A stretch of 64,000 nt of DNA from Actibacterium pelagium (lineage in GTDB: Bacteria > Pseudomonadota > Alphaproteobacteria > Rhodobacterales > Rhodobacteraceae). Where the stretch lies: the NCBI RefSeq assembly GCF_002285415.1, contig NZ_NSBU01000006.1, positions 186,001 to 250,000 of the forward strand. The letters run 5' to 3'. Both the position numbers and the translations under genes were made by a program. Below the pieces are notes generated by a model. It saw only the letters and a list, made by a program, of their open reading frames with translations, did no database searches and was not told the DNA's origin. Positions 1 through 64,000 of the stretch are shown here, one piece after another (the first letter of the stretch is position 1; each line of letters opens with the position of its first letter).

Positions 1-788
1 GTGACCACTTCATCAGCGATCAGCAGGATATCATACTTCTGCAAAACCGCCTGGATGGCGGCCCAATAGCCCTCGGGTGGCGGGACGATCCCACCAGTGC
101 CAAGGACGGGTTCGCCGATGAAGGCGGCGATCGTGTCAGGGCCCTCTGTCAGGATAAGTTCTTCCAGCCGCTCGGCACACCAGTTTGAAAAGGCGCGCTC
201 GCTCATATCCGCGTCGGGGCGGTGAAGGTAATAGGGCGCTTCGGTGTGGATGACCTGAGACAGCGGCAGGTCGAACTTCTTGTGGAAGAGCTCTAGCCCG
301 GTGAGGGACCCGGTCATCAATCCCGATCCGTGGTACCCGCGCCAGCGGCTGATGATTTTCTTCTTTTGGGGGCGGCCAAGGATATTGTTGTAATACCAGA
401 CCAGTTTGATGTTTGTCTCATTCGCGTCCGAGCCACTCATCCCGAAATACACCTTGGACATATGATCCGGGGCGCGATCCAGAATCATTTTCGCAAGCGT
501 GATCGAGGCTTCTGTGCCGTGGCCCACATAGGCATGGTAGTAGGCCAGTTCCTTGGCCTGTTCCGCAATGGCTTCGGCAATTTCCTGACGTCCATAGCCA
601 ACATTGACACAGTAGAGCCCGGCAAAGGCGTCAAGCAGTCGCTTGCCATCGCGGTCTTCGATGTAAACACCCTCTCCGCCTGTGATGATACGTGATGGCG
701 TGTCGCCCCGTGCGTGGTTGGCCAGATGTGTTGAGGGATGGAAGAAATTGTCACGATCCCATTCGGCCAGTTGGTCATTCGTCAGCAT
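1..788 (-). CDS. Class III (PLP) aminotransferase, N-terminal 262 residues, cut by window edge
   Basis: The reading frame opens at an ATG at 786-788 and runs off the left edge, so only the N-terminal part is present. It starts MLTNDQLAEWDRDNFFHPST and shows family features: a G-x-GVYIED strand, GLYCVNVGYGR, SGSDANETN (cofactor phosphate region) and, at the edge, LIADEVVT, where the Asp pairs with the PLP pyridine nitrogen. The Schiff-base lysine lies outside the window. It is divergent from an ectoine-degradation operon about 200 bp away. In such clusters an enzyme of this class transaminates L-2,4-diaminobutyrate (DoeD or Atf type), which is its likely role here. Other omega-transaminase functions cannot be excluded from half a protein. 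Confidence 0.85.
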   Translation of the reverse strand, partial: MLTNDQLAEWDRDNFFHPSTHLANHARGDTPSRIITGGEGVYIEDRDGKRLLDAFAGLYCVNVGYGRQEIAEAIAEQAKELAYYHAYVGHGTEASITLAKMILDRAPDHMSKVYFGMSGSDANETNIKLVWYYNNILGRPQKKKIISRWRGYHGSGLMTGSLTGLELFHKKFDLPLSQVIHTEAPYYLHRPDADMSERAFSNWCAERLEELILTEGPDTIAAFIGEPVLGTGGIVPPPEGYWAAIQAVLQKYDILLIADEVV

Positions 789-1010
789 TGCTTTTCCTTG
801 CCTTTGTCACGCACAGTCGTAGCAGACATTTTTGATATCCGTGAAGGCCTTGTGCTTTGTGTTGCGCCTTCGCGTCCAAACCTAGACTGTTTCACACCGT
901 GCGTTTCGGGCTGTCCGATGGTTGCGAGGGTGTTCGAGGCATCTGGCGATGACCTTTGACCTGTCGCAAGATGGCGCGCTATTCAAGAGGTGACGGGTTT
1001 GGGTGAAAGA
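789..1010. promoter_or_regulatory. Divergent promoter region, aminotransferase / eutB
   Basis: This non-coding stretch separates two genes transcribed away from each other and must hold both promoters. I see no convincing palindrome or near-consensus -35/-10 pair. A short open frame across it is judged a shadow. Confidence 0.4.
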
Positions 1011-2015
1011 ATGAAATCTGAAGTCACTCTCCAAGACAGTTATGCTGCGCGAATGCGCATCTCAGGTCGTGTTCGAACGACCCCGATTGTGTTGTCACCT
1101 AGCCTTAGCCACATGACCGGCGGCACCATCCAGCTGAAGATGGAGCACACCCAGCTAACCGGAAGTTTCAAATTGCGCGGGGCAAGCAACGCGCTGTTAA
1201 GCCTGACAGAGGCGCAGCGCGCGCACGGGGTGGTGGGCGTGTCCACGGGCAATCATGGCCGCAGCTTGGCTTATGCCGCGAAACAAGCGGGCGTCCGGTG
1301 TATCATCTGCATGTCCGAATTGGTGCCCCAAAACAAAGTGGACGGGATCAAGGCGCTGGGTGCCGAGGTCCGTATCGTCGGGCGTTCTCAAGACGATGCA
1401 CAGGTCGAAGTCGATCAGTTGGTGGCTAAAGGCATGGTCATGCTGCCGCCCTTCGACCACCCGCAGGTCATTGCAGGACAAAGCACGCTGGCGCTGGAAA
1501 TTTTGGAACAGTCGCCAGATGTGGACACGGTTCTGGTTCCCCTTTCGGGGGGTGGTTTGATCTCGGGCGTTGGGATGGTCATGAAAGCCGCCAATCCAGC
1601 CATCCGTGTGATCGGAATTTCGATGGAGCGTGGCGCGGCTATGTTCCAAAGCCAGCAAGCGGGCAAGACAATTACGGTGCCAGAGCTTCCAACCCTTGCC
1701 GACAGTCTTGGCGGTGGCGTGGGACTGGAGAACCGGCATACGTTTGCGATGACGCGCGCCTTTGTCGACGATATTGTCTTGGTCAGCGAGGCAGAGATCG
1801 CCGCGGCCATTCGCCATGCCTACTGGCAAGAGAACCAAATCATCGAAGGCGCTGGCAGCGTCGGAATCGCGGCGCTTTTGTCTGGGAAGATAAAGAACCC
1901 GGGCAAGTGCGTGGTGGTCGTTTCGGGGCAGAATATCGATATGGCCCTGCATCACCGCATCATTTCTGGTGAAGATGTTGATGTGAGCCGGGAGAGTATT
2001 GATGCCCGAAGTTAA
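1011..2015 (+). CDS. eutB: Hydroxyectoine utilization dehydratase EutB (threonine dehydratase family)
   Basis: This is a fold-type II PLP enzyme of 334 residues from the ATG at 1011; a GTG at 990 in the same frame would add seven residues. SFKLRGA carries the PLP lysine, STGNHGRS is the substrate loop and PLSGGGLISG is the phosphate-binding glycine loop. Alone it would be called threonine/serine dehydratase. Directly upstream of eutC, doeA and doeB it fits EutB, thought to act early in hydroxyectoine breakdown by removing the hydroxyl as water. Its 3' end overlaps the eutC start by 14 bp, indicating translational coupling. The family is certain; the substrate is inferred from context. Confidence 0.88.
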   Translation: MKSEVTLQDSYAARMRISGRVRTTPIVLSPSLSHMTGGTIQLKMEHTQLTGSFKLRGASNALLSLTEAQRAHGVVGVSTGNHGRSLAYAAKQAGVRCIICMSELVPQNKVDGIKALGAEVRIVGRSQDDAQVEVDQLVAKGMVMLPPFDHPQVIAGQSTLALEILEQSPDVDTVLVPLSGGGLISGVGMVMKAANPAIRVIGISMERGAAMFQSQQAGKTITVPELPTLADSLGGGVGLENRHTFAMTRAFVDDIVLVSEAEIAAAIRHAYWQENQIIEGAGSVGIAALLSGKIKNPGKCVVVVSGQNIDMALHHRIISGEDVDVSRESIDARS

Positions 2016-2994
2016 GATTTTAACCGAGGCCGAGCTTCGCGCGCTGGTTCCGCTGGATATCGATGCGATTGAGTGCGTTGAGCAGGGGTTTGCGGTGCTG
2101 GCCGATGGCAGCGTCGTGATGCCCCCGATCATGACCTTGATGGTTCCCGACCATAACGGCGAGGTTTGCGTGAAATCCGCCTATGTCCCCGGTATCGACA
2201 GTTTTGCAATGAAGATGAGCCCGGGGTTTTTCGACAATCCCAAATTGGGACTTCCAAGCACTTCGGGGTTGATGGTCTTGTTTGCATCCAAGACCGGCAT
2301 GCTTGAAGCGCTTCTATTGGATAATGGCTATCTCACGGATGTGCGCACTGCCGCTGCCGGCGCAGTGGCCGCGCGTCGCCTTGCAAAAGAGGATGCAAGC
2401 ACGGTCTGTGTCATCGGAGCTGGCGTTCAAGCTAAGTTGCAGTTGAAGGCGATTGCTCTAGTCCGGCCAATTTCGGCTGCTGTGATCTGGGCACGAGACA
2501 AAGTGAAAGCGGAGGCCCTTGCCTCTGAACTTCGGGAAGAAATGGGTATCGACGTCAGCGCACAAGAAGATGCCGCGATTGCGGTCTCTTCGGCGGATAT
2601 CGTTGTGACAACGACACCCTCTAACACGCCACTTGTCATGGCTGACTGGCTGCGCCCCGGACAGCTGATCATCGCTATGGGCTCTGATCAGGAACACAAA
2701 GTCGAATTGGAACCTGCCTGTTTGACCGAGGCCGACCTGTATGTGCCTGACAGCCAATCGCAATGCGCGGTCAAAGGGGAACTGCGCAGCGCGTTGGTGG
2801 CCGGTGTCGTTTCCCCTGAACGCGCGTTTCCCGAACTGGGCGACATCGTTACCGGTAAAGTCGCGGGTCGCGGATCAGACGGCGATATCATTATCGCCGA
2901 CCTCACAGGCACGGGGGTGCAAGACACCGCGATTGCCACCTTCGCGCGCCAGCGGGCAGAGACCGTTGGCGCAGGAACCACCTTTACAAGTTGA
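2002..2994 (+). CDS. eutC: Ornithine cyclodeaminase/mu-crystallin family protein EutC
   Basis: This 330-residue protein of the OCD/mu-crystallin family starts at the ATG at 2002, with GGGAGAG about 6 bp upstream; the in-frame TTG one codon earlier is less likely. The Rossmann segment CVIGAGVQAKLQLKA lies near residues 136-150, and the substrate-side helix contains DVRTAAAGAVAARRLA. It sits between eutB and doeA in one tightly packed operon. In hydroxyectoine catabolic clusters EutC is paired with EutB to convert hydroxyectoine to an ectoine-like intermediate. The exact reaction is taken from that context rather than from a visible residue. Confidence 0.88.
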   Translation: MPEVKILTEAELRALVPLDIDAIECVEQGFAVLADGSVVMPPIMTLMVPDHNGEVCVKSAYVPGIDSFAMKMSPGFFDNPKLGLPSTSGLMVLFASKTGMLEALLLDNGYLTDVRTAAAGAVAARRLAKEDASTVCVIGAGVQAKLQLKAIALVRPISAAVIWARDKVKAEALASELREEMGIDVSAQEDAAIAVSSADIVVTTTPSNTPLVMADWLRPGQLIIAMGSDQEHKVELEPACLTEADLYVPDSQSQCAVKGELRSALVAGVVSPERAFPELGDIVTGKVAGRGSDGDIIIADLTGTGVQDTAIATFARQRAETVGAGTTFTS

Positions 2995-3005
2995 AGCATA
3001 AGATC

Positions 3006-4193
3006 ATGAACGCACCCATTCTTCACTTCACGCAAAATGAGTTCGCAACTCGCCTGTCCAAGACCCGCGCTGCAATGGAAGCGGCCGGACTGGATGTGCT
3101 GATAGTCTCTGATCCATCCAATATGGCATGGTTAACTGGCTATGACGGCTGGTCTTTCTATGTGCATCAGGCCGTCGTGGTTGGCACGGATTTCGACCCT
3201 GTCTGGTTCGGTCGTGGTCAAGATGCTGCGGGCGCGCGGCGCACCACATGGCTGCCCGAGGGCGATATTATTGGGTACCCCGACCACTACGTTCAATCCA
3301 CAGAACGCCATCCGATGGACTATCTGGCCGCGCGCTTGATCGATCGCGGTCAAGGCGCAAAACGTATTGGCGTCGAGATGGACAACTATTGGTTCTCTGC
3401 CAAGGCCTATGCCGCCTTGACCAGCGGACTGCCAGACGCAAGCTTTTCCGATGCTACGGCCCTTGTGAACTGGCAGCGCGCCGTTAAATCCGAGACCGAG
3501 CTGGACTATATGCGCGTCGCGGGACGCTTCGTAGAGAAGATGCACAAGCGCATCTTAGAGGTTGCCGAGCCAGGTCTCCGAAAATCTTCACTTGTGGCTG
3601 AAATTTATGACGCCGGTCTGCGTTATGATGATCAAATCGGTGCTGGCGGTGACTATCCCGCGATTGTCCCGCTTCTTCCGTCAGGAGCTGACGCCGCCGC
3701 GCCGCACCTGACGTGGGACGATAAGCCCATGAAGTCGGGAGAGGGGACATTTTTCGAAATCGCAGGTGTCTACCGCAGGTATCATTGTCCGCTATCGCGA
3801 ACGGTTTTTCTTGGCCGGCCGCATAAGGAATTTCTTGAAGCCGAGAAGGCGATCCAAGAGGGTATGGAGGCAGGTCTTGAGAAAGCTCGGGCGGGAAACC
3901 CTTGTGAGGATATCGCCAAAGCCTTCTTTGCGGTCCTAGCCCGCTACGGCATCAAAAAGGACAACAGAACGGGCTATCCCATCGGGCTGTCTTATCCCCC
4001 GGACTGGGGCGAACGGACGATGAGTTTGCGGGCAGGTGACAAGACGGTGCTGGAACCTAACATGACGTTCCATTTCATGACGGGCCTTTGGATGGACGAG
4101 TGGGGCTTCGAGATTACCGAGAGCATTGTCATTCGAGACGGCGAACCTGAATTGCTAGCCAATGTCCCACGCAAACTGATGATAAAGCCATGA
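3006..4193 (+). CDS. doeA: Ectoine hydrolase DoeA (M24/creatinase-like fold)
   Basis: This 395-residue member of the M24 'pita-bread' family starts at the ATG at 3006; the TTG at 2991 that overlaps the eutC stop is a weaker choice. DoeA opens the ectoine ring to N-acetyl-2,4-diaminobutyrate. The N-terminal domain contains DPSNMAWLTGYDGWSFY, and the C-terminal domain has FEIAGVYRRYHCPLSRTVFLG. At the place where metal-dependent M24 peptidases have Asp ligands (typically D-x-G ... S-D-x-T-R-T), this protein has Glu and Cys/Pro. That agrees with creatinase-like hydrolysis without the classical metal pair. Its stop overlaps the doeB start (ATGA). Confidence 0.92.
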   Translation: MNAPILHFTQNEFATRLSKTRAAMEAAGLDVLIVSDPSNMAWLTGYDGWSFYVHQAVVVGTDFDPVWFGRGQDAAGARRTTWLPEGDIIGYPDHYVQSTERHPMDYLAARLIDRGQGAKRIGVEMDNYWFSAKAYAALTSGLPDASFSDATALVNWQRAVKSETELDYMRVAGRFVEKMHKRILEVAEPGLRKSSLVAEIYDAGLRYDDQIGAGGDYPAIVPLLPSGADAAAPHLTWDDKPMKSGEGTFFEIAGVYRRYHCPLSRTVFLGRPHKEFLEAEKAIQEGMEAGLEKARAGNPCEDIAKAFFAVLARYGIKKDNRTGYPIGLSYPPDWGERTMSLRAGDKTVLEPNMTFHFMTGLWMDEWGFEITESIVIRDGEPELLANVPRKLMIKP

Positions 4194-5182
4194 CCGCAAT
4201 CAATCCGATCTCAAGCACTGTTCCGTTCGATCAGGACGGGGAGTTTCATGGTTTTCTGTCTCTTCCGCATAGCCAAGAGGACAGCGCATGGGGGCTTATA
4301 CAGATCCCGATTTCAGTGTTTCGAAACGGAGATGGGCCAACCGCGCTGCTAACCGGGGCAAACCACGGGGACGAATACGAAGGGCCAATTGCGCTTCAAT
4401 CCCTTACCCACGACCTAAGCGCGGAAGACGTTCAGGGCAGGGTGATCATTGTACCCTACATGAACTACCCGGCCTTTCGTGCAGGTCGACGCATCTCGCC
4501 GGTAGATGGGCTGAATATGAATCGCATCTTTCCCGGAAAACCGGATGGTACGGTGACCGAGAAGATCGCAGATTACTTTCTGAACCAGCTGATCCCCTTG
4601 GCCGATATTGTTCTGGACTATCACTCGGGGGGGAAGTCCCTGGACTTTATTCCCTTTGCCGCAGCGCATCTGCTTGAAGACAAAGCCCAAGAGGCGGCAT
4701 GCATCGCCGCGATGGAGGCGTTCGGCGCGCCTTATTCGATGACCTTGAAAGAAATCGACCCGACCGGAATGTACGACACGGCGGCCGAGGATGCCGGGAA
4801 AGTATTCATCTCAACCGAGCTTGGCGGCGGCGGCTCTGCCACAGCACGCTCAGCGGGCATTGCGCGAAGGGGGGCGGAAAACATCCTTAGGCATGCGGGC
4901 ATTTTACAGGGAGAGCCCGCAAGTAATGGTTCCACGCGGATCGATACCACCGGTGGCGATTGCTTTCACTTCTCTCCATGCGACGGAATGCTTGAGATGC
5001 TGTTCGACCTCGAGGACGAAGTGGCAAAGGGCGACACCATCGCAAGAATCTGGCCCTCGGATCGATCAGGGCAGAAGCCTGCAGAAGTAGTATCCAAGGA
5101 GTCCGGAATCTTAGCTGCGCGACACTTCCCCGGGCTGATCAGGCTTGGTGATTGTTTGGCTGTTGTGGCGATCGCGGGGTGA
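4190..5182 (+). CDS. doeB: N-acetyl-2,4-diaminobutyrate deacetylase DoeB (AstE/AspA family)
   Basis: This 330-residue zinc carboxypeptidase-like protein of the succinylglutamate desuccinylase/aspartoacylase family follows doeA with a 4-bp overlap. GANHGDEYEG (near residues 56-65) supplies the first zinc His and the Glu, and LDYHSGGKSLD the second His. ELGGGGSATARS and the C-terminal beta-barrel end (LIRLGDCLAVVAIAG) are also present. DoeB removes the acetyl group left after DoeA action, giving 2,4-diaminobutyrate for the neighbouring aminotransferase. It is the last gene of the operon; a hairpin and then att-like repeat A follow. Confidence 0.92.
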   Translation: MTAINPISSTVPFDQDGEFHGFLSLPHSQEDSAWGLIQIPISVFRNGDGPTALLTGANHGDEYEGPIALQSLTHDLSAEDVQGRVIIVPYMNYPAFRAGRRISPVDGLNMNRIFPGKPDGTVTEKIADYFLNQLIPLADIVLDYHSGGKSLDFIPFAAAHLLEDKAQEAACIAAMEAFGAPYSMTLKEIDPTGMYDTAAEDAGKVFISTELGGGGSATARSAGIARRGAENILRHAGILQGEPASNGSTRIDTTGGDCFHFSPCDGMLEMLFDLEDEVAKGDTIARIWPSDRSGQKPAEVVSKESGILAARHFPGLIRLGDCLAVVAIAG

Positions 5183-5221
5183 TTCCAGTCGACGCTAAGG
5201 CCTTTTGCTTGTTTGAGATGC

Positions 5222-5250
5222 GCTTGATGCAGGCAAGTGAGCCATCAAGC
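5222..5250 (+). terminator. Stem-loop after doeB
   Basis: The arms GCTTGATG (5222-5229) and CATCAAGC (5243-5250) are perfect complements around a 13-nt loop, 40 bp after the doeB stop. There is no following T-run, so this may be a weak terminator or an mRNA 3' stabiliser. Confidence 0.45.
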
Positions 5251-5425
5251 AGTGACCGCAGACAAGATACAAAAGAGTGACAAGTCAGCCGAACGGAATC
5301 CGGTCTCAGCGAAACGCGCCAAACATGCCGAAATTTATTGGGAAGATTTGGTAGAGCGTAAGGGCGTCCAATCCCTCACCTCTTGCATGCCATGGGCGAA
5401 ATAAGTTTGTGCGACCAGTTCACCA
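5250..5425 (-). repeat. att-like repeat copy A (decayed tRNA-Ala 3' half plus arms)
   Basis: Read on the minus strand, positions 5395-5349 resemble the 3' half of the tRNA-Ala at 57787-57862, but with several mismatches in the T-arm and acceptor. Beyond it (lower coordinates) is the same arm found in copies B-E, including AACATGCCGAAA, CCGAACGG and GAGTGACAAG (plus-strand spelling). On the other side is the second arm with CGAAATAAGTTTGTGCGACC, matching copies C and D. It is the most diverged copy, so probably the oldest. Confidence 0.75.
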
Positions 5426-5728
5426 GATCGGACGAGATTGTGGGGAGGCGAACATAATTCGATACCCTGAGAAACACGCAACGCTCAGCGCGAAAGGTGC
5501 AGTTTCGTTGAGCTTAGTTGAGTCTCGCCGAGTTTGGTGTTGGAGGCTAAAGAGGGACAAAACGCGGATCTTTCCCGAAATCTGAGGTCTGTATCCGGCC
5601 CTTTTCTACCAATCTAGTGTCGCGCAGTGAAGGTTTGTTCCCAGTCATATCGGCGCGTTCATCCAATTGCGCCAATCGTCCGAGTTCAAGTGGAAACGGC
5701 TCAAGTACGCGGGCGCATCCGTATGAGA
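5426..5728. other. Gap between repeat A and otnI
   Basis: No gene is recognised. A 67-codon minus-strand frame (5547-5750) overlaps the end of otnI and has no family resemblance that I can see. Confidence 0.4.
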
Positions 5729-6490
5729 TCAGCCAAGCGTCGACATCCACGCCAATGAAGCATCTGTTTCACCTTTAGGTTTGTATTCTGCACCTAAAGG
5801 GGTGTGCCAGCCCAAGGCTTCAATCTCTGAAAAAACCGTCCGATAGTCGATATCGCCGTGGTCAGGGGGGGCGCGATCAGGCACGGAGGCGAACTGGATG
5901 TGTCCGATTAGAGGCAGCAAATCCCGCAGTCGAGAGATTACGTCACCTTCGGTTCGCCCAACGTGGTAGCAGTCGAACATTAGTTTGAGGTTCGATGCAC
6001 CAACGCGATCGATGACTTCCGCCGCCTGATGTGTCGTTCGCAAAAAATAACCCGGCGCGTCATGTTCGTTCAGTGGTTCGATCAACATCGTCAACTCTTG
6101 CTTGGCACCCTGCTTGCAAGCGTATTCCAAGTTCTCAACGAAAGTGCGGCCACCGGCGATGCTTTGATTAAACCCTGCCATGACATGAATGTTGCGCGCA
6201 CCGATCTTGACGGCGTAGTCGATGGCTTCGTCGATCGCAGCGCGCGCTTCAATCTCACGGCCTGGAATGGCAGATAGGCCGTTTTCACCGGCTCGAACGT
6301 CGCCTCGACGGGTGTTTAAACCCAACATGGTCAGCCCTGTTTCCTGCAGTGCGGCCTTCACCTCTAAGGCGGGAACGTCATAGGGCCAATGGCATTCAAC
6401 GGCATCGAATCCTGCATCCTTTGCCGCGCGAATTGCGTCGGGCAAAGGACGGTCGTTCCATAGAAAACCAAGGTTGGCCGAGAACTTCAT
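5729..6490 (-). CDS. otnI: 2-oxo-tetronate isomerase OtnI (hydroxypyruvate isomerase family)
   Basis: This 253-residue TIM-barrel sugar isomerase starts at the ATG at 6490 (MKFSANLGFLW), overlapping the otnC stop by 4 bp. The sequence shows DAVECHWPYDVP, the strand MLIEPLNEHDAPGYFL with the metal-binding Glu, LMFDCYHVGRTEGD and HIQFASVPDRAPPDHGDIDY, all typical of the hydroxypyruvate isomerase/OtnI group. OtnI interconverts 2-oxo- and 3-oxo-tetronate so that OtnK can phosphorylate the product. It is the last gene of the ltnD-otnK-otnC-otnI operon. Confidence 0.9.
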   Translation of the reverse strand: MKFSANLGFLWNDRPLPDAIRAAKDAGFDAVECHWPYDVPALEVKAALQETGLTMLGLNTRRGDVRAGENGLSAIPGREIEARAAIDEAIDYAVKIGARNIHVMAGFNQSIAGGRTFVENLEYACKQGAKQELTMLIEPLNEHDAPGYFLRTTHQAAEVIDRVGASNLKLMFDCYHVGRTEGDVISRLRDLLPLIGHIQFASVPDRAPPDHGDIDYRTVFSEIEALGWHTPLGAEYKPKGETDASLAWMSTLG

Positions 6491-7137
6491 ACGTCCCACT
6501 CCACGTCGAATTTCGTCACCAAGGCCTGGATCTGGGTTTCGGTCAAAGCGCGTGGGCTCATACCCCGTGTCATCATCGCCAGACGGGCGGTGTCTTCAAG
6601 TTCCTCGATGGCATTGCAGGCCGCTTCGACATCCTTGCCGGCCACCACTGGCCCGTGATTGGCCAGCATTACCGCAGACCGTTTGCCCGCGAGACCGCGC
6701 ACCGCTTCGCCCATTGCCGGATCGCCTGGCAGGAAAAAGGGCAACAGCTTTACCTTGCCAAGCTTCATGATCGCATAGGGGGTCAGGGGCGGCAGGAAGT
6801 TGTCTGCATCCACATCAGGCATCATCGACAGCGCCACAGAATGACAAGAATGCAAGTGGACTACCGCACCTGCTGTTGACCGCGTGTCGTAAAAAGCAGC
6901 GTGCAGTGGCATTTCTTTCGTTGGTTTGTCCCCGCCAATCAAAGTGCCATGCGCGTCGAACCGGCTCAGGCGTCCGGGATCAAGCCGGCCAAAGCTGGTG
7001 CCCGTTGGCGAGACCAGCAATCCACCATCTGGCGTGCGTGCCGAGATATTGCCAGTGCTGCCGCCTGTCAGCCCCCTGTCGAACATGGACTTCGCTAGCA
7101 GGCAGATTTGCTCGCGCAGTTTGGATTCCTCGCTCAT
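6487..7137 (-). CDS. otnC: 3-oxo-tetronate 4-phosphate decarboxylase OtnC (class II aldolase family)
   Basis: This 216-residue class II aldolase/adducin-family protein shows GSTGNISARTPDGGLLVSPT near the N-terminus, the zinc-binding VHLHSCHSVALS and ANHGPVVAGKD. It is joined to otnK and otnI by 4-bp overlaps on either side. In tetronate pathways OtnC decarboxylates 3-oxo-tetronate 4-phosphate to dihydroxyacetone phosphate and CO2. The family call is secure; the substrate rests on the flanking otnK, otnI and ltnD genes. Confidence 0.92.
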   Translation of the reverse strand: MSEESKLREQICLLAKSMFDRGLTGGSTGNISARTPDGGLLVSPTGTSFGRLDPGRLSRFDAHGTLIGGDKPTKEMPLHAAFYDTRSTAGAVVHLHSCHSVALSMMPDVDADNFLPPLTPYAIMKLGKVKLLPFFLPGDPAMGEAVRGLAGKRSAVMLANHGPVVAGKDVEAACNAIEELEDTARLAMMTRGMSPRALTETQIQALVTKFDVEWDV

Positions 7138-8405
7138 GCGGCCTCCAAAATCTTTTGGGCGTCGGTAAAAAAGGTCTCAGCCCCGAAATTACCGGATTTC
7201 AGGGTCAGAGCAATCTGGTGTCCATCGGACTGGCAATAGGTCCACGGCACACCCGGTGCGATTTCAGCTCCGACATCAAGTTGTGACACGCCAAGCGCCT
7301 TGGTCACCGCACCCGAGGTTTCACCGCCGGCGACGATGACACGCCGCGCTCCTGCATCGCGGGCAGCTACTGCGCAGGCCGACAATGTGGCCTCGACGAT
7401 CTCACCAGCAGCGGCGATACCCAGCTTGGCCTGTGCGGCTTTGACTTTTTCGGGGGTTGCGGTCGCATAAATAAGGGGGGCGGCGGTCAGATCCTGCTCC
7501 GCCAACCAATCTAGCGCCTCTTGTGCGCCATTTTCAGCAAGAGCCAATGGGTCCAGTTGGAACGCAGGCGCGCCTCGACGCATGTAGTCAGCCACCTGCC
7601 TGTTGGTCATCGCTGAGCAGCTACCTGACAGCACGATCGTCTCTGGGCTTAAGCGGGGGGCTTTTGCCTTGGGAGCATCCGCAGAAAGCGTCCCATCGGC
7701 CAGATACAGAGCGGGCAATGGCATCGCCACCGCACTGCCACCGGTCATCAACGGCATGTCACGGCACGCCTCGGCGATCACTTCCAGATCAGAGTTTGCC
7801 ACCGCATCCACAACCACATGAGCAATGCCTTCGGCTTTCAGTTGCGCTAGCTTGTTGCGCAAAGCTTCAGCACCCTGCGCGACTGTCAGGCGGTCTGCCA
7901 GTCCAACCGATCGCGTCACCTGTGGCGCCAGTAAGCGCATCAGGTTGCTGTCTCGCATGGGGGTAAGCGGGTGATCCTTCATCGGGCTTTCCGCCAAAAG
8001 CTGTTGTCCTACAAACAGGTTTCCCATGAAGATTGACCGGCCATTCTCTGGAAATGCGGGGCAATAGATCGTCTGATCGGTGCCGAGATCCGCCATCAAA
8101 GCTTCGGCGACCGGGCCGATATTGCCTTCCGGGGTCGAGTCAAATGTCGAACAGTATTTCCAGAAAAACCTCTGCGCGCCGGCGGCTTTCAACCATTTGA
8201 GGGCCGCCCGAGTTTCTGCCACGGCTTCGGCGACAGGCGCGGTGCGGGATTTGAGGGCAATGACTTCAAAGGCCGACGGGTCGGAAGGTGGATCGGATGG
8301 CACTCCGATCCGAAGCGAAACCTGTACGCCGCTGCGCGCCAGCAATCCTGCCAGATCGGTTGCACCCGTAAAGTCGTCGGCAATGCAGCCCAGAACGGTT
8401 TTCAT
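7134..8405 (-). CDS. otnK: 3-oxo-tetronate kinase OtnK (DUF1537 family)
   Basis: This 423-residue four-carbon acid sugar kinase starts MKTVLGCIADDFTGATDLAG, the conserved N-terminal substrate site (ADDFTGA). The C-terminal nucleotide-binding part has VAGGETSGAVTKALGV followed by PGVPW. The length is usual for OtnK. It phosphorylates 3-oxo-tetronate, the oxidation product of threonate or erythronate. Only about 4 bp separate its start from the stop of a broken methylglyoxal-synthase-like frame that sits between it and ltnD. Confidence 0.94.
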   Translation of the reverse strand: MKTVLGCIADDFTGATDLAGLLARSGVQVSLRIGVPSDPPSDPSAFEVIALKSRTAPVAEAVAETRAALKWLKAAGAQRFFWKYCSTFDSTPEGNIGPVAEALMADLGTDQTIYCPAFPENGRSIFMGNLFVGQQLLAESPMKDHPLTPMRDSNLMRLLAPQVTRSVGLADRLTVAQGAEALRNKLAQLKAEGIAHVVVDAVANSDLEVIAEACRDMPLMTGGSAVAMPLPALYLADGTLSADAPKAKAPRLSPETIVLSGSCSAMTNRQVADYMRRGAPAFQLDPLALAENGAQEALDWLAEQDLTAAPLIYATATPEKVKAAQAKLGIAAAGEIVEATLSACAVAARDAGARRVIVAGGETSGAVTKALGVSQLDVGAEIAPGVPWTYCQSDGHQIALTLKSGNFGAETFFTDAQKILEAA

Positions 8406-8409
8406 CGGT

Positions 8410-8639
8410 TCATTCCTTCACAATCATTGCCGTCAGAACGGGGGCAGCTGACAAACTGTTCACAGCCAAAGGCTTGTCATTGAGGGTCGCCAAGAGCAGC
8501 TGGGATTTCACGTTCACATCGTGCATGGGGCATCACAGTCATCGGATCGATAAGATAGATTAAGGCGTCAGGTTTGCCTCTTGCAATCATCGCGTTCAAT
8601 TGCGCGTTACGGGCATAAAAGCGCAATTCGTGCCTCCAT
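8410..8639 (-). pseudogene. Relic of a methylglyoxal-synthase-like gene
   Basis: The gap between ltnD and otnK is not empty. On the minus strand an ATG at 8639 gives MEARIALL, a normal start for this family, then stops. In another frame it continues NAQLNAMIARGKPDALI and YLIDPMTVMPH, matching the active-site strand of methylglyoxal synthase (Asp and His in D-P-x-x-x-x-P-H). A further frame change gives MHDVNVKSQLLLATLNDKPL and AVNSLSAA, matching the family's C-terminal part, with a TGA at 8410. Against an intact protein roughly 40-60 codons after the start appear deleted. This is a read by eye; the gene is clearly non-functional. Confidence 0.7.
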
Positions 8640-8645
8640 AATTGC

Positions 8646-9548
8646 TTACTCCTCGCCGGGAAGTGTCAATCCCGCATTTCGTGCGTAAACCTTTGCCACT
8701 GCTGCATCGTCTTCCCAACCATGCCCCATGCCTGCCGCAGCCACGAACTGCTGCAAGGCGGCGGCTGTAATCGGCGCGCTGAACTGGGCAGATTTGGCGA
8801 TGTCCAGAACGATCCCAAGGTCCTTGGGCCAGATATTGACCGAACTATGTGGTGTGTAGTCTCCGGCCACGATATGCGGAGCGCGATTTTCCAACATCCA
8901 ACTTGTGCCTGCGCATTTGCTGATGACCTCGACAAATTTCTCGGGCGTAACGCCTTGCGTCATGCCAAAGGTCAGGGCTTCGGCCATCGTGGCGATGTGA
9001 ACGCCTGCCAGCAACTGGTTGACGGCTTTCATCGCGGATCCTTGCCCGGCGGTTTCACCAAGCTCGAACACCGTCTCTGCGGCAGCTTCCAGTACGGGGC
9101 GTGCGGCAGAGAAGGCGGCCGACGACCCCGAGGCCATTATAGATAGTTGACCTCTGGCGGCCTTGGCCGAACCGCCGGATATTGGCGCATCAAGATAATG
9201 AATTCCCTTTGCGTTGCATCTGGCTTCCATCTCCCGGGCGAATTCCGGAGGGACAGTGGCACAAGCGACAACAACAGCCCCCTCGCGCATGGCTGGCACG
9301 ATACCGTTGTCACCGAACAAAACCTCTTCGGTTTGAGCCGCATTCAAGACCACAATGACAGCGGCATCCAAAGACCCGGCGATAGCGGCAAGGTCTCCAC
9401 CTGCACCGCCCTCAGCCTGAAACCGCTCCATCTGAGAAGTCACGACATCAAAGCCGTGAACGTCAAAACCCGCCCGCAGGCAGGACTGAGCGATCCCGTA
9501 TCCCATGGACCCTAGACCAATAACCGCTGTTTTGAAGGTGTCAGTCAT
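8646..9548 (-). CDS. ltnD: L-threonate dehydrogenase LtnD (beta-hydroxyacid dehydrogenase)
   Basis: This 300-residue enzyme of the 3-hydroxyisobutyrate dehydrogenase family starts MTDTFKTAVIGLGSMGYGIA with the GxGxxG cofactor motif. DAPISGGSAKAARG is the substrate-binding segment and GSAMKAVNQLLAG carries the catalytic lysine. LtnD oxidises L-threonate (or related four-carbon acids) to 2-oxo-tetronate, the first step of the pathway completed by OtnI, OtnK and OtnC. It is the first gene of the operon; the divergent LacI-type gene and a palindromic operator lie just upstream. Confidence 0.9.
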   Translation of the reverse strand: MTDTFKTAVIGLGSMGYGIAQSCLRAGFDVHGFDVVTSQMERFQAEGGAGGDLAAIAGSLDAAVIVVLNAAQTEEVLFGDNGIVPAMREGAVVVACATVPPEFAREMEARCNAKGIHYLDAPISGGSAKAARGQLSIMASGSSAAFSAARPVLEAAAETVFELGETAGQGSAMKAVNQLLAGVHIATMAEALTFGMTQGVTPEKFVEVISKCAGTSWMLENRAPHIVAGDYTPHSSVNIWPKDLGIVLDIAKSAQFSAPITAAALQQFVAAAGMGHGWEDDAAVAKVYARNAGLTLPGEE

Positions 9549-9586
9549 TTCGCAGACCTCATTCGGTGTAATTCTTGACAGTTGAC

Positions 9587-9620
9587 CTTATAACCGGTAC
9601 CGATACCGGTATCGATATCA
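9587..9620 (-). promoter_or_regulatory. Palindromic operator and -10 element in the ltnD / lacI-type intergenic region
   Basis: GATACCGGTATC (9602-9613) is a perfect 12-bp palindrome, and the adjoining ACCGGTACCGAT forms a second overlapping one (CGGTACCG). On the minus strand a TATAAG -10-like hexamer lies at 9592-9587, so the palindromes cover the -35 region of the ltnD promoter. A CG-centred palindrome is typical of LacI-family operators; the neighbouring regulator is the likely binder. Confidence 0.6.
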
Positions 9621-9643
9621 GGTGTCAACCACCAGCGGTCAAC

Positions 9644-10726
9644 ATGGACCGTCAATTGCCCCAAACGCTCGGAGTTGGTAGGGCGAACACTGATGGAAGC
9701 AGTAAAAGGAGCGGGCGTCCATTGGATGAGAAGAACCGTGTAACACTGGCAGATGTTGCCGCTGCTGCGGGCGTCAGCAAGATGACCGCATCCCGCGCTC
9801 TACGCGGGGCAGGTGACGTGTCCGCGAGAAGTATCGAGAAAGTCCGGCAGACGGCGAAGGACATTGGCTATGTCGGAAATCACTTGGCCTCATCTCTCTC
9901 GGGGAAACGATCCGACCTGATTGGCGTGTTGGTTCCCAGCTTGGCAAACATCGTCTTCGCCGAGGTCCTCTCTGGGATTGCAGAAGGAATTGAGGGCAGT
10001 GGCCTGCAGCCAGTCTTCGGCGTAACCGACTACGATCTCGAAAAAGAGTACAACATCATCAGGAGTATGCTGTCTTGGAATCCGGCCGGTCTGATTGTCA
10101 CCGGGCTTGATCAGTCAGATGACTCAACACGGCTGCTGAAAAACGCAGACATCCCCGTGGTTCAGATCATGGATGTGGACGGGACGCCGGTCGATGCATG
10201 TGTTGGCCTGTCCCACTACTCGGCCGGAGAAGCGATGGCAGAGACCTTGATCGCGATGGGCCGCAGTCGCATTGGCTACATTGGCTGCGACTTGAACAAA
10301 GACACCAGAGCGCAAAAGAGACTGGAAGGGTTCAAGAGATCCCTAGCGAAAAACGGCCTTAGTCTCGTAGTCGAGAAGACAAGCGAGAACCCATCTGCGG
10401 CGAAAACCGGGCGGGACCTCACAGCGCTGGCTCTTGCAGAAGAGCCTGACTTGGACGGTATTTACTATTCCAACGACGACCTCGCCGCTGGTGGAGCATT
10501 TCATTGTATTGCCTGCGGCATAAGCGTTCCGGAAAGAGTTGCCCTCGCAGGGTTCAACGGGCTCGACCTCATCGACAGCCTTCCGGTCAAGATCATAACC
10601 TCTCGGACACCGCGAAGAGAGATAGGGAAGACCGCAGTCGAGTTCATCACCGGCGCAAACAGGACAAATGAGAAACCCGAAAGTCGCACGATTGCGTTCA
10701 CACCGTCCATTTCTGTCGAAACCTGA
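9644..10726 (+). CDS. LacI-family transcriptional regulator of the tetronate operon
   Basis: This 360-residue regulator has an N-terminal helix-turn-helix, RVTLADVAAAAGVSKMTASR, after a short tail, then a periplasmic-binding-protein-like ligand domain (IGVLVPSLANIVFAEVLSGI; YYSNDDLAAGG). I choose the ATG at 9644. An in-frame TTG at 9575 would make the operator palindrome coding and add 23 residues of no family resemblance. It is divergent from ltnD and is the obvious candidate repressor for ltnD-otnK-otnC-otnI, with a tetronate intermediate as inducer. That role is inferred from position. Confidence 0.88.
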   Translation: MDRQLPQTLGVGRANTDGSSKRSGRPLDEKNRVTLADVAAAAGVSKMTASRALRGAGDVSARSIEKVRQTAKDIGYVGNHLASSLSGKRSDLIGVLVPSLANIVFAEVLSGIAEGIEGSGLQPVFGVTDYDLEKEYNIIRSMLSWNPAGLIVTGLDQSDDSTRLLKNADIPVVQIMDVDGTPVDACVGLSHYSAGEAMAETLIAMGRSRIGYIGCDLNKDTRAQKRLEGFKRSLAKNGLSLVVEKTSENPSAAKTGRDLTALALAEEPDLDGIYYSNDDLAAGGAFHCIACGISVPERVALAGFNGLDLIDSLPVKIITSRTPRREIGKTAVEFITGANRTNEKPESRTIAFTPSISVET

Positions 10727-10905
10727 TGCATACTTTTGAAGTGACGTCGAATGTGGGCGATAGCCGACCCTTTTCGATCCGCGAGAGGGTCGCCGAGGAA
10801 TTCGAACATAAGGCGGCAGCGGCTGAGGGTAGGTTCACCGGACCGCGGTGGCACCGCAGATATGCTTTGAACCTTCTTGCCCAACCCTGTGGTGCATACG
10901 AATGA
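10726..10905 (+). CDS. Possible 59-residue small protein overlapping the LacI stop
   Basis: An ATG at 10726 overlaps the preceding stop (TGATG), allowing translational coupling, and is followed by 59 codons (MHTFEVTSNVGDSRPFSIRE ...). The product is charged, with an Ala/Glu-rich helix and an Arg/Trp patch. I do not recognise a family. The overlapping start is the main support; it could be chance. Confidence 0.25.
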   Translation: MHTFEVTSNVGDSRPFSIRERVAEEFEHKAAAAEGRFTGPRWHRRYALNLLAQPCGAYE

Positions 10906-11099
10906 TGACTCGGACATCTCAATGTCTGTAATACTCAAAGAAATAGCTATCAGAAACCTCCGGCACCTAGGGCTGCTTCGAAAGTTTCGGAAAGGGGAAC
11001 AAAAACGGGCGATGGACCCTAACCGACAAACCCTTGGACATGCCGCCACAGACTGCCGATGCTATAGTTGCCTTAATTGACAATTGTGGGAGCGAGCCA
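10906..11099. other. Gap before first GFA gene
   Basis: AT-rich for this neighbourhood, with no gene recognised. GGGAG at about 11087-11091 is the probable ribosome-binding site for the GTG start at 11100. Confidence 0.35.
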
Positions 11100-11630
11100 G
11101 TGGCACAATTCGAGACATGTGAAGGCGGCTGCACCTGTGGTCACGTGCGGTATCAGGTAATTTCCGAACCGATGATCGTTCATTGCTGCCATTGCAGTTG
11201 GTGTCAGCGCCAAAGTGGAAGCGCGTTTGCCGTAAATGCCCTGATTGAAGCAGATCGCGTGAAACTCATCTCCGGGGCGGTGGAAGAGGTTACCGTTCCG
11301 TCTCCCAGTGGCAAGGGGCAAACCATTGCGCGTTGCCCGATTTGCCGGGTCGCGGTCTGGAGCAATTACTACATGGGCGGGCTAAAAGACCGTATTCGGT
11401 TTTTACGCGTCGGGTCACTGGATGACCCGAACCTGATGCCGCCTGACGTGCATATCTTCACGTCAACAAAACAAGACTGGGTCATTCTGCCACCCAAAGA
11501 TAAATCAGCAAAAGTTTTCTATGACGTGGATGCGACCTGGTCACCCGAAAGCCTAAAACGTTTGGATGCGCTCGATGCAGCGGCCGGAATTGAGCAGCCT
11601 TGGCGATACCTACGGCGCACGGTCGAGTAA
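11100..11630 (+). CDS. GFA-family (glutathione-dependent formaldehyde-activating enzyme-like) zinc protein, copy 1
   Basis: This 176-residue protein starts at a GTG at 11100 by analogy with its paralogue at 16828; a longer frame opens upstream at 11034. Zinc-ligand cysteines are visible in EGGCTCGHVRYQV, HCCHCSWCQRQSGSAFA and ARCPICRVAVWS, the standard GFA pattern. It is closely similar to the protein at 16828-17334 over its full length (shared PPDVHI, WVILP, SGSAFA). The family is named after a formaldehyde-glutathione adduct-forming enzyme, but most members have no proven substrate. It is apparently a single gene. Confidence 0.85.
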   Translation: MAQFETCEGGCTCGHVRYQVISEPMIVHCCHCSWCQRQSGSAFAVNALIEADRVKLISGAVEEVTVPSPSGKGQTIARCPICRVAVWSNYYMGGLKDRIRFLRVGSLDDPNLMPPDVHIFTSTKQDWVILPPKDKSAKVFYDVDATWSPESLKRLDALDAAAGIEQPWRYLRRTVE

Positions 11631-11747
11631 CGTGCAACATAGTGGACGCTTGTCCCTGATTACTGACCTCGAGCCCAAGCCCCCTATTCCGTCGGCTAAG
11701 ACTTCCAGTATTCAGGATGCCCTAGCCGGGGCTCTTCCTTCGTCGCT

Positions 11748-13382
11748 TTAGTCGACGGTTTCGGCTACCGCAAACCGACGGAACGCGAATTGCATCACGA
11801 CCAACGTCAGAACCCCGATCAAGGTCAATGTTACCCAGCTGGCCAACCCGGGCAGAACCAACGAGGTTCTTATCATTGTGAAAGTGGCCAAACCCACGCC
11901 CGCCGATACCGCAGCCGCAGTCAAAACAACGATTGTCTTCGCAATGAACTCGACAAGTGACCGACCAAGAAATTCAAAGTCGGCCCGCCCCATCGGAACG
12001 AGTTTCGTCGGAAACAGCAGATGTATCGTGTTTTCGACCACATAGATGAGCACGGTCAGCGGAAGCGCAAATGCCGCAAACATCAACGCAACAGATGTGT
12101 CTACACCATCCTCAAAGACGAGAATGCTGGCGATCATGGTCAAGGCAATCACATAGGCCAAAAGCACCTGCGCCACGAGCTGCCCCGCGCAGATGCGCCA
12201 TGGCGCAATGGGCAGGGTTTTGTAGATTTCCATCCGGCTCAGGTCACCACGAAAATCGCACACAAGCGTCCGCGGCAGGATAAAGCCGTAGAAAATGTAG
12301 ATCATCGTCAAAGCCCGCGAATCCGTGACCGGAACACCGAAAGCCGACGCAAGAGGCCCGAGGCAGGCGGCCATCCCAATGAACACAGCAATGACCTTAA
12401 AGGAATTGCGTGCCGCGTTGAGTGTCTGTCGAAAGGCAATGGGCCCCAGGCCGCCCAAAAGCGGCGCACGACGGATTGAGCGTACCTCGGTTCGTTGCGT
12501 GGCCCAGAATGATCCCCCTTGCTTTATCCGCTCCCACCGGTCGCTTTGTCGGGCGTTTTCCTTCAGGGCTCGGTCGGTCGTGAGCGCATCAAGCTTGATC
12601 GCCACGTACAGCAGTACAGCGTTGATAAGGACCGCGATACAGGCCCAAAGGGCCAGATGCGGAAACAACGAGGGCGCCACGAAAAGCTCGGCGAACACGA
12701 TGTACGGTATCAGGATGATGGTGCCGATCCACGAGTGTCGAAACTCGGTCAGCAGGTCAAAGACGCTGCGGTCGGGCGTCACCCAAGCATAAAGTGCGGT
12801 GGCGACTGCGGCGGTGAAAAGCAGCGCAATTGCGGGCCATCGATACCGTGCGAACCTGCTGCCTTCCAGCGCCTGCCCCGCCATCCCGATCACGGCGCTG
12901 TTCAACTGAACAAAAGTCAGCGTCAAAAGCGAGGCGACGAACGCCGAAAGGGCCGACCCTGTTTGCGCCTGCGCAAAGGGAGTAATAAGCGCGCTGCTTA
13001 AAGTAACGCCGGCAACGTAGGCGCTAAATTTGTAAAGGATCAGGTCACGCCGACGGAACGGCCCGGTAAAAAGAAAATTGATCTCGGTCGGCGAAAAGTG
13101 AAACGTCGGGCCAGTCGTCAGCACGACAGTGAGCAGCGACATCCCAAGCATGGCAAGCGGCATGAACGTTCTGATTTGCGGACTTAACGCCTGCCGATCC
13201 AAAGCTCCGTTATTCAAAAATTCCGGGTTAAGTGCCGAACTGTTTGCGACGACCAGCAGCCAAACGATCCCGCCAAAGGCAAGAAAGAACAGCAAGCCGC
13301 GCAAGCTTTTCAACTGCATCAGCCGCATGCGCAGACCGCCACGCAGTCGCATCATCAGAAGGCGAAGAAGCGCTGAATCCAT
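11748..13382 (-). CDS. Putative ABC exporter, membrane subunit
   Basis: This 544-residue integral membrane protein has about ten hydrophobic segments, for example LLFFLAFGGIVWLLVVA near residue 35, and a long soluble N-terminal half. It matches in layout the 'putative ABC exporter' permease family, which works with a single ATPase. It lies 2 bp downstream of the ATPase gene (13385-14125), so the two form a two-gene operon. The exported substrate is unknown and nothing nearby points to one. Confidence 0.8.
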   Translation of the reverse strand: MDSALLRLLMMRLRGGLRMRLMQLKSLRGLLFFLAFGGIVWLLVVANSSALNPEFLNNGALDRQALSPQIRTFMPLAMLGMSLLTVVLTTGPTFHFSPTEINFLFTGPFRRRDLILYKFSAYVAGVTLSSALITPFAQAQTGSALSAFVASLLTLTFVQLNSAVIGMAGQALEGSRFARYRWPAIALLFTAAVATALYAWVTPDRSVFDLLTEFRHSWIGTIILIPYIVFAELFVAPSLFPHLALWACIAVLINAVLLYVAIKLDALTTDRALKENARQSDRWERIKQGGSFWATQRTEVRSIRRAPLLGGLGPIAFRQTLNAARNSFKVIAVFIGMAACLGPLASAFGVPVTDSRALTMIYIFYGFILPRTLVCDFRGDLSRMEIYKTLPIAPWRICAGQLVAQVLLAYVIALTMIASILVFEDGVDTSVALMFAAFALPLTVLIYVVENTIHLLFPTKLVPMGRADFEFLGRSLVEFIAKTIVVLTAAAVSAGVGLATFTMIRTSLVLPGLASWVTLTLIGVLTLVVMQFAFRRFAVAETVD

Positions 13383-13384
13383 TC

Positions 13385-14125
13385 TTAGGCCTCACCCTTC
13401 TCTTTTTGTTGGGTGAGAGAGAAATACGCCTCTTCAAGGGCAGAGCTGCTGTCAGTCTGTCCGACTTCGCTTACCACGTCGCTCATCGTGCCAATTCGAC
13501 GACACTCGCCAAGGCTCAACACCATGATATGCGTGCACAAGTTCTCGAACAGGCTCAACAGGTGCGAACTGATGATGATAGCGGCGCCAGCCTGCGCACG
13601 TTCGCGAATGGCCTGCTGGATGCCCCGGATCCCTTGAGGATCAAGCCCTGTCAGAGGCTCATCAAACAGGATCACCTTTGGATCGTGCAAGAAGGCACAG
13701 GCAATCGCCACCTTTTGGCGCATCCCGCGTGACAAGTTGTGAACCAGCGTATCGCGCTTGTGCGTAAGCTCGAAGGACTCAAGAAGCGCTTCGGCGGTTT
13801 GCTCAAAATCTGAGAGTTTGTAAGCCGCCGCAGTGAAGGCCAGATGCTCCCAGACCGTCATCGTATCAAAGAGCCGCGGATCGTCTGGAATATAGCCGAT
13901 GTTCTGCTTGGCTTCGATAGGCTCTTCGACAATGTCATGGCCCGCAACCAACAACTGACCCGCGGTCGGAGGGATAATCCCACACAAGGCACGCAATGTC
14001 GTTGTCTTGCCCGCCCCATTCGGCCCGACCAGCCCAAGGATTTGGCCGGGTTCCACCGAAAAGCTAAGATCCTTAACGGCGGTGAAGCCTTTGTATTGCT
14101 TGCTGAAGTTCGTGACTGTGATCAT
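13385..14125 (-). CDS. ABC transporter ATP-binding protein (exporter type)
   Basis: This 246-residue ATPase has Walker A GPNGAGKTT, a signature-like LSRGMRQK and Walker B VILFDEPLTGLD, with an H-loop in IIISSHLL. The single-glycine signature (RGMRQK) is common in export-type ATPases. I choose the ATG at 14125 (MITVTNFSKQYKG); a TTG at 14140 would add five residues. It is the first gene of a two-gene operon with the membrane subunit downstream. Confidence 0.9.
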   Translation of the reverse strand: MITVTNFSKQYKGFTAVKDLSFSVEPGQILGLVGPNGAGKTTTLRALCGIIPPTAGQLLVAGHDIVEEPIEAKQNIGYIPDDPRLFDTMTVWEHLAFTAAAYKLSDFEQTAEALLESFELTHKRDTLVHNLSRGMRQKVAIACAFLHDPKVILFDEPLTGLDPQGIRGIQQAIRERAQAGAAIIISSHLLSLFENLCTHIMVLSLGECRRIGTMSDVVSEVGQTDSSSALEEAYFSLTQQKEKGEA

Positions 14126-14506
14126 GCGCTCTTTGCCCAAGATTCTGTGGTTTGCCGGCAGCTTAGCGGGCTGGCATCGGCTCCAACACCACTCAAGACA
14201 TCGATACTTCGCACCGATTCATGTCAACTCTAAGTCCAAAACCGTTGTTCAAATCGTTTAATATGCCTCAATTTCAGCGAAACGCTGGAAATACTTGGGT
14301 TGCGCACTGGGATAGTCTACGGACGTCGGTACGAGGTAAGATAGGAAGGACGGTAAGCGGCCTCTGGCCACACAGGGCGCTAACGACCGGTTTGTTGAAA
14401 ACGGACCTTGTACCGCGTGATGCTGCGATGGCTTGGGGTCATGAGCGCATGACCTGTCAATGGCTTTGCTGCCCAAGCGATACCCCTTTATTTTGCATGT
14501 TCAAGG
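14126..14506. other. Intergenic gap, ABC exporter / LysR
   Basis: About 380 bp with no supported gene. It must contain the promoter of the ABC operon; no palindrome stands out. Confidence 0.35.
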
Positions 14507-15442
14507 TCAACTATCGAGCAGCAGGTCAACTTCACGCCGGTATGTCTCGGCCTCTGCAGCCATCCAGTCTCTGAAATCGTTTTGCGTCTTGGAACGAGCC
14601 CGACCTCGCAGCGAGACAAGCCGGTAGGAAAACTCTGATCGCGTCGCAGATTTGCCCCCAAAAGGCATGACCATAGAACCTTCGGTAAGGGTTGAGAACG
14701 ACTCAACCATTCCACACAAGACGAGCCCCAATCCTTCCTTTGCTCCCCTCAGACCGGAACTAAGGCGAGGAAACTCTGGAATGGCTGATCGCTCTTCGTG
14801 CTCAAACCCGTATTTTTTGCCCCAGTTTTCCCAATTCAGCCAACCGGGATCGGTTGTCTCTTCTTTGACATGAATGAGTGGAACGCCAGTGAGCGATTTG
14901 GTGCTCTCCGACAGGCCGTATTGCGCCGCAAACTCTGGAGTGCAAATCGGCACCACACATCCGTCAAAGAGGAACACGCTCTCTTGTGAGTTGTCAGGCT
15001 CTGGACCGAAGCGGATGACAAAATCAAACTCCTCCGATCGCAAGTCGACAAGACGGTGTGTTGTATCAATGCGTAAATCAAACTTATCGCAAATTGCGTA
15101 AAAATTCGGTAGGCGCGGCGTTAGCCAGCACTCTGCGATTGCCAAGCTCGTCGACACTGAAAGGCGGTTGTCCAGAACGGGCTCTTTTAACCGTTCCAGA
15201 ACTGTACCGATGGACCCAAAGCCAGCCGTTAGTTCCGATGCCACGCTAATGGCGGCTTTGGTTGGTATCGCCCCTGAAGGTTTGCGAACAAACAGCTGAC
15301 ATCCAACGTAATCTTCAAGCCCGCGGATTTGCTGCCCAACGGCTGCAGTTGTCACTCCAAGATCATCTGCGGCTGAGCGAAAGCTGCCTGTCCGTAACGC
15401 AGCCTCCAACGCGCGTAGTGCATTGAGATGTGAGGTCTTCAC
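14507..15442 (-). CDS. LysR-family transcriptional regulator (GcvA-like)
   Basis: This 311-residue regulator has an N-terminal winged helix (HLNALRALEAALRTGSFRSA, DDLGVTTAAVGQQIRGLEDY) and a C-terminal effector domain (LIHVKEETTDPGWLNW is typical of the GcvA-like branch). It is divergent from a gene set encoding a secreted protein, an OsmC-type protein and a GFA protein. It probably controls them, since LysR regulators commonly act on the divergent neighbour. The effector is not predictable. Confidence 0.9.
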   Translation of the reverse strand: MKTSHLNALRALEAALRTGSFRSAADDLGVTTAAVGQQIRGLEDYVGCQLFVRKPSGAIPTKAAISVASELTAGFGSIGTVLERLKEPVLDNRLSVSTSLAIAECWLTPRLPNFYAICDKFDLRIDTTHRLVDLRSEEFDFVIRFGPEPDNSQESVFLFDGCVVPICTPEFAAQYGLSESTKSLTGVPLIHVKEETTDPGWLNWENWGKKYGFEHEERSAIPEFPRLSSGLRGAKEGLGLVLCGMVESFSTLTEGSMVMPFGGKSATRSEFSYRLVSLRGRARSKTQNDFRDWMAAEAETYRREVDLLLDS

Positions 15443-15685
15443 CGTCTAAGCCTAAAGTTTGAGTTTATACCTGAAAAGAACAAATGACATGACATTGCTG
15501 GAAAATCCATGGAAATTTGGATCATTGGTGATGGTTGCGTCTCACGAAAAAAAGATTTTCTAAATACCATTTGCACCAGGACTAGTGTGAAGACCGAAAA
15601 GGGGTCCCATCCGAGTCCGCTGCTTTCCGCGTCGCGCACCGTCCCAGAAGAGACGAGACATCAACTGAGAATAGGAGCTGCTGAC

Positions 15686-16258
15686 ATGTGGAATTATTTG
15701 AAAGCCAAAAGAAAGGGAGCCATCGGCGCATCAGTCGTGTTTTTTGTCGCTGCTGGAGTGGCGAGTTCGGCTTTGGCGGAGTCAAACGAAGAAAAGATCG
15801 CGAGAGCCATGTCGGCCGCACCCTTGGACATCAGCGAGAACGCTACCATCATGGACGTAGACGGGACAATCCTCAGAGAGGGCAGCAACGAGTGGGTGTG
15901 CTTGCCAGGTGTCGGCCTCATCCCTGGCGACAAACACCCGATGTGTAACGACCCTGTCTGGATGAGATGGATGGCCGCTGTTGCGTCCGGGTCGGAATTC
16001 TCCACCGAGGTCGTGGGCGTTTCATACATGCTTCAGGGCGATGCAATGGTGAATAATGACAATCCAATGGCAACAGATCCCAATGACGGGGGTGTTTGGG
16101 TTCAGGATGGGCCGCATCTGATGATGTTATTTCCCAACAAGGACTTGGTTGCGAACTTGCCACGTGATCCCTTTGTCGGCGGCTCCTATGTCATGTGGGG
16201 AGACACCCCATTGTGGCATGTCATGTTCCCAGTTGAAGCCAAAGAAAACACCAACTGA
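15686..16258 (+). CDS. Secreted protein of unknown function
   Basis: This 190-residue protein starts at the ATG at 15686, with AGGAG about 8 bp upstream. A signal peptide is evident: positive start (MWNYLKAKRKGA), hydrophobic core (IGASVVFFVAAGVASSA) and a likely cut after ALA. The mature part has two Cys (EWVCLPGVG, HPMCNDPVWMRWM), is rich in Met and Trp (VMWGDTPLWHVMFPV), and lacks membrane segments. I do not recognise the family. It is first in a likely operon with an OsmC-type and a GFA gene. Confidence 0.75.
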   Translation: MWNYLKAKRKGAIGASVVFFVAAGVASSALAESNEEKIARAMSAAPLDISENATIMDVDGTILREGSNEWVCLPGVGLIPGDKHPMCNDPVWMRWMAAVASGSEFSTEVVGVSYMLQGDAMVNNDNPMATDPNDGGVWVQDGPHLMMLFPNKDLVANLPRDPFVGGSYVMWGDTPLWHVMFPVEAKENTN

Positions 16259-16285
16259 CCTTTAGCGACAGAGCGGGAGAACGAG

Positions 16286-16801
16286 ATGTCGGTCGAACAC
16301 ATTCAGAAATCAGTTAATGGCGTAATCGCCTACCTCAAAGAGAACCCCAACGAGGCCCTAAGCACCAGCCCACCAATCACCGCTGTCATGGAAAGTGGTT
16401 TGCGCTGCAGAGCGACTGGAGACGAAGGTCAATCCATAGTCACCGATATGCCGCAAGCAGTCGGCGGTGGTGGCTCGGCTCCTTCACCCGGCTGGTTATC
16501 TCGCGCAGCGCTGGCAACCTGTGACGCAACCAGAATTGCCTTGCGCGCGGCTGAATTGGGCATTGAGCTGGACACGCTCGAGGTCACAACTGACAGCGTG
16601 GACGACGACCGAGGACTCTTTGGAGTGGACCCCTCGGTTCGTGCGGGTTCCCTTAGTCTAAGGACACGGGTGAAAATCGGCGCTTCGGGGGTCAGCGATA
16701 AAGTCTTATGGGAAATTGTTGACTATGCAGTGACACACTCACCCGTCGCTGACGGATGCCGGCGTGAAACGCCCTCAACATTAGAAGTCAAAATAGCCTG
16801 A
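16286..16801 (+). CDS. OsmC-family protein
   Basis: This 171-residue OsmC/Ohr-fold protein has the two expected redox cysteines, in AALATCDATRIAL and VADGCRRETPS. OsmC-type proteins are thiol peroxidases or, less often, thioesterase-like. It lies between the secreted-protein gene and a GFA gene with short gaps, under the putative control of the divergent LysR gene. Combined with a zinc-thiol GFA protein, a role in handling an electrophile or peroxide is plausible but not shown. Confidence 0.85.
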   Translation: MSVEHIQKSVNGVIAYLKENPNEALSTSPPITAVMESGLRCRATGDEGQSIVTDMPQAVGGGGSAPSPGWLSRAALATCDATRIALRAAELGIELDTLEVTTDSVDDDRGLFGVDPSVRAGSLSLRTRVKIGASGVSDKVLWEIVDYAVTHSPVADGCRRETPSTLEVKIA

Positions 16802-16827
16802 CGGCAAAAAGCAAGGATTGCAGCATC

Positions 16828-17334
16828 ATGAGCACAAAAACTCACGTCAGAGAAGGCGGCTGCACGTGCGGACATGTGCGCTATCAGGTGGAATCAGACC
16901 CCCTGATCGTACATGGCTGCCATTGTCGAGGCTGCCAAAAGAACTCTGGCTCCGCCTTTGCGCTCAACGCATTATTTGAAGCCGATCGTGTCAAACTTGT
17001 ATCTGGTTCAGTTGAGGAAATTACAGTTCCGACGCCAAGTGGAACGGGGCAGGACATCACCCGATGTAAAAGATGCAAAGTTGCGGTTTGGAGCAACTAC
17101 AACATGGGCGGCCTGCGAAAACACATACGGTTTATTCGTGTTGGCACTCTGAATGATCCTGACCAGTTCCCGCCGGATGTGCACATATACACTGAAACGA
17201 AACAACCCTGGGTCATCCTGCCAAGGGCCGATCAAAAGGTAAGCAAGTTCTACAAGTTCGGGGAGACTTGGTCGCCAGCGAGTCTAGAGCGTCTCGCGAA
17301 GATCGAAGCATCTGCCGGGATCAAGATTTCCTGA
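16828..17334 (+). CDS. GFA-family zinc protein, copy 2
   Basis: This 168-residue protein is closely related to the one at 11100-11630. The cysteine motifs are REGGCTCGHVRYQV, HGCHCRGCQKNSGSAFA and TRCKRCKVAVWS. It starts at the ATG at 16828. It is third in the secreted protein-OsmC-GFA group, and att-like repeat B begins about 50 bp after its stop, so the group lies at the end of a module. Substrate unknown. Confidence 0.87.
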   Translation: MSTKTHVREGGCTCGHVRYQVESDPLIVHGCHCRGCQKNSGSAFALNALFEADRVKLVSGSVEEITVPTPSGTGQDITRCKRCKVAVWSNYNMGGLRKHIRFIRVGTLNDPDQFPPDVHIYTETKQPWVILPRADQKVSKFYKFGETWSPASLERLAKIEASAGIKIS

Positions 17335-17385
17335 GGTAAAGGCGTCGATTGCGAAAGGAACAAATGTCCGTCATGGCTTCGAAGC

Positions 17386-17640
17386 AGTATTTCGTCACAT
17401 CGCCTTAGATCGGCAACTTTGGGTCGTTTTTGACATTTGTTACACCAAACGAGTGGCATTGGAGTGACGTGGTACTGCATGCGAAAGAGTGACAATGTAT
17501 CCGAACGGCAACCGAGTACCTCGTAACCCGCTCAAAACACGTCGAAAGATATTGAGAAGATTTGGTGGAGCCTAGGGGGTCGAACCCCTGACATCTTGCA
17601 TGCCATGGACGAAATACATTTGTAAGGTCAGATCAGCTTA
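17386..17640 (-). repeat. att-like repeat copy B (tRNA-Ala 3' half plus arms)
   Basis: Positions 17563-17608 (minus-strand reading) match the 3' half of the tRNA-Ala from the anticodon loop to CCA with only a few mismatches. The lower-coordinate arm (17386-17562) aligns with the DNA beside the real tRNA: TTCGTCACATCGCCTT, TGCATGC, AGAGTGACAA and CGTAACCCGCTCAAAAC occur at both. The higher-coordinate arm has GACGAAATACATTTGT as in C and D. There is no 5' half, so this is not a tRNA gene. Confidence 0.85.
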
Positions 17641-18078
17641 TTTAATTCAGATGAGCAAAAAGAAAGGTAAATCAAGGTATTGGAAGAGGTGTCTAACAGA
17701 TTGCAAAGATTGAATTACGCTCAGGTTTGTCGAATTCAGTGGAATTTACAGGCGATGACCGAAAGGTGACAAAACCCTTCGAATTTAAGTCCTATTATAG
17801 TCGCTCTCGGCGCAGAGCTGACGTGCTAACATCTAGCAGCGAACGACCGCTTCGAGCCCAACTTACCGAGTTTCTGCAGGATGACGAAAGTCTTGGTCCG
17901 GGGCGCCGTTCAAAATGTGAAAAAATTAAAGGCAGCTTAGACAAAGGTTTGTGGCACAATAATTTTCAACGAAACCGTCTATCGCGGCGCTTTTTTATAG
18001 AGCCGAACATTATTGAAGCAATCCGGATAACATGCCAAGGCATCGCAACAAAAAGCTCAGGAGTTTTGAGGCCGTCTC
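17641..18078. repeat. Gap after repeat B with a dispersed intergenic element
   Basis: About 440 AT-rich bases. At 17835-17860 it holds GCAGCGAACGACCGCTTCGA, a dispersed element also found at 33888-33912 and, in variant form, at 46795 and 47228. A 123-codon plus-strand frame across it shows no family resemblance and reads through the element, so I do not call it. Confidence 0.55.
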
Positions 18079-18624
18079 TTAATTCTCTAGATTCGTGAAC
18101 TTCGCCAGCATCTCAAGCGCATTCTTTGACTTGAACTTCGCCAGCAAGCGTGCCCGGACATCTTCCACCGTGCGTGGAGAGAGGCCAAGGAGAATGGCAA
18201 TTTGTTTGCTGGTTTGTCCTGCGCGCAAGCCCAAGATCACATCCATTTCCCGTGCCGTCAAATCGGGTTTGTCGTTGGTATCTGCAACTTTGGCATAGGT
18301 TAGCACTGTTTGCTCTAGCGGGTCGTTGGGATTCATGGCTTGTGCACGAAACCGGCACCAAATCGAACTTCCGTCCGAGCGTCGCAAGAGCCTCATGTCG
18401 GAATAGTCTCGACCGTCGCGCAATTCCTTAAGTCCAACATCTCGCACGCGCTCAAACTCTTCATCGCTGGCATAGAAAACTCGGGAGCTTTGGTTGAGCA
18501 GCGCTTTTTTGTCGAAGCCCGTAAGCGTACAAAACATCTGATTGCAGGCGCGTATCACCCGCCGTTCGATCAGGGCGATTCCGACTGGCGCGGACTGAAA
18601 CGCAATTTCGTTGAATGACTGCAT
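18079..18624 (-). CDS. PAS-domain LuxR-type transcriptional regulator
   Basis: About 181 residues from the ATG at 18624 (MQSFNEIAFQSAPVGIALIE); an ATG at 18645 in frame would overlap a palindrome. An N-terminal PAS domain (residues about 5-110, NQMFCTLTGFDKKALL, RRSDGSSIWCRFRAQ) is followed by a GerE/LuxR helix-turn-helix (LTAREMDVILGLRAGQTSKQ, LLGLSPRTVEDVRARLL). It senses an unknown signal through PAS. It is divergent from the peptide-type ABC operon, which it probably controls. Confidence 0.87.
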   Translation of the reverse strand: MQSFNEIAFQSAPVGIALIERRVIRACNQMFCTLTGFDKKALLNQSSRVFYASDEEFERVRDVGLKELRDGRDYSDMRLLRRSDGSSIWCRFRAQAMNPNDPLEQTVLTYAKVADTNDKPDLTAREMDVILGLRAGQTSKQIAILLGLSPRTVEDVRARLLAKFKSKNALEMLAKFTNLEN

Positions 18625-18632
18625 GACACGCC

Positions 18633-18652
18633 ATACCGTAAACATACGGTAT
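18633..18652. promoter_or_regulatory. Palindromic operator upstream of the PAS-LuxR gene
   Basis: The arms ATACCGTA (18633-18640) and TACGGTAT (18645-18652) are perfect complements with a 4-nt spacer. This 20-bp symmetric site resembles boxes bound by LuxR-type dimers. It lies directly upstream of the regulator's probable start, suggesting autoregulation, in the shared region with the ABC operon. Confidence 0.55.
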
Positions 18653-18827
18653 TGTCACCGTAGTTCTTGAAGCTACGATCACCGAGTTGAAAATCGAAAG
18701 GACGCCAAAGCGAAGTGGGGCCGCAACAGTTGAAGGCTACGTAATTTGCTGTGGTGACGGACGCGCAGTAGCCGAAAGTGCGTTTATGTCTGCTTGATGA
18801 TCCAAAATAACGATCAGGGAGAAAATC

Positions 18828-20297
18828 ATGAAACATCTGCTGCTATCCACAGCGCTCATTATGGCGGCGAACGCTGCCTTTGCAAACACGACAGAGGTCA
18901 CAGTTGGTCTGCAACTGGAACCACCCCATCTTGATCCAACATCAGCGGCTGCTGGCGCGATTGACCAAGTTCTCTATTCAAACGTTTTTGAGGGTCTCAC
19001 CCGATTTGGGCCAGACGGTTCCGTGAATGCGGGACTGGCGGAAAGCTGGGACATTTCGGAAGATGGTTTGACCTATACGTTCAAGCTGCGGTCTGGTGTC
19101 ACGTTCCACGACGGCACAAGCTTTGGATCCGAAGACGTTGTCTTTTCGCTCGACCGCGCCCGCGCCGAAGACTCTACGAACGCGCAGAAAGCCCTCTTTG
19201 CGGGTATCGAGAGCGTCGAGGCGGTAGATGCGACGACAGTCAAAGTCACGTTGAAATCACCGCAGGGTAACTTCCTTTTCAATATGGCCTGGGGTGACGC
19301 GGTCATCGTGGCCGAAGAAAGCATCGCCGACATCAAATCCAATCCTGTCGGCACAGGTGCTTTCCGCTTTGGCGACTGGAAGCAGGGCGACAGCATCACT
19401 TTGACGCGCAACGCGGATTATTGGGGCGATGCAGCAGCGCTGGAGAGCGCAACGTTCAAGTTCATTTCTGAGCCGACAGCCGCATTCGCGGCAATGATGG
19501 CGGAAGATATCGATGCCTTCTACAGCTATCCAGCTCCTGAAAATCTTGCGCAATTCGAGGCCGACCCGCGTTTCACGGTGCTTGCGGGGAACACCGAAGG
19601 GGAAACCATTCTTGCCATCAACAACAAGATGGAACCCTTTAATGATGTCCGCGTCCGTAAAGCGGTCAGCATGGCAATCGACCGTCAGGCGATTATTGAT
19701 GGAGCCATGTTCGGTTACGGAACGCCAATTGGATCGCATTTCGCGCCACACCATCCGGACTATATTGATCTGACCGGCAACGCGCCATTTGATCCGGAAG
19801 CGGCCAAAGCATTGCTGGCAGAGGCTGGCTATCCGGATGGATTTACAACAACGCTGAAGCTGCCGCCGCCGTCTTATGCACGCCGAGGGGGCGAGATCAT
19901 CGCTGCACAGTTGCGCGCCATCGGGGTCGAGACAGAGATCAGCAATCTTGAATGGGCGCAGTGGCTGGAGCAAGCGTTCAGAGGTTATGACTATGGCCTG
20001 ACGATTGTCAGCCACACCGAGCCGATGGATATCGGTATTTATGCCCGAGCAGAGTACTACTTCCAGTACGACAATGCCGACTTCCAGGCGTTGATCGACA
20101 AGCTCTCGGTAGAAACTGATCCGGCGATGCGTTCCGACCTTCTCAAGCAAGCGCAAACCACCATTTCCGAAGACTACGTCAACGGCTACCTGTTCCAGTT
20201 GGCTTTGACATCTGTGGTGAACGCGAAGCTTAACGGCTTCTGGAAGGACGCGCCCACGCAGGCCGTTGATCTAACAGCCGTGTCCTGGTCTGAATAG
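18828..20297 (+). CDS. ABC transporter substrate-binding protein, peptide family (SBP_bac_5)
   Basis: This 489-residue protein has a signal peptide (MKHLLLSTALIMAANAAFAN) and a mature domain of the family-5 (peptide/nickel/opine) type: VGLQLEPPHLDPTSAAAGAI, LAESWDISEDGLTYTFKLR and GTGAFRFGDWKQGDSITLTR. It binds the substrate in the periplasm and delivers it to the two permeases that follow. The next gene starts 10 bp on. Combined with the amidase at the operon's end, the ligand may be an amide or short peptide-like compound. Confidence 0.9.
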   Translation: MKHLLLSTALIMAANAAFANTTEVTVGLQLEPPHLDPTSAAAGAIDQVLYSNVFEGLTRFGPDGSVNAGLAESWDISEDGLTYTFKLRSGVTFHDGTSFGSEDVVFSLDRARAEDSTNAQKALFAGIESVEAVDATTVKVTLKSPQGNFLFNMAWGDAVIVAEESIADIKSNPVGTGAFRFGDWKQGDSITLTRNADYWGDAAALESATFKFISEPTAAFAAMMAEDIDAFYSYPAPENLAQFEADPRFTVLAGNTEGETILAINNKMEPFNDVRVRKAVSMAIDRQAIIDGAMFGYGTPIGSHFAPHHPDYIDLTGNAPFDPEAAKALLAEAGYPDGFTTTLKLPPPSYARRGGEIIAAQLRAIGVETEISNLEWAQWLEQAFRGYDYGLTIVSHTEPMDIGIYARAEYYFQYDNADFQALIDKLSVETDPAMRSDLLKQAQTTISEDYVNGYLFQLALTSVVNAKLNGFWKDAPTQAVDLTAVSWSE

Positions 20298-20307
20298 TCC
20301 GCACCAG

Positions 20308-21255
20308 ATGCTTCCGTATCTCATAAAAAGACTTGGCTCGCTCATTGTCTCGCTACTTGTAGCGAGCCTAGTCATCTTTGCCTGCATCGAGGTTGTACCC
20401 GGTGATCCGGCGTCCTTTATGCTGGGCATTAATGCTCAGCCCGACACGGTGGATGCCCTCCGCGAAGAGCTGGGGCTAAATCAAACGATCGCACAGCGGT
20501 ACATGTCCTGGATTACTGGCCTGCTAACAGGCGATATGGGGACATCTTATACTTACCGCTCTCCGGTTTCGGACATTGTTGCCGACCGTCTACAAGTGTC
20601 GTTGCCACTTGCGCTTTATGCCTTGGCATTGACGGTTTTGGTGGCGTTCCCGGTTGGCGTTTTGGCCGCTGCGCGGCGTGGGTCGGCTACTGATCTTTCG
20701 GTGATGGGTGTCACGCAGCTTGGCATCGCCGTTCCCAATTTCTGGTTCGCCATTCTGATGGTGATCGTGTTTGCTATCAATCTAGGCTGGTTTTCGGCTG
20801 GCGGTTTTCCGGGATGGGACGCGGGCTTTTTTGCGGGGCTAAAAGCCCTGACGCTACCCGCAGTGGCCTTGGCTCTGCCGCAAGCGTCAATCCTTGCCCG
20901 TGTGATGCGGTCCTCGCTATTGGATACGCTATCAGAAGACTACATTCGAAGCGCGCGCGCGAAGGGATTAACGAAACGGCAGGTCATGTGGCGCCATGCG
21001 TTGCGAAATGCCATGATCCCTGTGCTCACCATCATCGGCCTTCAGTTTTCCTTCCTGCTGGCAGGGGCCATTATCATCGAAAACGTGTTCTTCTTGCCGG
21101 GTCTTGGAAGGCTGGTCTTTCAAGCGATCACACAGCGCGATCTCATCGTTGTTGAAAGTGTCGTGATGCTGCTGGTGTTCGCCGTGATTCTTGTCAATTT
21201 TCTCGTGGACCTCGCTTACGCTTGGGTCGATCCGCGACTGAGGGCGCGTTCATAA
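20308..21255 (+). CDS. ABC transporter permease (DppB type)
   Basis: This 315-residue inner-membrane protein has about six hydrophobic segments. The first (IVSLLVASLVIFACIEVVPG) is followed by the DPASFMLG motif typical of DppB/OppB. The EAA loop reads YIRSARAKGLTKRQVMWRHA. It forms the translocation pore with the following permease; the two genes are 2 bp apart. Confidence 0.92.
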   Translation: MLPYLIKRLGSLIVSLLVASLVIFACIEVVPGDPASFMLGINAQPDTVDALREELGLNQTIAQRYMSWITGLLTGDMGTSYTYRSPVSDIVADRLQVSLPLALYALALTVLVAFPVGVLAAARRGSATDLSVMGVTQLGIAVPNFWFAILMVIVFAINLGWFSAGGFPGWDAGFFAGLKALTLPAVALALPQASILARVMRSSLLDTLSEDYIRSARAKGLTKRQVMWRHALRNAMIPVLTIIGLQFSFLLAGAIIIENVFFLPGLGRLVFQAITQRDLIVVESVVMLLVFAVILVNFLVDLAYAWVDPRLRARS

Positions 21256-21257
21256 CA

Positions 21258-22106
21258 ATGGCTGAAACTGGATTTCTCAAGAGCGCAGTGCGCTCGCGCA
21301 ACCTGATGCTTGGTTTGGCTCTGACGTCCGTCTTTGCGATTGCCGCATTGGTATCGCTGATATGGACACCCTACGATGTCACCGTTCTGGACATCGCGTC
21401 AAAGCTCAAATCCCCCTCGGCTGAGCATCTGTTTGGAACAGATCATTTTGGCCGCGACACGTTTTCGATGGTTATGGTCGGCGCTCAGACATCCATCGCT
21501 GTTGCCTTCATTGCTGTTGGCATTGGCATCGGCCTTGGAGTTCCGCTAGGTCTGGCCGCAGCTGCCAATCGCGGGGGGTGGCTCGACGAAGTGATTATGC
21601 GTGGGAACGATCTTGTTTTCGCGTTCCCGTCCCTTCTGATTGCCATCATGATCACAGCCGTCTTTGGCCCCTCTGCTGTGAACGCCATCATTGCCATTGG
21701 TATCTTCAATATCCCGGTGTTTGCGCGCCTTAGCCGGGGTGCTGCATTGCCGCTTTGGACCCGCGAGTTCATTTTGTCGGCGCGCGTTGCAGGAAAGGGG
21801 GCGACGCGTATCTCTGCTGAGCACATCCTGCCCAACATCACAAACCTGCTGATCGTTCAGGGCACAATACAGTTCTCGCTGGGTATCCTTGCTGAAGCCG
21901 GTCTGAGCTATGTTGGCCTTGGTGCACAGCCACCGACTCCGAGTTGGGGCCGGATGCTTGCCGAAAGCCAGACGCTCATCTCAATCGCACCGCATCTGGC
22001 ATTGTTTCCCGGTTTTGCAATTCTATTGACCGTATTGGGATTGAACCTCGCTGGCGACGGTCTCCGCGATCTTTTGGATCCTCGTATACGGAGGACTGGA
22101 CGATGA
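21258..22106 (+). CDS. ABC transporter permease (DppC type)
   Basis: This 282-residue partner permease starts at the ATG at 21258, just after the stop of the first permease. It shows the LFGTDHFGRDTFSMVMVGA motif of the DppC/OppC group, several transmembrane segments and an EAA-like loop (EFILSARVAGKGATRISAEH). Its stop overlaps the ATPase start by 4 bp. Confidence 0.92.
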   Translation: MAETGFLKSAVRSRNLMLGLALTSVFAIAALVSLIWTPYDVTVLDIASKLKSPSAEHLFGTDHFGRDTFSMVMVGAQTSIAVAFIAVGIGIGLGVPLGLAAAANRGGWLDEVIMRGNDLVFAFPSLLIAIMITAVFGPSAVNAIIAIGIFNIPVFARLSRGAALPLWTREFILSARVAGKGATRISAEHILPNITNLLIVQGTIQFSLGILAEAGLSYVGLGAQPPTPSWGRMLAESQTLISIAPHLALFPGFAILLTVLGLNLAGDGLRDLLDPRIRRTGR

Positions 22107-23677
22107 GCCTATTGAGCATTCAAGATCTGTCGCTATCCATTCACGGCACACCGATCCTAGACCGCGTTTCAATTGACATTGAGCCCGGCGAAGTCTGTGG
22201 CGTGATCGGAGAAAGCGGGTCAGGCAAATCGCTGACTGCGTTCTCTGTCATGCAGCTCTTGCCAGACGGCGCGGTCTGTTCGGGAGCAATTCGCTTGGCT
22301 GGCACAGACATCTTGCAAGCCGATGAGCAAGCCTTGTGTAATATGCGTGGCAAGACCGTCGGGATGGTGTTTCAAGAGCCTATGACCGCACTTAATCCAG
22401 TGCAAACCATCGGGCAGCAAGTGGCCGAGACGATCCGCATTCACCGGAAAACCTCGCGCGCCGAGGCCATGGCGCTGGCCGCTGAGAGCCTCGCTCGGTG
22501 CGAGCTTCCCCAGGATCGCTTTCCTCTTTCCCGCTATCCCCATGAATTGTCAGGTGGACAGAGGCAAAGGGTGGTCATCGCTATGGCAATTGCCTTGCGA
22601 CCCAAGCTCTTGATTGCGGACGAACCCACGACCGCACTCGATGTGACTACCCAGGCAGAGATCCTCAGCCTCTTGAAGCAGCTGGTCACCGAAGACGGCA
22701 TGGGGCTGATGCTGATCACGCATGATTTGGCGGTTGTGACAGATATCGCTGACCACATTGTTATCATGAAAACCGGTGAGGTTGTGGAGCGCGGCAGGGC
22801 CGAGACGCTTCATCGGGAGATGCAGCATCCCTACACCAAGGCGCTCTTTGAGGCATCAACCCATCAACCTGAAACCGCAGGACAGATCGAAGACACGGTT
22901 TTGCTATCTGTAAAGAACGTCGTTCGGGACTACACCGGAGCGCGCACGTCGCTGTTTGCCAAACCCACGCCGTTTCGCGCGGTCAATGATGTTAGCTTCA
23001 ACCTTCACAAAGGAGAGTGTTTGGGGCTCGTCGGAGAAAGCGGATGCGGGAAATCGACCCTAACGCGGGCCATCTTGGGCCTAGATGACATTCAGGGTGG
23101 GTCGATCAAATTGAACGGGCTGGATGTTCACGCGGATGAATCCGCACGGCAGCAGATGCAAGTGGTGTTTCAAGACCCGTATGGATCTTTCAATCCGCGG
23201 CATAAAGTCGGGCGCTTGGTTTCTGAACCCTTTTTCCGATTGGGGCGGCAGGCGACAGATGATGAGATCGCGGACAGTCTAATTTCTGTTGGTCTCAAGG
23301 CGACAGATCAGGACAAGTACATTCATGAATTCTCCGGCGGGCAACGACAACGTATCGCCATTGCCCGTGCTTTGATCATCAAGCCGGACCTTATCATTCT
23401 TGACGAAGCCGTTTCGGCGCTCGACGTTTCGATACGCGCGCAGATACTTGACCTATTGGCAGAGCTTTCTTCTGAACGCGGTCTGACCTATCTGTTCATT
23501 ACCCATGATCTGACAGTCGTGAAGGCCATCGCTGATCGCGTGTTGGTCATGCAAGGTGGCCAAATTATCGAGCAAGGCGAGACCGAGACTGTCTTCAGCG
23601 CACCACAACAGGACTATACAAAAAAACTGATTGCGGCTGCGCCCGAACTCCCCTCTTTGGAAGGTGTTAGCGCATGA
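22103..23677 (+). CDS. ABC transporter ATPase with two fused nucleotide-binding domains (DppDF type)
   Basis: This 524-residue protein joins two ATPase domains that are separate (DppD and DppF) in many bacteria. Domain 1: GESGSGKS, LSGGQRQR, LIADEPTTALD. Domain 2, from about residue 270: GESGCGKS, FSGGQRQR, LIILDEAVSALD. The start is the ATG at 22103, overlapping the permease stop. All catalytic motifs are intact in both halves. It powers the transporter encoded just upstream, and its stop overlaps the amidase start. Confidence 0.93.
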   Translation: MSLLSIQDLSLSIHGTPILDRVSIDIEPGEVCGVIGESGSGKSLTAFSVMQLLPDGAVCSGAIRLAGTDILQADEQALCNMRGKTVGMVFQEPMTALNPVQTIGQQVAETIRIHRKTSRAEAMALAAESLARCELPQDRFPLSRYPHELSGGQRQRVVIAMAIALRPKLLIADEPTTALDVTTQAEILSLLKQLVTEDGMGLMLITHDLAVVTDIADHIVIMKTGEVVERGRAETLHREMQHPYTKALFEASTHQPETAGQIEDTVLLSVKNVVRDYTGARTSLFAKPTPFRAVNDVSFNLHKGECLGLVGESGCGKSTLTRAILGLDDIQGGSIKLNGLDVHADESARQQMQVVFQDPYGSFNPRHKVGRLVSEPFFRLGRQATDDEIADSLISVGLKATDQDKYIHEFSGGQRQRIAIARALIIKPDLIILDEAVSALDVSIRAQILDLLAELSSERGLTYLFITHDLTVVKAIADRVLVMQGGQIIEQGETETVFSAPQQDYTKKLIAAAPELPSLEGVSA

Positions 23678-25137
23678 CCAAGGTTCTTTGGCGACTGAGT
23701 GCTGTCGAGATTTCGCAACGAACGCAATCAGGCGACCTGTCTGTAGAAGACGTCACAAAATCGCACATCGATAGGATGAACGCGATCAATCCGCAGCTGA
23801 ACGCGGTGGTCGAAGATCTTAGCGAGGCGGCTCTCGAAAGGGCATGTTCTTTGGACGCCAAGAGAGCAGCGGGGGCTGATCTAGGACCCCTCCATGGGGT
23901 CCCGGTGACGATCAAAATAAATGTCGATCAGGCCGGTTCTGCGACGTCGAACGGTGTGACGGCATTCAAAGACATGATTGCAAAGCAAGATGCGCCGCTC
24001 GTTGCCAACCTGCTGCGCGCAGGTGCGGTTGTGATCGGGCGGACGAATACCCCAGAATTTTCGTTCCGCGCGGATACCGACAATCCGCTACATGGCAGGA
24101 CACACAATCCTTGGGGGCCGCATGCCTCCCCCGGTGGGTCATCTGGCGGTGCTGGTGCCGCTGTGATGGCAGGTATTGGTGCCCTTGCGCATGGCAATGA
24201 CATCGGCGGCTCGCTTCGGTTCCCTGCCTATGCGACAGGGGCCGTGACGATAAAGCCGGGCCTTCATCGGGTGCCTGCGTGGAATCCAAGCCAAAAGGTG
24301 GAGAGGGGTGCTCTCATTCAAATGATGTCAGTTCAAGGGTTTATCGCGCGATCCGTAGACGATTTGGAGCTTGGCATGCTGACAGCGGTGCAGCCAGGAG
24401 CCGGAGATCCCTTTCACGCACCTTTACCTTGGCGAGGAACCCGGCCCGTTGCGCCCATCAAAGTCGCATTCACCAAGAACACCTACGAATTCGATTTGGA
24501 CCCAGAGGTTTCACGCGCGCTTGATGCTGCAAAATCAGCGCTGATTGACGCGGGCTATGAGGTGGAGGAAGTCGATCTGCCGCTGTTGAGAGACTGTGCA
24601 CTGGACGGCTACCGCGCATTGCTTACCGAAGTCTCCAAGACGATTGGGCCAGACATTCAATCCCATGGATCGTCAGAGATCAAAGAAATCTTTAAAGAGT
24701 ATGACCGCCAGTTCCCGCAAATGGATGACGACGAATTCAGCCAAACACTTGCGAAACGAACCCATTATGCGCGCGTCTGGGCGGAGTTCATGGAAACCTA
24801 CCCATTGGTTCTTACACCGTTTCTTCCGCATCCGATCTTTAGCCCAAACCGCGACTTGGAAGGCGCGGAGGGCGTACGTGATGTTCTGGGTGCGGCGCTT
24901 TACTCCTACTCGATGAATTTCCTGGGACTCCCCGCGGGCGTTATGTCGACGCATCTTTCCAACCGCGCCAATGCGTTGCAGCCCGTTGGCGTGCAAATTG
25001 TTGGTCAACGCTGGCGAGAGGATTTGGTTTGCGACGCTATGCGCGAGATCGAAAAACAGGTGGGCCGGATGTCCGTGCCCCTTTGGGAATTGTTGGACAA
25101 ACAGGACGTCGAAGATCGACGACATGCGCCTGCATGA
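23674..25137 (+). CDS. Amidase (amidase-signature family)
   Basis: This 487-residue enzyme has the Ser-cisSer-Lys triad visible: Lys in GVPVTIKINVDQAG, the cis-Ser region in SPGGSSGGAGAAV and the nucleophile Ser in GNDIGGSLRFPA. It hydrolyses a C-N amide bond in the cytoplasm. The 4-bp overlap with the transporter ATPase implies that it acts on the imported compound, releasing an amine that the aldehyde dehydrogenase and SDR downstream could help process. Substrate unknown. Confidence 0.92.
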   Translation: MTKVLWRLSAVEISQRTQSGDLSVEDVTKSHIDRMNAINPQLNAVVEDLSEAALERACSLDAKRAAGADLGPLHGVPVTIKINVDQAGSATSNGVTAFKDMIAKQDAPLVANLLRAGAVVIGRTNTPEFSFRADTDNPLHGRTHNPWGPHASPGGSSGGAGAAVMAGIGALAHGNDIGGSLRFPAYATGAVTIKPGLHRVPAWNPSQKVERGALIQMMSVQGFIARSVDDLELGMLTAVQPGAGDPFHAPLPWRGTRPVAPIKVAFTKNTYEFDLDPEVSRALDAAKSALIDAGYEVEEVDLPLLRDCALDGYRALLTEVSKTIGPDIQSHGSSEIKEIFKEYDRQFPQMDDDEFSQTLAKRTHYARVWAEFMETYPLVLTPFLPHPIFSPNRDLEGAEGVRDVLGAALYSYSMNFLGLPAGVMSTHLSNRANALQPVGVQIVGQRWREDLVCDAMREIEKQVGRMSVPLWELLDKQDVEDRRHAPA

Positions 25138-25194
25138 CGCGACTCCTTTCACAGGACTCCTACCCACGGCGCGTAGGACATTAGGAAGTAGACC

Positions 25195-26649
25195 ATGACA
25201 CTAACACCAATTGGAATTGCCCCCGATAAATGCATGATCGGCGGCAAATGGGTGCCCGCCATCGGCGGCGAGACGATTACGCTGACTGATCCGTCGGATG
25301 GATCGGCGCTTTGCGGCATTGCAAAGGGAGGGGCAGAAGACATCCACCAAGCCGTGCTTGCGGCCGAGACCGCACTGCAAGGCGATTGGGGAAAATCGAC
25401 GGCGGCTGAGCGTGGGCGTGTCTTGGCACGACTGGGTCAGCTCGTTCTCGACCATACTGAAGAGCTTGCAACGCTCGAAGCAAAGGATGTTGGCAAACCA
25501 TTAAAGCAGGCACGAGCGGACGTCATCGCACTTGCCCGGTACATGGAGTTCTACGCCGGTGCAGCGGACAAACTGCATGGTCAAACCATTCCCTATCTCG
25601 ATGGCTATACCGTCTACACTTTGCGAGAACCGCACGGGGTAACGGGCCATATCATTCCCTGGAACTACCCGATGCAGATCATCGGCCGTTCGGTTGGCGC
25701 AGCGCTTGCCACCGGCAACGCCTGTGTTTTGAAACCTGCAGAAGAAGCCTGTCTGACTGCATTAGCCTTTGCGCAGCTCGCAAATCGGGCCGGTTTACCT
25801 GCGGGAGCTTTGAACGTGGTCCCGGGATTGGGTGCCGAAGCTGGGGCTGCACTGACACGACACAAGGGCGTGAATCATATCTCGTTTACCGGTTCCGTCG
25901 GTGTCGGCAAATTGATTCAAAAGACGGCTGCCGACAATGTCGTACCTGTTACGCTGGAGCTGGGGGGCAAATCTCCGCAAGTGGTATTTGAGGATGCGGA
26001 CCTAGAGGCAGCTTTGCCGTTCCTCGTGAACGCAGGAATTCAAAACGCGGGTCAAACCTGCTCTGCATCGTCGCGTATTCTCGTGCATCAAAGCCTTTAT
26101 GACGAAGTTCTGGCCAAGATGGCAAAACGCTATGATGCGCTGCGGGCAGGACCGGCTCTGGACGATCTGGATGTGGGCCCATTGGTGTCACATCGCCAGA
26201 AGGAAATCGTTGAAGGGTTCCTTGCCAAAGGTGCCGATCTTGAACTTGCAGCGCAGGGCAAGATCGTGGCTGACGCTCCGTCTGGAGGTGCCTTTGTGGC
26301 CCCAAGCCTGTTTGCCTGTGCGAACCCCGATCACACGTTGTCGCAAGATGAGATATTTGGCCCAGTGCAAGTCGTCATTCCCTTCAAGGACGAGGACGAG
26401 GCGGTCGCCATCGCCAACGGCACGGACTTTGGCCTCGTGGCCAGCTGCTGGACCAAAGATGGTGCACGTCAAATGCGTATGGCGAAGAAGCTGCGTGCTG
26501 GCCAGGTCTTTCTCAATAACTACGGTGCAGGAGGCGGAGTCGAACTGCCGTTCGGGGGCACGGGCCTTTCCGGTCATGGCCGCGAAAAGGGGTTCGAAGC
26601 GTTGTACGGCTTCACAACCCTCAAAACTGTCGCCGCACTTCACGGATAA
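25195..26649 (+). CDS. Aldehyde dehydrogenase family protein
   Basis: This 484-residue NAD(P)-dependent enzyme has the active-site Glu in VTLELGGKSPQVV, the catalytic Cys in NAGQTCSASSRIL and the cofactor segment ISFTGSVGVGK. EIFGPVQVVIPF and FGGTGLSGHGREKGFEAL are typical of betaine/gamma-aminobutyraldehyde-type members. It follows the amidase by 57 bp and precedes an SDR gene by 9 bp. It probably oxidises an aldehyde formed from the amide substrate. Confidence 0.93.
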   Translation: MTLTPIGIAPDKCMIGGKWVPAIGGETITLTDPSDGSALCGIAKGGAEDIHQAVLAAETALQGDWGKSTAAERGRVLARLGQLVLDHTEELATLEAKDVGKPLKQARADVIALARYMEFYAGAADKLHGQTIPYLDGYTVYTLREPHGVTGHIIPWNYPMQIIGRSVGAALATGNACVLKPAEEACLTALAFAQLANRAGLPAGALNVVPGLGAEAGAALTRHKGVNHISFTGSVGVGKLIQKTAADNVVPVTLELGGKSPQVVFEDADLEAALPFLVNAGIQNAGQTCSASSRILVHQSLYDEVLAKMAKRYDALRAGPALDDLDVGPLVSHRQKEIVEGFLAKGADLELAAQGKIVADAPSGGAFVAPSLFACANPDHTLSQDEIFGPVQVVIPFKDEDEAVAIANGTDFGLVASCWTKDGARQMRMAKKLRAGQVFLNNYGAGGGVELPFGGTGLSGHGREKGFEALYGFTTLKTVAALHG

Positions 26650-26658
26650 GGAATTAAG

Positions 26659-27405
26659 ATGAGACTCAAAGGAAAAACGGCAATCGTCACTGGCGGAGCT
26701 TCCGGTTTTGGCGAAGGGATCGTTCGCAAGTTTGTGACAGAAGGCGCAAAGGTTCTCATTGCTGATCTGAACATTGAGGCTGCGCAACAGCTTGCAAACG
26801 AATTGGGGTCGGCAACGCAAGCGGTTGAGGCCAACGTCGCAGATGACGGAAGCGTTCAGGCCATGGTGAAAGCTGCTCTGTCTGAATTGGGTGGCATCGA
26901 CATTCTTGTCAACAATGCAGGCACCACGCATCTGCCTGCACCCATGGAAGAGGTCAGTGAGTCTGACTTTGACAAAGTATTCGCCGTGAATTGCAAATCG
27001 GTCTACCTGACGGCTAAGCATATCGTTCCAATTTTCAAAGACCAAAAGGCTGGCGCAATTCTAAATGTTGCTTCGACGGCAGGGGTCAGCCCTCGTCCAC
27101 GTTTGAACTGGTACAATGCTTCGAAAGGTTGGATGAATAATGCAACCAAAGGCATGGCGGTTGAGCTTGCGCCCGAAGGTGTCCGTGTAAACGCGATCAA
27201 CCCGGTGGCAGGCGATACGCCGCTTCTCAAAATGTTTATGGGCGAAGATACCCCGGCAGTGCGCGCTAAGTTCCTGTCGACCATTCCGTTGGGCCGTTTC
27301 TCTACGCCGGAGGATATGGGCAATGCGGCCTGCTATCTCTGCTCCGATGAAGCCAGCATGGTGACGGGTGTTTGTATGGAGGTCGACGGTGGTCGTTGCA
27401 TCTAA
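26659..27405 (+). CDS. Short-chain dehydrogenase/reductase (SDR)
   Basis: This 248-residue classical SDR has the cofactor motif TGGASGFGEG, NNAG at residues about 88-91, a catalytic Ser in NVASTAG and YNASKG (YxxxK). EVDGGRCI is the normal C-terminus. It could oxidise an alcohol to the aldehyde used by the dehydrogenase upstream, fitting an amide of an amino alcohol. This link is inferred. Confidence 0.93.
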   Translation: MRLKGKTAIVTGGASGFGEGIVRKFVTEGAKVLIADLNIEAAQQLANELGSATQAVEANVADDGSVQAMVKAALSELGGIDILVNNAGTTHLPAPMEEVSESDFDKVFAVNCKSVYLTAKHIVPIFKDQKAGAILNVASTAGVSPRPRLNWYNASKGWMNNATKGMAVELAPEGVRVNAINPVAGDTPLLKMFMGEDTPAVRAKFLSTIPLGRFSTPEDMGNAACYLCSDEASMVTGVCMEVDGGRCI

Positions 27406-27637
27406 ACTTGCAGCGTCACATGACACCTTGGAATTGCGAACCATTGATCCCTATGACTTGATCCCACGCGTTCTGGATTTTGCGCGAAAAGCGTCGCTTC
27501 AGTTCTCAGGGATCAGCTCAGAGAGACTTGCCTGCGGAGAATTCCTAATTGTTTTCGAGTTTGACGCAGGCGGTACAGCAACTTTGGAGACACTGCGCCG
27601 TCGTGCCATGCAAATACATTCGGAACTAGAGATCTAG
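27389..27637 (+). CDS. Small protein of 82 residues, possibly ACT-like
   Basis: A GTG at 27389 has GGAGG six bases upstream and overlaps the SDR stop by 17 bp, a good sign of translational coupling. The product (LELRTIDPYDLIPRVLDFAR ... EFLIVFEFDAGGTATLETLR) has a beta-alpha-beta-beta-alpha-like pattern reminiscent of small ACT-type domains, but I cannot assign a family. It is last in the amidase operon and may be an accessory or regulatory subunit. Confidence 0.5.
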   Translation: MVVASKLAASHDTLELRTIDPYDLIPRVLDFARKASLQFSGISSERLACGEFLIVFEFDAGGTATLETLRRRAMQIHSELEI

Positions 27638-28249
27638 GCATGAGGCTCAGTTCCAAGACGCCCACCATGCGTGTGAAACGGCAGCAAAAATAAACCCAGA
27701 GCGCCACATCGACAACGCTATGAGTCGTACGCAGCGATGTGCTTTTATGGGAACCTTGCCAAACGGTCCATGACTGACATCAGTCGACACGCTCTACGCG
27801 TCACAAAGTGTGACTGGATGCTATCGGAATACGTATCAATGACTGAGCCCCGTATATCGATCTATCTCCAGATCTATCGCGCCCCGGCATCATAGCGCCC
27901 GTTTTTCCAACTGGGCCCGGAAGTCCCGCATCTGCTCACCCTCGGCCCCACCAGTTTACGCGGGGTCGAGTACACCGGTCTTGGCGGTGACACCCTAAGG
28001 TTCCTGCTCGTGAGAAAGGCTGCCATCCTGACAGTCGAAACCCTTGGAGACATTCGATGCATTTCGTGTGACTGGCAGCTTTGCGGACGAAGCCGCCGTT
28101 TGATGTTGGTGACCTCATGTCTGCTTTCGCGGTATCTCAGGTGACTATGATCCTGCGCGAGTATCAGATTTGACATTGGTCAATGCAACGCAGCCCTTTG
28201 CTATAGTCTAAAATTATCGACTTTTTCGACGCGGGATACAAAACGAGAA
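27638..28249. other. 610-bp gap before the PaaK-like gene
   Basis: No gene is supported. A 100-codon minus-strand frame here has no recognisable family. Parts of it look like decayed coding sequence, possibly mobile-element debris, but I cannot prove this. The promoter of the next gene should lie near 28200 (TATAGT at about 28203). Confidence 0.3.
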
Positions 28250-29647
28250 ATGCCAGAGAACATGCATCTTAGTCTTCAAAAAGCGTTAGGGTATTTGATT
28301 GGCGGGCTTTGGACAGGTTGGGGCGGACGTACGCGAATAGAAGCCAAGCAACTCCGAAACTTGCGGCACCTCGTGGAGAAGGCGCGTGGTGACTCACCTC
28401 TGTTTCGCCGACTATACGCAGAGCTGCCACCAACTGCCGAGATCGAACTTCAAGACTTACCTGTGACCCATAAGCCCGAACTCATGGCAGAGTTCGACGA
28501 CTGGCTGACAATCCGCTCTCTTCCGCTCGACAAGGCGCGCGAACATCTGCGAGACCTGCGCAAGGTTGGTGTGCCTGTCGACGATGTCGCCGTTTTTCAG
28601 ACCTCCGGGACTTCGGGCGAACCTGCCGTCATCGTCTTGTCCGAAGCGTTCGTGGAATATGCCTTTGGCATCATGCTGGCACGCTTCGAACGATATCATC
28701 GAAAGCTTGTGCGAGACGTCCGAAAACATGGCGACAGGGTGACGATTACCGGCGGGAACGGCCATTTTGCCGGAAACGGCTTCAACAAACTAGTGCAACG
28801 TTTGAACCCCCGGCTTGCCAAAGGCTTTGGTGTCACCTTTGTCGAGGCTGAGCAGCCAATTGGTCAGCTTGTCAAAAGACTGAATGCGATTGGGAACGTC
28901 GCTTGGATCGTGACATACCCCAGCATGCTGGCCATTCTAGTCAAGGAAAAGGAGGCCAGGCGGCTGCGGATCGAACCGACGTTCATTACCACGGGAGGCG
29001 AGACACTCACCGACGATCTCCGCGAACGGGTCGGGCGAGCCTTTCCCTCGCTGAAATACGGCATTGCCGATCCCTATGGGTGCACCGAGTGCTTGGCGCT
29101 TTCGTTCGAGTGTAGCCACGGGCGGAAACACGTGAACGAAGATTGGGTTATTCTCGAAGCGGTCGACGAAGCAATGCAACCCGTTCCCGACGGAACGCTG
29201 TCTGCGACCGCTCTGCTGACCGTGCTCGCCAACGAGGTTCAGCCCTTCATCCGCTATGATTTGGGTGACTGTATTCGGTTTGACCAGGATGCTTGCCCCT
29301 GTGGATCGCCGTTTCGCAGTTTGCATGTCGAGGGACGCCAAGCGACATTGGTTCGCGTAGGCGAGGTGACCTTGTCGCCGCTGATTTTCGATTTTGAGCA
29401 CGACCAAGCCCAGCGCATCCAGTTGATCCAGACTGGCGAATTCGATTTCGAACTGCGCGTGCAACTGGCAGCGGGTGCGGCGGCGGGGCTTGTTCTTGAG
29501 GACGTCATCGGGTCGGTGAAGAAAGTATTTCGCGACAACGGCCTAGATGAAGTCACAGTTCGAGCGAGCACACGACCTCCCGAATTCACCGCAAGCGGCA
29601 AATTCCACGAAGTTGTGCCTTTGCGAAACTCTAGCTCACCGTCATGA
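28250..29647 (+). CDS. Phenylacetate-CoA ligase-like (PaaK/CapK family) adenylating enzyme
   Basis: This 465-residue ANL-superfamily protein has the nucleotide loop FQTSGTSGEPAVIVLS near residue 115, DPYGCTECLALSFEC (A5-like) and the ribose-binding FIRYDLGDCIRF. After this comes a Cys cluster, DACPCGSPF, and a short C-terminal domain. Such enzymes activate a carboxylate as its adenylate and usually transfer it to CoA. No CoA-dependent pathway genes adjoin it, so the acid is unknown. It appears to stand alone. Confidence 0.85.
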   Translation: MPENMHLSLQKALGYLIGGLWTGWGGRTRIEAKQLRNLRHLVEKARGDSPLFRRLYAELPPTAEIELQDLPVTHKPELMAEFDDWLTIRSLPLDKAREHLRDLRKVGVPVDDVAVFQTSGTSGEPAVIVLSEAFVEYAFGIMLARFERYHRKLVRDVRKHGDRVTITGGNGHFAGNGFNKLVQRLNPRLAKGFGVTFVEAEQPIGQLVKRLNAIGNVAWIVTYPSMLAILVKEKEARRLRIEPTFITTGGETLTDDLRERVGRAFPSLKYGIADPYGCTECLALSFECSHGRKHVNEDWVILEAVDEAMQPVPDGTLSATALLTVLANEVQPFIRYDLGDCIRFDQDACPCGSPFRSLHVEGRQATLVRVGEVTLSPLIFDFEHDQAQRIQLIQTGEFDFELRVQLAAGAAAGLVLEDVIGSVKKVFRDNGLDEVTVRASTRPPEFTASGKFHEVVPLRNSSSPS

Positions 29648-29963
29648 CATATACCGGCAGTCGCCATTAGATCTCTGAGAAAGTGTGTTCTTGGCTTTCC
29701 TCTTCCAACTAAAAGGGATTCTTCCCTTCGTCAAAGCCGACATTCGCCGCGGCGCAAAAGACTAGTAAATTGGGCCGAGAGCAGAACTGGTCGCTACGAG
29801 CGGGAAGCAGTCATTCGCTGCAAACCATATAAGTGGCCGAATAACGGACGAGGCCGTCTTTTCAACAGTGTCAGTTTTCAGGAGACGCTCAACGAAAATA
29901 GAGGATTGTTCGATGCGATCGGTGCGCACTGAACCGCTTTCTCGTGATGCTCACGAACTATCC
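29648..29963. repeat. Gap with dispersed element (copy 1)
   Basis: No gene is recognised. AGCAGAACTGGTCGCTACG at 29780-29798 recurs exactly at 32295-32313, so the HxlR/DUF1326/DUF2182 group is bracketed by this element in the same orientation. Confidence 0.5.
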
Positions 29964-30683
29964 CTAGCGGAGAGCAAGGTTTTGATCAGCCGGACGATCC
30001 GTGATTTTGTCTGCAAAACTGCTTCGAACCAACCACTTCGTCAGCGTACGGCCTAACAGTTCATGACCCGAAAGCAAGATGCGGTCGGAGGCGATTTCAG
30101 TTTCGAATGAGGAATGCCCCATCCAAGCCGAGGTAAAGGCGCGCAAGTCGGCATCGATATAAAGATCTACGTCGAATTTGGGGTCCGTAAAGCAAAGATC
30201 GGTCTCTTCACCGGGTTTCGAGACCAGCCAGTATTGTGCCTCGCCTTTTCGTGGGTCTCTCAAGATGATCTGGATCACACTTCTACGGCGCGGCAGTTCA
30301 AGCTGGTCGATCTTGCGGCGCACGTTCCACATCAGCATTCTGGCATCCAAACTTTGCAGCGACACATCGCTGTCGATGTTGCGGTGCGCCCATTCACCAA
30401 GCCCGCGGATCAAAGGTTCAAGCTCGTCGGCAACCGGTGTTGTGAAATACTCTCGATGCGCGCCCGCCTTCGTTTCTCCGCGCCTGATCAGACCGCTGGC
30501 CTCCATTTCGCGCAACCGCTTTGTCAAAAGCCCTGGCGACATGCCTGGCACGCCGCGCTGTATCTCGCTGAACCGTGTTGATCCCGACCACATTTCGCAT
30601 AAAACCAGCATGGTCCAGCGCGGTTCCAGCAGGCTCGCCGCCATCGCAACAGGGCAGAATTTCGGATAATTCACCTCGGACAT
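29964..30683 (-). CDS. HxlR-family transcriptional regulator with C-terminal extension
   Basis: This 239-residue protein begins with a winged-helix HxlR domain (residues about 5-105: CPVAMAASLLEPRWTMLVLC, PGMSPGLLTKRLREMEASGL, YFTTPVADELEPLI). A further 130 residues resemble a sterol-carrier-like ligand domain (DLCFTDPKFDVDLYIDADLR). It is divergent from the DUF1326-DUF2182 pair and probably regulates it. The Cys near the N-terminus could be redox-sensitive, as in some HxlR proteins; this is speculation. Confidence 0.87.
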   Translation of the reverse strand: MSEVNYPKFCPVAMAASLLEPRWTMLVLCEMWSGSTRFSEIQRGVPGMSPGLLTKRLREMEASGLIRRGETKAGAHREYFTTPVADELEPLIRGLGEWAHRNIDSDVSLQSLDARMLMWNVRRKIDQLELPRRRSVIQIILRDPRKGEAQYWLVSKPGEETDLCFTDPKFDVDLYIDADLRAFTSAWMGHSSFETEIASDRILLSGHELLGRTLTKWLVRSSFADKITDRPADQNLALR

Positions 30684-30840
30684 CGCATCCCTCCTGTCTC
30701 TCTATGCCCCGCTACACGCAACCAATCTACTTCAGAAACTATAGTATATTTACTGCAATCGCTGAACTGGATTGGTGCTCCGACAAGATGCGAAAGTCGA
30801 TCTCAAGGCAGAAAACGCGACCAGAGAGGACTAACCACTC

Positions 30841-31443
30841 ATGCCAGACCAGACCCGATACAGGATCGAAGGCAGCTACTACGAGGCCTGCAACTGCGAC
30901 GCGATCTGCCCTTGCAGGCGCCAGAACGGCATGGAGGGCGGGCTGTCAACCTATGGCAATTGCGACTTCATTTTGTCCTGGGCGATCCTGAAAGGGCATT
31001 CAGGTCAAACGGACCTGTCGGGTCTCGGTGTCTGCATGGCCGGCACCTATGACGATGACGAGGACGGTAGCCTCTGGAGCGTGTTCATTTATGTGGATGA
31101 GCATGCAAGCGACGCGCAAATGGCGGCTTTAGCCGAGATCTTTCAGGGTCAAGCCGGGGGCAACATCCTGTTCACCGGCAACATTTCCAAGGTCTTCGGC
31201 GTCAAGCGAGCTAGGATCGCGCTGGACCACACCAAAGGCCATGAAACTATTGCAGTCGGTGGGATCGGCGCGGCGCGGGTCGATGAATACGTGGATTTCC
31301 ACGGCACAGTTTCCTGCGGCATCCCGGGACACGAGCACCCCGGAAAGGAAAGTGTTTCAAGCCTCAGTATCAAGGACGGACCGTTGGAATGGGACTATAA
31401 AGAACGCTGCGGTTTTTCCACCGACTTTGCCTATTGGTCATGA
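30841..31443 (+). CDS. DUF1326 domain protein, cysteine-rich
   Basis: This 200-residue cytoplasmic protein has the family motif EACNCDAICPC (Cys17, 19, 23, 25), which looks like a metal- or thiol-binding site. Further cysteines are C66 (LGVCMAGTYDDDED), GTVSCGIPGHEHPG and KERCGFSTDF. No signal peptide is seen. DUF1326 genes are commonly paired with DUF2182 membrane proteins, as here. Function unknown; a metal-thiol role is an inference from the motif. Confidence 0.9.
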   Translation: MPDQTRYRIEGSYYEACNCDAICPCRRQNGMEGGLSTYGNCDFILSWAILKGHSGQTDLSGLGVCMAGTYDDDEDGSLWSVFIYVDEHASDAQMAALAEIFQGQAGGNILFTGNISKVFGVKRARIALDHTKGHETIAVGGIGAARVDEYVDFHGTVSCGIPGHEHPGKESVSSLSIKDGPLEWDYKERCGFSTDFAYWS

Positions 31444-31454
31444 GGGATAGCGCC

Positions 31455-32189
31455 ATGACACGGTCGGGATTTCACTTATTCCAGTTTGCAGCTTTCACCG
31501 CCCTTTTGTGGGCGCTGGTCCTGTGGTCCACAAACAATATGGACCAGCCCATCGTGAAACTCATGATGCCCATGCACAGCGGCTGGAACACCATGCAGGT
31601 GTTCTTTGTCTGGGTCATGTGGGCCGTGATGATGGCGGCGATGATGCTACCCTCGGCCTGGCCGATGGTGCGATCCTACCAACGGATCGTTAAGCGCAAA
31701 GGGCAAGCGCATGGCGTCTGGGCTTTTGTCGCGGCCTATCTTGTTGTCTGGAGCCTTTTCAGTTTGGGCGCAACACTTACGCAATGGGCACTACAGGCAA
31801 ACGGGGTGCTGAGCCATATGCTGGTCGTCAAGGACAAGACCGTCGCCGGTTGCCTCTTGGTCATAATCGGCATCTTCCAGTGGACACCCCTTAAGGATAT
31901 ATGCCTCAATACCTGCCGCACACCGGCTGGATTTTTCACTAGTGACTGGCGAGACGGCACCAAAGGCGCGTTTCACATGGGGCTGCGCCACGGGGTATTT
32001 TGCGTCGGATGCTGTTGGGGGTTGATGTCGCTTCTCTTCGTCGTCGGGGTGATGAACCTAACGGCAATCGCACTGCTTACTGCCTCTGTGATCGCGGAAA
32101 AAACACTGCCCCAAGGCATTTTTTTAGCCCACATCGGAGGGAGCGCACTAATCCTTTGTGGCGGATTAATTTTTATCGGCTCGGCATAG
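31455..32189 (+). CDS. DUF2182 integral membrane protein
   Basis: This 244-residue inner-membrane protein starts at the ATG at 31455, 11 bp after the DUF1326 stop. It has about six transmembrane segments, including a Met/Trp-rich one (WVMWAVMMAAMMLPSAWPMV), and conserved cysteine/histidine motifs: DICLNTCRTPAGFF and LRHGVFCVGCCWGLM. These suggest metal binding within the membrane. With DUF1326 it probably forms a two-component system of unknown function. Confidence 0.9.
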   Translation: MTRSGFHLFQFAAFTALLWALVLWSTNNMDQPIVKLMMPMHSGWNTMQVFFVWVMWAVMMAAMMLPSAWPMVRSYQRIVKRKGQAHGVWAFVAAYLVVWSLFSLGATLTQWALQANGVLSHMLVVKDKTVAGCLLVIIGIFQWTPLKDICLNTCRTPAGFFTSDWRDGTKGAFHMGLRHGVFCVGCCWGLMSLLFVVGVMNLTAIALLTASVIAEKTLPQGIFLAHIGGSALILCGGLIFIGSA

Positions 32190-32437
32190 ATACTCTTAGG
32201 GAAATCCGACCTTCGCTAATCTCGGCCAAATGCCTAAAATGGGCTCTAAGCCGCATTTCGGAGCAAAACTGTTGGAGGTCTGCTTTTGGCCGGTAGCAGA
32301 ACTGGTCGCTACGGGCGGAAAGCCGAGGCTCGCTGCGTTCGAGCCCAAGGTCGGCAGTGCGGACTAGGCTGACCTTCGATTGCTACGCAACCAGAATCAA
32401 CAGGGCGCCGAAATACCACCTACTTAGATGGCCACAA
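32190..32437. repeat. Gap with dispersed element (copy 2)
   Basis: This convergent intergenic region holds AGCAGAACTGGTCGCTACG at 32295-32313, the same element as at 29780. It continues into a GC-rich stretch with CTGCGTTCGAGCCCAAGG. No gene. Confidence 0.5.
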
Positions 32438-33355
32438 CTAGTTAGCCTGACGGCGCAAGAACGCAATGACGTCGGCGACGTCTTGTGGAGTGCGGGCTTC
32501 TTCGAAGACCATCCGGGTGCCCGGCGCAGTCGTCATTGGATGGCGAATAAACCCATAGAGGCGCTCCTCGGTCCATTCACCCCCCATTGCGCTCAGGCTG
32601 GTGGTGTATTCGAAGTCAGGAAATGAGGCGATGGCGCGGCCGATTACGCCCATCAAGGGCGGCCCGGGGTTTGGATGGCTGGGATCCGGCTGGCCTTCGG
32701 TCAACATGTGACAACGTCCGCATTTGATCGCAATCTCCGCGCCTGCAATTGGGTCGCCTGAAGCGATAACTCCTTCGGGCGGCGGGGTTACGCGCGGGCC
32801 TGCTCCTGCGTCGCGCAAGAGGTCCGCAATGTCAGTGTGGCGGCGATACTTAGCAATATGCAGCGCGGTGAACTCACCTTCACCCCAAGCCGAGCCATGC
32901 GCATTGAACGCCACGGAATTGACATCAGCTCCGACCTCAATCAGCACACTCGCAACCTCAGTCCGCCCGCTATAGGCTGCTATGTGGAGCGGCGTCTTTC
33001 CGTCCTTGTCGCGAACATCGACGTCCGCGCCTTTGGACACTAACAGGCGGGTCTGCTCGGGTAAGCCGCGCTGCGCGGTGGCGTGCAGCGGTGACCCGAG
33101 TGCGTCTGTGAGACGGTTGATGTCCGCCCCCTCCGCGATCAGCAGTTCGGCAACCGCATCGTGCTTGTTTAGGATCGCCCAGTGGAGCGGCGTCCCAAAA
33201 CTGTCCGCCGCATTGATATCTGCGCCATTTTCCAGAAGCACTGTAGCGTTAGCCATATCGCCTGTCTTGGCAGCATCATGAAGTGGGTCTGCGTAGGCTA
33301 GATGACCGCCAAGGATGGCGACACAAAGCCCAAATGAAGAAAAAAACTTGCTCAT
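32438..33355 (-). CDS. Secreted ankyrin-repeat protein with C-terminal cytochrome c domain
   Basis: This 305-residue protein has a signal peptide (MSKFFSSFGLCVAILGGHLA, cut near AYA-D). It then has about five ankyrin repeats (residues 24-185), recognisable by DINAADSFGTPLHWAI and DVDVRDKDGKTPLHIAA, and from about residue 205 a class I cytochrome c domain. That domain has the haem-binding CGRCH, PPLMGVIGR and a distal Met in APGTRMVFEE. The combination suggests a periplasmic electron carrier held to a protein partner by the ankyrin stack. No oxidase or dehydrogenase gene is adjacent, so the redox partner is unknown. Confidence 0.9.
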   Translation of the reverse strand: MSKFFSSFGLCVAILGGHLAYADPLHDAAKTGDMANATVLLENGADINAADSFGTPLHWAILNKHDAVAELLIAEGADINRLTDALGSPLHATAQRGLPEQTRLLVSKGADVDVRDKDGKTPLHIAAYSGRTEVASVLIEVGADVNSVAFNAHGSAWGEGEFTALHIAKYRRHTDIADLLRDAGAGPRVTPPPEGVIASGDPIAGAEIAIKCGRCHMLTEGQPDPSHPNPGPPLMGVIGRAIASFPDFEYTTSLSAMGGEWTEERLYGFIRHPMTTAPGTRMVFEEARTPQDVADVIAFLRRQAN

Positions 33356-33486
33356 GCATCCCCCAATTCTTTTGAATCAGATGTCTTAGTCTATCATGAA
33401 TTTTACGCACTCAAGACATGGACAGATCGGGCTCGAAGTAGGCATTCGCCGCGAAGGGCACGAATGGCAGCTCACGATCGGAATCT
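33356..33486. other. Promoter region of the ankyrin-cytochrome gene with a dispersed-element variant
   Basis: Upstream of the ankyrin-cytochrome gene. It includes GGGCTCGAAGTAGGCATTCG (33429-33448), a variant of the dispersed intergenic element, and no gene. Confidence 0.35.
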
Positions 33487-33915
33487 GACCCAAGAATTTT
33501 AACAAATCGGCGTTTTTTCACCCAATGGTCATAACCACCAAAAATGACGAAATTCGTCTAAAACTCCCAAAGCCAAACCTTATACCCTGAGCGCTGTGCG
33601 TTCTTAGAACGTCAAATTAGGTTCGTTTAAATCCAGTCTCGTATACTTTCCTGAACTGGCCGCACAAATGTATTTCGTCCATGGCACGCGAGATGTCAGG
33701 GGTTCGACTCCCTAGGCTCCACCAAATCTTCCAAATATCTTTTGGCATGTTTTGAGCGGGTTACGAGGTAGCCGGTTACCGTTCGGATACGTTGTCACTT
33801 TTTGCATGCAGTCCCCGGTCACTCCTGTGTCACTCGCTCGGTGCGACCAATGTCAGAAAACGGCCCAAAGCGGAACTTCACGTCCCTCGCAGCGAACGAC
33901 CGCTTCGAGCCTAAT
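33487..33915 (+). repeat. att-like repeat copy C (tRNA-Ala 3' half plus arms)
   Basis: Positions 33680-33724 read ATGGCACGCG ... CTCCACCA, the 3' half of tRNA-Ala with one base lost in the T-arm. The left arm (33487-33679) is almost the same as in copy D (shared CCCAATGGTC, TATACTTTCCTGAACTGGCC, GCACAAATGTATTTCGTCC). The right arm shares TTTTGAGCGGGTTACGAGGT and GTTCGGATACGTTGTCACTT with copies D and E and ends in the GCAGCGAACGACCGCTTCGA element (33888-33912). Its orientation is opposite to the real tRNA. Confidence 0.85.
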
Positions 33916-34007
33916 GCCGACCCACTGCAGTGTAGAGCGGTTACTTCGCTCTGCTCAGAGTGCACTAGATCCCAGACTGCGCGGTCAATCTCAGGTCAAA
34001 AAACTGA

Positions 34008-34976
34008 TTACCCGCCTTGGACACCTGCCACATTCACATAGAGCGCATAAACTGATTGAGAGGCTGCCATGAAAAGCCGACTGTTGGCGCGTCCGCCAAA
34101 ACAGAGATTGGCGCACCGTTCAGGCAAAGCGATGCGCCCGATGGGCTTGCCGTCCGGCGCAAAGATCATAACTCCATCCAAATCGGGATCGCCCATGCCC
34201 CAGCCGCACCACAGGTTACCATCCACGTCACATCGCATTCCGTCAGGAGTACCGGAGCCTGCGTCGATCAGTACACGCTTATTCGACAAGGTGTGTCCAT
34301 CTTTGCCAACGTCGTAAGCCAAGATTTTTCGGGTCGGAACGCCGCGCGATTCAACGATATAGAGAATGCTCTCATCCGGTGAAAAGCAAAGGCCATTCGG
34401 TCCAAGGATGTCGTCCGCCACGACTATCGCGTCGCCCGTTTCAGGATCGAGGCAATAGACGTTCTGTCCGATTTCAGGCGCGGATTTGTAACCCTCATAG
34501 TTGCCAAGAATTCCGAAGACCGGGTCCGAAAACCAGATCGTACCATTAGACTTCACAATAATGTCGTTGGGCGAATTCAACCGCTTGCCCTCAAAGCTAT
34601 CCATCAGCGTGGTGATCGTGCCGTCATACTCAGTCCGAGTGATCCGACGTCCCCCGTGTTCGCATGAAACAAGGCGGCCCTGTCGGTCCCGGGTATGCCC
34701 ATTCGCGAAATTCGACGGGGACCTAAATTCACTGACCTGACCCGTTTCTTCGTTCCAGCGCATGATCCTGTTGTTAGGAATGTCGCTCCAAAGAAGGTGA
34801 CGGGCATCGCCAAACCAAACTGGTCCTTCTGACCAGCGCATCCCAGTCGCCAATCTTTCGACACCCGCCAAAGGAAGGCGGTAAGCATCAAAGGCCGGGT
34901 CGATCGATTGAACCGCAGGATCAGGATAACGGGTTGTCGGCTCCCAGCCGTTTGGAAATAGATCGTGGTCGCTCAT
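34008..34976 (-). CDS. SMP-30/gluconolactonase-family hydrolase
   Basis: This 322-residue six-bladed beta-propeller starts at the ATG at 34976 (MSDHDLFPNGWEPTTRYPDP). Metal-ligand motifs of the family are visible: RWSEGPVWFGDARHLLWSD (Glu), RLNSPNDIIVKSNGTIWFSD (Asn), and TPDGMRCDVDGNLW (Asp). It probably hydrolyses a sugar lactone or another cyclic ester in the cytoplasm, as no signal peptide is seen. It stands alone beside repeat C. Confidence 0.9.
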   Translation of the reverse strand: MSDHDLFPNGWEPTTRYPDPAVQSIDPAFDAYRLPLAGVERLATGMRWSEGPVWFGDARHLLWSDIPNNRIMRWNEETGQVSEFRSPSNFANGHTRDRQGRLVSCEHGGRRITRTEYDGTITTLMDSFEGKRLNSPNDIIVKSNGTIWFSDPVFGILGNYEGYKSAPEIGQNVYCLDPETGDAIVVADDILGPNGLCFSPDESILYIVESRGVPTRKILAYDVGKDGHTLSNKRVLIDAGSGTPDGMRCDVDGNLWCGWGMGDPDLDGVMIFAPDGKPIGRIALPERCANLCFGGRANSRLFMAASQSVYALYVNVAGVQGG

Positions 34977-35386
34977 CCTGATTTCTCCTGAGGCTGGCAT
35001 CTTGAATGCAATAGAACCAAGTTCGGCTGGCGAACTCGAACGGTATAGGTTGTCGTACAATGAAAGTATTGCAAAGGGCAGACTGAACTCAATTGCAGGT
35101 TCTGTTCTTCAAGCTGATCATAGTTATCGCGCGTTAATCCCTAAAGGCAGTTTTGTCCCGCTCTCCCGCCCTTCAATTACTCATCACCAAACGACTGCTT
35201 TCAAAAAGTGCCCCCTTTTATAGATGTCCCGCCACCGATGCATCGGACAGAAATTGGGGCGGAATTGCGGTTTGGTCATTTTCTATGCGAAGGTTCGAAT
35301 CTGTAAAAAAGCAGAGCGACCTACGTGATGTCCGGTGTCAGTGCCAAAGGGACAGCTTATGTGAGTTTGATTAGGGAGGGTTTCGG
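34977..35386. promoter_or_regulatory. Divergent region, SMP-30 / core methionine synthase
   Basis: About 410 bp between divergent genes. I looked for SAM, SAH and cobalamin riboswitch cores before the methionine synthase gene and saw none. GGGAGGG at about 35373 is the ribosome-binding site for the ATG at 35387. Confidence 0.4.
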
Positions 35387-36412
35387 ATGATTCCGACGAC
35401 AATAGCGGGGAGCCTGCCGAAGCCAAGTTGGCTTGCGGAGCCGGAAAAGCTTTGGGCGGCATGGCAGCTGGAAGGCGATCAACTGATCGAAGGGCAGCAG
35501 GATGCAGCCCTATGCTGGCTCAAGATTCAAAGTGAGGCCGGGATCGACATTCAGTCCGACGGCGAGCAGTTCCGGAAGCACTTTGTCCACGGTTTCCTTG
35601 AGGAGATTGACGGCATCGACTGGAGCCTGATGACGACCATGGGCATCCGCGACAATCGCTATGATGCCTCGGTGCCTACGGTGACTGCGGAAGTCAGACG
35701 GAAAAAGTCGGTGCACGGAGACAGCGCAAAGTTCCTTCGCAAGCATACGACGTCTCAGCTGAAGTTCACGCTGCCGGGGCCAATGACGATTTGTGACACG
35801 ATTGCAGATAAGCACTATGGCGAGCGTTCGAAAATGGCGATGGCCTTCGCTGAGCTTCTGAACGAAGAAGCATTGGGGCTTGAGGCGCTCGGCGTCGACG
35901 TGATCCAGTTCGATGAGCCTGCTTTCAATTCCTTCATGCATCTTGTGCCTGAATGGGGCGTCGACTGTCTTCACCGCGCCATACAAGGCCTGAAATGCAA
36001 GACAGCCGTTCACATTTGCTACGGATACGGAATCAAACAGAATATCGATTGGAAAGACACGCTTGGCGATGAATGGCGGCAGTATGAAGAATTCTTCCCC
36101 GCCCTGAATTCAAGCCGTATCGATCAGGTTTCATTGGAATGCGCAGATTCCCATGTCCCACTTTCGGTGATGTCTCAGTTGAAGGACAAAGAGGTTCTTG
36201 TCGGGGCGATCAACGTTGCAACAAACGAAATCGAAACACCGGAAAAAGTCGCTTCGACCCTTCGGGCAGCGATGGAGTTTGTAGATCCGGAAAGGCTAAA
36301 CGCTTGTACGAACTGCGGGATGGCGCCGCTGCCTCGCAGTGTTGCTGAAGGCAAACTTCATGCCTTGGGGCAAGGGGCTGAGATCATTCGAAAAGAGCTT
36401 GCAGGTCGCTAG
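35387..36412 (+). CDS. Core methionine synthase-like protein (MetE C-terminal-type barrel)
   Basis: This 341-residue protein corresponds to only the C-terminal catalytic barrel of MetE. Zinc-binding residues are visible: His and Cys in AVHICYGYG, Glu in SLECADSHV and Cys in NACTNCGMAP. QFDEPAF is the family's substrate-site strand. Such stand-alone 'core MetE' enzymes transfer a methyl group to homocysteine from donors other than polyglutamyl methyltetrahydrofolate. No partner gene adjoins it, so the methyl donor is unknown. Confidence 0.87.
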   Translation: MIPTTIAGSLPKPSWLAEPEKLWAAWQLEGDQLIEGQQDAALCWLKIQSEAGIDIQSDGEQFRKHFVHGFLEEIDGIDWSLMTTMGIRDNRYDASVPTVTAEVRRKKSVHGDSAKFLRKHTTSQLKFTLPGPMTICDTIADKHYGERSKMAMAFAELLNEEALGLEALGVDVIQFDEPAFNSFMHLVPEWGVDCLHRAIQGLKCKTAVHICYGYGIKQNIDWKDTLGDEWRQYEEFFPALNSSRIDQVSLECADSHVPLSVMSQLKDKEVLVGAINVATNEIETPEKVASTLRAAMEFVDPERLNACTNCGMAPLPRSVAEGKLHALGQGAEIIRKELAGR

Positions 36413-36833
36413 TCACTAACAATCGGCAGCCAAGTCGTCAAAGACGGTTTGGCCCCGCATAGCGTTCATTCAAATGGTCAACCCGTTCCATCGCGCAGCG
36501 AAGGCTTGCTTCGGGCTCAAAGCGGGTTCGATTCAACAGCTGGTGTCTTTCCGTCCCATTGGGTGGACTAGGTAAACCCCTGAGTGTGAAGGCACACAGT
36601 CGAGTTTCCCATAAGCGTCTGAAGCTAGGAAACGATGAGGCTTGAGCGAATGATTAATGGATTGCTGGGAGAGGCGGCCTCTATGTTGTTTGTTCGAACG
36701 AGGATCGTAAACAGAATGGGCAAAATCAAGTTTTCTGCAGTAAGATGACGAAGTGTTCAGGGGGGGGCAATCTGCACACACATTGGCAGGCTTTAATTGG
36801 TCTGACTACGCCGAAAAACGCTCCCCGCGGACA
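36413..36833. other. Gap between core MetE and the DAG-kinase-like gene
   Basis: No gene. It holds a variant of the dispersed element (GCAGCGAAGGCTTGCTTCGG at 36496-36515) and a run of eight G at about 36759. Confidence 0.35.
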
Positions 36834-37796
36834 ATGGACAAATTCAATATGGGAAAGAAGGGGCTCAACTTGGGAAAGTCGGTTCACTCAACAAACAGCA
36901 ACGCCGAATACCTGTTTTTGGTGAACCCAAGCTCCGGCAAGGCCAGCATTCAAAAAAAGAGGGACCTTGTTTCGAAGGTATCAAGGCATTCGAACGCAAT
37001 CACACTGATTAGCGAGTCCGAAGATCACGCTTCACAACTTGCCAAAGATGCGATGCTAGAGGGGCGTATTGTAGTCGCATGTGGTGGTGATGGGTTGCAA
37101 AATATTGTTGCACAACAGGCTATTGATACGGGCGGCGTGATGAGTGTCTTGCCATTTGGGCGGGGGAATGACTTTGCAGCTTCGATGCAAATTCGGTCCT
37201 TCAGAGACACAGAGCTGGCGATCAAGAACGGCGTTGTCCAACATGCCCGATACGTAAACGTAGAGTTTTCGGACTATTCGAGGATTTGTCTGACCTGTGC
37301 AGGAGTTGGCTTGCTTAGCGATGCCAGCCTCCGGGCCTCTAGGTTGCCATTGCTCAAAGGGAAAGCTCTTTACACCGTCGCAGCCCTGATCAGTTTGATG
37401 AAGCTGAAATGCCATAGGTACACGTTGTCTTTCGACGATGTTGAATTGCAAAAAGAGTTATTGATCTTGGTTGGGGCGGCATCTGAATGCACTGGTGGCG
37501 GGGTCCGCATTGCCCCTGACGCCAAGTCAGAACCTGATCGGTTAAACGTTCTGTTTGCAACAAGCCAAGGCAGAACCTCGGCTATAAAACTCTTAGTGAA
37601 AGCCCTCTCTGGCAAACATCTGGCCCATGACAAAGTGGAGAGCAATTTCCATGAGCGGTGCCGCATTGCATGTGAGAACGACAATTATGGGGCTTCGTTG
37701 GTCTACGGAGACGGAGAGTATCTGGGCGTCCTTCCAGCAAGTCTGCAAATTGGTAACAAGCCTCTTCGTGTGCTTGTCCCAAATGCGAATGCATAG
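36834..37796 (+). CDS. Diacylglycerol/lipid kinase-like protein (DAGK catalytic domain)
   Basis: About 320 residues from the ATG at 36834. The true start is uncertain (GTG 36753, ATG 36849, or a TTG preceded by AAGGGG are alternatives). The catalytic domain has LVNPSSGKAS, VVACGGDGLQNIV (the GGDG nucleotide motif) and VLPFGRGNDFA. The C-terminal half has GDGEYLGV. Such enzymes phosphorylate diacylglycerol, sphingoid bases or similar lipids. An rho-independent terminator follows at 37978. Confidence 0.87.
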   Translation: MDKFNMGKKGLNLGKSVHSTNSNAEYLFLVNPSSGKASIQKKRDLVSKVSRHSNAITLISESEDHASQLAKDAMLEGRIVVACGGDGLQNIVAQQAIDTGGVMSVLPFGRGNDFAASMQIRSFRDTELAIKNGVVQHARYVNVEFSDYSRICLTCAGVGLLSDASLRASRLPLLKGKALYTVAALISLMKLKCHRYTLSFDDVELQKELLILVGAASECTGGGVRIAPDAKSEPDRLNVLFATSQGRTSAIKLLVKALSGKHLAHDKVESNFHERCRIACENDNYGASLVYGDGEYLGVLPASLQIGNKPLRVLVPNANA

Positions 37797-37973
37797 GAAA
37801 TCCAATTGTGCAGCTGGTTTGCTAAGTGTTCTAACCAACCTGCGTGCAGCTAAAGCCGATACCTAAGCCCAAGTAAATCGACAACGTCAGCCTATCCAAA
37901 AGTATGGCTCGCCATCCCGATGCTGCTTTGATTCAGAGACGAAATTACCGCATCGTTTATTTATCCCTGCTTC
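37797..37973. other. Gap upstream of the terminator
   Basis: No coding gene recognised. A short transcript ending at the following terminator is possible, but I see no clear promoter. Confidence 0.3.
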
Positions 37974-37977
37974 TCCT

Positions 37978-38022
37978 CCGACGCGTCTCTTGCTCCTTCC
38001 AGAGCCGTCGGAGGTTTTTTAT
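37978..38022 (+). terminator. Rho-independent terminator
   Basis: CCTCCGAC (about 37978-37985) and GTCGGAGG (about 38009-38016) are perfect complements, followed by TTTTTT. The loop is long (about 23 nt). It terminates plus-strand transcription from the lipid-kinase gene or from a small RNA starting in the gap. Confidence 0.75.
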
Positions 38023-38168
38023 CTGCCACCGAAGTAACGGACAGCGCTAGGGTGGCTGATGTAAGACAAAGGTGGACGTTTGGCTTCGTTGTAGCGAAAG
38101 TCAGTTTCGCGCCCTCTTCGAAATACCCCAATGATCAGGTGTCTCTGTTTGGCGACTAATCGGACCTC

Positions 38169-39785
38169 CTATTCCGGTATGCCGGCAAGCCTCAGCCCGT
38201 CAATGACCGCCTTTCGGTAGGGAGGGTGTTCGATGTTGATCACCTGCATGATTTCGGTGATCGTGGCGGGAACGCCCAAGGCCTCGTATTCCATGACCAG
38301 CCACTCTGCGTCGTCCAGCCGCCCCATATGACCATAAGTTGCGATCAGGATCCGCAGGGCATTCTGGAGGTTCGGGTTCCGCTCTAGGAGTTCTGTTAGC
38401 GCAGCCTCAGCTGCGTCGTAGTCGCCTAGGTAGAAGTTGGCCAGTCCAAGCGGCATATAGTACCAATACGGAGGAACGGGATTGCGTGCGAGAGCTTCCG
38501 CGATGGTGTTCAACCCCTCCTCTGCCCGTCCATTGGCCACCTGCACAATCGCGTAAAAAGCGTAAGCATCCGTGTAATTTGGGTCGAGTTCGATGGCCCT
38601 CTCAAACTCGGCGCTAGCCCCTGCAAGGTCCGCGATGAAACTTCGGGACAAAAGCCGTCCGAGCGCGAAGTGAGCGAAGGGCAGATCGGGTGACAGGGCC
38701 ACCGCCCGTTCCGCATGCTGCGCCGCCCTCGCCAAGCTATTCGCCACATCGCTTGTCCAGCCGTACTCGGCCCGCATGCTGAGTACGATCGAAAGTTGCG
38801 CGTGGGCAGCGGCATAATCTGGGTCACGTCGGATGGCCTCTGAAAAGGCCTCTTCCGCTCTTTCATTTTGGCTCGCGGTCAGGAAGCCGGCCAACTCTTT
38901 GCCCCGAAGGTAATTGTCAAAGGCATCAACATCTCGCGTTCCCCGAATTCCCAAACGTTCACGCTCTTGCTTGGACAGACGGACCGACAACACACGCACG
39001 AGTTCGGAGAGGACCCTTTCTTGGAAATCGAACACATCCGCTTCGGCTCCTGCATAGCTATCAGCCCAGATGTTTTCGCCATTCGCGCCGTCAATAAGCG
39101 CTGCCGTGATCCTTAGGGTCTGACCCTCGCGGCGCACGCTACCATCCACGAGATAGGACACTCCTAATTCCCGAGCGACCTGTCGCGGATCGCTCGCACT
39201 CTGCGCGACCGAGAAAGACGCTGCTCGCGATACGACCCTAAGATCAGCGATCCTCGAGAGATTTACGATGAGCTCTTCGGCGAGGCCATTGGAATAGTAG
39301 GCCTGCCCGGCAATACCGCTGAGGTTCTCGAAAGGCAGAACGGCGATCGACTGGGCCTCTGATGCGGTCTGCTGGCGAGGCGTGAGCAAAAGCGCCGAAA
39401 GCGCGAGAACAGCTAATATGGCCAGAACGGCGATCCGGACTGTTGTAAGCAAGGACGGGCGACGTGCCCGCGCGAGCGACACATCTAGGCGGTAGCCCTG
39501 TTTCGGTACAGTGCGCAGGAGAGCGCCCGCCTCCGGACCAAGTGCTTTCCGGATTTCCGAGATACATTGGACGAGGCTGTCGTCGGTCACGTGGGTGTCT
39601 GTCCAGACTCGCTCCATAAGGCTGTCCTTCGTGACAAGCTCCCCGGCCCGTTCGCTTAGAACCGACAAAACGCGGAGCGATTGCGGGCGCAAGGACACCA
39701 AATTCCCGTCACGGTCATGCAGCTTGAGTGATCGCTGATGAAAACGAAATCCTTTAATGTCAATGATTTGATCCGATTTCGGCAT
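38169..39785 (-). CDS. CadC/OmpR-type winged-helix regulator with membrane segment and TPR repeats
   Basis: This 538-residue protein starts at the ATG at 39785; a TTG at 39851 is less likely. Domains in order: an OmpR-type winged helix (residues about 5-100, LRPQSLRVLSVLSERAGELV), one transmembrane helix (LLTTVRIAVLAILAVLALSA), a FlgO/adenylate-cyclase-associated domain (IAVLPFENLSGIAGQAYYSN) and a C-terminal TPR array (about 290-520). No cyclase catalytic domain is present. It lies divergent to a small secreted protein gene and likely regulates it, sensing a signal at the membrane. Confidence 0.9.
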   Translation of the reverse strand: MPKSDQIIDIKGFRFHQRSLKLHDRDGNLVSLRPQSLRVLSVLSERAGELVTKDSLMERVWTDTHVTDDSLVQCISEIRKALGPEAGALLRTVPKQGYRLDVSLARARRPSLLTTVRIAVLAILAVLALSALLLTPRQQTASEAQSIAVLPFENLSGIAGQAYYSNGLAEELIVNLSRIADLRVVSRAASFSVAQSASDPRQVARELGVSYLVDGSVRREGQTLRITAALIDGANGENIWADSYAGAEADVFDFQERVLSELVRVLSVRLSKQERERLGIRGTRDVDAFDNYLRGKELAGFLTASQNERAEEAFSEAIRRDPDYAAAHAQLSIVLSMRAEYGWTSDVANSLARAAQHAERAVALSPDLPFAHFALGRLLSRSFIADLAGASAEFERAIELDPNYTDAYAFYAIVQVANGRAEEGLNTIAEALARNPVPPYWYYMPLGLANFYLGDYDAAEAALTELLERNPNLQNALRILIATYGHMGRLDDAEWLVMEYEALGVPATITEIMQVINIEHPPYRKAVIDGLRLAGIPE

Positions 39786-39888
39786 TTTTCGTGGCCGCTT
39801 TCGTGACTTTCGCTGTCGCTTTGAGGCCCCACTGGAGGAAGGCGCTCGCAATCAAAGGGCGCTTCAAGCTCAACCAATGGAGGACACA

Positions 39889-40188
39889 ATGACAAGTATT
39901 GCAAAATCCACAGCGTTTGTCGCCACTTTCGCGTTATCAGTGGCAGTCGGCATAAGTGATTTACAGGCATCCCCCGAGAACTGCCCGACGATCACCTCAG
40001 TGAACGTGCACGGAGAACAGGTCGAATTACCTACCGATACGGCCGCGCAAGTGACTATGTTGCACCAGTATGGTGCTCGGTATGCACGGGTGATCGACTT
40101 GATCCTCGAAGAAAACGCCAAGCCCGTATGGACCTTTGAGGAAGATTGCTCCCCGCAAAGTGCTTACATGCTTGCAACGACCGAGTGA
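39889..40188 (+). CDS. Small secreted protein
   Basis: This 99-residue protein starts at the ATG at 39889, preceded by GGAGG at optimal distance; that Shine-Dalgarno lies inside an alternative ATG start at 39877. The signal peptide is MTSIAKSTAFVATFALSVAV, cut near LQA-S. The mature part has two cysteines (ENCPTI, EEDCSP) that may form a disulphide. Family unknown. It is divergent from the CadC-type regulator, its likely controller. Confidence 0.7.
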   Translation: MTSIAKSTAFVATFALSVAVGISDLQASPENCPTITSVNVHGEQVELPTDTAAQVTMLHQYGARYARVIDLILEENAKPVWTFEEDCSPQSAYMLATTE

Positions 40189-40195
40189 TAAGAGC

Positions 40196-40233
40196 CTGGC
40201 AGGCGCAACGAGTTACCCGGTGGAGCCTGCCAG
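40196..40233 (+). terminator. Stem-loop after the small secreted protein gene
   Basis: CTGGCAGGC (40196-40204) pairs perfectly with GCCTGCCAG (40225-40233), 7 bp after the stop codon. There is no T-run, so termination may be partial. Confidence 0.5.
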
Positions 40234-40712
40234 TCCCTGTCTCGCCGCTTTCACATCTTGCATGGTGAATGGCCACAGCACGTGGAACACGCCATTTGCT
40301 CCACCGCGTTCTGAGACAAAGTCAACAACAGAGCTCTTTCATTAAGCCTAAGGACCCAGAGTCTATATTCTGTCGTTGCTCCACACCATTGCTTCATAGC
40401 ACTCCTCTGCGCCAGCACGCCCACACCAGTCTCCGTCGCGTCCAACAAGAGGGGTACGGTCAGGACCCCAATCAATGTGTCGCCAACAAGTTGCCTGCCA
40501 CGACAAACACCTAAGACCGCTTCGCGGAAGCAGTAGTCCTTCTCTTGATTCCGACATCAGATGTTTTCCCTAGAAACCATAAAATCGATGAAAAATCGGG
40601 CTGTTCTGCACAAAAAATCAAACCGTAATGTCAGATGCGGCGAGACATGGAGACGAAAAAATAAAAAGATTGATCGAATGGTCAAAATTTAACAGACTTA
40701 AGGAATTAAAAA
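40234..40712. other. Gap before the BMP-type ABC operon
   Basis: About 480 bp with no supported gene. The 150 bases before 40713 are AT-rich and should include the operon promoter. I see no purine riboswitch core. AAGGAATTAAAAA precedes the ATG. Confidence 0.35.
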
Positions 40713-41732
40713 ATGAAGGAAAGAAAAGGGGGTCTACTGTTGAAGCTCATTGGTTCAATATCACGCCGGATTTTGCTGGCGTCCGTGGTCGGGGTTGGGG
40801 TGCTTACTTCGGCTGGCGTTGCCGCTGCCGAATCTATCAAAGTTGCCGCGATCTACACGTTGCCGGTCGAACAGCAGTGGATTAGCCGTATTCACAAGGC
40901 GTTAAATACGGCAGCTGAACGCGGGGACATCGAATATGTGTTCTCGGAGAATGTCGCCAATACGGATTATGAACGCGTGATGCGCGAATATGCCGAGCAG
41001 GGTATGCAATTGATCGTTGGCGAGGTGTTCGGGCTGGAACGCGCGGCGCGAAAAGTTGCAGGGGATTATCCGGAAACCGCTTTTCTAATGGGCTCGTCCT
41101 TTGGACCGGTTGCGCCGAACTTCTCGGTCTTTGATAACTGGATTCACGAGCCCTCCTACCTGTCGGGTATGGCAGCTGGCGCGGCGACTGAGACGAATGT
41201 GATCGGCATGGTTGGCGGTTATGCGATCCCTGAAGTGAACCGGCTGATGCATGCGTTCATGGGCGGTGCCCGCGAGGTAAATCCAGACGTGAAGTTCATC
41301 GTGAACTTTATCGACAGCTGGTATGACCCGCCCAAGGCTAAAGAAAGCGCCTTTGCAATGATGGATGCTGGTGCTGACATCATGTACGCAGAGCGTTTTG
41401 GCGTATCAGATGCCGCTGTTGAGCGGGGGATAAAGGCCGTGGGCAACGTAATCGACACCTCAGGCGACTATCCGGGTACGATCCTCGCTTCGGCGCTGTG
41501 GCACATGGAAGCCACCATCGACAAGGCCGTCGCCAATGTTGCGGGCGGCACTTTTGACGCGGCGGATTACGGGCAGTACAGCTTCATGGCCTATGGCGGC
41601 GGATCGCTGGTGCTGGACGAAAGCCTGGTTGCAACCAATGTTGTCGATGCCATTCGCGCCAAGGAGGCTGATATTATGGCCGGCATGTTCCGCGTGAATG
41701 TTAACGACGACCGCCCGGTCTCAGACAACTGA
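40713..41732 (+). CDS. BMP-family ABC transporter substrate-binding protein
   Basis: This 339-residue protein of the basic membrane protein/PnrA family has a signal peptide (core LASVVGVGVLTSAGVAAAE) with no lipobox. The mature fold shows AAIYTLPVEQQWISRIHKAL, EVFGLERAARKVAGDYPETA and a closing HMEATIDKAVANV. BMP proteins of this type bind nucleosides or related bases. It leads an operon with an ATPase, two permeases and a cytosine deaminase. A stem-loop directly follows its stop. Confidence 0.9.
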   Translation: MKERKGGLLLKLIGSISRRILLASVVGVGVLTSAGVAAAESIKVAAIYTLPVEQQWISRIHKALNTAAERGDIEYVFSENVANTDYERVMREYAEQGMQLIVGEVFGLERAARKVAGDYPETAFLMGSSFGPVAPNFSVFDNWIHEPSYLSGMAAGAATETNVIGMVGGYAIPEVNRLMHAFMGGAREVNPDVKFIVNFIDSWYDPPKAKESAFAMMDAGADIMYAERFGVSDAAVERGIKAVGNVIDTSGDYPGTILASALWHMEATIDKAVANVAGGTFDAADYGQYSFMAYGGGSLVLDESLVATNVVDAIRAKEADIMAGMFRVNVNDDRPVSDN

Positions 41733-41739
41733 TATGGGG

Positions 41740-41764
41740 AAGGTCGGTCCGTGTGACCGACCTT
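41740..41764 (+). promoter_or_regulatory. Intercistronic stem-loop between binding-protein and ATPase genes
   Basis: AAGGTCGGTC (41740-41749) and GACCGACCTT (41755-41764) form a perfect 10-bp stem with a 5-nt loop followed by TT. It starts 8 bp after the binding-protein stop and ends 9 bp before the ATPase ATG. It probably stabilises the upstream mRNA or attenuates readthrough, so the binding protein is made in excess. Confidence 0.7.
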
Positions 41765-41772
41765 TTCACATC

Positions 41773-43290
41773 ATGACACAGCAGAAAATTTTATCCCTGA
41801 ACGGGCTTTCCAAGCGGTTCGGCTCCGTTATCGCTAATGATGCGGTCAGCCTTGAGTTGCACAAGGGCGAAGTCTTGGCGCTCCTCGGCGAAAACGGCGC
41901 GGGCAAGACCACGCTGATGAATATGCTTTTCGGGCATTACATGCCTGATGAGGGAAGTGTGGATGTAGCTGATGAGGAGGGTAATCTGCGGCCCCTTGCA
42001 CTGGGCCATCCTCAGGCGGCATTGCAGGCCGGGATCGGTATGGTGCATCAGCATTTCACTCTGGCTGAAAACCTAAATGCTCTGGACAACATCGTACTTG
42101 GCTCAGAACCACTGCGCATGCTCCGACGCGACAGGGCCGGAGCGCGAGCCAAAATCGAGAGGATAATGGCACACACCGGGCTGACCGCTCATCTCGACGT
42201 ACCGGTGGGAAAGATGAGTGTTGGCGAGCGTCAACGAGTAGAGATTCTGAAAGCGCTTTATCGCGATGTTCGGATTTTGGTTCTAGATGAACCGACAGCT
42301 GTCCTGACCCCTCAAGAAGCGGACACATTATTCAGCAATATTGGCGCGATGACACGCGAGGGGCTTTCGGTCATTTTCATCTCGCACAAACTGCGCGAAG
42401 TGCTGGCGTTTTCCCATCAAATCGCGGTTTTGCGTCACGGGGTGAAGGTTGGAGAAATTGCCACGGCTGATGCGAACGAGCGGGTTATCGCCCGCATGAT
42501 GGTCGGTGCAGACACTCAGGAAACTCCCCGTGAAGCAATGGAGCCGGGGAAGCCGGTGCTGAAGCTCGAGAACATCTCGGTAGTAGGGCGTTCCAAGCGT
42601 GACACCCTCGAGAATGTTAGTCTAACTGTCCGACGCCACGAAATCCTTGGTATTGCCGGTGTTTCCGGCAACGGACAGAGCGCCTTGGCCGGGTTGATCT
42701 CCGGTCTGACCCGACCGTCAGGCGGTTCGATTGTCGTTGATCATATCGGTATCACCGAACATCACCCGCAGACGATGATCCGTGAGGGCGTGGGTCGTAT
42801 TCCCGAGGATCGCCACCACGATGGCATCGTTGGTGCGATGAGCGTCGCCGAAAACATGGTGATCGAGCGCCTTGATGACCCAGAGGTGCAATCGCGTGGG
42901 CTCTTGAAACACGATGCGATCAGCGCCAACGCGGACAGGCTGGCCGCAGATTATGACGTGCGCGGCCCGGGTGTGAATGCCCGGGCGCGGCTTCTGTCTG
43001 GTGGCAATATACAAAAAATGATTCTGGCGCGGGTGTTTGAGCAAAACCCCAAGCTCATTCTCGCCAACCAACCAACCAGAGGCCTCGATATGGGGGCAGC
43101 GGCAGAAGTGGCTCGCAGACTCCTTGAGGCGCGCGCACGTGGGGCCGGGATCGTCCTCATTTCTGAGGATCTTGACGAAGTGTTGAGCCTGGCCGACCGG
43201 GTAATGGTGATCCACGACGGAGAACTGATCGAGGCGAACACCCGCGATCGCGAGAAGATAGGGCTTATGATGGCGGGAGAGATGGCATGA
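41773..43290 (+). CDS. ABC transporter ATPase, two nucleotide-binding domains (nucleoside/sugar type)
   Basis: This 505-residue protein starts at the ATG at 41773. Domain 1 has GENGAGKTT, MSVGERQRVEILKALYRDV and LVLDEPTAVLTPQE. Domain 2 has the degenerate Walker A GVSGNGQSA, LSGGNIQKMILARVF and LILANQPTRGLDMGAA. This asymmetric layout is standard for the YufO/RbsA-type transporters that work with BMP proteins. Its stop overlaps the first permease start. Confidence 0.92.
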   Translation: MTQQKILSLNGLSKRFGSVIANDAVSLELHKGEVLALLGENGAGKTTLMNMLFGHYMPDEGSVDVADEEGNLRPLALGHPQAALQAGIGMVHQHFTLAENLNALDNIVLGSEPLRMLRRDRAGARAKIERIMAHTGLTAHLDVPVGKMSVGERQRVEILKALYRDVRILVLDEPTAVLTPQEADTLFSNIGAMTREGLSVIFISHKLREVLAFSHQIAVLRHGVKVGEIATADANERVIARMMVGADTQETPREAMEPGKPVLKLENISVVGRSKRDTLENVSLTVRRHEILGIAGVSGNGQSALAGLISGLTRPSGGSIVVDHIGITEHHPQTMIREGVGRIPEDRHHDGIVGAMSVAENMVIERLDDPEVQSRGLLKHDAISANADRLAADYDVRGPGVNARARLLSGGNIQKMILARVFEQNPKLILANQPTRGLDMGAAAEVARRLLEARARGAGIVLISEDLDEVLSLADRVMVIHDGELIEANTRDREKIGLMMAGEMA

Positions 43291-44363
43291 TCCGCATCGA
43301 ACCAAGACAGGCCCCCTCACGCCTGATGACACTCGGCATTCCCGTTCTTTCAGCGGTGGTCGCGCTGGCGCTGGCAGCCATCCCTCTGGCTTTCGCCGGC
43401 GCAGGTATCGCGACGGCGTATCAGGAGATGTTCAAGGGAATATTCGGCTCGGTTTTCGCCTTTACTGAAATGCTGACCCGCGCCACTCCACTGATTTTCA
43501 CCGGTCTCGCTGCCGCTCTGGCGTTCCGAGCGCGGCTATGGAACATCGGGGCTGAAGGGCAACTTTACCTGGGCGCCATGGCCGCCGTAGCCGTCGGTGC
43601 CGGAGCAGTGGACGCGCCGGGGTTCGTTCTGATCCCACTGGTCATACTGTTTGGATGCGCGGCGGGCGCGGTGGGAATGGCGGTGCCAACTGTTCTGAAA
43701 TCTCGCTTCGGTGCCGATGAAGTAGTGACCACACTGCTTCTGAACTTCGTCATCTTGATCTTTCTGCAGATGATGTTGGAAGGGCCTCTGAAAGACCCGA
43801 TGGGGCTGGGCTGGCCGCAAAGCCCACCCATTCTGGACCAAGGTATGCTGCCGCCTCTGATGGATCGGATGCGGGTGCATTCGGGATTCATAATCGCGCT
43901 GGTGGCCGCCGGTGTTGCGCAGTTCATGCTGGTTCGCTCGGTTTGGGGCTTCAAGCTGCGAGCCGTAGGGGAAAATGCGGCCGCCGCACGCCATGCCGGG
44001 ATACGGGTGAACCGCTCGATGATGAGTGTGGCCTTGGTTTCGGGGGCGTTGGCAGGCATGGCGGGGGTCAGTGAAGTCGCGGGGCTCAAGGGCTACCTTA
44101 CCGCCGATCTAAGCCCCGGTTTCGGCTATACCGGCATCGTGGTTGCAATGCTCGCAGGGCTTTCTCCCGCAGGGGTCGTTGTCTCGGCGCTTTTCATCGC
44201 CAGCGTTTTCGTAGGTGCCGACAGTATGAGCCGGGCCATGGGCGTATCCTCCTACCTTGCCGATCTGGTCGTTTCCATGTCGCTTATTTGTGTACTGATC
44301 GGTGGCTTCACCGCCCGATACAGGATCACGCGCGTCAAACCTCTGCGCGGAGAAGGCGCATGA
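43287..44363 (+). CDS. ABC transporter permease 1 (BMP/nucleoside type)
   Basis: This 358-residue permease has about nine membrane segments. Family markers are PLIFTGLAAALAFRARLWNI, GAEGQLYLGAMAAVAVG and RAVGENAAAARHAGI. It is of the YufP class and partners the permease that overlaps its end. The pair with the upstream ATPase and BMP protein makes one complete importer. Confidence 0.92.
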   Translation: MIRIEPRQAPSRLMTLGIPVLSAVVALALAAIPLAFAGAGIATAYQEMFKGIFGSVFAFTEMLTRATPLIFTGLAAALAFRARLWNIGAEGQLYLGAMAAVAVGAGAVDAPGFVLIPLVILFGCAAGAVGMAVPTVLKSRFGADEVVTTLLLNFVILIFLQMMLEGPLKDPMGLGWPQSPPILDQGMLPPLMDRMRVHSGFIIALVAAGVAQFMLVRSVWGFKLRAVGENAAAARHAGIRVNRSMMSVALVSGALAGMAGVSEVAGLKGYLTADLSPGFGYTGIVVAMLAGLSPAGVVVSALFIASVFVGADSMSRAMGVSSYLADLVVSMSLICVLIGGFTARYRITRVKPLRGEGA

Positions 44364-45304
44364 TGGACATACTTCAAATCCTATTGAGCGAAAGCTTCTG
44401 GGCCGCATCCCTGCGTATTGCCACCCCCCTAATTTTTGGTGTCCTCGGGGCGCTTCTGTGCGAGAAGTCCGGTGTGCTCAATCTGGGCATTGAGGGGATT
44501 TTCGTGGCCGGCGCCATGGCAGGCTGGATGGCCGTTTGGTTGGGTGCAGGGCTGTGGGGTGGCGTGATCGTCGCGGCGCTGGTCGGCGCCTTTTTCGGCC
44601 TGATCCATGCGATACTGACTGTACCGCTTGGATTGTCCCAGCATGTTTCCGGCCTGGGCGTCACAATGTTTGCGACATCGGTCAGTTACTTTGTCTATCG
44701 CACTGCGCTGCCGAATGTTTCCTCGCCGCCGCGGATCGAGCCCTTTCAGGTACTCGATATCCCAATTTTGTCCGAACTTCCTTTTTTGGGGCCTGTGCTG
44801 TTTCAGCAGACCGGTCTGACCTGGCTGGCAATTTTTATGGTTGGCAGTGTTTGGTATGTAATGAACCGCACGCCGCTTGGCGTTGCCATTCAGGCCGTAG
44901 GAGACAATCCGGACAGCGTGGATGCGCAGGGCTTGTCTGTTTACGGCCTGCGCATAGGCGCGGTTGTGGCCGGTTCGGCATTGATGGCCTTGGGTGGTGC
45001 ATTCCTGACGATGTCGGCATTTGACGCATTTTTCTTCGGCATGGTGAACGGGCGCGGTTGGGTTTGTATTGCGCTGGTGATTTTTGCTAGCTGGCGACCG
45101 GGAAAGGCGTTCCTTGGCGCTCTGCTTTTCGGAGCCTTCGACGCGTTTCAGGTGCGGCTTCAGACCGAAGTAGGGGCTTTGGTGCCCGGACAAGTCTTCC
45201 TGATGGCACCTTATATCTTGTCGATAATCGCTCTTGTGGTTGCGGCTCGCAGCGCGGATTATCCACGCGCGCTTCTGACGCCCTGGTTTAAAGGGCAACG
45301 GTAG
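44360..45304 (+). CDS. ABC transporter permease 2 (BMP/nucleoside type)
   Basis: This 314-residue permease starts at the ATG at 44360; a second ATG follows at once at 44363. ATPLIFGVLGALLCEKSGVL, NLGIEGIFVAGAMAGW and QAVGDNPDSVDAQGLSV are the YufQ-class markers. It lies 9 bp before the deaminase gene. Multiple membrane segments; inner membrane. Confidence 0.92.
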   Translation: MMDILQILLSESFWAASLRIATPLIFGVLGALLCEKSGVLNLGIEGIFVAGAMAGWMAVWLGAGLWGGVIVAALVGAFFGLIHAILTVPLGLSQHVSGLGVTMFATSVSYFVYRTALPNVSSPPRIEPFQVLDIPILSELPFLGPVLFQQTGLTWLAIFMVGSVWYVMNRTPLGVAIQAVGDNPDSVDAQGLSVYGLRIGAVVAGSALMALGGAFLTMSAFDAFFFGMVNGRGWVCIALVIFASWRPGKAFLGALLFGAFDAFQVRLQTEVGALVPGQVFLMAPYILSIIALVVAARSADYPRALLTPWFKGQR

Positions 45305-45313
45305 GGGAAATTC

Positions 45314-46609
45314 ATGTTCGATCTGATCATTAAAAACGCTACCTTACCTGACGGGCGGACGGGGACGGACATTGCCTGCAAGGACGGGATAATCACTGCG
45401 GTTGAGACAAGGATCACCGCCGAAGCGCGCGAGGTGATTGACGCAGGTGGTTATTTGGTTTCTCCGCCTTTCGTAGATCCACATTTTCACATGGACGCTA
45501 CCCTGTCTCTGGGCACACCGCGGATTAATGTCTCGGGCACTTTGCTTGAAGGCATAGCTCTGTGGGGCGAACTCAAGCCAGTACAAACTGTCGACGACAT
45601 AATAGACCGAGCTCTTCGATATTGCGATCTGGCAGTGTCTATGGGTCTGGGGGCGATCCGCAGCCATGTTGATACCTGCGACGATGAGCTGAAGGGCGTT
45701 CAAGCGCTGATTGAAGTGCGCAACCAGGTTAAAGACTACATCGACCTTCAGCTGGTCGCCTTTCCTCAGGATGGCGTGCTGCGGGATCCCACGGCGATGG
45801 CGAACACTATCCGCGCGCTTGATATGGGTGTGGACGTGGTAGGCGGTATCCCGCACTTCGAGCGCACCATGGCTGACGGCGCAGAGTCTGTGCGCCAACT
45901 TTGTACGATCGCGGCCGAGCGTGGGCTGATGGTTGACATGCATTGTGACGAGAGCGACGACCCGCATAGCCGCCATATCGAGACCTTGGCTTACGAAACA
46001 CAAAGGCTGGGTCTTCAGGGGCGCGTAGCAGGCTCACATCTAACCTCGATGCATTCCATGGATAACTATTATGTCTCCAAGCTCATCCCGTTGATTCTCG
46101 AGGCGGGTATACACGCCATTCCCAACCCGCTGATCAACATTATGCTGCAGGGTCGACACGATACATATCCTAAGCGGCGCGGGCAGACACGGGTGCGCGA
46201 GCTACGCGACGCGGGGATCACTGTAGGCTTCGGTTCGGATTGTGTAATGGATCCATGGTACTCCATGGGGACAGCCGACATGTTGGATGTAGCATTCATG
46301 GGACTGCATGTCGGACAGCTTTCCAGCCGTTCTGATATGGCGTGGTGTTTTGATGCGGTAACAGAGAACTCGGCCCAGATTATGGGATTGGAAGGTTACG
46401 GACTTAAAAAGGGCAGCGCTGCCAATCTGGTTCTGCTTCAAGCCCGCGACAGGATTGAGGCGATCCGTCTGCGTGCCAATCGACTAGTCGTTGTCAGAAA
46501 AGGAAAGGTAATCGTGCGGAATGAGCCAGTGTCAACCAAACTGTCCCTGAGTGGACGTCCAACAAGTCTTGATCCTGCTGATTACGCGCCAAAAACAGAT
46601 ACTGTGTAG
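45314..46609 (+). CDS. Cytosine deaminase/amidohydrolase-family protein (CodA-like)
   Basis: This 431-residue metal-dependent hydrolase has the metal-binding PPFVDPHFHMDATLS, HCDESDDPHSRHIE, SHLTSMHS and GFGSDCVMDPWYSMGTADML, in the pattern of CodA-type cytosine deaminases. It is the last gene of the BMP-type import operon. The whole likely salvages cytosine or a related pyrimidine or triazine. The precise base cannot be told from sequence alone. Confidence 0.9.
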   Translation: MFDLIIKNATLPDGRTGTDIACKDGIITAVETRITAEAREVIDAGGYLVSPPFVDPHFHMDATLSLGTPRINVSGTLLEGIALWGELKPVQTVDDIIDRALRYCDLAVSMGLGAIRSHVDTCDDELKGVQALIEVRNQVKDYIDLQLVAFPQDGVLRDPTAMANTIRALDMGVDVVGGIPHFERTMADGAESVRQLCTIAAERGLMVDMHCDESDDPHSRHIETLAYETQRLGLQGRVAGSHLTSMHSMDNYYVSKLIPLILEAGIHAIPNPLINIMLQGRHDTYPKRRGQTRVRELRDAGITVGFGSDCVMDPWYSMGTADMLDVAFMGLHVGQLSSRSDMAWCFDAVTENSAQIMGLEGYGLKKGSAANLVLLQARDRIEAIRLRANRLVVVRKGKVIVRNEPVSTKLSLSGRPTSLDPADYAPKTDTV

Positions 46610-46822
46610 GTAAGAGAGCATTCACCGTGCAGAAAGCTTCTAAACTTTGGCCGGTTTTGCACACAGTCGCTTCCAACTAGCCTGCTTTGGCTACCAGTGC
46701 GGATCAATCACCCACCCCTACTGTTGAATTTTAAATCGGTCTATCAAGCAACGTGACGCAGATTGGGCACCAACCGTTGATGTGCTACATCGGTGGGGAA
46801 CGACCGCTTCGGGCCGGAAGCT
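46610..46822. repeat. Gap after the deaminase gene with a dispersed-element variant
   Basis: No gene. GGAACGACCGCTTCGGGCCG at 46798-46817 is a variant of the dispersed intergenic element; att-like repeat D follows directly. Confidence 0.45.
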
Positions 46823-47255
46823 GACCCATGAATTTTGACATAATTGGCGCTTTATCACCCAATGGTCCTCACCTCGAAAATGACGAAATTCGTCTAAAAT
46901 CCCCAAAGCCAAACCTTTTCCCCTGAGCGCTGCGCCGTTCTTAGGACGTCAAATTAAGTTCGTTTAAATCCAGTCTCGTATACTTTCCTGAACTGGCCGC
47001 ACAAATGTATTTCGTCCATGGCATGCGAGATGTCAGGGGTTCGACTCCCCTAGGCTCCACCAAATCTTCCCAATATCTTTCGGCATGTTTTGAGCGGGTT
47101 ACGAGGTAGCCGGTTACCTCCAGGATACATTGTCACCCTCTTGCATGCAGTACCGGGTCACTCCTGTGTCACTCGCATTGTGCGACCAATGTCGGGAAAC
47201 GGCCCTGAGCCAACATTGGAGTGTGTTGCAGCGAACGGCAGCTTCGAGCCCAGTC
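46823..47255 (+). repeat. att-like repeat copy D (tRNA-Ala 3' half plus arms)
   Basis: Positions 47017-47062 carry the 3' half of tRNA-Ala in its best-preserved extra copy (CATGGCATGC, then GTCAGGGGTTCGACTCCCCT and GGCTCCACCA). The left arm matches copy C for about 190 bp, with small differences. The right arm has TTTCGGCATGTTTTGAGCGG and TCACT repeats as in C and E. It ends in a dispersed-element variant at 47228-47252. Orientation as C, opposite to the real tRNA. Confidence 0.87.
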
Positions 47256-47339
47256 CCGTTGTTTATGGCGACCCCAGCAAAGGTCGCGTTCGAAGGGAGG
47301 ACAGCCATTTGGTGGTTTTCTCGAGCTTACTGAACGAAG

Positions 47340-47798
47340 TCAAACCGGCACATTCATTCCGACCTTCGTGCGATCCATTACGACCGAGGTGCGAAAACGT
47401 TTCACGTTCGTGTCGTCGAAGAAAAGCCTTTGAATAAGGTCGCGGTATTCGTTCATGTCCCGTGCTAACGCGACGAGAGCGAAGTCAGCTTCGCCTGTGA
47501 TGTAATAGCATTGCTGAATCTGCCCCTCGCTGTGAATCTTCCGCCGGAATGCATCCAAGATGTCCAAACGTTCCCGTTCAAGTTCAACGAGAATCAAGAA
47601 AGTCATTCCTTGACCGACAGATTCCGGATCTACGATCGCGGTTTCGCCTTTGAGGACGCCATTCTCTCTCAAGTACCTTAGTCGGCGTTGAATTGTCGCC
47701 ACCGACGCCCCAGCTTGTTCAGCTATGTCTTCAAGGCGCGATTTCGCATCCCTTTGAACCATTCGGAGGATTGTTCGATCGATTCCCGTAAGTTTCAC
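47340..47798 (-). CDS. Lrp/AsnC-family transcriptional regulator
   Basis: This 152-residue regulator starts at the GTG at 47798 (MKLTGIDRTILRMVQRDAKS). The N-terminal winged helix (EQAGASVATIQRRLRYLREN) is followed by the ligand-binding RAM domain (CYYITGEADFALVALARDMN). Such regulators sense amino acids. It is divergent from an amino-acid-type ABC operon with a PLP enzyme and a sulfoxide reductase, with a 23-bp palindromic site between, and very likely controls that operon. Confidence 0.92.
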   Translation of the reverse strand: MKLTGIDRTILRMVQRDAKSRLEDIAEQAGASVATIQRRLRYLRENGVLKGETAIVDPESVGQGMTFLILVELERERLDILDAFRRKIHSEGQIQQCYYITGEADFALVALARDMNEYRDLIQRLFFDDTNVKRFRTSVVMDRTKVGMNVPV

Positions 47799-47812
47799 CG
47801 TGACCTTATCCC

Positions 47813-47835
47813 ATCAGATACATCGATTATCTGAT
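47813..47835. promoter_or_regulatory. Palindromic site for the Lrp-type regulator
   Basis: ATCAGATA (47813-47820) and TATCTGAT (47828-47835) are perfect inverted arms separated by CATCGAT. The AT-rich centre and position, 15 bp upstream of the regulator start, fit an Lrp/AsnC operator that also governs the divergent ABC operon. Confidence 0.6.
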
Positions 47836-47974
47836 ATCTTTAAGTCAAATTTCGGTAAAATCAAACATTTGAAATCAAAAATTCAACGCTATCATGATGT
47901 GATTAGCTCCAGAATAGTCCGATACAATTCAAGAATTGCGCCCCTGCGCATGAAAAATACAGAGAGGAAAACCC

Positions 47975-48829
47975 ATGAGATTCAATGTAAAATCAGCCGC
48001 CACAGCTCTTGTCGGAGGCGCAATGCTCATGTCTTCGGCGTTTTTTGCCCAAGCCGATGAGCTAAGTGACCGGATCAATGCAGGTGAGCCGATCCGCCTA
48101 GGCTTCGCAACGGCCATTCCCTGGGCTTATCCCGGTGACAACGGTGAACCCCTAGGCTTTGTGAACGCGCTGACTCTGGTCGTGTTGGAAGAAATGGGCA
48201 TTACCAATTACGAGACCTCGGTCAACGAATGGGCTGGTCTCATACCCGGACTTCAGGCCAAACGCTATGACATCATCACCGGAGGCATGTACATTCTCAA
48301 AAGCCGTTGCGAGAACATCAACTTCTCGGACCCGATCGGGTTGTTCGGCGATGCGATGCTGGTACCGGCCGGGAACCCCAAAGGCATTCACAACTATCAG
48401 GATGTGATTAAGACGAGTGCGACGCTTGTCACCGGAGCGGGCTTCAACACGGTTGAGGCCGCTAAGAAAGAGGGTGTTCCGGAAAGCCAGATGATGCTCG
48501 TGGCTGGCGAAGTTGAAATTCTCGCGGCAATGAACGCCGGGCGCGCGGATGCCGCCGTCCAGACCTTCTTTGGTGCCAAGGAGCATGTCGACAAGTCGAA
48601 CGGCAAATTCGAAGTTACCGATCCGGCAGATATGCCCGACTGGACCAAAAACTGGGTCGGCATCGGCATGCGCAAATCCGACCCCGAATTCCTAGCAGCC
48701 TTCAACGAAGCCATGGCAAAAGTCATTGGCGGACAAAAGTGGATGGCCGCAACAGCCCCGTATGGCTACACCGAATTCCAGCTTCCGGGCGAAGATGCGT
48801 CGACCGCATTCGCCTGCGCAAACCGCTAG
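47975..48829 (+). CDS. ABC transporter substrate-binding protein (polar amino acid, family 3, EhuB-like)
   Basis: This 284-residue protein has a signal peptide (core ALVGGAMLMSSAFFAQA-D). The domain shows IRLGFATAIPWAYPGDNG, NEWAGLIPGLQAKRYDIITG and ERCE-like KSRCENINFSDPI. The segments around IPGLQA and the C-terminal PYGYTEFQLPG resemble ectoine-binding EhuB proteins. However, the neighbouring enzymes do not fit ectoine, so a sulfur- or other modified amino acid is more likely. A stem-loop follows its stop. Confidence 0.88.
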   Translation: MRFNVKSAATALVGGAMLMSSAFFAQADELSDRINAGEPIRLGFATAIPWAYPGDNGEPLGFVNALTLVVLEEMGITNYETSVNEWAGLIPGLQAKRYDIITGGMYILKSRCENINFSDPIGLFGDAMLVPAGNPKGIHNYQDVIKTSATLVTGAGFNTVEAAKKEGVPESQMMLVAGEVEILAAMNAGRADAAVQTFFGAKEHVDKSNGKFEVTDPADMPDWTKNWVGIGMRKSDPEFLAAFNEAMAKVIGGQKWMAATAPYGYTEFQLPGEDASTAFACANR

Positions 48830-48839
48830 AATTTTGTGA

Positions 48840-48873
48840 GGAATTAGGTGGCCCTTCGGAGCTGCCTAATTCC
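48840..48873 (+). promoter_or_regulatory. Intercistronic stem-loop after the binding-protein gene
   Basis: GGAATTAGG (48840-48848) and CCTAATTCC (48865-48873) form a perfect 9-bp stem, 11 bp after the stop codon. It would protect the upstream mRNA and lower expression of the permeases. It also argues against the GTG at 48848 being the permease start. Confidence 0.7.
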
Positions 48874-48898
48874 CTTTCTCCAACAATTGGGTGATGAT

Positions 48899-49564
48899 GT
48901 GAGCTATTGGGGTTTCTTCGTCGAATACGCTCCCAAGATGGCATCGGGTGCAATGACCACGGCGATGGTCATGGGGTGCTCGGCTCTTTTGGCCGCAGTC
49001 ATTTCACTGATCTTCGGATTGATGCGATTGTCGCAAAACTGGGGCGTGCAGGCGGCCGCAACGGTCTACATAGAGTTCTTTCGAGGCACCTCGCTTCTGG
49101 TTCAGCTTTACTGGATTTACTACGTCCTGCCGCTCATGGGGCTGACGCTCAGCCCGTTCATGTCGGGTGTGCTGGCCCTGGGTCTGAATTTCGGCGCTTA
49201 TGGGGCCGAGATTGTGCGCGGTGGCGTGCAATCTGTGCCCCGTGGCCAATGGGAGGCCGCTTTGGCTCTGAACATGTCGCCAGCCCAGAGGATGCGACGG
49301 ATCATCGTACCTCAGACCTTCACCTTGATCCTGCCGCCAATGGCAAATTTGACGGTCGAGTTGTTGAAGGCGACTGCGCTTGTGGCTTTGATTACCGTGG
49401 TCGATCTGATGTTCGTGGCCAAGCAGATCAATGCAACGACATGGCTGTCGGCACAGGTCTTTGGCACGGCGCTGATCATCTACTACATCATGGCGCGTTT
49501 CGCGCTGATCCCCTTCCTGCGGTGGCTTGAGGTTCTGGCCGCCCGCAAAGTCGGCAAGGCGTGA
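48899..49564 (+). CDS. Amino acid ABC transporter permease 1 (HisM/EhuC type)
   Basis: 221 residues from the GTG at 48899 (VSYWGFFVEYAPKMASGAMT). An in-frame GTG at 48848 would place the start inside the stem-loop and add a non-typical segment. Membrane helices and the EAA-type loop are visible (FFRGTSLLVQLYWIYYVLPL; VQSVPRGQWEAALALNMSPA). It pairs with the following permease, which starts 10 bp after its stop. Confidence 0.88.
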   Translation: MSYWGFFVEYAPKMASGAMTTAMVMGCSALLAAVISLIFGLMRLSQNWGVQAAATVYIEFFRGTSLLVQLYWIYYVLPLMGLTLSPFMSGVLALGLNFGAYGAEIVRGGVQSVPRGQWEAALALNMSPAQRMRRIIVPQTFTLILPPMANLTVELLKATALVALITVVDLMFVAKQINATTWLSAQVFGTALIIYYIMARFALIPFLRWLEVLAARKVGKA

Positions 49565-49574
49565 GGGCTAATTG

Positions 49575-50246
49575 ATGGAATGGCGCTGGGACTTTACCTT
49601 TGAAATCTTGCCAAGGATGCTTTGGGCCACGGGCAATACGCTCTTGGCAGCCGGGATCGGCTATCTGATCGCCCTCGTCGTCGGGCTTATCCTGATGCTT
49701 GGGCAACGAACGCCCTACAGGATCGTGAATTTCATTGTGCGCGAAGTGGTCGAGTTCATCCGCTCAACCCCGCTACTGGTACAGCTCTTCTTTGTCTTCT
49801 TCGTGGCCCCGCAATTCGGCATCAAACTGACTGCGTGGACCTCGGCGATGCTCACCATCGGCTTGCACTTTGGCACCTACCTGTCCGAAGTCTATCGCGG
49901 CGCTTTGGAAGGTGTGCCCAAGGCGCAATGGGAAGCCTGCCGCGCGCTGAATTTTTCGACCGCCTACACCTATCGCCGCGTGGTCCTACCACAGGCATTC
50001 CCGATCGCCCTGCCGGGAATGGGCAACTATCTGGTGGGTATCTTTAAGGATACGCCGCTTCTGGCGACCATAGGCGTCGCCGAGCTTATGCACACAGCAA
50101 ACGCACTGGGCGCGGAAACTTATCGTTATCTCGAACCCTACACGATGGTTGGGTTCATCTTCCTGATCATATCACTTCCTGCCGCCATGGGGTTGCGTCG
50201 GCTTGAGGCCGCAGTTGCCAAGGCGCAGGGCAAGGTAAAACACTGA
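49575..50246 (+). CDS. Amino acid ABC transporter permease 2 (HisQ/EhuD type)
   Basis: This 223-residue permease starts at the ATG at 49575. It shows FIRSTPLLVQLFFVFFVAPQ and the coupling loop GALEGVPKAQWEACRALNFS, with about five hydrophobic segments. It forms a heterodimer with permease 1 in the inner membrane. Both resemble transporters for polar amino acids and ectoines. Confidence 0.9.
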   Translation: MEWRWDFTFEILPRMLWATGNTLLAAGIGYLIALVVGLILMLGQRTPYRIVNFIVREVVEFIRSTPLLVQLFFVFFVAPQFGIKLTAWTSAMLTIGLHFGTYLSEVYRGALEGVPKAQWEACRALNFSTAYTYRRVVLPQAFPIALPGMGNYLVGIFKDTPLLATIGVAELMHTANALGAETYRYLEPYTMVGFIFLIISLPAAMGLRRLEAAVAKAQGKVKH

Positions 50247-50259
50247 GGCATACCTGAAC

Positions 50260-51066
50260 ATGGACACGAGACATCCACAATCACTCCCGGACGGATCGCC
50301 CCTTGTGCGCTTTGCCGACGTTACCAAAAGCTACGGCGACCTGACGGTCCTAGACAAACTCAATCTCGACATTGCCCAGAACGAAATGGTGTCGATCATC
50401 GGGCCTTCGGGGTCCGGGAAAACCACCGTGCTGCGTGTCTTGATGACACTTGAGACGATTAATGACGGTGTAATTTATGTCGATGGTGAACCGCTGACCC
50501 ATATGCCCAGCGGGGCGGGCCTTGAGGTTGCCAGTGAAAGCTACCTGCGTCAGCGTCGTTCCAAGATCGGGATGGTATTCCAGCAGTTCAACCTGTTTCC
50601 GCATATGACCGCGTTGCAAAACTGTATCGAGGCTCCGATGCAGGTCCTTGGGCTTAGCCGCGACGAGGCCGAGGAACGCGCTCTGGATCTGTTGCAGATG
50701 GTCGGCATGGACAGCAAGAAAGATCAGCACCCAACGCGCCTTTCAGGGGGCCAGCAACAGCGTGTTGCCATTGCCCGAGCTCTGGCCATGCGGCCGCAGG
50801 TCATGCTTCTGGACGAGGTCACTTCCGCGCTTGATCCCGAGGTGATCGGTGAGGTTCTGAACGTCATTAGGTCACTTAACAGCGAGCATAACCTGACGAT
50901 GATCATGGTCACGCATCAGATGGGGTTTGCCCGCGAGATTTCCGACCGGGTTTGTTTTTTCTACGAAGGCAAGATCGCGGAACAGGGATCGCCCGAAAAA
51001 TTGTTCGAAGATCCGCAAAACGAACGCACCAAACAGTTCCTGCACGCCGTATTGGACGCGAACTGA
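50260..51066 (+). CDS. Amino acid ABC transporter ATP-binding protein
   Basis: This 268-residue ATPase has Walker A GPSGSGKTT, signature LSGGQQQRVAIARALAM, Walker B VMLLDEVTSALDPE and the switch His in MVTHQMGF. It completes the importer. A 58-bp gap separates it from the PLP enzyme gene in the same direction. Confidence 0.93.
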   Translation: MDTRHPQSLPDGSPLVRFADVTKSYGDLTVLDKLNLDIAQNEMVSIIGPSGSGKTTVLRVLMTLETINDGVIYVDGEPLTHMPSGAGLEVASESYLRQRRSKIGMVFQQFNLFPHMTALQNCIEAPMQVLGLSRDEAEERALDLLQMVGMDSKKDQHPTRLSGGQQQRVAIARALAMRPQVMLLDEVTSALDPEVIGEVLNVIRSLNSEHNLTMIMVTHQMGFAREISDRVCFFYEGKIAEQGSPEKLFEDPQNERTKQFLHAVLDAN

Positions 51067-51124
51067 TCAACATCAATATGCACCCGCAACGCTGGGTGAC
51101 TGAAACCAAGGGAGGGCTGGTGTC

Positions 51125-52594
51125 ATGACGCCAGGACTAGAGGATACGATTGTCGATCGCGATGCCTATGAACGCAATGTCGAACACCTGCACGAACGCG
51201 GTGTCGTGCTGCCAAAAATCTCGCAATTGGCCGATCCGGTTGGACAATTGTCGGATCGGATGGAAGCGCTTAACGCCGCCGATCCCGATGCCGCCGATCC
51301 GCTCAACCTCTTTCGTGTGCACTGGCACAATGGCGATGACCGTAAATCTCTGGCTGATGTGCCCGAACATTTGGTTCTGGGCGAGGATCTGACCGGGGTG
51401 AAGGCCAAAATCGTTGTCGCCCTGGGAAACAGATTTCCGATGATCGACTGCCACAAGGTTCTTGCCGCGTATGGATGTCTGATCCCGCGCCTTATGTCCG
51501 GCGTGTTTGATGCGACCCGGCACCGGGCGGTCTGGCCCTCAACAGGCAACTATTGCCGTGGCGGCGTGGCCATCGCCAACCTTCTCGGCTGTCGCTCGGT
51601 GGCGGTGCTCCCAGAAGGAATGAGCCAGGAACGATTCGATTGGCTCAATGCCTGGCTGGCAGACCCAAACGACATTTACCGTACCCCAGGAACAGAGAGC
51701 AACGTCAAGGAAATCTACGACGCCTGTTACGATCTGGCAAAAAGCCCGGAAAACCTGATCCTGAACCAGTTTGCCGAATACGGGAACTACATCATTCACC
51801 GCGCGGTGACTGGACCAGCAATGGAGCGAATTTTCAATCACCTCAACAAATTCGGCACACTCAAGCCCCGCGCCTTTGTTTCGGCCACAGGTTCGGCCGG
51901 CACCATTGCTGCCGGGGATTACCTGAAAGCCTCGCTAGGGGCGCAAATTGGCGCGATTGAGGCTCTTGAATGCCCGACCATGCTTTATAACGGCTATGGG
52001 GAACACAACATTCAGGGCATTGGCGACAAGCACGTGCCGTTGATCCAGAACGTGATGAATGCCGATTTCGTGATAGGTGTATCCGACCGGGCCAGCGATG
52101 GCTTGAACCTTGTGTGCAACACCACAGCCGGGCGCAGTTACCTATCGAACTATCGCGGGCTACGCCAAGAAGACATCACCGACCTTGGCAATCTGGGGCT
52201 GTCATCGCTGGCCAATATCGTCGGAGCGATCAAATACGCCAAGTACATGGATCTTGGATCTGATGATGTGGTGCTGACCGTGGCGACGGATGGCGCGAAA
52301 ATGTACCAGACCGAACTGGGCATCGCCGAGCGCAAGTTTTATCCTGCCGGGTTCGACGCCGTGCGGGCTGCCGAGGCCTATGGGCGTTCCATACTGGGGG
52401 CGACTACCGATCACATGATCGAAATGACTCGCCCTGATCACGAGCGTGTCTTCAACCTTGGTTACTACACTTGGGTGGAACAGCAAGGTACCACACTCGA
52501 GGATTTCGACCGACGCCGCGATCAGGCATTCTGGGATGGTTTGCTTGATCTGGTTCCGGTGTGGGATGACATGATCGAGGCGTTCAACCGGTAG
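51125..52594 (+). CDS. PLP-dependent enzyme of the cysteine synthase-like fold, divergent family
   Basis: This 489-residue fold-type II PLP protein is much longer than cysteine synthase (about 310 residues). The probable Schiff-base lysine is in FPMIDCHKVLAAYG, the substrate loop in WPSTGNYCRGGVAIA and the phosphate loop in SATGSAGTIAAGD. A C-terminal extension beyond residue 400 follows. Such enzymes catalyse beta-elimination or beta-replacement on amino acids. Its place between an amino-acid importer and a sulfoxide reductase suggests a C-S lyase for an imported S-substituted cysteine, an inference that needs biochemical proof. Confidence 0.82.
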   Translation: MTPGLEDTIVDRDAYERNVEHLHERGVVLPKISQLADPVGQLSDRMEALNAADPDAADPLNLFRVHWHNGDDRKSLADVPEHLVLGEDLTGVKAKIVVALGNRFPMIDCHKVLAAYGCLIPRLMSGVFDATRHRAVWPSTGNYCRGGVAIANLLGCRSVAVLPEGMSQERFDWLNAWLADPNDIYRTPGTESNVKEIYDACYDLAKSPENLILNQFAEYGNYIIHRAVTGPAMERIFNHLNKFGTLKPRAFVSATGSAGTIAAGDYLKASLGAQIGAIEALECPTMLYNGYGEHNIQGIGDKHVPLIQNVMNADFVIGVSDRASDGLNLVCNTTAGRSYLSNYRGLRQEDITDLGNLGLSSLANIVGAIKYAKYMDLGSDDVVLTVATDGAKMYQTELGIAERKFYPAGFDAVRAAEAYGRSILGATTDHMIEMTRPDHERVFNLGYYTWVEQQGTTLEDFDRRRDQAFWDGLLDLVPVWDDMIEAFNR

Positions 52595-52774
52595 TAACGG
52601 GATGGTTCCAGTGCCCGTCTTGCATGACCGTGCGGCGAACGTGCTTCGTCGCAGGTGCAAGGGCAAACCGGGTATAGAGGATGAGACGCTAGATCCGAGC
52701 GCTGAAAAACCGGTGCTAATAGATTTTGGTCAAAGGTGTCGGCAAGATCGAAAGGTCAGGAAGGAGAAGCGAGG

Positions 52775-55027
52775 ATGACCAGTGGATCGAGAAAGTCCAG
52801 AAGGGTGACCTCCAGCCATTGGGGCGCGTTCGAGGTCGATGTCGAAGACGGCCGGATCGTTGCCACGCGACCCTTTTCCGAAGACCCGGATCCGTCGAAA
52901 ATACCCGATATCCTGCCCGCTGCCGTTCACCACAAAACACGCGTGGCCCGGCCATCAATACGGCGCGGATGGTTTGAAAAGCGACGATCTGGAGAACGCG
53001 GGAGTGACGCGTTCGTCGAAGTGCCTTGGGACGAGGCGCTTGACATTGCGGCCGAAGAGATCGGTCGTATTATCGGAAGCCATGGCAACGAAGCGATTTT
53101 CGGTGGATCCTACGGTTGGGGATCTGCTGGCAGGTTTCATCATGCGCAAAGTCAGGTGCATCGATTCCTTAATTGTATCGGCGGCTATGTGGCCTCAGTC
53201 GGGAGCTACTCGACCGGGTGCGCGCAGTCGATCATGCCCCATGTTTTCGGGGTAGACTTCCTCAAGCTGCTTTATGAACACCAGGACAGTTGGCAGACGA
53301 TCCACGACTATACCGAGACATTGGTGATGTTTGGGGGAGTGAACCCAAAGAACTCCCAGGTCAGCATGGGCGGCGTAACCCAGCACGAAACGGCGGTTTG
53401 GTTCGAACGCTTCTCCAGGAAGGGTCTGCGTTGCGTGAATGTTGGGCCGCAACGCACCGATGCGCCGGATGGGTGCGAATGGTTGCCGGTTCCACCTGCA
53501 TCTGACACAGCGTTGATGTTGGCTTTGGCATTTGTGCTGGAAACGGAAGGCCTGACCGATCACGCCTTCCTCGCGCGCTACACGACGGGATTCGATCGGT
53601 TCCGCGCCTACCTGATGGGCGAGAGCGACGGAACGCCAAAGGATCCCGATTGGGCCGCCTCGCTTTGTGGGGTAGAGAGAGACGTGATCCGTGAACTGGC
53701 CAGGCGGATGGCGTCGACCCGCACTCTGATCACCGTGGCATGGTCACTCCAGCGCGGCGAACATGGCGAGCAGCCCTACTGGATGTCGGCGGTTCTGGCC
53801 GCAATGATCGGCCAGATCGGTCTGCCCGGAGGAGGTGTGGGCTATGGCTATGGGGCAATCGGTGGTGTTGGAAAGTCGCTGCGCGGCCTGCGCGGGATGA
53901 CTTTTCCGCAACTGGAGAACCCGATCAAAACAAACATCCCCGTGGCGCGGATCGGCGACATGCTTCGCAATCCCGGCCAAGTTTACGATTTCAACGGGCA
54001 GCGAAACCCATTTCCCGATATTCGCCTGATCTACTGGGCCGGAGGTAACCCGTTTCACCATCACCAGGACTTGAATGCGTTGCACGAGGCCTGGCAACTG
54101 CCTGAAACGATCATCGTGAATGAGCCATGGTGGACCGCGACCGCCAAGCGGGCCGACATCGTGTTCCCAGCCACGACACCCTATGAACGCGAGGATATCA
54201 GCCGGTCCAATCTCGACGATTTTTTGTTTCACATGCCGCAGTTGATCCCGCCTGTCGGCGATGCGCGGGATGACTATGACATTTTTACCGGACTTGCGAC
54301 CCGTCTGGGTGCAGGCAAGAGCTTCACCGAACACCGCAGCGCGGCTGAATGGATATCGCTACTCTACACCGAGTATCGCGACCACGCCGCCGATGCCGGT
54401 GTTGACGTGCCCGAGTTGGACGAACTGAAAATGAAGAACTGGGTCCGGCTTCCGATCAAATACGATGGGCCAAACCGGACATTCTTCGCTCGGTTCCGCG
54501 AAGATCCTTCTGCCTTTCCCTTGGAAACGCCATCGGGTCGGATCGAGATATTCTCCGAAACGATCAACGGGTTTGGATACGACGACTGCCCCGGTCACCC
54601 CGTATGGCTGCCGCCGTCGGAATGGCCGGGCGCGGCAACGGCCAAAGCTCCGCTTCACCTTGTTTCCCCCCAACCAGGCGACAAGCTTCACAGCCAGTTG
54701 GAATGCGCTCTTGCAGATGCCGAGGGTGCACGCCCGGTAACGCTGGTCATTCACCCTGAGGATGCAGGGCCGCGCGGGATCAAAACCGGCGACATCATTC
54801 GTGTTTTCAACGCCCGCGGCGCCTGTCGTGCTCATGCCCGCGTTTCCAACGATATCAGGGCGGGCGTGGTCTCGCTTCCGACAGGAGCATGGTTGGGAGA
54901 CCCTAGCGACAATATCGATCCCCATGGAAATCCGAACGTACTGACCAAGGATGTGGGAACTTCGCGCCTCGGTCAGGGGTGCAGCGCGCACACAACTCTT
55001 GTCGACGTGGACAAAAGCTTGAATTGA
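52775..55027 (+). CDS. Molybdopterin-dependent sulfoxide/N-oxide reductase (BisC/TorA family, cytoplasmic)
   Basis: This 750-residue enzyme starts at the ATG at 52775, with AAGGAG upstream. It shows the BisC/TorA opening SSHWGAFEVDVEDGRIV, the probable molybdenum-ligand serine in GSYSTGCAQSIMPHVFG, and late motifs PHGNPNVLTKDVGTSRLGQG. There is no Tat signal and no N-terminal iron-sulphur Cys motif, as in cytoplasmic biotin/methionine sulfoxide reductases. It is last in the Lrp-controlled ABC operon and likely reduces an S-oxide or N-oxide of the imported substrate. Confidence 0.9.
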   Translation: MTSGSRKSRRVTSSHWGAFEVDVEDGRIVATRPFSEDPDPSKIPDILPAAVHHKTRVARPSIRRGWFEKRRSGERGSDAFVEVPWDEALDIAAEEIGRIIGSHGNEAIFGGSYGWGSAGRFHHAQSQVHRFLNCIGGYVASVGSYSTGCAQSIMPHVFGVDFLKLLYEHQDSWQTIHDYTETLVMFGGVNPKNSQVSMGGVTQHETAVWFERFSRKGLRCVNVGPQRTDAPDGCEWLPVPPASDTALMLALAFVLETEGLTDHAFLARYTTGFDRFRAYLMGESDGTPKDPDWAASLCGVERDVIRELARRMASTRTLITVAWSLQRGEHGEQPYWMSAVLAAMIGQIGLPGGGVGYGYGAIGGVGKSLRGLRGMTFPQLENPIKTNIPVARIGDMLRNPGQVYDFNGQRNPFPDIRLIYWAGGNPFHHHQDLNALHEAWQLPETIIVNEPWWTATAKRADIVFPATTPYEREDISRSNLDDFLFHMPQLIPPVGDARDDYDIFTGLATRLGAGKSFTEHRSAAEWISLLYTEYRDHAADAGVDVPELDELKMKNWVRLPIKYDGPNRTFFARFREDPSAFPLETPSGRIEIFSETINGFGYDDCPGHPVWLPPSEWPGAATAKAPLHLVSPQPGDKLHSQLECALADAEGARPVTLVIHPEDAGPRGIKTGDIIRVFNARGACRAHARVSNDIRAGVVSLPTGAWLGDPSDNIDPHGNPNVLTKDVGTSRLGQGCSAHTTLVDVDKSLN

Positions 55028-55251
55028 TTCGGCAAATAGAAACAAATCAGCGCATGTGAAGCGACAGCGTCGCTTAAAACGGGTCCAACTTGAAGCTGCA
55101 TTTCACCGGTCGGATCCGAGGCAGTTTGGGCGGCAAGCGGACCTTCGCCGCGCTTCAAGCCAATGTCTACTATATGAACTTTTAGCCTTCTGCTTTTGTG
55201 GCCGGCTTGATTGCGAGTCTGCGGGTCTTACCAGAGCTTTTGCGGATGCCA

Positions 55252-56139
55252 TTACGTTCCGTCCCCAAAATCTTCGGCCTGCGTCTTGAGCCAATTGATA
55301 AACACTCTGGCAGATCGGCGTGGCTCTCCTGGCAGTGTGTGAATGTAAAAAGCGCCTACACGCTCTTCGGGGAAAAGTCCGACCAAATCGCCCGATTGCA
55401 GATCCTCCTCGATCCATTGCTTCACGGTGTAGGTGATCCCGTCTCCGCGCTTCACAGCATCGAGTATCAGGTTTCCTGGCATGTGCGATATCATGATCGG
55501 CCTGTCGAGCTTGACTCCACATCTGGCCAACCAGTCACCTACCTCATTCGTTCCAAGCTCTTGCAGCCATGGAATATGAACTAGGTCGCCCGGATTGGTG
55601 ATTTCTATGCTCTCGATCAGTGAGGGTGTGCCCGCGACGACTAGATCGACCTTGATCAGCACATCAGCCCCTACGGGCAATTCTTCTAACCGTGAGTAGC
55701 GTATCGCTACCTCCATGCCACCCGAAGAAAGGTCGACAAGCATTCCGCTTGGGTTGAGCAGCAAAGTGACGTCGGGGTGGCGGCTCTGGAAATCGGCTAT
55801 TCTGGGCATCAGCCATCTGACAGCGAAGGCCGGAGACATTGTGACCTGAACCGGGCGCGTGTTCTGAATGTCGCCTAGTGCCTCGACCCCGTCGAGGATT
55901 CTCCTAAAACCAATCCGGATTTCTCGGGCAAGTAGTTGCCCTTCCATTGTGAGCGCAATCTTTCGTCCGGAACGGGTGACAAGCTGTTGATCAAGGTGCG
56001 CCTCAAGCGCTTTCACCTGCTGCATCACGGCTGCGTGTGTTACATTCAACATCTCGCCAGCTCGCGAGTAAGAGCCTGCCTCAGCCACGGCAGAAAAGGC
56101 CTTGAGAGCATTGAGCGAAGGTAGGCGGCGCCAATCCAT
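55252..56139 (-). CDS. LysR-family transcriptional regulator (GcvA-like)
   Basis: This 295-residue regulator has an N-terminal helix-turn-helix (LNALKAFSAVAEAGSYSRAG, MLNVTHAAVMQQVKALEAHL) and an effector domain (GMEVAIRYSRLEELPVGADV, HIPWLQELGTNEVGDWL) of the GcvA-like branch. It is convergent with the sulfoxide reductase gene and divergent from a GFA-DUF1059-ectC group 130 bp away, its probable target. Confidence 0.9.
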   Translation of the reverse strand: MDWRRLPSLNALKAFSAVAEAGSYSRAGEMLNVTHAAVMQQVKALEAHLDQQLVTRSGRKIALTMEGQLLAREIRIGFRRILDGVEALGDIQNTRPVQVTMSPAFAVRWLMPRIADFQSRHPDVTLLLNPSGMLVDLSSGGMEVAIRYSRLEELPVGADVLIKVDLVVAGTPSLIESIEITNPGDLVHIPWLQELGTNEVGDWLARCGVKLDRPIMISHMPGNLILDAVKRGDGITYTVKQWIEEDLQSGDLVGLFPEERVGAFYIHTLPGEPRRSARVFINWLKTQAEDFGDGT

Positions 56140-56269
56140 TTGTTAGATTTTCTTACATCACAGATTAATTCCTGAATCGCATTGATACACTCTTCGGTCA
56201 ATACTGTGATAGAATTGCTCTTTCTGAGGTGATGAAACCCTTGGGAAAACTAACACTGGAGTGACCTGA
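56140..56269. promoter_or_regulatory. Divergent promoter region, LysR / GFA-DUF1059-ectC
   Basis: AT-rich region containing LysR-type T-N11-A-like half-sites and two ATCACAG/CTGTGAT elements (CATCACAG near 56156, ACTGTGAT near 56204) that form a long-spaced inverted repeat. It probably controls both directions. Confidence 0.45.
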
Positions 56270-56677
56270 ATGGCGGTGTCGGAAGTAACCTTGAAAGGGC
56301 ACTGTAAGTGCGGTGCAACCCGCTACGAGGTGGCGGGTTCCCACACCTATGCCGGTATCTGCCACTGCGACGACTGCCGCCGCGCCACTGGAGGTGCCTA
56401 TGTGCCGTGGTTTGGTGCGACGCCCGACAGTTTTTCGGTAATTGAGGGCAAGATCTGCGAGTACGAATCCTCGCCCGGCATCTGGCGCGGGTATTGCCCC
56501 GCCTGCGGCTCTCCGCTGACCTTTAGGGGAGAGGGGTGGAATGACATCGCGATCACTATCGCATCGCTCGACGATCCCAACGCGATTACCCCGGAGTCGA
56601 ACGTGTTCCTGAAGGAACGCCTGCACTGGGTCCTGATCAACGAAGAAATGCGAAACTATGACGGATTCCCGTCGTGA
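56270..56677 (+). CDS. GFA-family zinc protein, copy 3 (distant)
   Basis: This 135-residue GFA protein has GHCKCGATRYEVAG, ICHCDDCRRATGGAY and GYCPACGSPLTFRGEG as its zinc-ligand cysteines. It is a shorter branch than the two at 11100 and 16828, and not especially close to them. It is first in a three-gene run with DUF1059 and ectoine synthase genes. Substrate unknown. Confidence 0.88.
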   Translation: MAVSEVTLKGHCKCGATRYEVAGSHTYAGICHCDDCRRATGGAYVPWFGATPDSFSVIEGKICEYESSPGIWRGYCPACGSPLTFRGEGWNDIAITIASLDDPNAITPESNVFLKERLHWVLINEEMRNYDGFPS

Positions 56678-56696
56678 ACAGGAAAGGAATGCAACC

Positions 56697-56897
56697 ATGA
56701 CCAAGGCCTATTCATATGCCTGCCGTGACTGCGAAGGTATGGAAACCTGCCCTGCCAGCGTGACGGCCGAGAGCCGGGAGGAGGTCTGGCAGTTGATGGG
56801 CCACCACGCCCGGATCGCCCATGGCGAAAACCCTGACGACTGGGATCAGGAAACCCGAGATTACCTCGATACGCTGATCCGCGAAGTCGAAGTGTGA
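56697..56897 (+). CDS. DUF1059-like small protein
   Basis: This 66-residue protein starts at the ATG at 56697, preceded by GGAAAGGAA. The sequence YACRDCEGMETCPASVTAES and GHHARIAHG (Cys-x2-Cys ... Cys, His-His) matches the DUF1059 pattern and suggests zinc binding. It sits between the GFA and ectC genes with gaps of about 20 and 10 bp. Function unknown. Confidence 0.8.
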   Translation: MTKAYSYACRDCEGMETCPASVTAESREEVWQLMGHHARIAHGENPDDWDQETRDYLDTLIREVEV

Positions 56898-56906
56898 AAC
56901 CGACCG

Positions 56907-57278
56907 ATGATCGTCAAGACACTTGAAGACGTTCTCGGAACCAAGGGCGAGGCGCATGGTGACAAATGGCATTCGATGCGACTGCTCCGTGCCGAGGATG
57001 GCATGGGGGTAACCCTGACCGACAGCATATTAGAGGCCGGGTTCGAGATGACGCTCTGGCAGAAGAACCATCTCGAAGCCTGTTATTGTCTCGAAGGAAG
57101 CGGAACGGTTGAAGAACTTGATCGAGGGATTATCCATCAAATCCGACCCGGGACGCTTTATGCGATGAACAATAACGACAGGCATCTCATTCGGATAGCA
57201 GAGCGCACTCGACTTATTTGTACCTTTGTTCCCGCTCTGACTGGCGATGAGGTCCATGACGAAGATGGCTCATTGTGA
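56907..57278 (+). CDS. ectC: Orphan ectoine synthase EctC
   Basis: This 123-residue cupin opens MIVKTLEDVLGTKGE and closes LTGDEVHDEDG, as ectoine synthases do. The iron ligands known from Paenibacillus lautus EctC (Glu57, Tyr85, His93) fall at exactly the same positions here: KNHLE (57), GTLY (85), NDRH (93). It cyclises N-acetyl-diaminobutyrate to ectoine. There is no ectA or ectB in the window, so it is an orphan; instead GFA and DUF1059 genes precede it. A solitary EctC might use imported precursor or act on another substrate such as glutamine. Confidence 0.92.
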   Translation: MIVKTLEDVLGTKGEAHGDKWHSMRLLRAEDGMGVTLTDSILEAGFEMTLWQKNHLEACYCLEGSGTVEELDRGIIHQIRPGTLYAMNNNDRHLIRIAERTRLICTFVPALTGDEVHDEDGSL

Positions 57279-57295
57279 TGCTTTCTGAAAGATTG

Positions 57296-57620
57296 TCAGT
57301 GGACTTCTATTGGAAGGCTGGTGTCCGTTCCCCACTCACTTATCGAATTTTCGCAAACCGCCATATTGTTGTTCCCTATCTGGTCGAGCCAAGGAGCAAT
57401 GACGGTCGCAAATATGCCCCCTCCACTGTAGGTGATGTTTCCGCCAGCTTTATGCGCGCCAATAACCTCAAAGGTTCGGGCAATCTCTTCAGGCTTCCGA
57501 AAAGCGTGGCAGCTAGGGTCTACAAGTTCGGCTTTGTGAACATTCGCTCTGCGTGGAATTCGGCTAGGGCGGCCATATCTTGGGTTTTCACCACTGAAAA
57601 CGTCCTGCCCTCGTTCGTCA
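57296..57620 (-). pseudogene. Truncated sulfurtransferase (rhodanese) with altered catalytic site
   Basis: On the minus strand a frame ending at TGA (57296) reads YGRPSRIPRRANVHKAELVD, then FRKPEEIARTFEVIGAHKAG and ITYSGGGIFATVIAPWLDQI, closing ISEWGTDTSLPIE. This matches the C-terminal half of two-domain sulfurtransferases (RIPG-NVxxxELVDP, YCGGGIxAT, SEWxxDxSLP). The catalytic Cys of YCGGG is Ser here, and the 5' half is missing where the att arm begins. It therefore looks dead, cut by an integration event. Identified by eye. Confidence 0.75.
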
Positions 57621-57786
57621 CATCGCCTTCAAATGGCAACTTTGGGCCGTTTCCTGACACTCTGTGCGCCAACTGAGTGACACAGAAGTGACAACGGACT
57701 GCATGCAAAAGAGTGACAACGTATCCGAACGGTAACCGGCTACATCGTAACCCGCTCAAAACATGCCGAAAGGTATTGGGAAGTTT
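57610..57786 (-). repeat. att arm beside the intact tRNA-Ala (copy E)
   Basis: Immediately 3' of the tRNA, this arm is shared with copies B, C, D and, more weakly, A: TTTCGGCATGTTTTGAGCGG, GCCGGTTACCGTTCGGATAC, then three TGTCACT repeats (minus-strand spelling) spaced 11-25 nt, a typical layout for integrase arm sites. A plus-strand frame through it (57275-57676) is not a gene. Confidence 0.8.
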
Positions 57787-57862
<76 letters not shown>

Positions 57863-57910
57863 GAACCAGGTACAGACGCTACCGTCTGCCCGGCGGTATT
57901 TATGTAAGCC

Positions 57911-57943
57911 CGCAGGGGAGTGCAAGCAAAAAACGCCCCTGCG
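57911..57943 (-). terminator. Stem-loop downstream of the FYDLN-acid gene
   Basis: CGCAGGGG (57911-57918) pairs with CCCCTGCG (57936-57943) just after the stop of the minus-strand gene; TTTTTT occurs within the loop on that strand rather than after the stem. Probable terminator. Confidence 0.5.
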
Positions 57944-57951
57944 GTGCGAAC

Positions 57952-58281
57952 TTAGTTGTCTTCGTCGTCCGCTGCGACATCCGCCAGATCGTCGAACGAG
58001 ACATTGTCGTCATCGTCTTCGTCATCCAGCACATCATCGCCCAGATCAACATCCGCGTCATCGTCCAGTTCCACGTCACCGGTGTCCAGATCATCCTCTG
58101 TCTGGGCCGATTTGGCGTCGGACTTGTCCGCAACCAATGTGCGGCTCTTGCCGGAGTTCAGCGAATCGAGTGACACGCTGTGGGCGCAGGACGGGCAGAC
58201 CATCGGGTCGCGCTGCAGGTCGTAGAAGCGGGTCGAACAGCTAGGGCAAACGCGTTTTACGCCCCATTCTTCTTTGGGCAT
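57952..58281 (-). CDS. FYDLN-acid domain protein (TIGR02300 family)
   Basis: This 109-residue protein starts MPKEEWGVKRVCPSCSTRFYDLQRDPMVCPSC: two Cys-x2-Cys pairs form a zinc ribbon around the FYDL motif. The C-terminal two thirds is extremely acidic (DDDADVDLGDDVLDDEDDDD). It is a conserved alphaproteobacterial protein of unknown function, often next to tRNA-Ala, as here. Part of the core genome. Confidence 0.92.
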   Translation of the reverse strand: MPKEEWGVKRVCPSCSTRFYDLQRDPMVCPSCAHSVSLDSLNSGKSRTLVADKSDAKSAQTEDDLDTGDVELDDDADVDLGDDVLDDEDDDDNVSFDDLADVAADDEDN

Positions 58282-58428
58282 GGATATCCCCTCAATCGTC
58301 GTCTAAGGAATTCAGTCGCAGCCAACTGCCACAATGAAACAAGGCTGTCAAAGCCCTTTTCGCAATGGTGCCACTGAAAGTGGTTGGTTTTCAACAATGC
58401 AGATTGTTAACCTGCTGTCGAGGCACAG

Positions 58429-59133
58429 ATGGAGCAGTCAATGGCGCTCACACGTTTGCCCGGCAACCCCGAGGTGCCGGTCACTATCCGCAAATCAGCA
58501 CGGGCACGGCGACTCAGCCTGCGCGTGTCGCGTCTGGATGGGCGTGTAACGCTGACGATGCCCAAGCGGACACCGGTGGCTGAGGGCGTTCGTTTTCTGG
58601 AAGAGAAAGCGGATTGGGTGCGGGGACACCTTAGCCAGCAGCCAGCGGTTATGCGGCCCCAAATCGGGGGGACGATCCCGTTTGAAGGCGCAGAAATCCT
58701 GCTGTTGCCCGGAACACGCCGGTCGGCGCGGTTGGTGGAGGAAGGTATTGAGGTTCCTCAGGATCCGGAACGGATTGGTCCTAGCCTGAAATCCCTGCTG
58801 CGAGAAACCGCGCGGGATCGGTTGGTGACTGCCTGCGATCGTTATTCAGACGCGATCGGACGGCCATTTTCCCGTATGACCTTGCGCGATACCAGGTCCC
58901 GGTGGGGGTCCTGCACCGCAGATGGAGCGCTAATGTTTTCGTTCCGCCTGATTATGGCCCCTCCGGAGGTGTTGGACTATGTCGCGGCCCACGAGGTGGC
59001 GCACCTTGTGGAGATGAACCACTCAAGCGCCTTTTGGAACGAGGTGGCGGCGCTATGCCCTGATTACAAAACGCATCGGCAATGGTTGCGAGATCATGGG
59101 GAACTGCTGCACCGGGTTCGTTTTGACGGTTGA
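58429..59133 (+). CDS. YgjP-type (M48-like, DUF45) zinc metallopeptidase
   Basis: This 234-residue protein starts at the ATG at 58429 or, with four residues fewer, at 58441. Zinc motif HEVAHLVEMNHSSAFW (HExxH plus a downstream His) lies near residues 190-205, preceded by RDTRSRWGSCTADGALMFSF, the usual YgjP/DUF45 signature. No membrane segment is seen. Physiological role unclear. Core gene next to the FYDLN-acid gene. Confidence 0.92.
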   Translation: MEQSMALTRLPGNPEVPVTIRKSARARRLSLRVSRLDGRVTLTMPKRTPVAEGVRFLEEKADWVRGHLSQQPAVMRPQIGGTIPFEGAEILLLPGTRRSARLVEEGIEVPQDPERIGPSLKSLLRETARDRLVTACDRYSDAIGRPFSRMTLRDTRSRWGSCTADGALMFSFRLIMAPPEVLDYVAAHEVAHLVEMNHSSAFWNEVAALCPDYKTHRQWLRDHGELLHRVRFDG

Positions 59134-59166
59134 CGGCAGACGTTTTTTTGTGATCACAGTTGCCGA

Positions 59167-59817
59167 ATGTTGATCCAGTCCCGACAGCCTGAAACCGAAC
59201 TTGCCGCGCATGATATGATCTATCGCCAACTGCGCAGCCAGATCATGCACGGGCAGCTGACACCGGGGGCGTCTTTGACGATCCGAGGCGTGGCCAAGCA
59301 ATTCAATGTCTCGATGACTCCGGCACGGGAAGCTGCCCGCCGTTTGGTGGCCGAGGGGGCGTTGACGATGTCGTCTTCGGGTCGGATGGCAACCCCGGCA
59401 CTGACAAGTGAGCGAATCGAGGAGCTGGCCGCGCTGCGTGCCCTTCTAGAACCGGAATTGGCCAGCCGAGCCTTGCCCAGAGCGCATATGGCGCTGATCG
59501 ACCGGTTGAAAACCATCAATGGGACGGTGGCGGAAGCCGTCAGTCGCAATGATGCAGTTGGCTATATTCGAACAAACCTTGAGTTTCACCGTACCCTGTA
59601 TCTAAGGGCGCAGGCCCCTGCGATGTTGGCCTTGGTGGAAACGGTCTGGTTGCAGCTTGGTCCCACGATGCGCTCTTTGTACGGACGGCTAGGGCGCAGT
59701 GAACCACCGCGCCTGCACCGGGAAATTCTATCTGCGCTGGAGGCTGGGGATGAGCCCGGACTTCGGTTGGCCGTGCGCACAGATGTGACGCAAGGTTTGC
59801 GTCTGCTGGCAACTTAG
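59167..59817 (+). CDS. GntR-family transcriptional regulator (FadR subgroup)
   Basis: This 216-residue regulator has an N-terminal winged helix (IYRQLRSQIMHGQLTPGASL, VAKQFNVSMTPAREAARRL) and an all-helical FCD effector domain (LRALLEPELASRALPRAHMA, NLEFHRTLYLRAQAPAM with a metal-binding His). It is convergent with lpd and separated from it by a bidirectional terminator. Target unknown. Confidence 0.92.
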   Translation: MLIQSRQPETELAAHDMIYRQLRSQIMHGQLTPGASLTIRGVAKQFNVSMTPAREAARRLVAEGALTMSSSGRMATPALTSERIEELAALRALLEPELASRALPRAHMALIDRLKTINGTVAEAVSRNDAVGYIRTNLEFHRTLYLRAQAPAMLALVETVWLQLGPTMRSLYGRLGRSEPPRLHREILSALEAGDEPGLRLAVRTDVTQGLRLLAT

Positions 59818-59831
59818 GGTTCCCAAAATGA

Positions 59832-59857
59832 AAAAGCCGGGCAAGTGCCCGGCTTTT
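59832..59857. terminator. Bidirectional rho-independent terminator between the GntR gene and lpd
   Basis: AAAAGCCGGGC (59832-59842) and GCCCGGCTTTT (59847-59857) form a perfect 11-bp stem with an AAGT loop and A/T tracts on both sides, so it works for both converging genes. Confidence 0.95.
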
Positions 59858-59876
59858 AAGTCTTTTGTGTGTTTGG

Positions 59877-61271
59877 TTATGCGTGGATCGCGCCGTCGCC
59901 GCAGGCGAGCGCCGCTTCGCGGACCGCTTCCGAATAGGTCGGGTGTGCGTGGCAGGTGAGGGCCAAATCCTGGGCCGAGGCACCGAATTCCATGGCAACG
60001 CAGACCTCGTGGATCAGGTCGCCGGCTGCCGGGCCGATGATGTGGCAGCCAAGGATACGGTCGGTTTCCGCGTCAACGATCAACTTGACGAAACCGTCAC
60101 CCTGGAAGACAGCCTTGGCACGGGCGTTGCCCATGAAGGGGAACTTGCCAACTTTGTAGGCGCGACCGGCTTCTTTCAGTTCGGTTTCGGTTTTGCCGAC
60201 CGAGGCGACTTCAGGTGTCGTGTAGATCACGCCGGGGATGACGTCATAGTTCACGTGGCCATGCTTGCCCGCGACAACGTCTGCAACAGCCATACCTTCG
60301 TCTTCAGCTTTGTGAGCCAGCATCGGGCCATCGATCGCGTCGCCGATGGCGTAGATGCCTTTGACGTTGGTCTGCCAGTGCGCGTCGGTCTGAACCTGAC
60401 CACGCGGGGACATCTCGACACCCAGAGCCTCTAGGCCCAGACCGTCGGTGTAGGGCTTGCGCCCGGTGGCGACCAGAACGGTGTCGGCATCGACGGTGTG
60501 TTCGCTGTCGTCTTTGCGCAGTTTGTAGGTGACTTTCGCCTTGGTTTTTAGGGTTTCGACCTTCGACACAGCGGCGCCCATCACGAACTTAAGCCCTTGC
60601 TTTTTAAGGGTTCTTTGCAGCTGTTTCTGCAGATCGGGGTCCATGCCCGGGGTGATGTGGTCGAGGAATTCGATCACGGTGACCTCGGTGCCCAGACGGG
60701 CATAGACCGAGCCCATTTCCAGACCGATGACACCAGCGCCAACGACGATCATCTTGCGCGGGATCTTTGGCAGATCCAGCGCGCCGGTCGAAGTGACAAC
60801 GATTTTCTCGTCGATCTCGACCTCTGCACCCGGGATCGAAGCAGCCTCTGACCCGGTTGCGATGATGATGTTCTTGGCGTTGTGAACCTCGTCACCGACT
60901 TTGACTTGACCCGCAGCAGGGATCGAGCCCCAGCCTTTGATCCAGTCTACCTTGTTCTTTTTAAACAGGAATTCGATGCCCGTGGTGTTCCCGTTCACGA
61001 CATCCTGCTTATAGGATTTCATCTGGTCCCAATCGACCGACGGAGACTTGCCCTTCAGGCCCATGGTGGCAAAGTTGTGCTCGGCTTCGTGCAGGCTGTG
61101 GGTGGCGTGCAGCAGCGCCTTCGACGGGATGCAGCCCACGTTCAGGCAGGTGCCGCCAAGGGTCTCACGACCTTCGACACAAGCGGTTTTCAGGCCCAGT
61201 TGGGCGCAGCGGATGGCGCATACATAGCCGCCGGGGCCGCCGCCAATTACAATTACATCATAGTCTGCCAT
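59877..61271 (-). CDS. lpdA: Dihydrolipoyl dehydrogenase (E3)
   Basis: This 464-residue flavoprotein starts at the ATG at 61271 ([20 protein letters not shown]). The redox disulphide lies in [16 protein letters not shown], the NAD site in [19 protein letters not shown] and the catalytic His-Glu at the end in [16 protein letters not shown]. It reoxidises the lipoyl groups of 2-oxoacid dehydrogenases. In the order sucA-odhB-hydrolase-lpd it is the E3 of 2-oxoglutarate dehydrogenase and perhaps others. Confidence 0.97.
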
Positions 61272-61402
61272 GGGTCTCTCCTTGCCCGTTTTGGGCTGTG
61301 TGAATTCCATATGACCTGCATATGACTTGCATATGAGGAACAGGAGCTTTCGTGATCATAGAAAATGCTGGTGAAGTTCCCAGCGAATTGCGTTCTGGTG
61401 CT

Positions 61403-62182
61403 TCAGAAAAGAAGGTCATCTAGGGATCCTTGATTTCTGAGATGTTGGGCAATGTTGTGAGTGTTGGTCTCTGCACCTACCACCGAGACATTGGGGAGCT
61501 CCGCGATGCGCGCAGCCTGACGTTTGTCTTTATAGTGGGAATTGCCGTGGAAGACTTTGATGGCGGGCCCATCTCCGGTCTTGCTCATGCAATTCAGCAA
61601 GTCGTTTTCTGGGTCACTGGCTTTAAAACCTGCTTCAAAGGGGCGCATCTTTGCGAAGCGCGAGAAAGTATGACGGTCCACCAGTGTTTGCGGAGCAAAG
61701 GCAAGCACGCGGTCAGCTGACAGACGTGTTCCAAAGAAGAGCGCGGCATAGCCCCCAGAGCTAGAACCGATAAAGGTCCAAGGGCGAGGCAACTTTGACA
61801 GCAGCTCTTCAAGAAAGGCACTTGTTTCTTGGCGGTTAGAGGTGACTCCGTTCAAACCCTGCTGAAACCAGACGCGAGAGAAATCTTTAACAAAGACAAG
61901 TTCGAAACCCCGCCCGTGTAGGGTGCGTCCAAACTCTGCTGGCGGAAGTGCATTCTCCAGGCGCAAGCTGGAAAAAGAAACGAAAGTCCCTTTGGCATTA
62001 GGCTCTCGCAGTGTTTCGATCGGGCTGAAATCCGCGTTTTTCGATCCATATTCTGCGACCGGCCCGTGAACACCGACGAGCCGGGCAGAAAAATCGAGCA
62101 GGGTCGACTGGCGCGCGCGTTCAAGGTTGCGCGGTGCTTGGCTGACAAGGCCGGTTTCCATACTGGAGTTTGGCTGGCTCAT
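61403..62182 (-). CDS. Alpha/beta-hydrolase-like protein of unknown function
   Basis: This 259-residue protein lies between odhB and lpd. FIGSSSGGYAALFFGTRL matches a nucleophile elbow (G-x-S-x-G-G), and a C-terminal HNIAQHLRNQGSLDDLLF supplies a candidate His. It lacks a signal peptide. It may be a thioesterase or other hydrolase, but the substrate is unknown and its link to 2-oxoglutarate dehydrogenase is only by position. Confidence 0.75.
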   Translation of the reverse strand: MSQPNSSMETGLVSQAPRNLERARQSTLLDFSARLVGVHGPVAEYGSKNADFSPIETLREPNAKGTFVSFSSLRLENALPPAEFGRTLHGRGFELVFVKDFSRVWFQQGLNGVTSNRQETSAFLEELLSKLPRPWTFIGSSSGGYAALFFGTRLSADRVLAFAPQTLVDRHTFSRFAKMRPFEAGFKASDPENDLLNCMSKTGDGPAIKVFHGNSHYKDKRQAARIAELPNVSVVGAETNTHNIAQHLRNQGSLDDLLF

Positions 62183-62310
62183 CGGAATACGGGAACGTTG
62201 AATTTATGCACCTTAGGCCCGGATCTTGGAAAGCTTTTCGTACCGATTTGGACGGTCGACGCAGTCCGGAAGAATGTATCGCCGGGCCAAAATGACCCGG
62301 CGACAAGTGC

Positions 62311-63813
62311 TTACAGATCCATCAGCAGGCGGCGCGGATCTTCCAGTGCTTCCTTGACGCGCACCAGGAAGGTCACGGCGCCTTTGCCGTCGACGATGCG
62401 GTGGTCATAGGACAGCGCCAGATACATCATCGGGCGGATCTTGATCTCGCCGTTGATGACCATCGGACGATCCTGGATCTTGTGCATGCCGAGGATACCC
62501 GACTGCGGGGGGTTCAGGATCGGCGAGGACATCAGCGAGCCGTAGACACCACCGTTCGAGATGGTGAAGGTGCCGCCCTGCATCTCTGCCATGGACAGTT
62601 TGCCGTCACGCGCGCGCTTGCCTTTCTCGGCGATGGCGCCTTCGATTTCGGCAAAGGACATCTTGTCGGCGTCACGGATGACCGGAACAACCAGACCCTG
62701 CGGGGTGCCCGCGGCGATGCCCATGTGCACGAAGTTCTTGTAGACGATGTCGGTGCCGTCGATCTCGGCGTTGACCTCGGGAACTTCTTTCAGCGCGTGG
62801 CAGCAGGCCTTGGTGAAGAAGGACATGAAGCCCAGACGGACGCCGTGTTTCTTCTCGAACTGGTCTTTGTACTGTTTGCGCAGGTTCATGCACTCGGTCA
62901 TGTCCACCTCGTTATAGGTGGTCAGGATCGCGGCGGTGTTCTGGGCGTCTTTCAGGCGCTTGGCGATGGTCTGGCGCAGGCGGGTCATCTTCACGCGTTC
63001 TTCGCGTGCAGCGTCGTCTGCGGAAACCGGGGCGCGCGGTGCAGCAGCCGGGGCCGGAGCCGCGGCTGCGGGTGCGATAGCTGCTTTCAAAACGTCTTCC
63101 TTCATGATGCGACCGTCACGGCCCGACCCCTGAACATTGGCCGGGTCGATGCCTTTTTCCGCCATCAGCTTGTTGGCCGACGGAGCGTTTTCGACGTCTT
63201 TGCCACCAGCCGCTGCCGGGGCCGCTGCGGGGGCAGGGGCCGCTGCCGGAGCGGCCGCAACAACTGCGCCGCCGGACGAGATCACGCCCAGTTTTGCGCT
63301 TGCGTCGACAGTTGCGCCTTCGGGGGCGGTGATTTCAGCCAGAACGCCAGCGGCGGGGGCCGGAACCTCGACCGAGACCTTGTCGGTTTCCAGTTCACAC
63401 AGCATCTCGTCCTGAGCGACGGTGTCGCCAACGGCTTTGAACCAAGTCGAAACAGTGGCTTCAGAGACCGATTCACCAAGGGTCGGAACCATCACGTCGA
63501 CGGCTTCACCAGCGTCGCTTGCCGGGGCAGCAGCGGCTGCCGGGGCAGGGGCCGCAGCCGGGGCAGCAGCGCCCGCGCCTTCGGAAATGGTGGCCAGCAG
63601 GGCGTCAACACCAACGGTTTCGCCTTCGGCGGCAACGATCTCGCCCAGAGTACCAGCCGCAGGGGCAGGCACTTCGACGGTGACCTTGTCGGTTTCCAGC
63701 TCGCAGAGCATTTCGTCAACGGCGACGGCATCGCCGGGTTTTTTGAACCAAGTGGCGACGGTGGCTTCGGTGACACTTTCGCCCAAGGTGGGTACGCGTA
63801 CTTCAGTAGACAT
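62311..63813 (-). CDS. odhB: Dihydrolipoyllysine-residue succinyltransferase (E2 of 2-oxoglutarate dehydrogenase)
   Basis: This 500-residue E2 has two lipoyl domains in tandem (both with the lipoylated Lys in LCELETDKV), each followed by an Ala/Pro-rich linker. A peripheral subunit-binding domain ([20 protein letters not shown]) and the catalytic core follow, with [13 protein letters not shown] carrying the active His and Asp. Most alphaproteobacterial OdhB proteins have one lipoyl domain; two is a variant seen in some Rhodobacterales. It lies 6 bp downstream of sucA. Confidence 0.96.
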
Positions 63814-63819
63814 GGTTAT

Positions 63820-64000
63820 TTACCCTTCGATGGTCAGCGCTTCGTTCACGAGCGCCTCTTGCTGTGCTTTGTGTTGGCTGGCGAGGCCCGTTGCGGGCGA
63901 AGCCGAGGCAGTACGGCCTGCGTACTGCGGACGGGTGTGCTTGGCACCGATGCGGGTCAGTACCCACTCGATATTCGGCTCGACGAAGGTCCAGGCGCCC
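63820..64000 (-). CDS. sucA: 2-oxoglutarate dehydrogenase E1, C-terminal end (cut by window edge)
   Basis: The last 60 codons of sucA end at a TAA at 63820. The translated end includes AWTFVEPNIEWVLTRIGAKH, TRPQYAGRTASASPATGLAS and QHKAQQEALVNEALTIEG, the standard E1 C-terminus (RPxYxGRxxSASPATG). The remainder lies beyond the window. It leads the odhB-containing operon. Confidence 0.95.
   Translation of the reverse strand, partial: GAWTFVEPNIEWVLTRIGAKHTRPQYAGRTASASPATGLASQHKAQQEALVNEALTIEG

Follow-up and report, generated by a model that had tools for sequence, protein, structure and literature searches.

A methylglyoxal synthase pseudogene in the tetronate operon of Actibacterium pelagium and its intact counterparts in related genomes

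The tetronate operon of Actibacterium pelagium carries, between ltnD and otnK on the minus strand, a stretch (8410-8639) that sequence likeness and gene order identify as a methylglyoxal synthase (mgs) pseudogene, and in some relatives this junction holds an intact mgs. As a pseudogene the window copy is nothing unusual; what deserves interest is the intact variant of the operon to which it led. The window is the whole stretch of DNA analysed, 64,000 nucleotides of contig NZ_NSBU01000006.1 (assembly GCF_002285415.1, positions 186,001-250,000, forward strand), and coordinates count from its start. Taken as a whole, the reading in which an ancestral operon carried mgs, the gene later decayed, and the enzyme drew off DHAP while it was intact seems fairly probable to us. 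The operon and its divergent neighbour are as follows:

9575..10726, plus strand: divergent LacI-type regulator, start codon uncertain (open reading frame; family from the translation alone)
8646..9548, minus strand: ltnD, L-threonate dehydrogenase, intact (NCBIfam NF043037, 426.5 bits, cut-off 350)
7134..8405, minus strand: otnK, 3-oxo-tetronate kinase, intact (NF043035, 562 bits, cut-off 350)
6487..7137, minus strand: otnC (NF043034, 297 bits, cut-off 250)
5729..6499, minus strand: otnI-like, 2-oxo-tetronate isomerase (best match NF043033, 270 bits, cut-off 325)

The gene order on the minus strand is ltnD, mgs remnant, otnK, otnC and the otnI-like gene. LtnD, OtnK and OtnC of the window together exceed the NCBIfam equivalog cut-offs, and the score of the OtnI-like product lies under the NF043033 cut-off in the copy of genome G274 as well. 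A relative of the LacI-type regulator is likewise divergent from ltnD at locus L082. Elsewhere in the window, at 990-5182 on the plus strand, four ectoine-use-like genes (threonine dehydratase-, ornithine cyclodeaminase-, M24 peptidase- and deacetylase-like) were recognised from their translations alone. L-threonate arises from ascorbate breakdown in plants. According to PMC12540250, its catabolism in bacteria terminates in DHAP, and the four-step route ltnD-otnI-otnK-otnC, with its aldolase-DUF1537 clusters, is credited to Zhang et al. 2016, as cited in PMC12540250 and PMC10580937. All four genes of this known pathway, otnI in the form of the otnI-like gene, are likewise present here, in one run; the difference is an extra mgs between ltnD and otnK, dead in the window and intact in some relatives. 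The remnant comprises the following features:

8616..8639, minus strand: ATG-led MEARIALL (A of the ATG at 8639), a weak, possibly chance likeness to an MGS start
8602..8619, minus strand: ltnD 3'-end-like fragment coding YARNA, at the deletion joint (like the ltnD of G389, locus L057)
8608-8525, minus strand: remnant piece 1, NAQLNAMIARGKPDALIYLIDPMTVMPH, MGS codons about 62-88 (tblastn, NCBIfam, profile alignment)
8521..8524, exact place ambiguous, minus strand: about 4 extra bases, causing the frame change from one piece to the next (alignment to the mgs of L008; two +2 steps in the profile path)
8410..8520, minus strand: remnant piece 2, HDVNVKSQLLLATLNDKPLAVNSLSAAPVLTAMIVKE (about 8520-8413), with the TGA stop at 8412-8410, MGS codons about 89 to the end
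8414..8418, minus strand: AAGGA inside the remnant, likely the otnK ribosome-binding site, 8 bases before the otnK ATG

Three peptides that a sequence-only reading of this DNA had named were all found where it put them, in three different frames of the minus strand, and for two of them the claimed likeness to MGS was borne out. A frameshift-tolerant alignment of the remnant with an MGS profile, built from six intact MGS proteins, scored 140.8, against a mean of 25.0 and a maximum of 42.3 for 300 dinucleotide shuffles, and its path covers MGS positions 62-118 in two frames. When the whole genome was searched by tblastn with the MGS of an intact relative, the two remnant pieces alone matched (E about 5e-5 each), and the best NCBIfam family for the middle piece alone was NF003559 (methylglyoxal synthase; E 7e-6, 25.8 bits, with a full-length cut-off of 84). 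The TIGR00160 search of the window genome returned no MGS match, and PF02142 returned two matches, in frames of 530 and 1149 aa, which we take from their size to be PurH and CarB; judging from these searches, the remnant pieces are the sole mgs traces found in the window genome. The proposal that MEARIALL is the MGS start was not supported, as 35 of 1000 shuffles reach its score and this piece is therefore insecure. A chance resemblance, or a remnant of some other family, would be in keeping with that weakness and with the Pfam scan, in which neither piece alone gave a match, but none of the 300 shuffles reached the remnant score, NF003559 matches the middle piece, and in relatives an intact mgs occupies the corresponding junction. 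Refuted by synteny, this explanation has practically no probability left; similarity to MGS was present and no other family matched better. In the test for an intact frame with the TGTTG and SGPLGGD motifs, the window copy was found split over two frames with its first ~61 codons absent, and it is therefore a pseudogene, not a working member of the family.

Compared with the mgs of L008, the gene is collinear over its last part, apart from about 4 additional bases around 8521-8524. The lost part includes both active-site motifs, and about 150 net bases are missing. Within the retained part, 15 of the 38 columns invariant in the six intact proteins are changed (one lies at the joint and is maybe no substitution), which indicates real, lasting decay and not a sequencing error. 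Just before the mgs part, 8619-8602 reads TTTATGCCCGTAACGCGC, identical in 17 of 18 bases to the ltnD 3' end in G389. None of 500 shuffles reached the score of this match over 49 ltnD ends (two loci are included twice, L053/L094 and L054/L200), in a test that is post hoc, the match having first been noticed by eye; it extends to 21 of 24 bases. The window's own ltnD end fits the joint fragment less well (42 of 500 shuffles as high), and an LtnD tree testing for foreign ltnD replacement gave no starred grouping for the window. From these comparisons, the sequence preceding NAQL appears better explained as an ltnD 3'-end fragment than as an MGS start, and at the joint an ltnD tail seems to run into mgs. 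The deletion and frame change named in the sequence-only reading were upheld, while a plain internal deletion of one mgs was not, given the ltnD-tail sequence at the joint.

Near its 3' end the remnant contains AAGGAATGA, which is common to the window, L096 (intact mgs) and L054 (G067). That this 3' end has been kept is probably due to the inferred otnK ribosome-binding site, AAGGA, which is located inside it. As the window genome was the sole one of its genus compared, no close copy checks its bases, and a sequencing or assembly error in a living mgs might be invoked on that account. The missing bases, the ltnD-like tail at the joint and the changed invariant residues led us to set this explanation aside as very improbable, and the window genome is listed as 99.99% complete.

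Intact mgs genes between ltnD and otnK, for which the sequence-only reading had suggested looking in relatives, were found. The MGS alignment search confirmed 561 stretches, of which the best 80 were taken as named-genome loci with up to 6 kb of flanking sequence (complete on both sides in 64). Tetronate genes were located within the flanks of 13 of these best 80 and of none of the other 67. In 11 of the best 80 loci mgs has a tetronate or erythronate gene as an immediate neighbour on the same strand, as it does outside them in G274, G267, G013 and G585. The order ltnD-mgs-otnK-otnC was found in six of the best 80 loci, which stand first among the following:

L094 (contig of G082, MAG): ltnD-mgs-otnK-otnC
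L096 (Rhizobiaceae-group MAG): ltnD-mgs-otnK-otnC
L097 (Halovulum marinum): ltnD-mgs-otnK-otnC
L099 (uncultured Pseudoruegeria): ltnD-mgs-otnK-otnC
L102 (Pelagimonas varians): ltnD-mgs-otnK-otnC
L120 (MAG): ltnD-mgs-otnK-otnC
G274 (outside the best 80 loci): ltnD-mgs-otnK-otnC
L098 (Acidocella MAG): otnI-otnK-otnC-denD-mgs, with DenD, OtnK, OtnI and MGS above cut-offs
L103 (Dinoroseobacter MAG): mgs, then a broken otnK at 6381-7379, in two frames of 133 and 192 aa
L109: otnK absent between mgs and otnC
L130 (5096-7949): ltnD-mgs, then a UgpB-like glycerol 3-phosphate binding protein (376 bits, cut-off 411)
G267: mgs-otnI
G013: mgs-otnC
G585 (other family of the same class): otnK-otnC-mgs, overlapping or one base apart

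The gap between ltnD and otnK measures 376-388 bp in the first seven of these. L104, like L103, L109 and L130, has mgs beside one or more tetronate genes, ltnD being the sole one at L130; at L114 and L116 mgs is near a tetronate operon and outside it. Altogether, five arrangements of mgs in tetronate/erythronate operons were observed across at least three alphaproteobacterial families, and such repeated association with a pathway that makes DHAP speaks for a functional link. In the class sample, 17 of 385 genomes had an MGS match at E 1e-30, and a tetronate neighbour within 1.5 kb was present in G585 only. Among plasmids, 65 records with an MGS were found, all of them below 60% identity. A broken otnK is also present at L231 (2628-3461), in a second, mgs-free operon copy of G182.

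MGS genes were observed in other surroundings as well. At L100 and L101 (6001-8850) 5-oxoprolinase genes follow MGS immediately downstream (for L100, PxpA was confirmed), and at L105, L106, L108, L111 and L118 it is directly behind a GntR-type regulator and near TctCBA-like transporter genes (from translations). Pseudoruegeria aquimaris (L095 = L081, 8160-10095) has an mgs about 80% identical to the tetronate type, which adjoins an NAD-dependent epimerase/dehydratase-type oxidoreductase, with a glyoxalase I-like gene of the SMU1112c/YaeR family nearby and tetronate genes absent within 6 kb. Among relatives, 26 of 57 tblastn MGS match rows lay in frames of at least 353 aa, where MGS may be the C-terminal end of a longer protein; an N-terminal part of about 230 aa precedes the MGS part at L017 (1483-2631), L210 (6159-7235) and L212 (6764-7852). 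For this part of L017, Pfam gave only a weak HisA-like match (E 0.002), and NCBIfam names the MGS part alone in the L210 protein.

The proteins of six intact relatives (L080, L082, L097, L098, L102 and L230) all exceed the NF003559 cut-off of 84, with 165.8-174.9 bits. With TIGR00160 they score 141.8-160.6 bits, and four of the six reach the cut-off of 146.9, missed by L080 (146.7) and L230 (141.8). The nearest solved chains to the intact relatives are methylglyoxal synthases (PDB 1b93 and 2xw6). We take the active-site residues to be, in L094 numbering, H10, D11, K14, TGTTG, SGPxGGD, D81, H88 and D91, and presumably H19, D20, D71, D91, H98 and D101 in E. coli, a numbering inferred from the alignment of ranges 3-118 to 12-128 of 1b93. 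These residues were present in all 17 intact MGS proteins read, SGPxGGD and D71 by construction, as the proteins had been found by that string; each of the 17 loci was matched. The intact relatives resemble known MgsA in their NF003559 scores and active-site residues, but are shorter at the C-terminus (about 120-130 aa against 143-145 model positions) and differ in the placement of their gene in a tetronate operon, whereas the window copy is a mere fragment.

Same-family genomes with an OtnK match at E 1e-60 or better numbered 137 of 394. Among the 57 OtnK matches listed, at about 58% identity or more and with the window's own included, ltnD is directly upstream of otnK in 42. At these 42 junctions mgs is intact in two (G082, G274), a remnant in one (the window), a probable remnant in one (G067) and absent in 38, a count that includes the second, broken otnK of G182 (L231), which ltnD adjoins and where mgs is absent. 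With so few junctions carrying it, mgs is therefore dispensable. The ltnD-otnK gap of G067 (L054) probably holds a second mgs wreck, since its start piece matches MGS at the expected place (0 of 1000 shuffles) and its 3' end has the sequence shared with the remnant; over the whole gap the MGS profile match is moderate (2 of 300 shuffles as high). The long ltnD-otnK gaps of L058 and L176 were rejected as mgs wrecks (285 and 246 of 300 shuffles as high, respectively).

In the OtnK tree (63 rows), the window falls in a 10-row group (SH-aLRT 85) with two intact mgs, two remnants (one probable) and six rows without, and nine changes of mgs presence are needed overall in a poorly resolved topology (9 of 60 inner branches starred). 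Rows left out were L053 and L200 (copies of L094 and L054) and L103 (broken OtnK); L109 and L130 have no row, as OtnK is absent at the locus. The MGS tree, built on 102 rows and 125 columns and with few of its branches resolved, places nine of the 11 tetronate-linked MGS in one 13-row group (SH-aLRT 80) and the other two elsewhere. This pattern fits, without proving, one main mgs recruitment with repeated loss and further recruitments.

The ancestor would have had the operon order ltnD-mgs-otnK-otnC-otnI, as some relatives still do, and a deletion would have taken the first ~61 codons, the joint now showing the ltnD-tail fragment; a gain of about 4 bases and numerous substitutions would have come in addition. 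The substrate of MGS is DHAP (PMC3146418). On the substrate, the direction of flux and the benefit of MGS in the operon, we infer that the intact enzyme most likely drew off DHAP made by OtnC when its supply outran the capacity of triosephosphate isomerase and lower glycolysis, and that it released methylglyoxal and free phosphate. The role of overflow valve put forward in the sequence-only reading fits the chemistry because the OtnC product is the MGS substrate; it is plausible and, with moderate confidence, the best reading. Triosephosphate isomerase was present in all 11 genomes checked, so mgs would be an optional DHAP exit and not an obligatory one. MGSA (TIGR00160) was found in nine of the 11, in a single copy in eight of these, and in neither remnant genome; Pelagimonas varians has two matches and Halovulum marinum one copy. 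All 11 genomes have a glyoxalase I-like gene below the family cut-off (among 14 control genomes, 10 match and 2 pass). When translations were read by eye, no glyoxalase gene was seen beside mgs at L080 and L082.

Other roles were weighed against the overflow role. Given its position, mgs would be co-expressed with the pathway during any use of the substrate, and with glyoxalase I-like genes, if below cut-off, in every genome checked, it might serve as a regular carbon route from DHAP through methylglyoxal to lactate and pyruvate; triosephosphate isomerase in the same 11 genomes and the 38 of 42 family-sample junctions without mgs make this unlikely. We give a similarly low chance to mgs being a passenger, in the sense of a small gene finding its way into catabolic operons with no particular tie to tetronates, as its places beside 5-oxoprolinase genes, GntR and TctCBA-like transporter genes and the ugpB-like gene of L130 would suggest, but which the five arrangements in at least three families argue against. 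Decarboxylation by OtnC should yield the same enediolate that MGS makes from DHAP. From this shared enediolate and the existence of mgs-otnC and otnC-mgs pairs, one could suppose that the MGS-like enzyme uses 3-oxo-tetronate 4-phosphate or the OtnC-released enediolate directly instead of free DHAP, which the retention of ordinary MGS active-site residues renders quite improbable. A broader conjecture, which we regard as possible though doubtful, is that mgs was recruited several times into alphaproteobacterial tetronate/erythronate operons as a dedicated exit. OtnC and MGS together would then convert 3-oxo-tetronate 4-phosphate to methylglyoxal, CO2 and free phosphate, which would recover the kinase's outlay of phosphate and relieve glycolysis, and MGS might capture the OtnC enediolate before free DHAP forms. 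The branch would have been lost in the window lineage and, probably, also in G067, and the two losses would be independent if the wrecks differ as they look.

The literature search found no paper pairing methylglyoxal synthase with 3-oxo-tetronate, DUF1537 or threonate, or mgsA with erythronate, among papers within its reach, which did not extend to the 2016 operon-defining paper. By text search, the word methylglyoxal occurs 0 times in the accessible main text of PMC12540250 and PMC10580937. In the methylglyoxal bypass known from E. coli and from Lactobacillus sakei on ribose (PMC3146418), DHAP is likewise drained to methylglyoxal on an alternative carbon source, but there mgsA is induced on ribose and, in the accessible part of that paper, is not assigned to the operon of the substrate itself. 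The wreck in the window hints at a side branch of threonate breakdown. If MGS is truly built into these operons, some alphaproteobacteria would make toxic methylglyoxal during growth on tetronates, and relatives with and without mgs in otherwise equal operons would constitute a natural experiment on the purpose of the methylglyoxal bypass.
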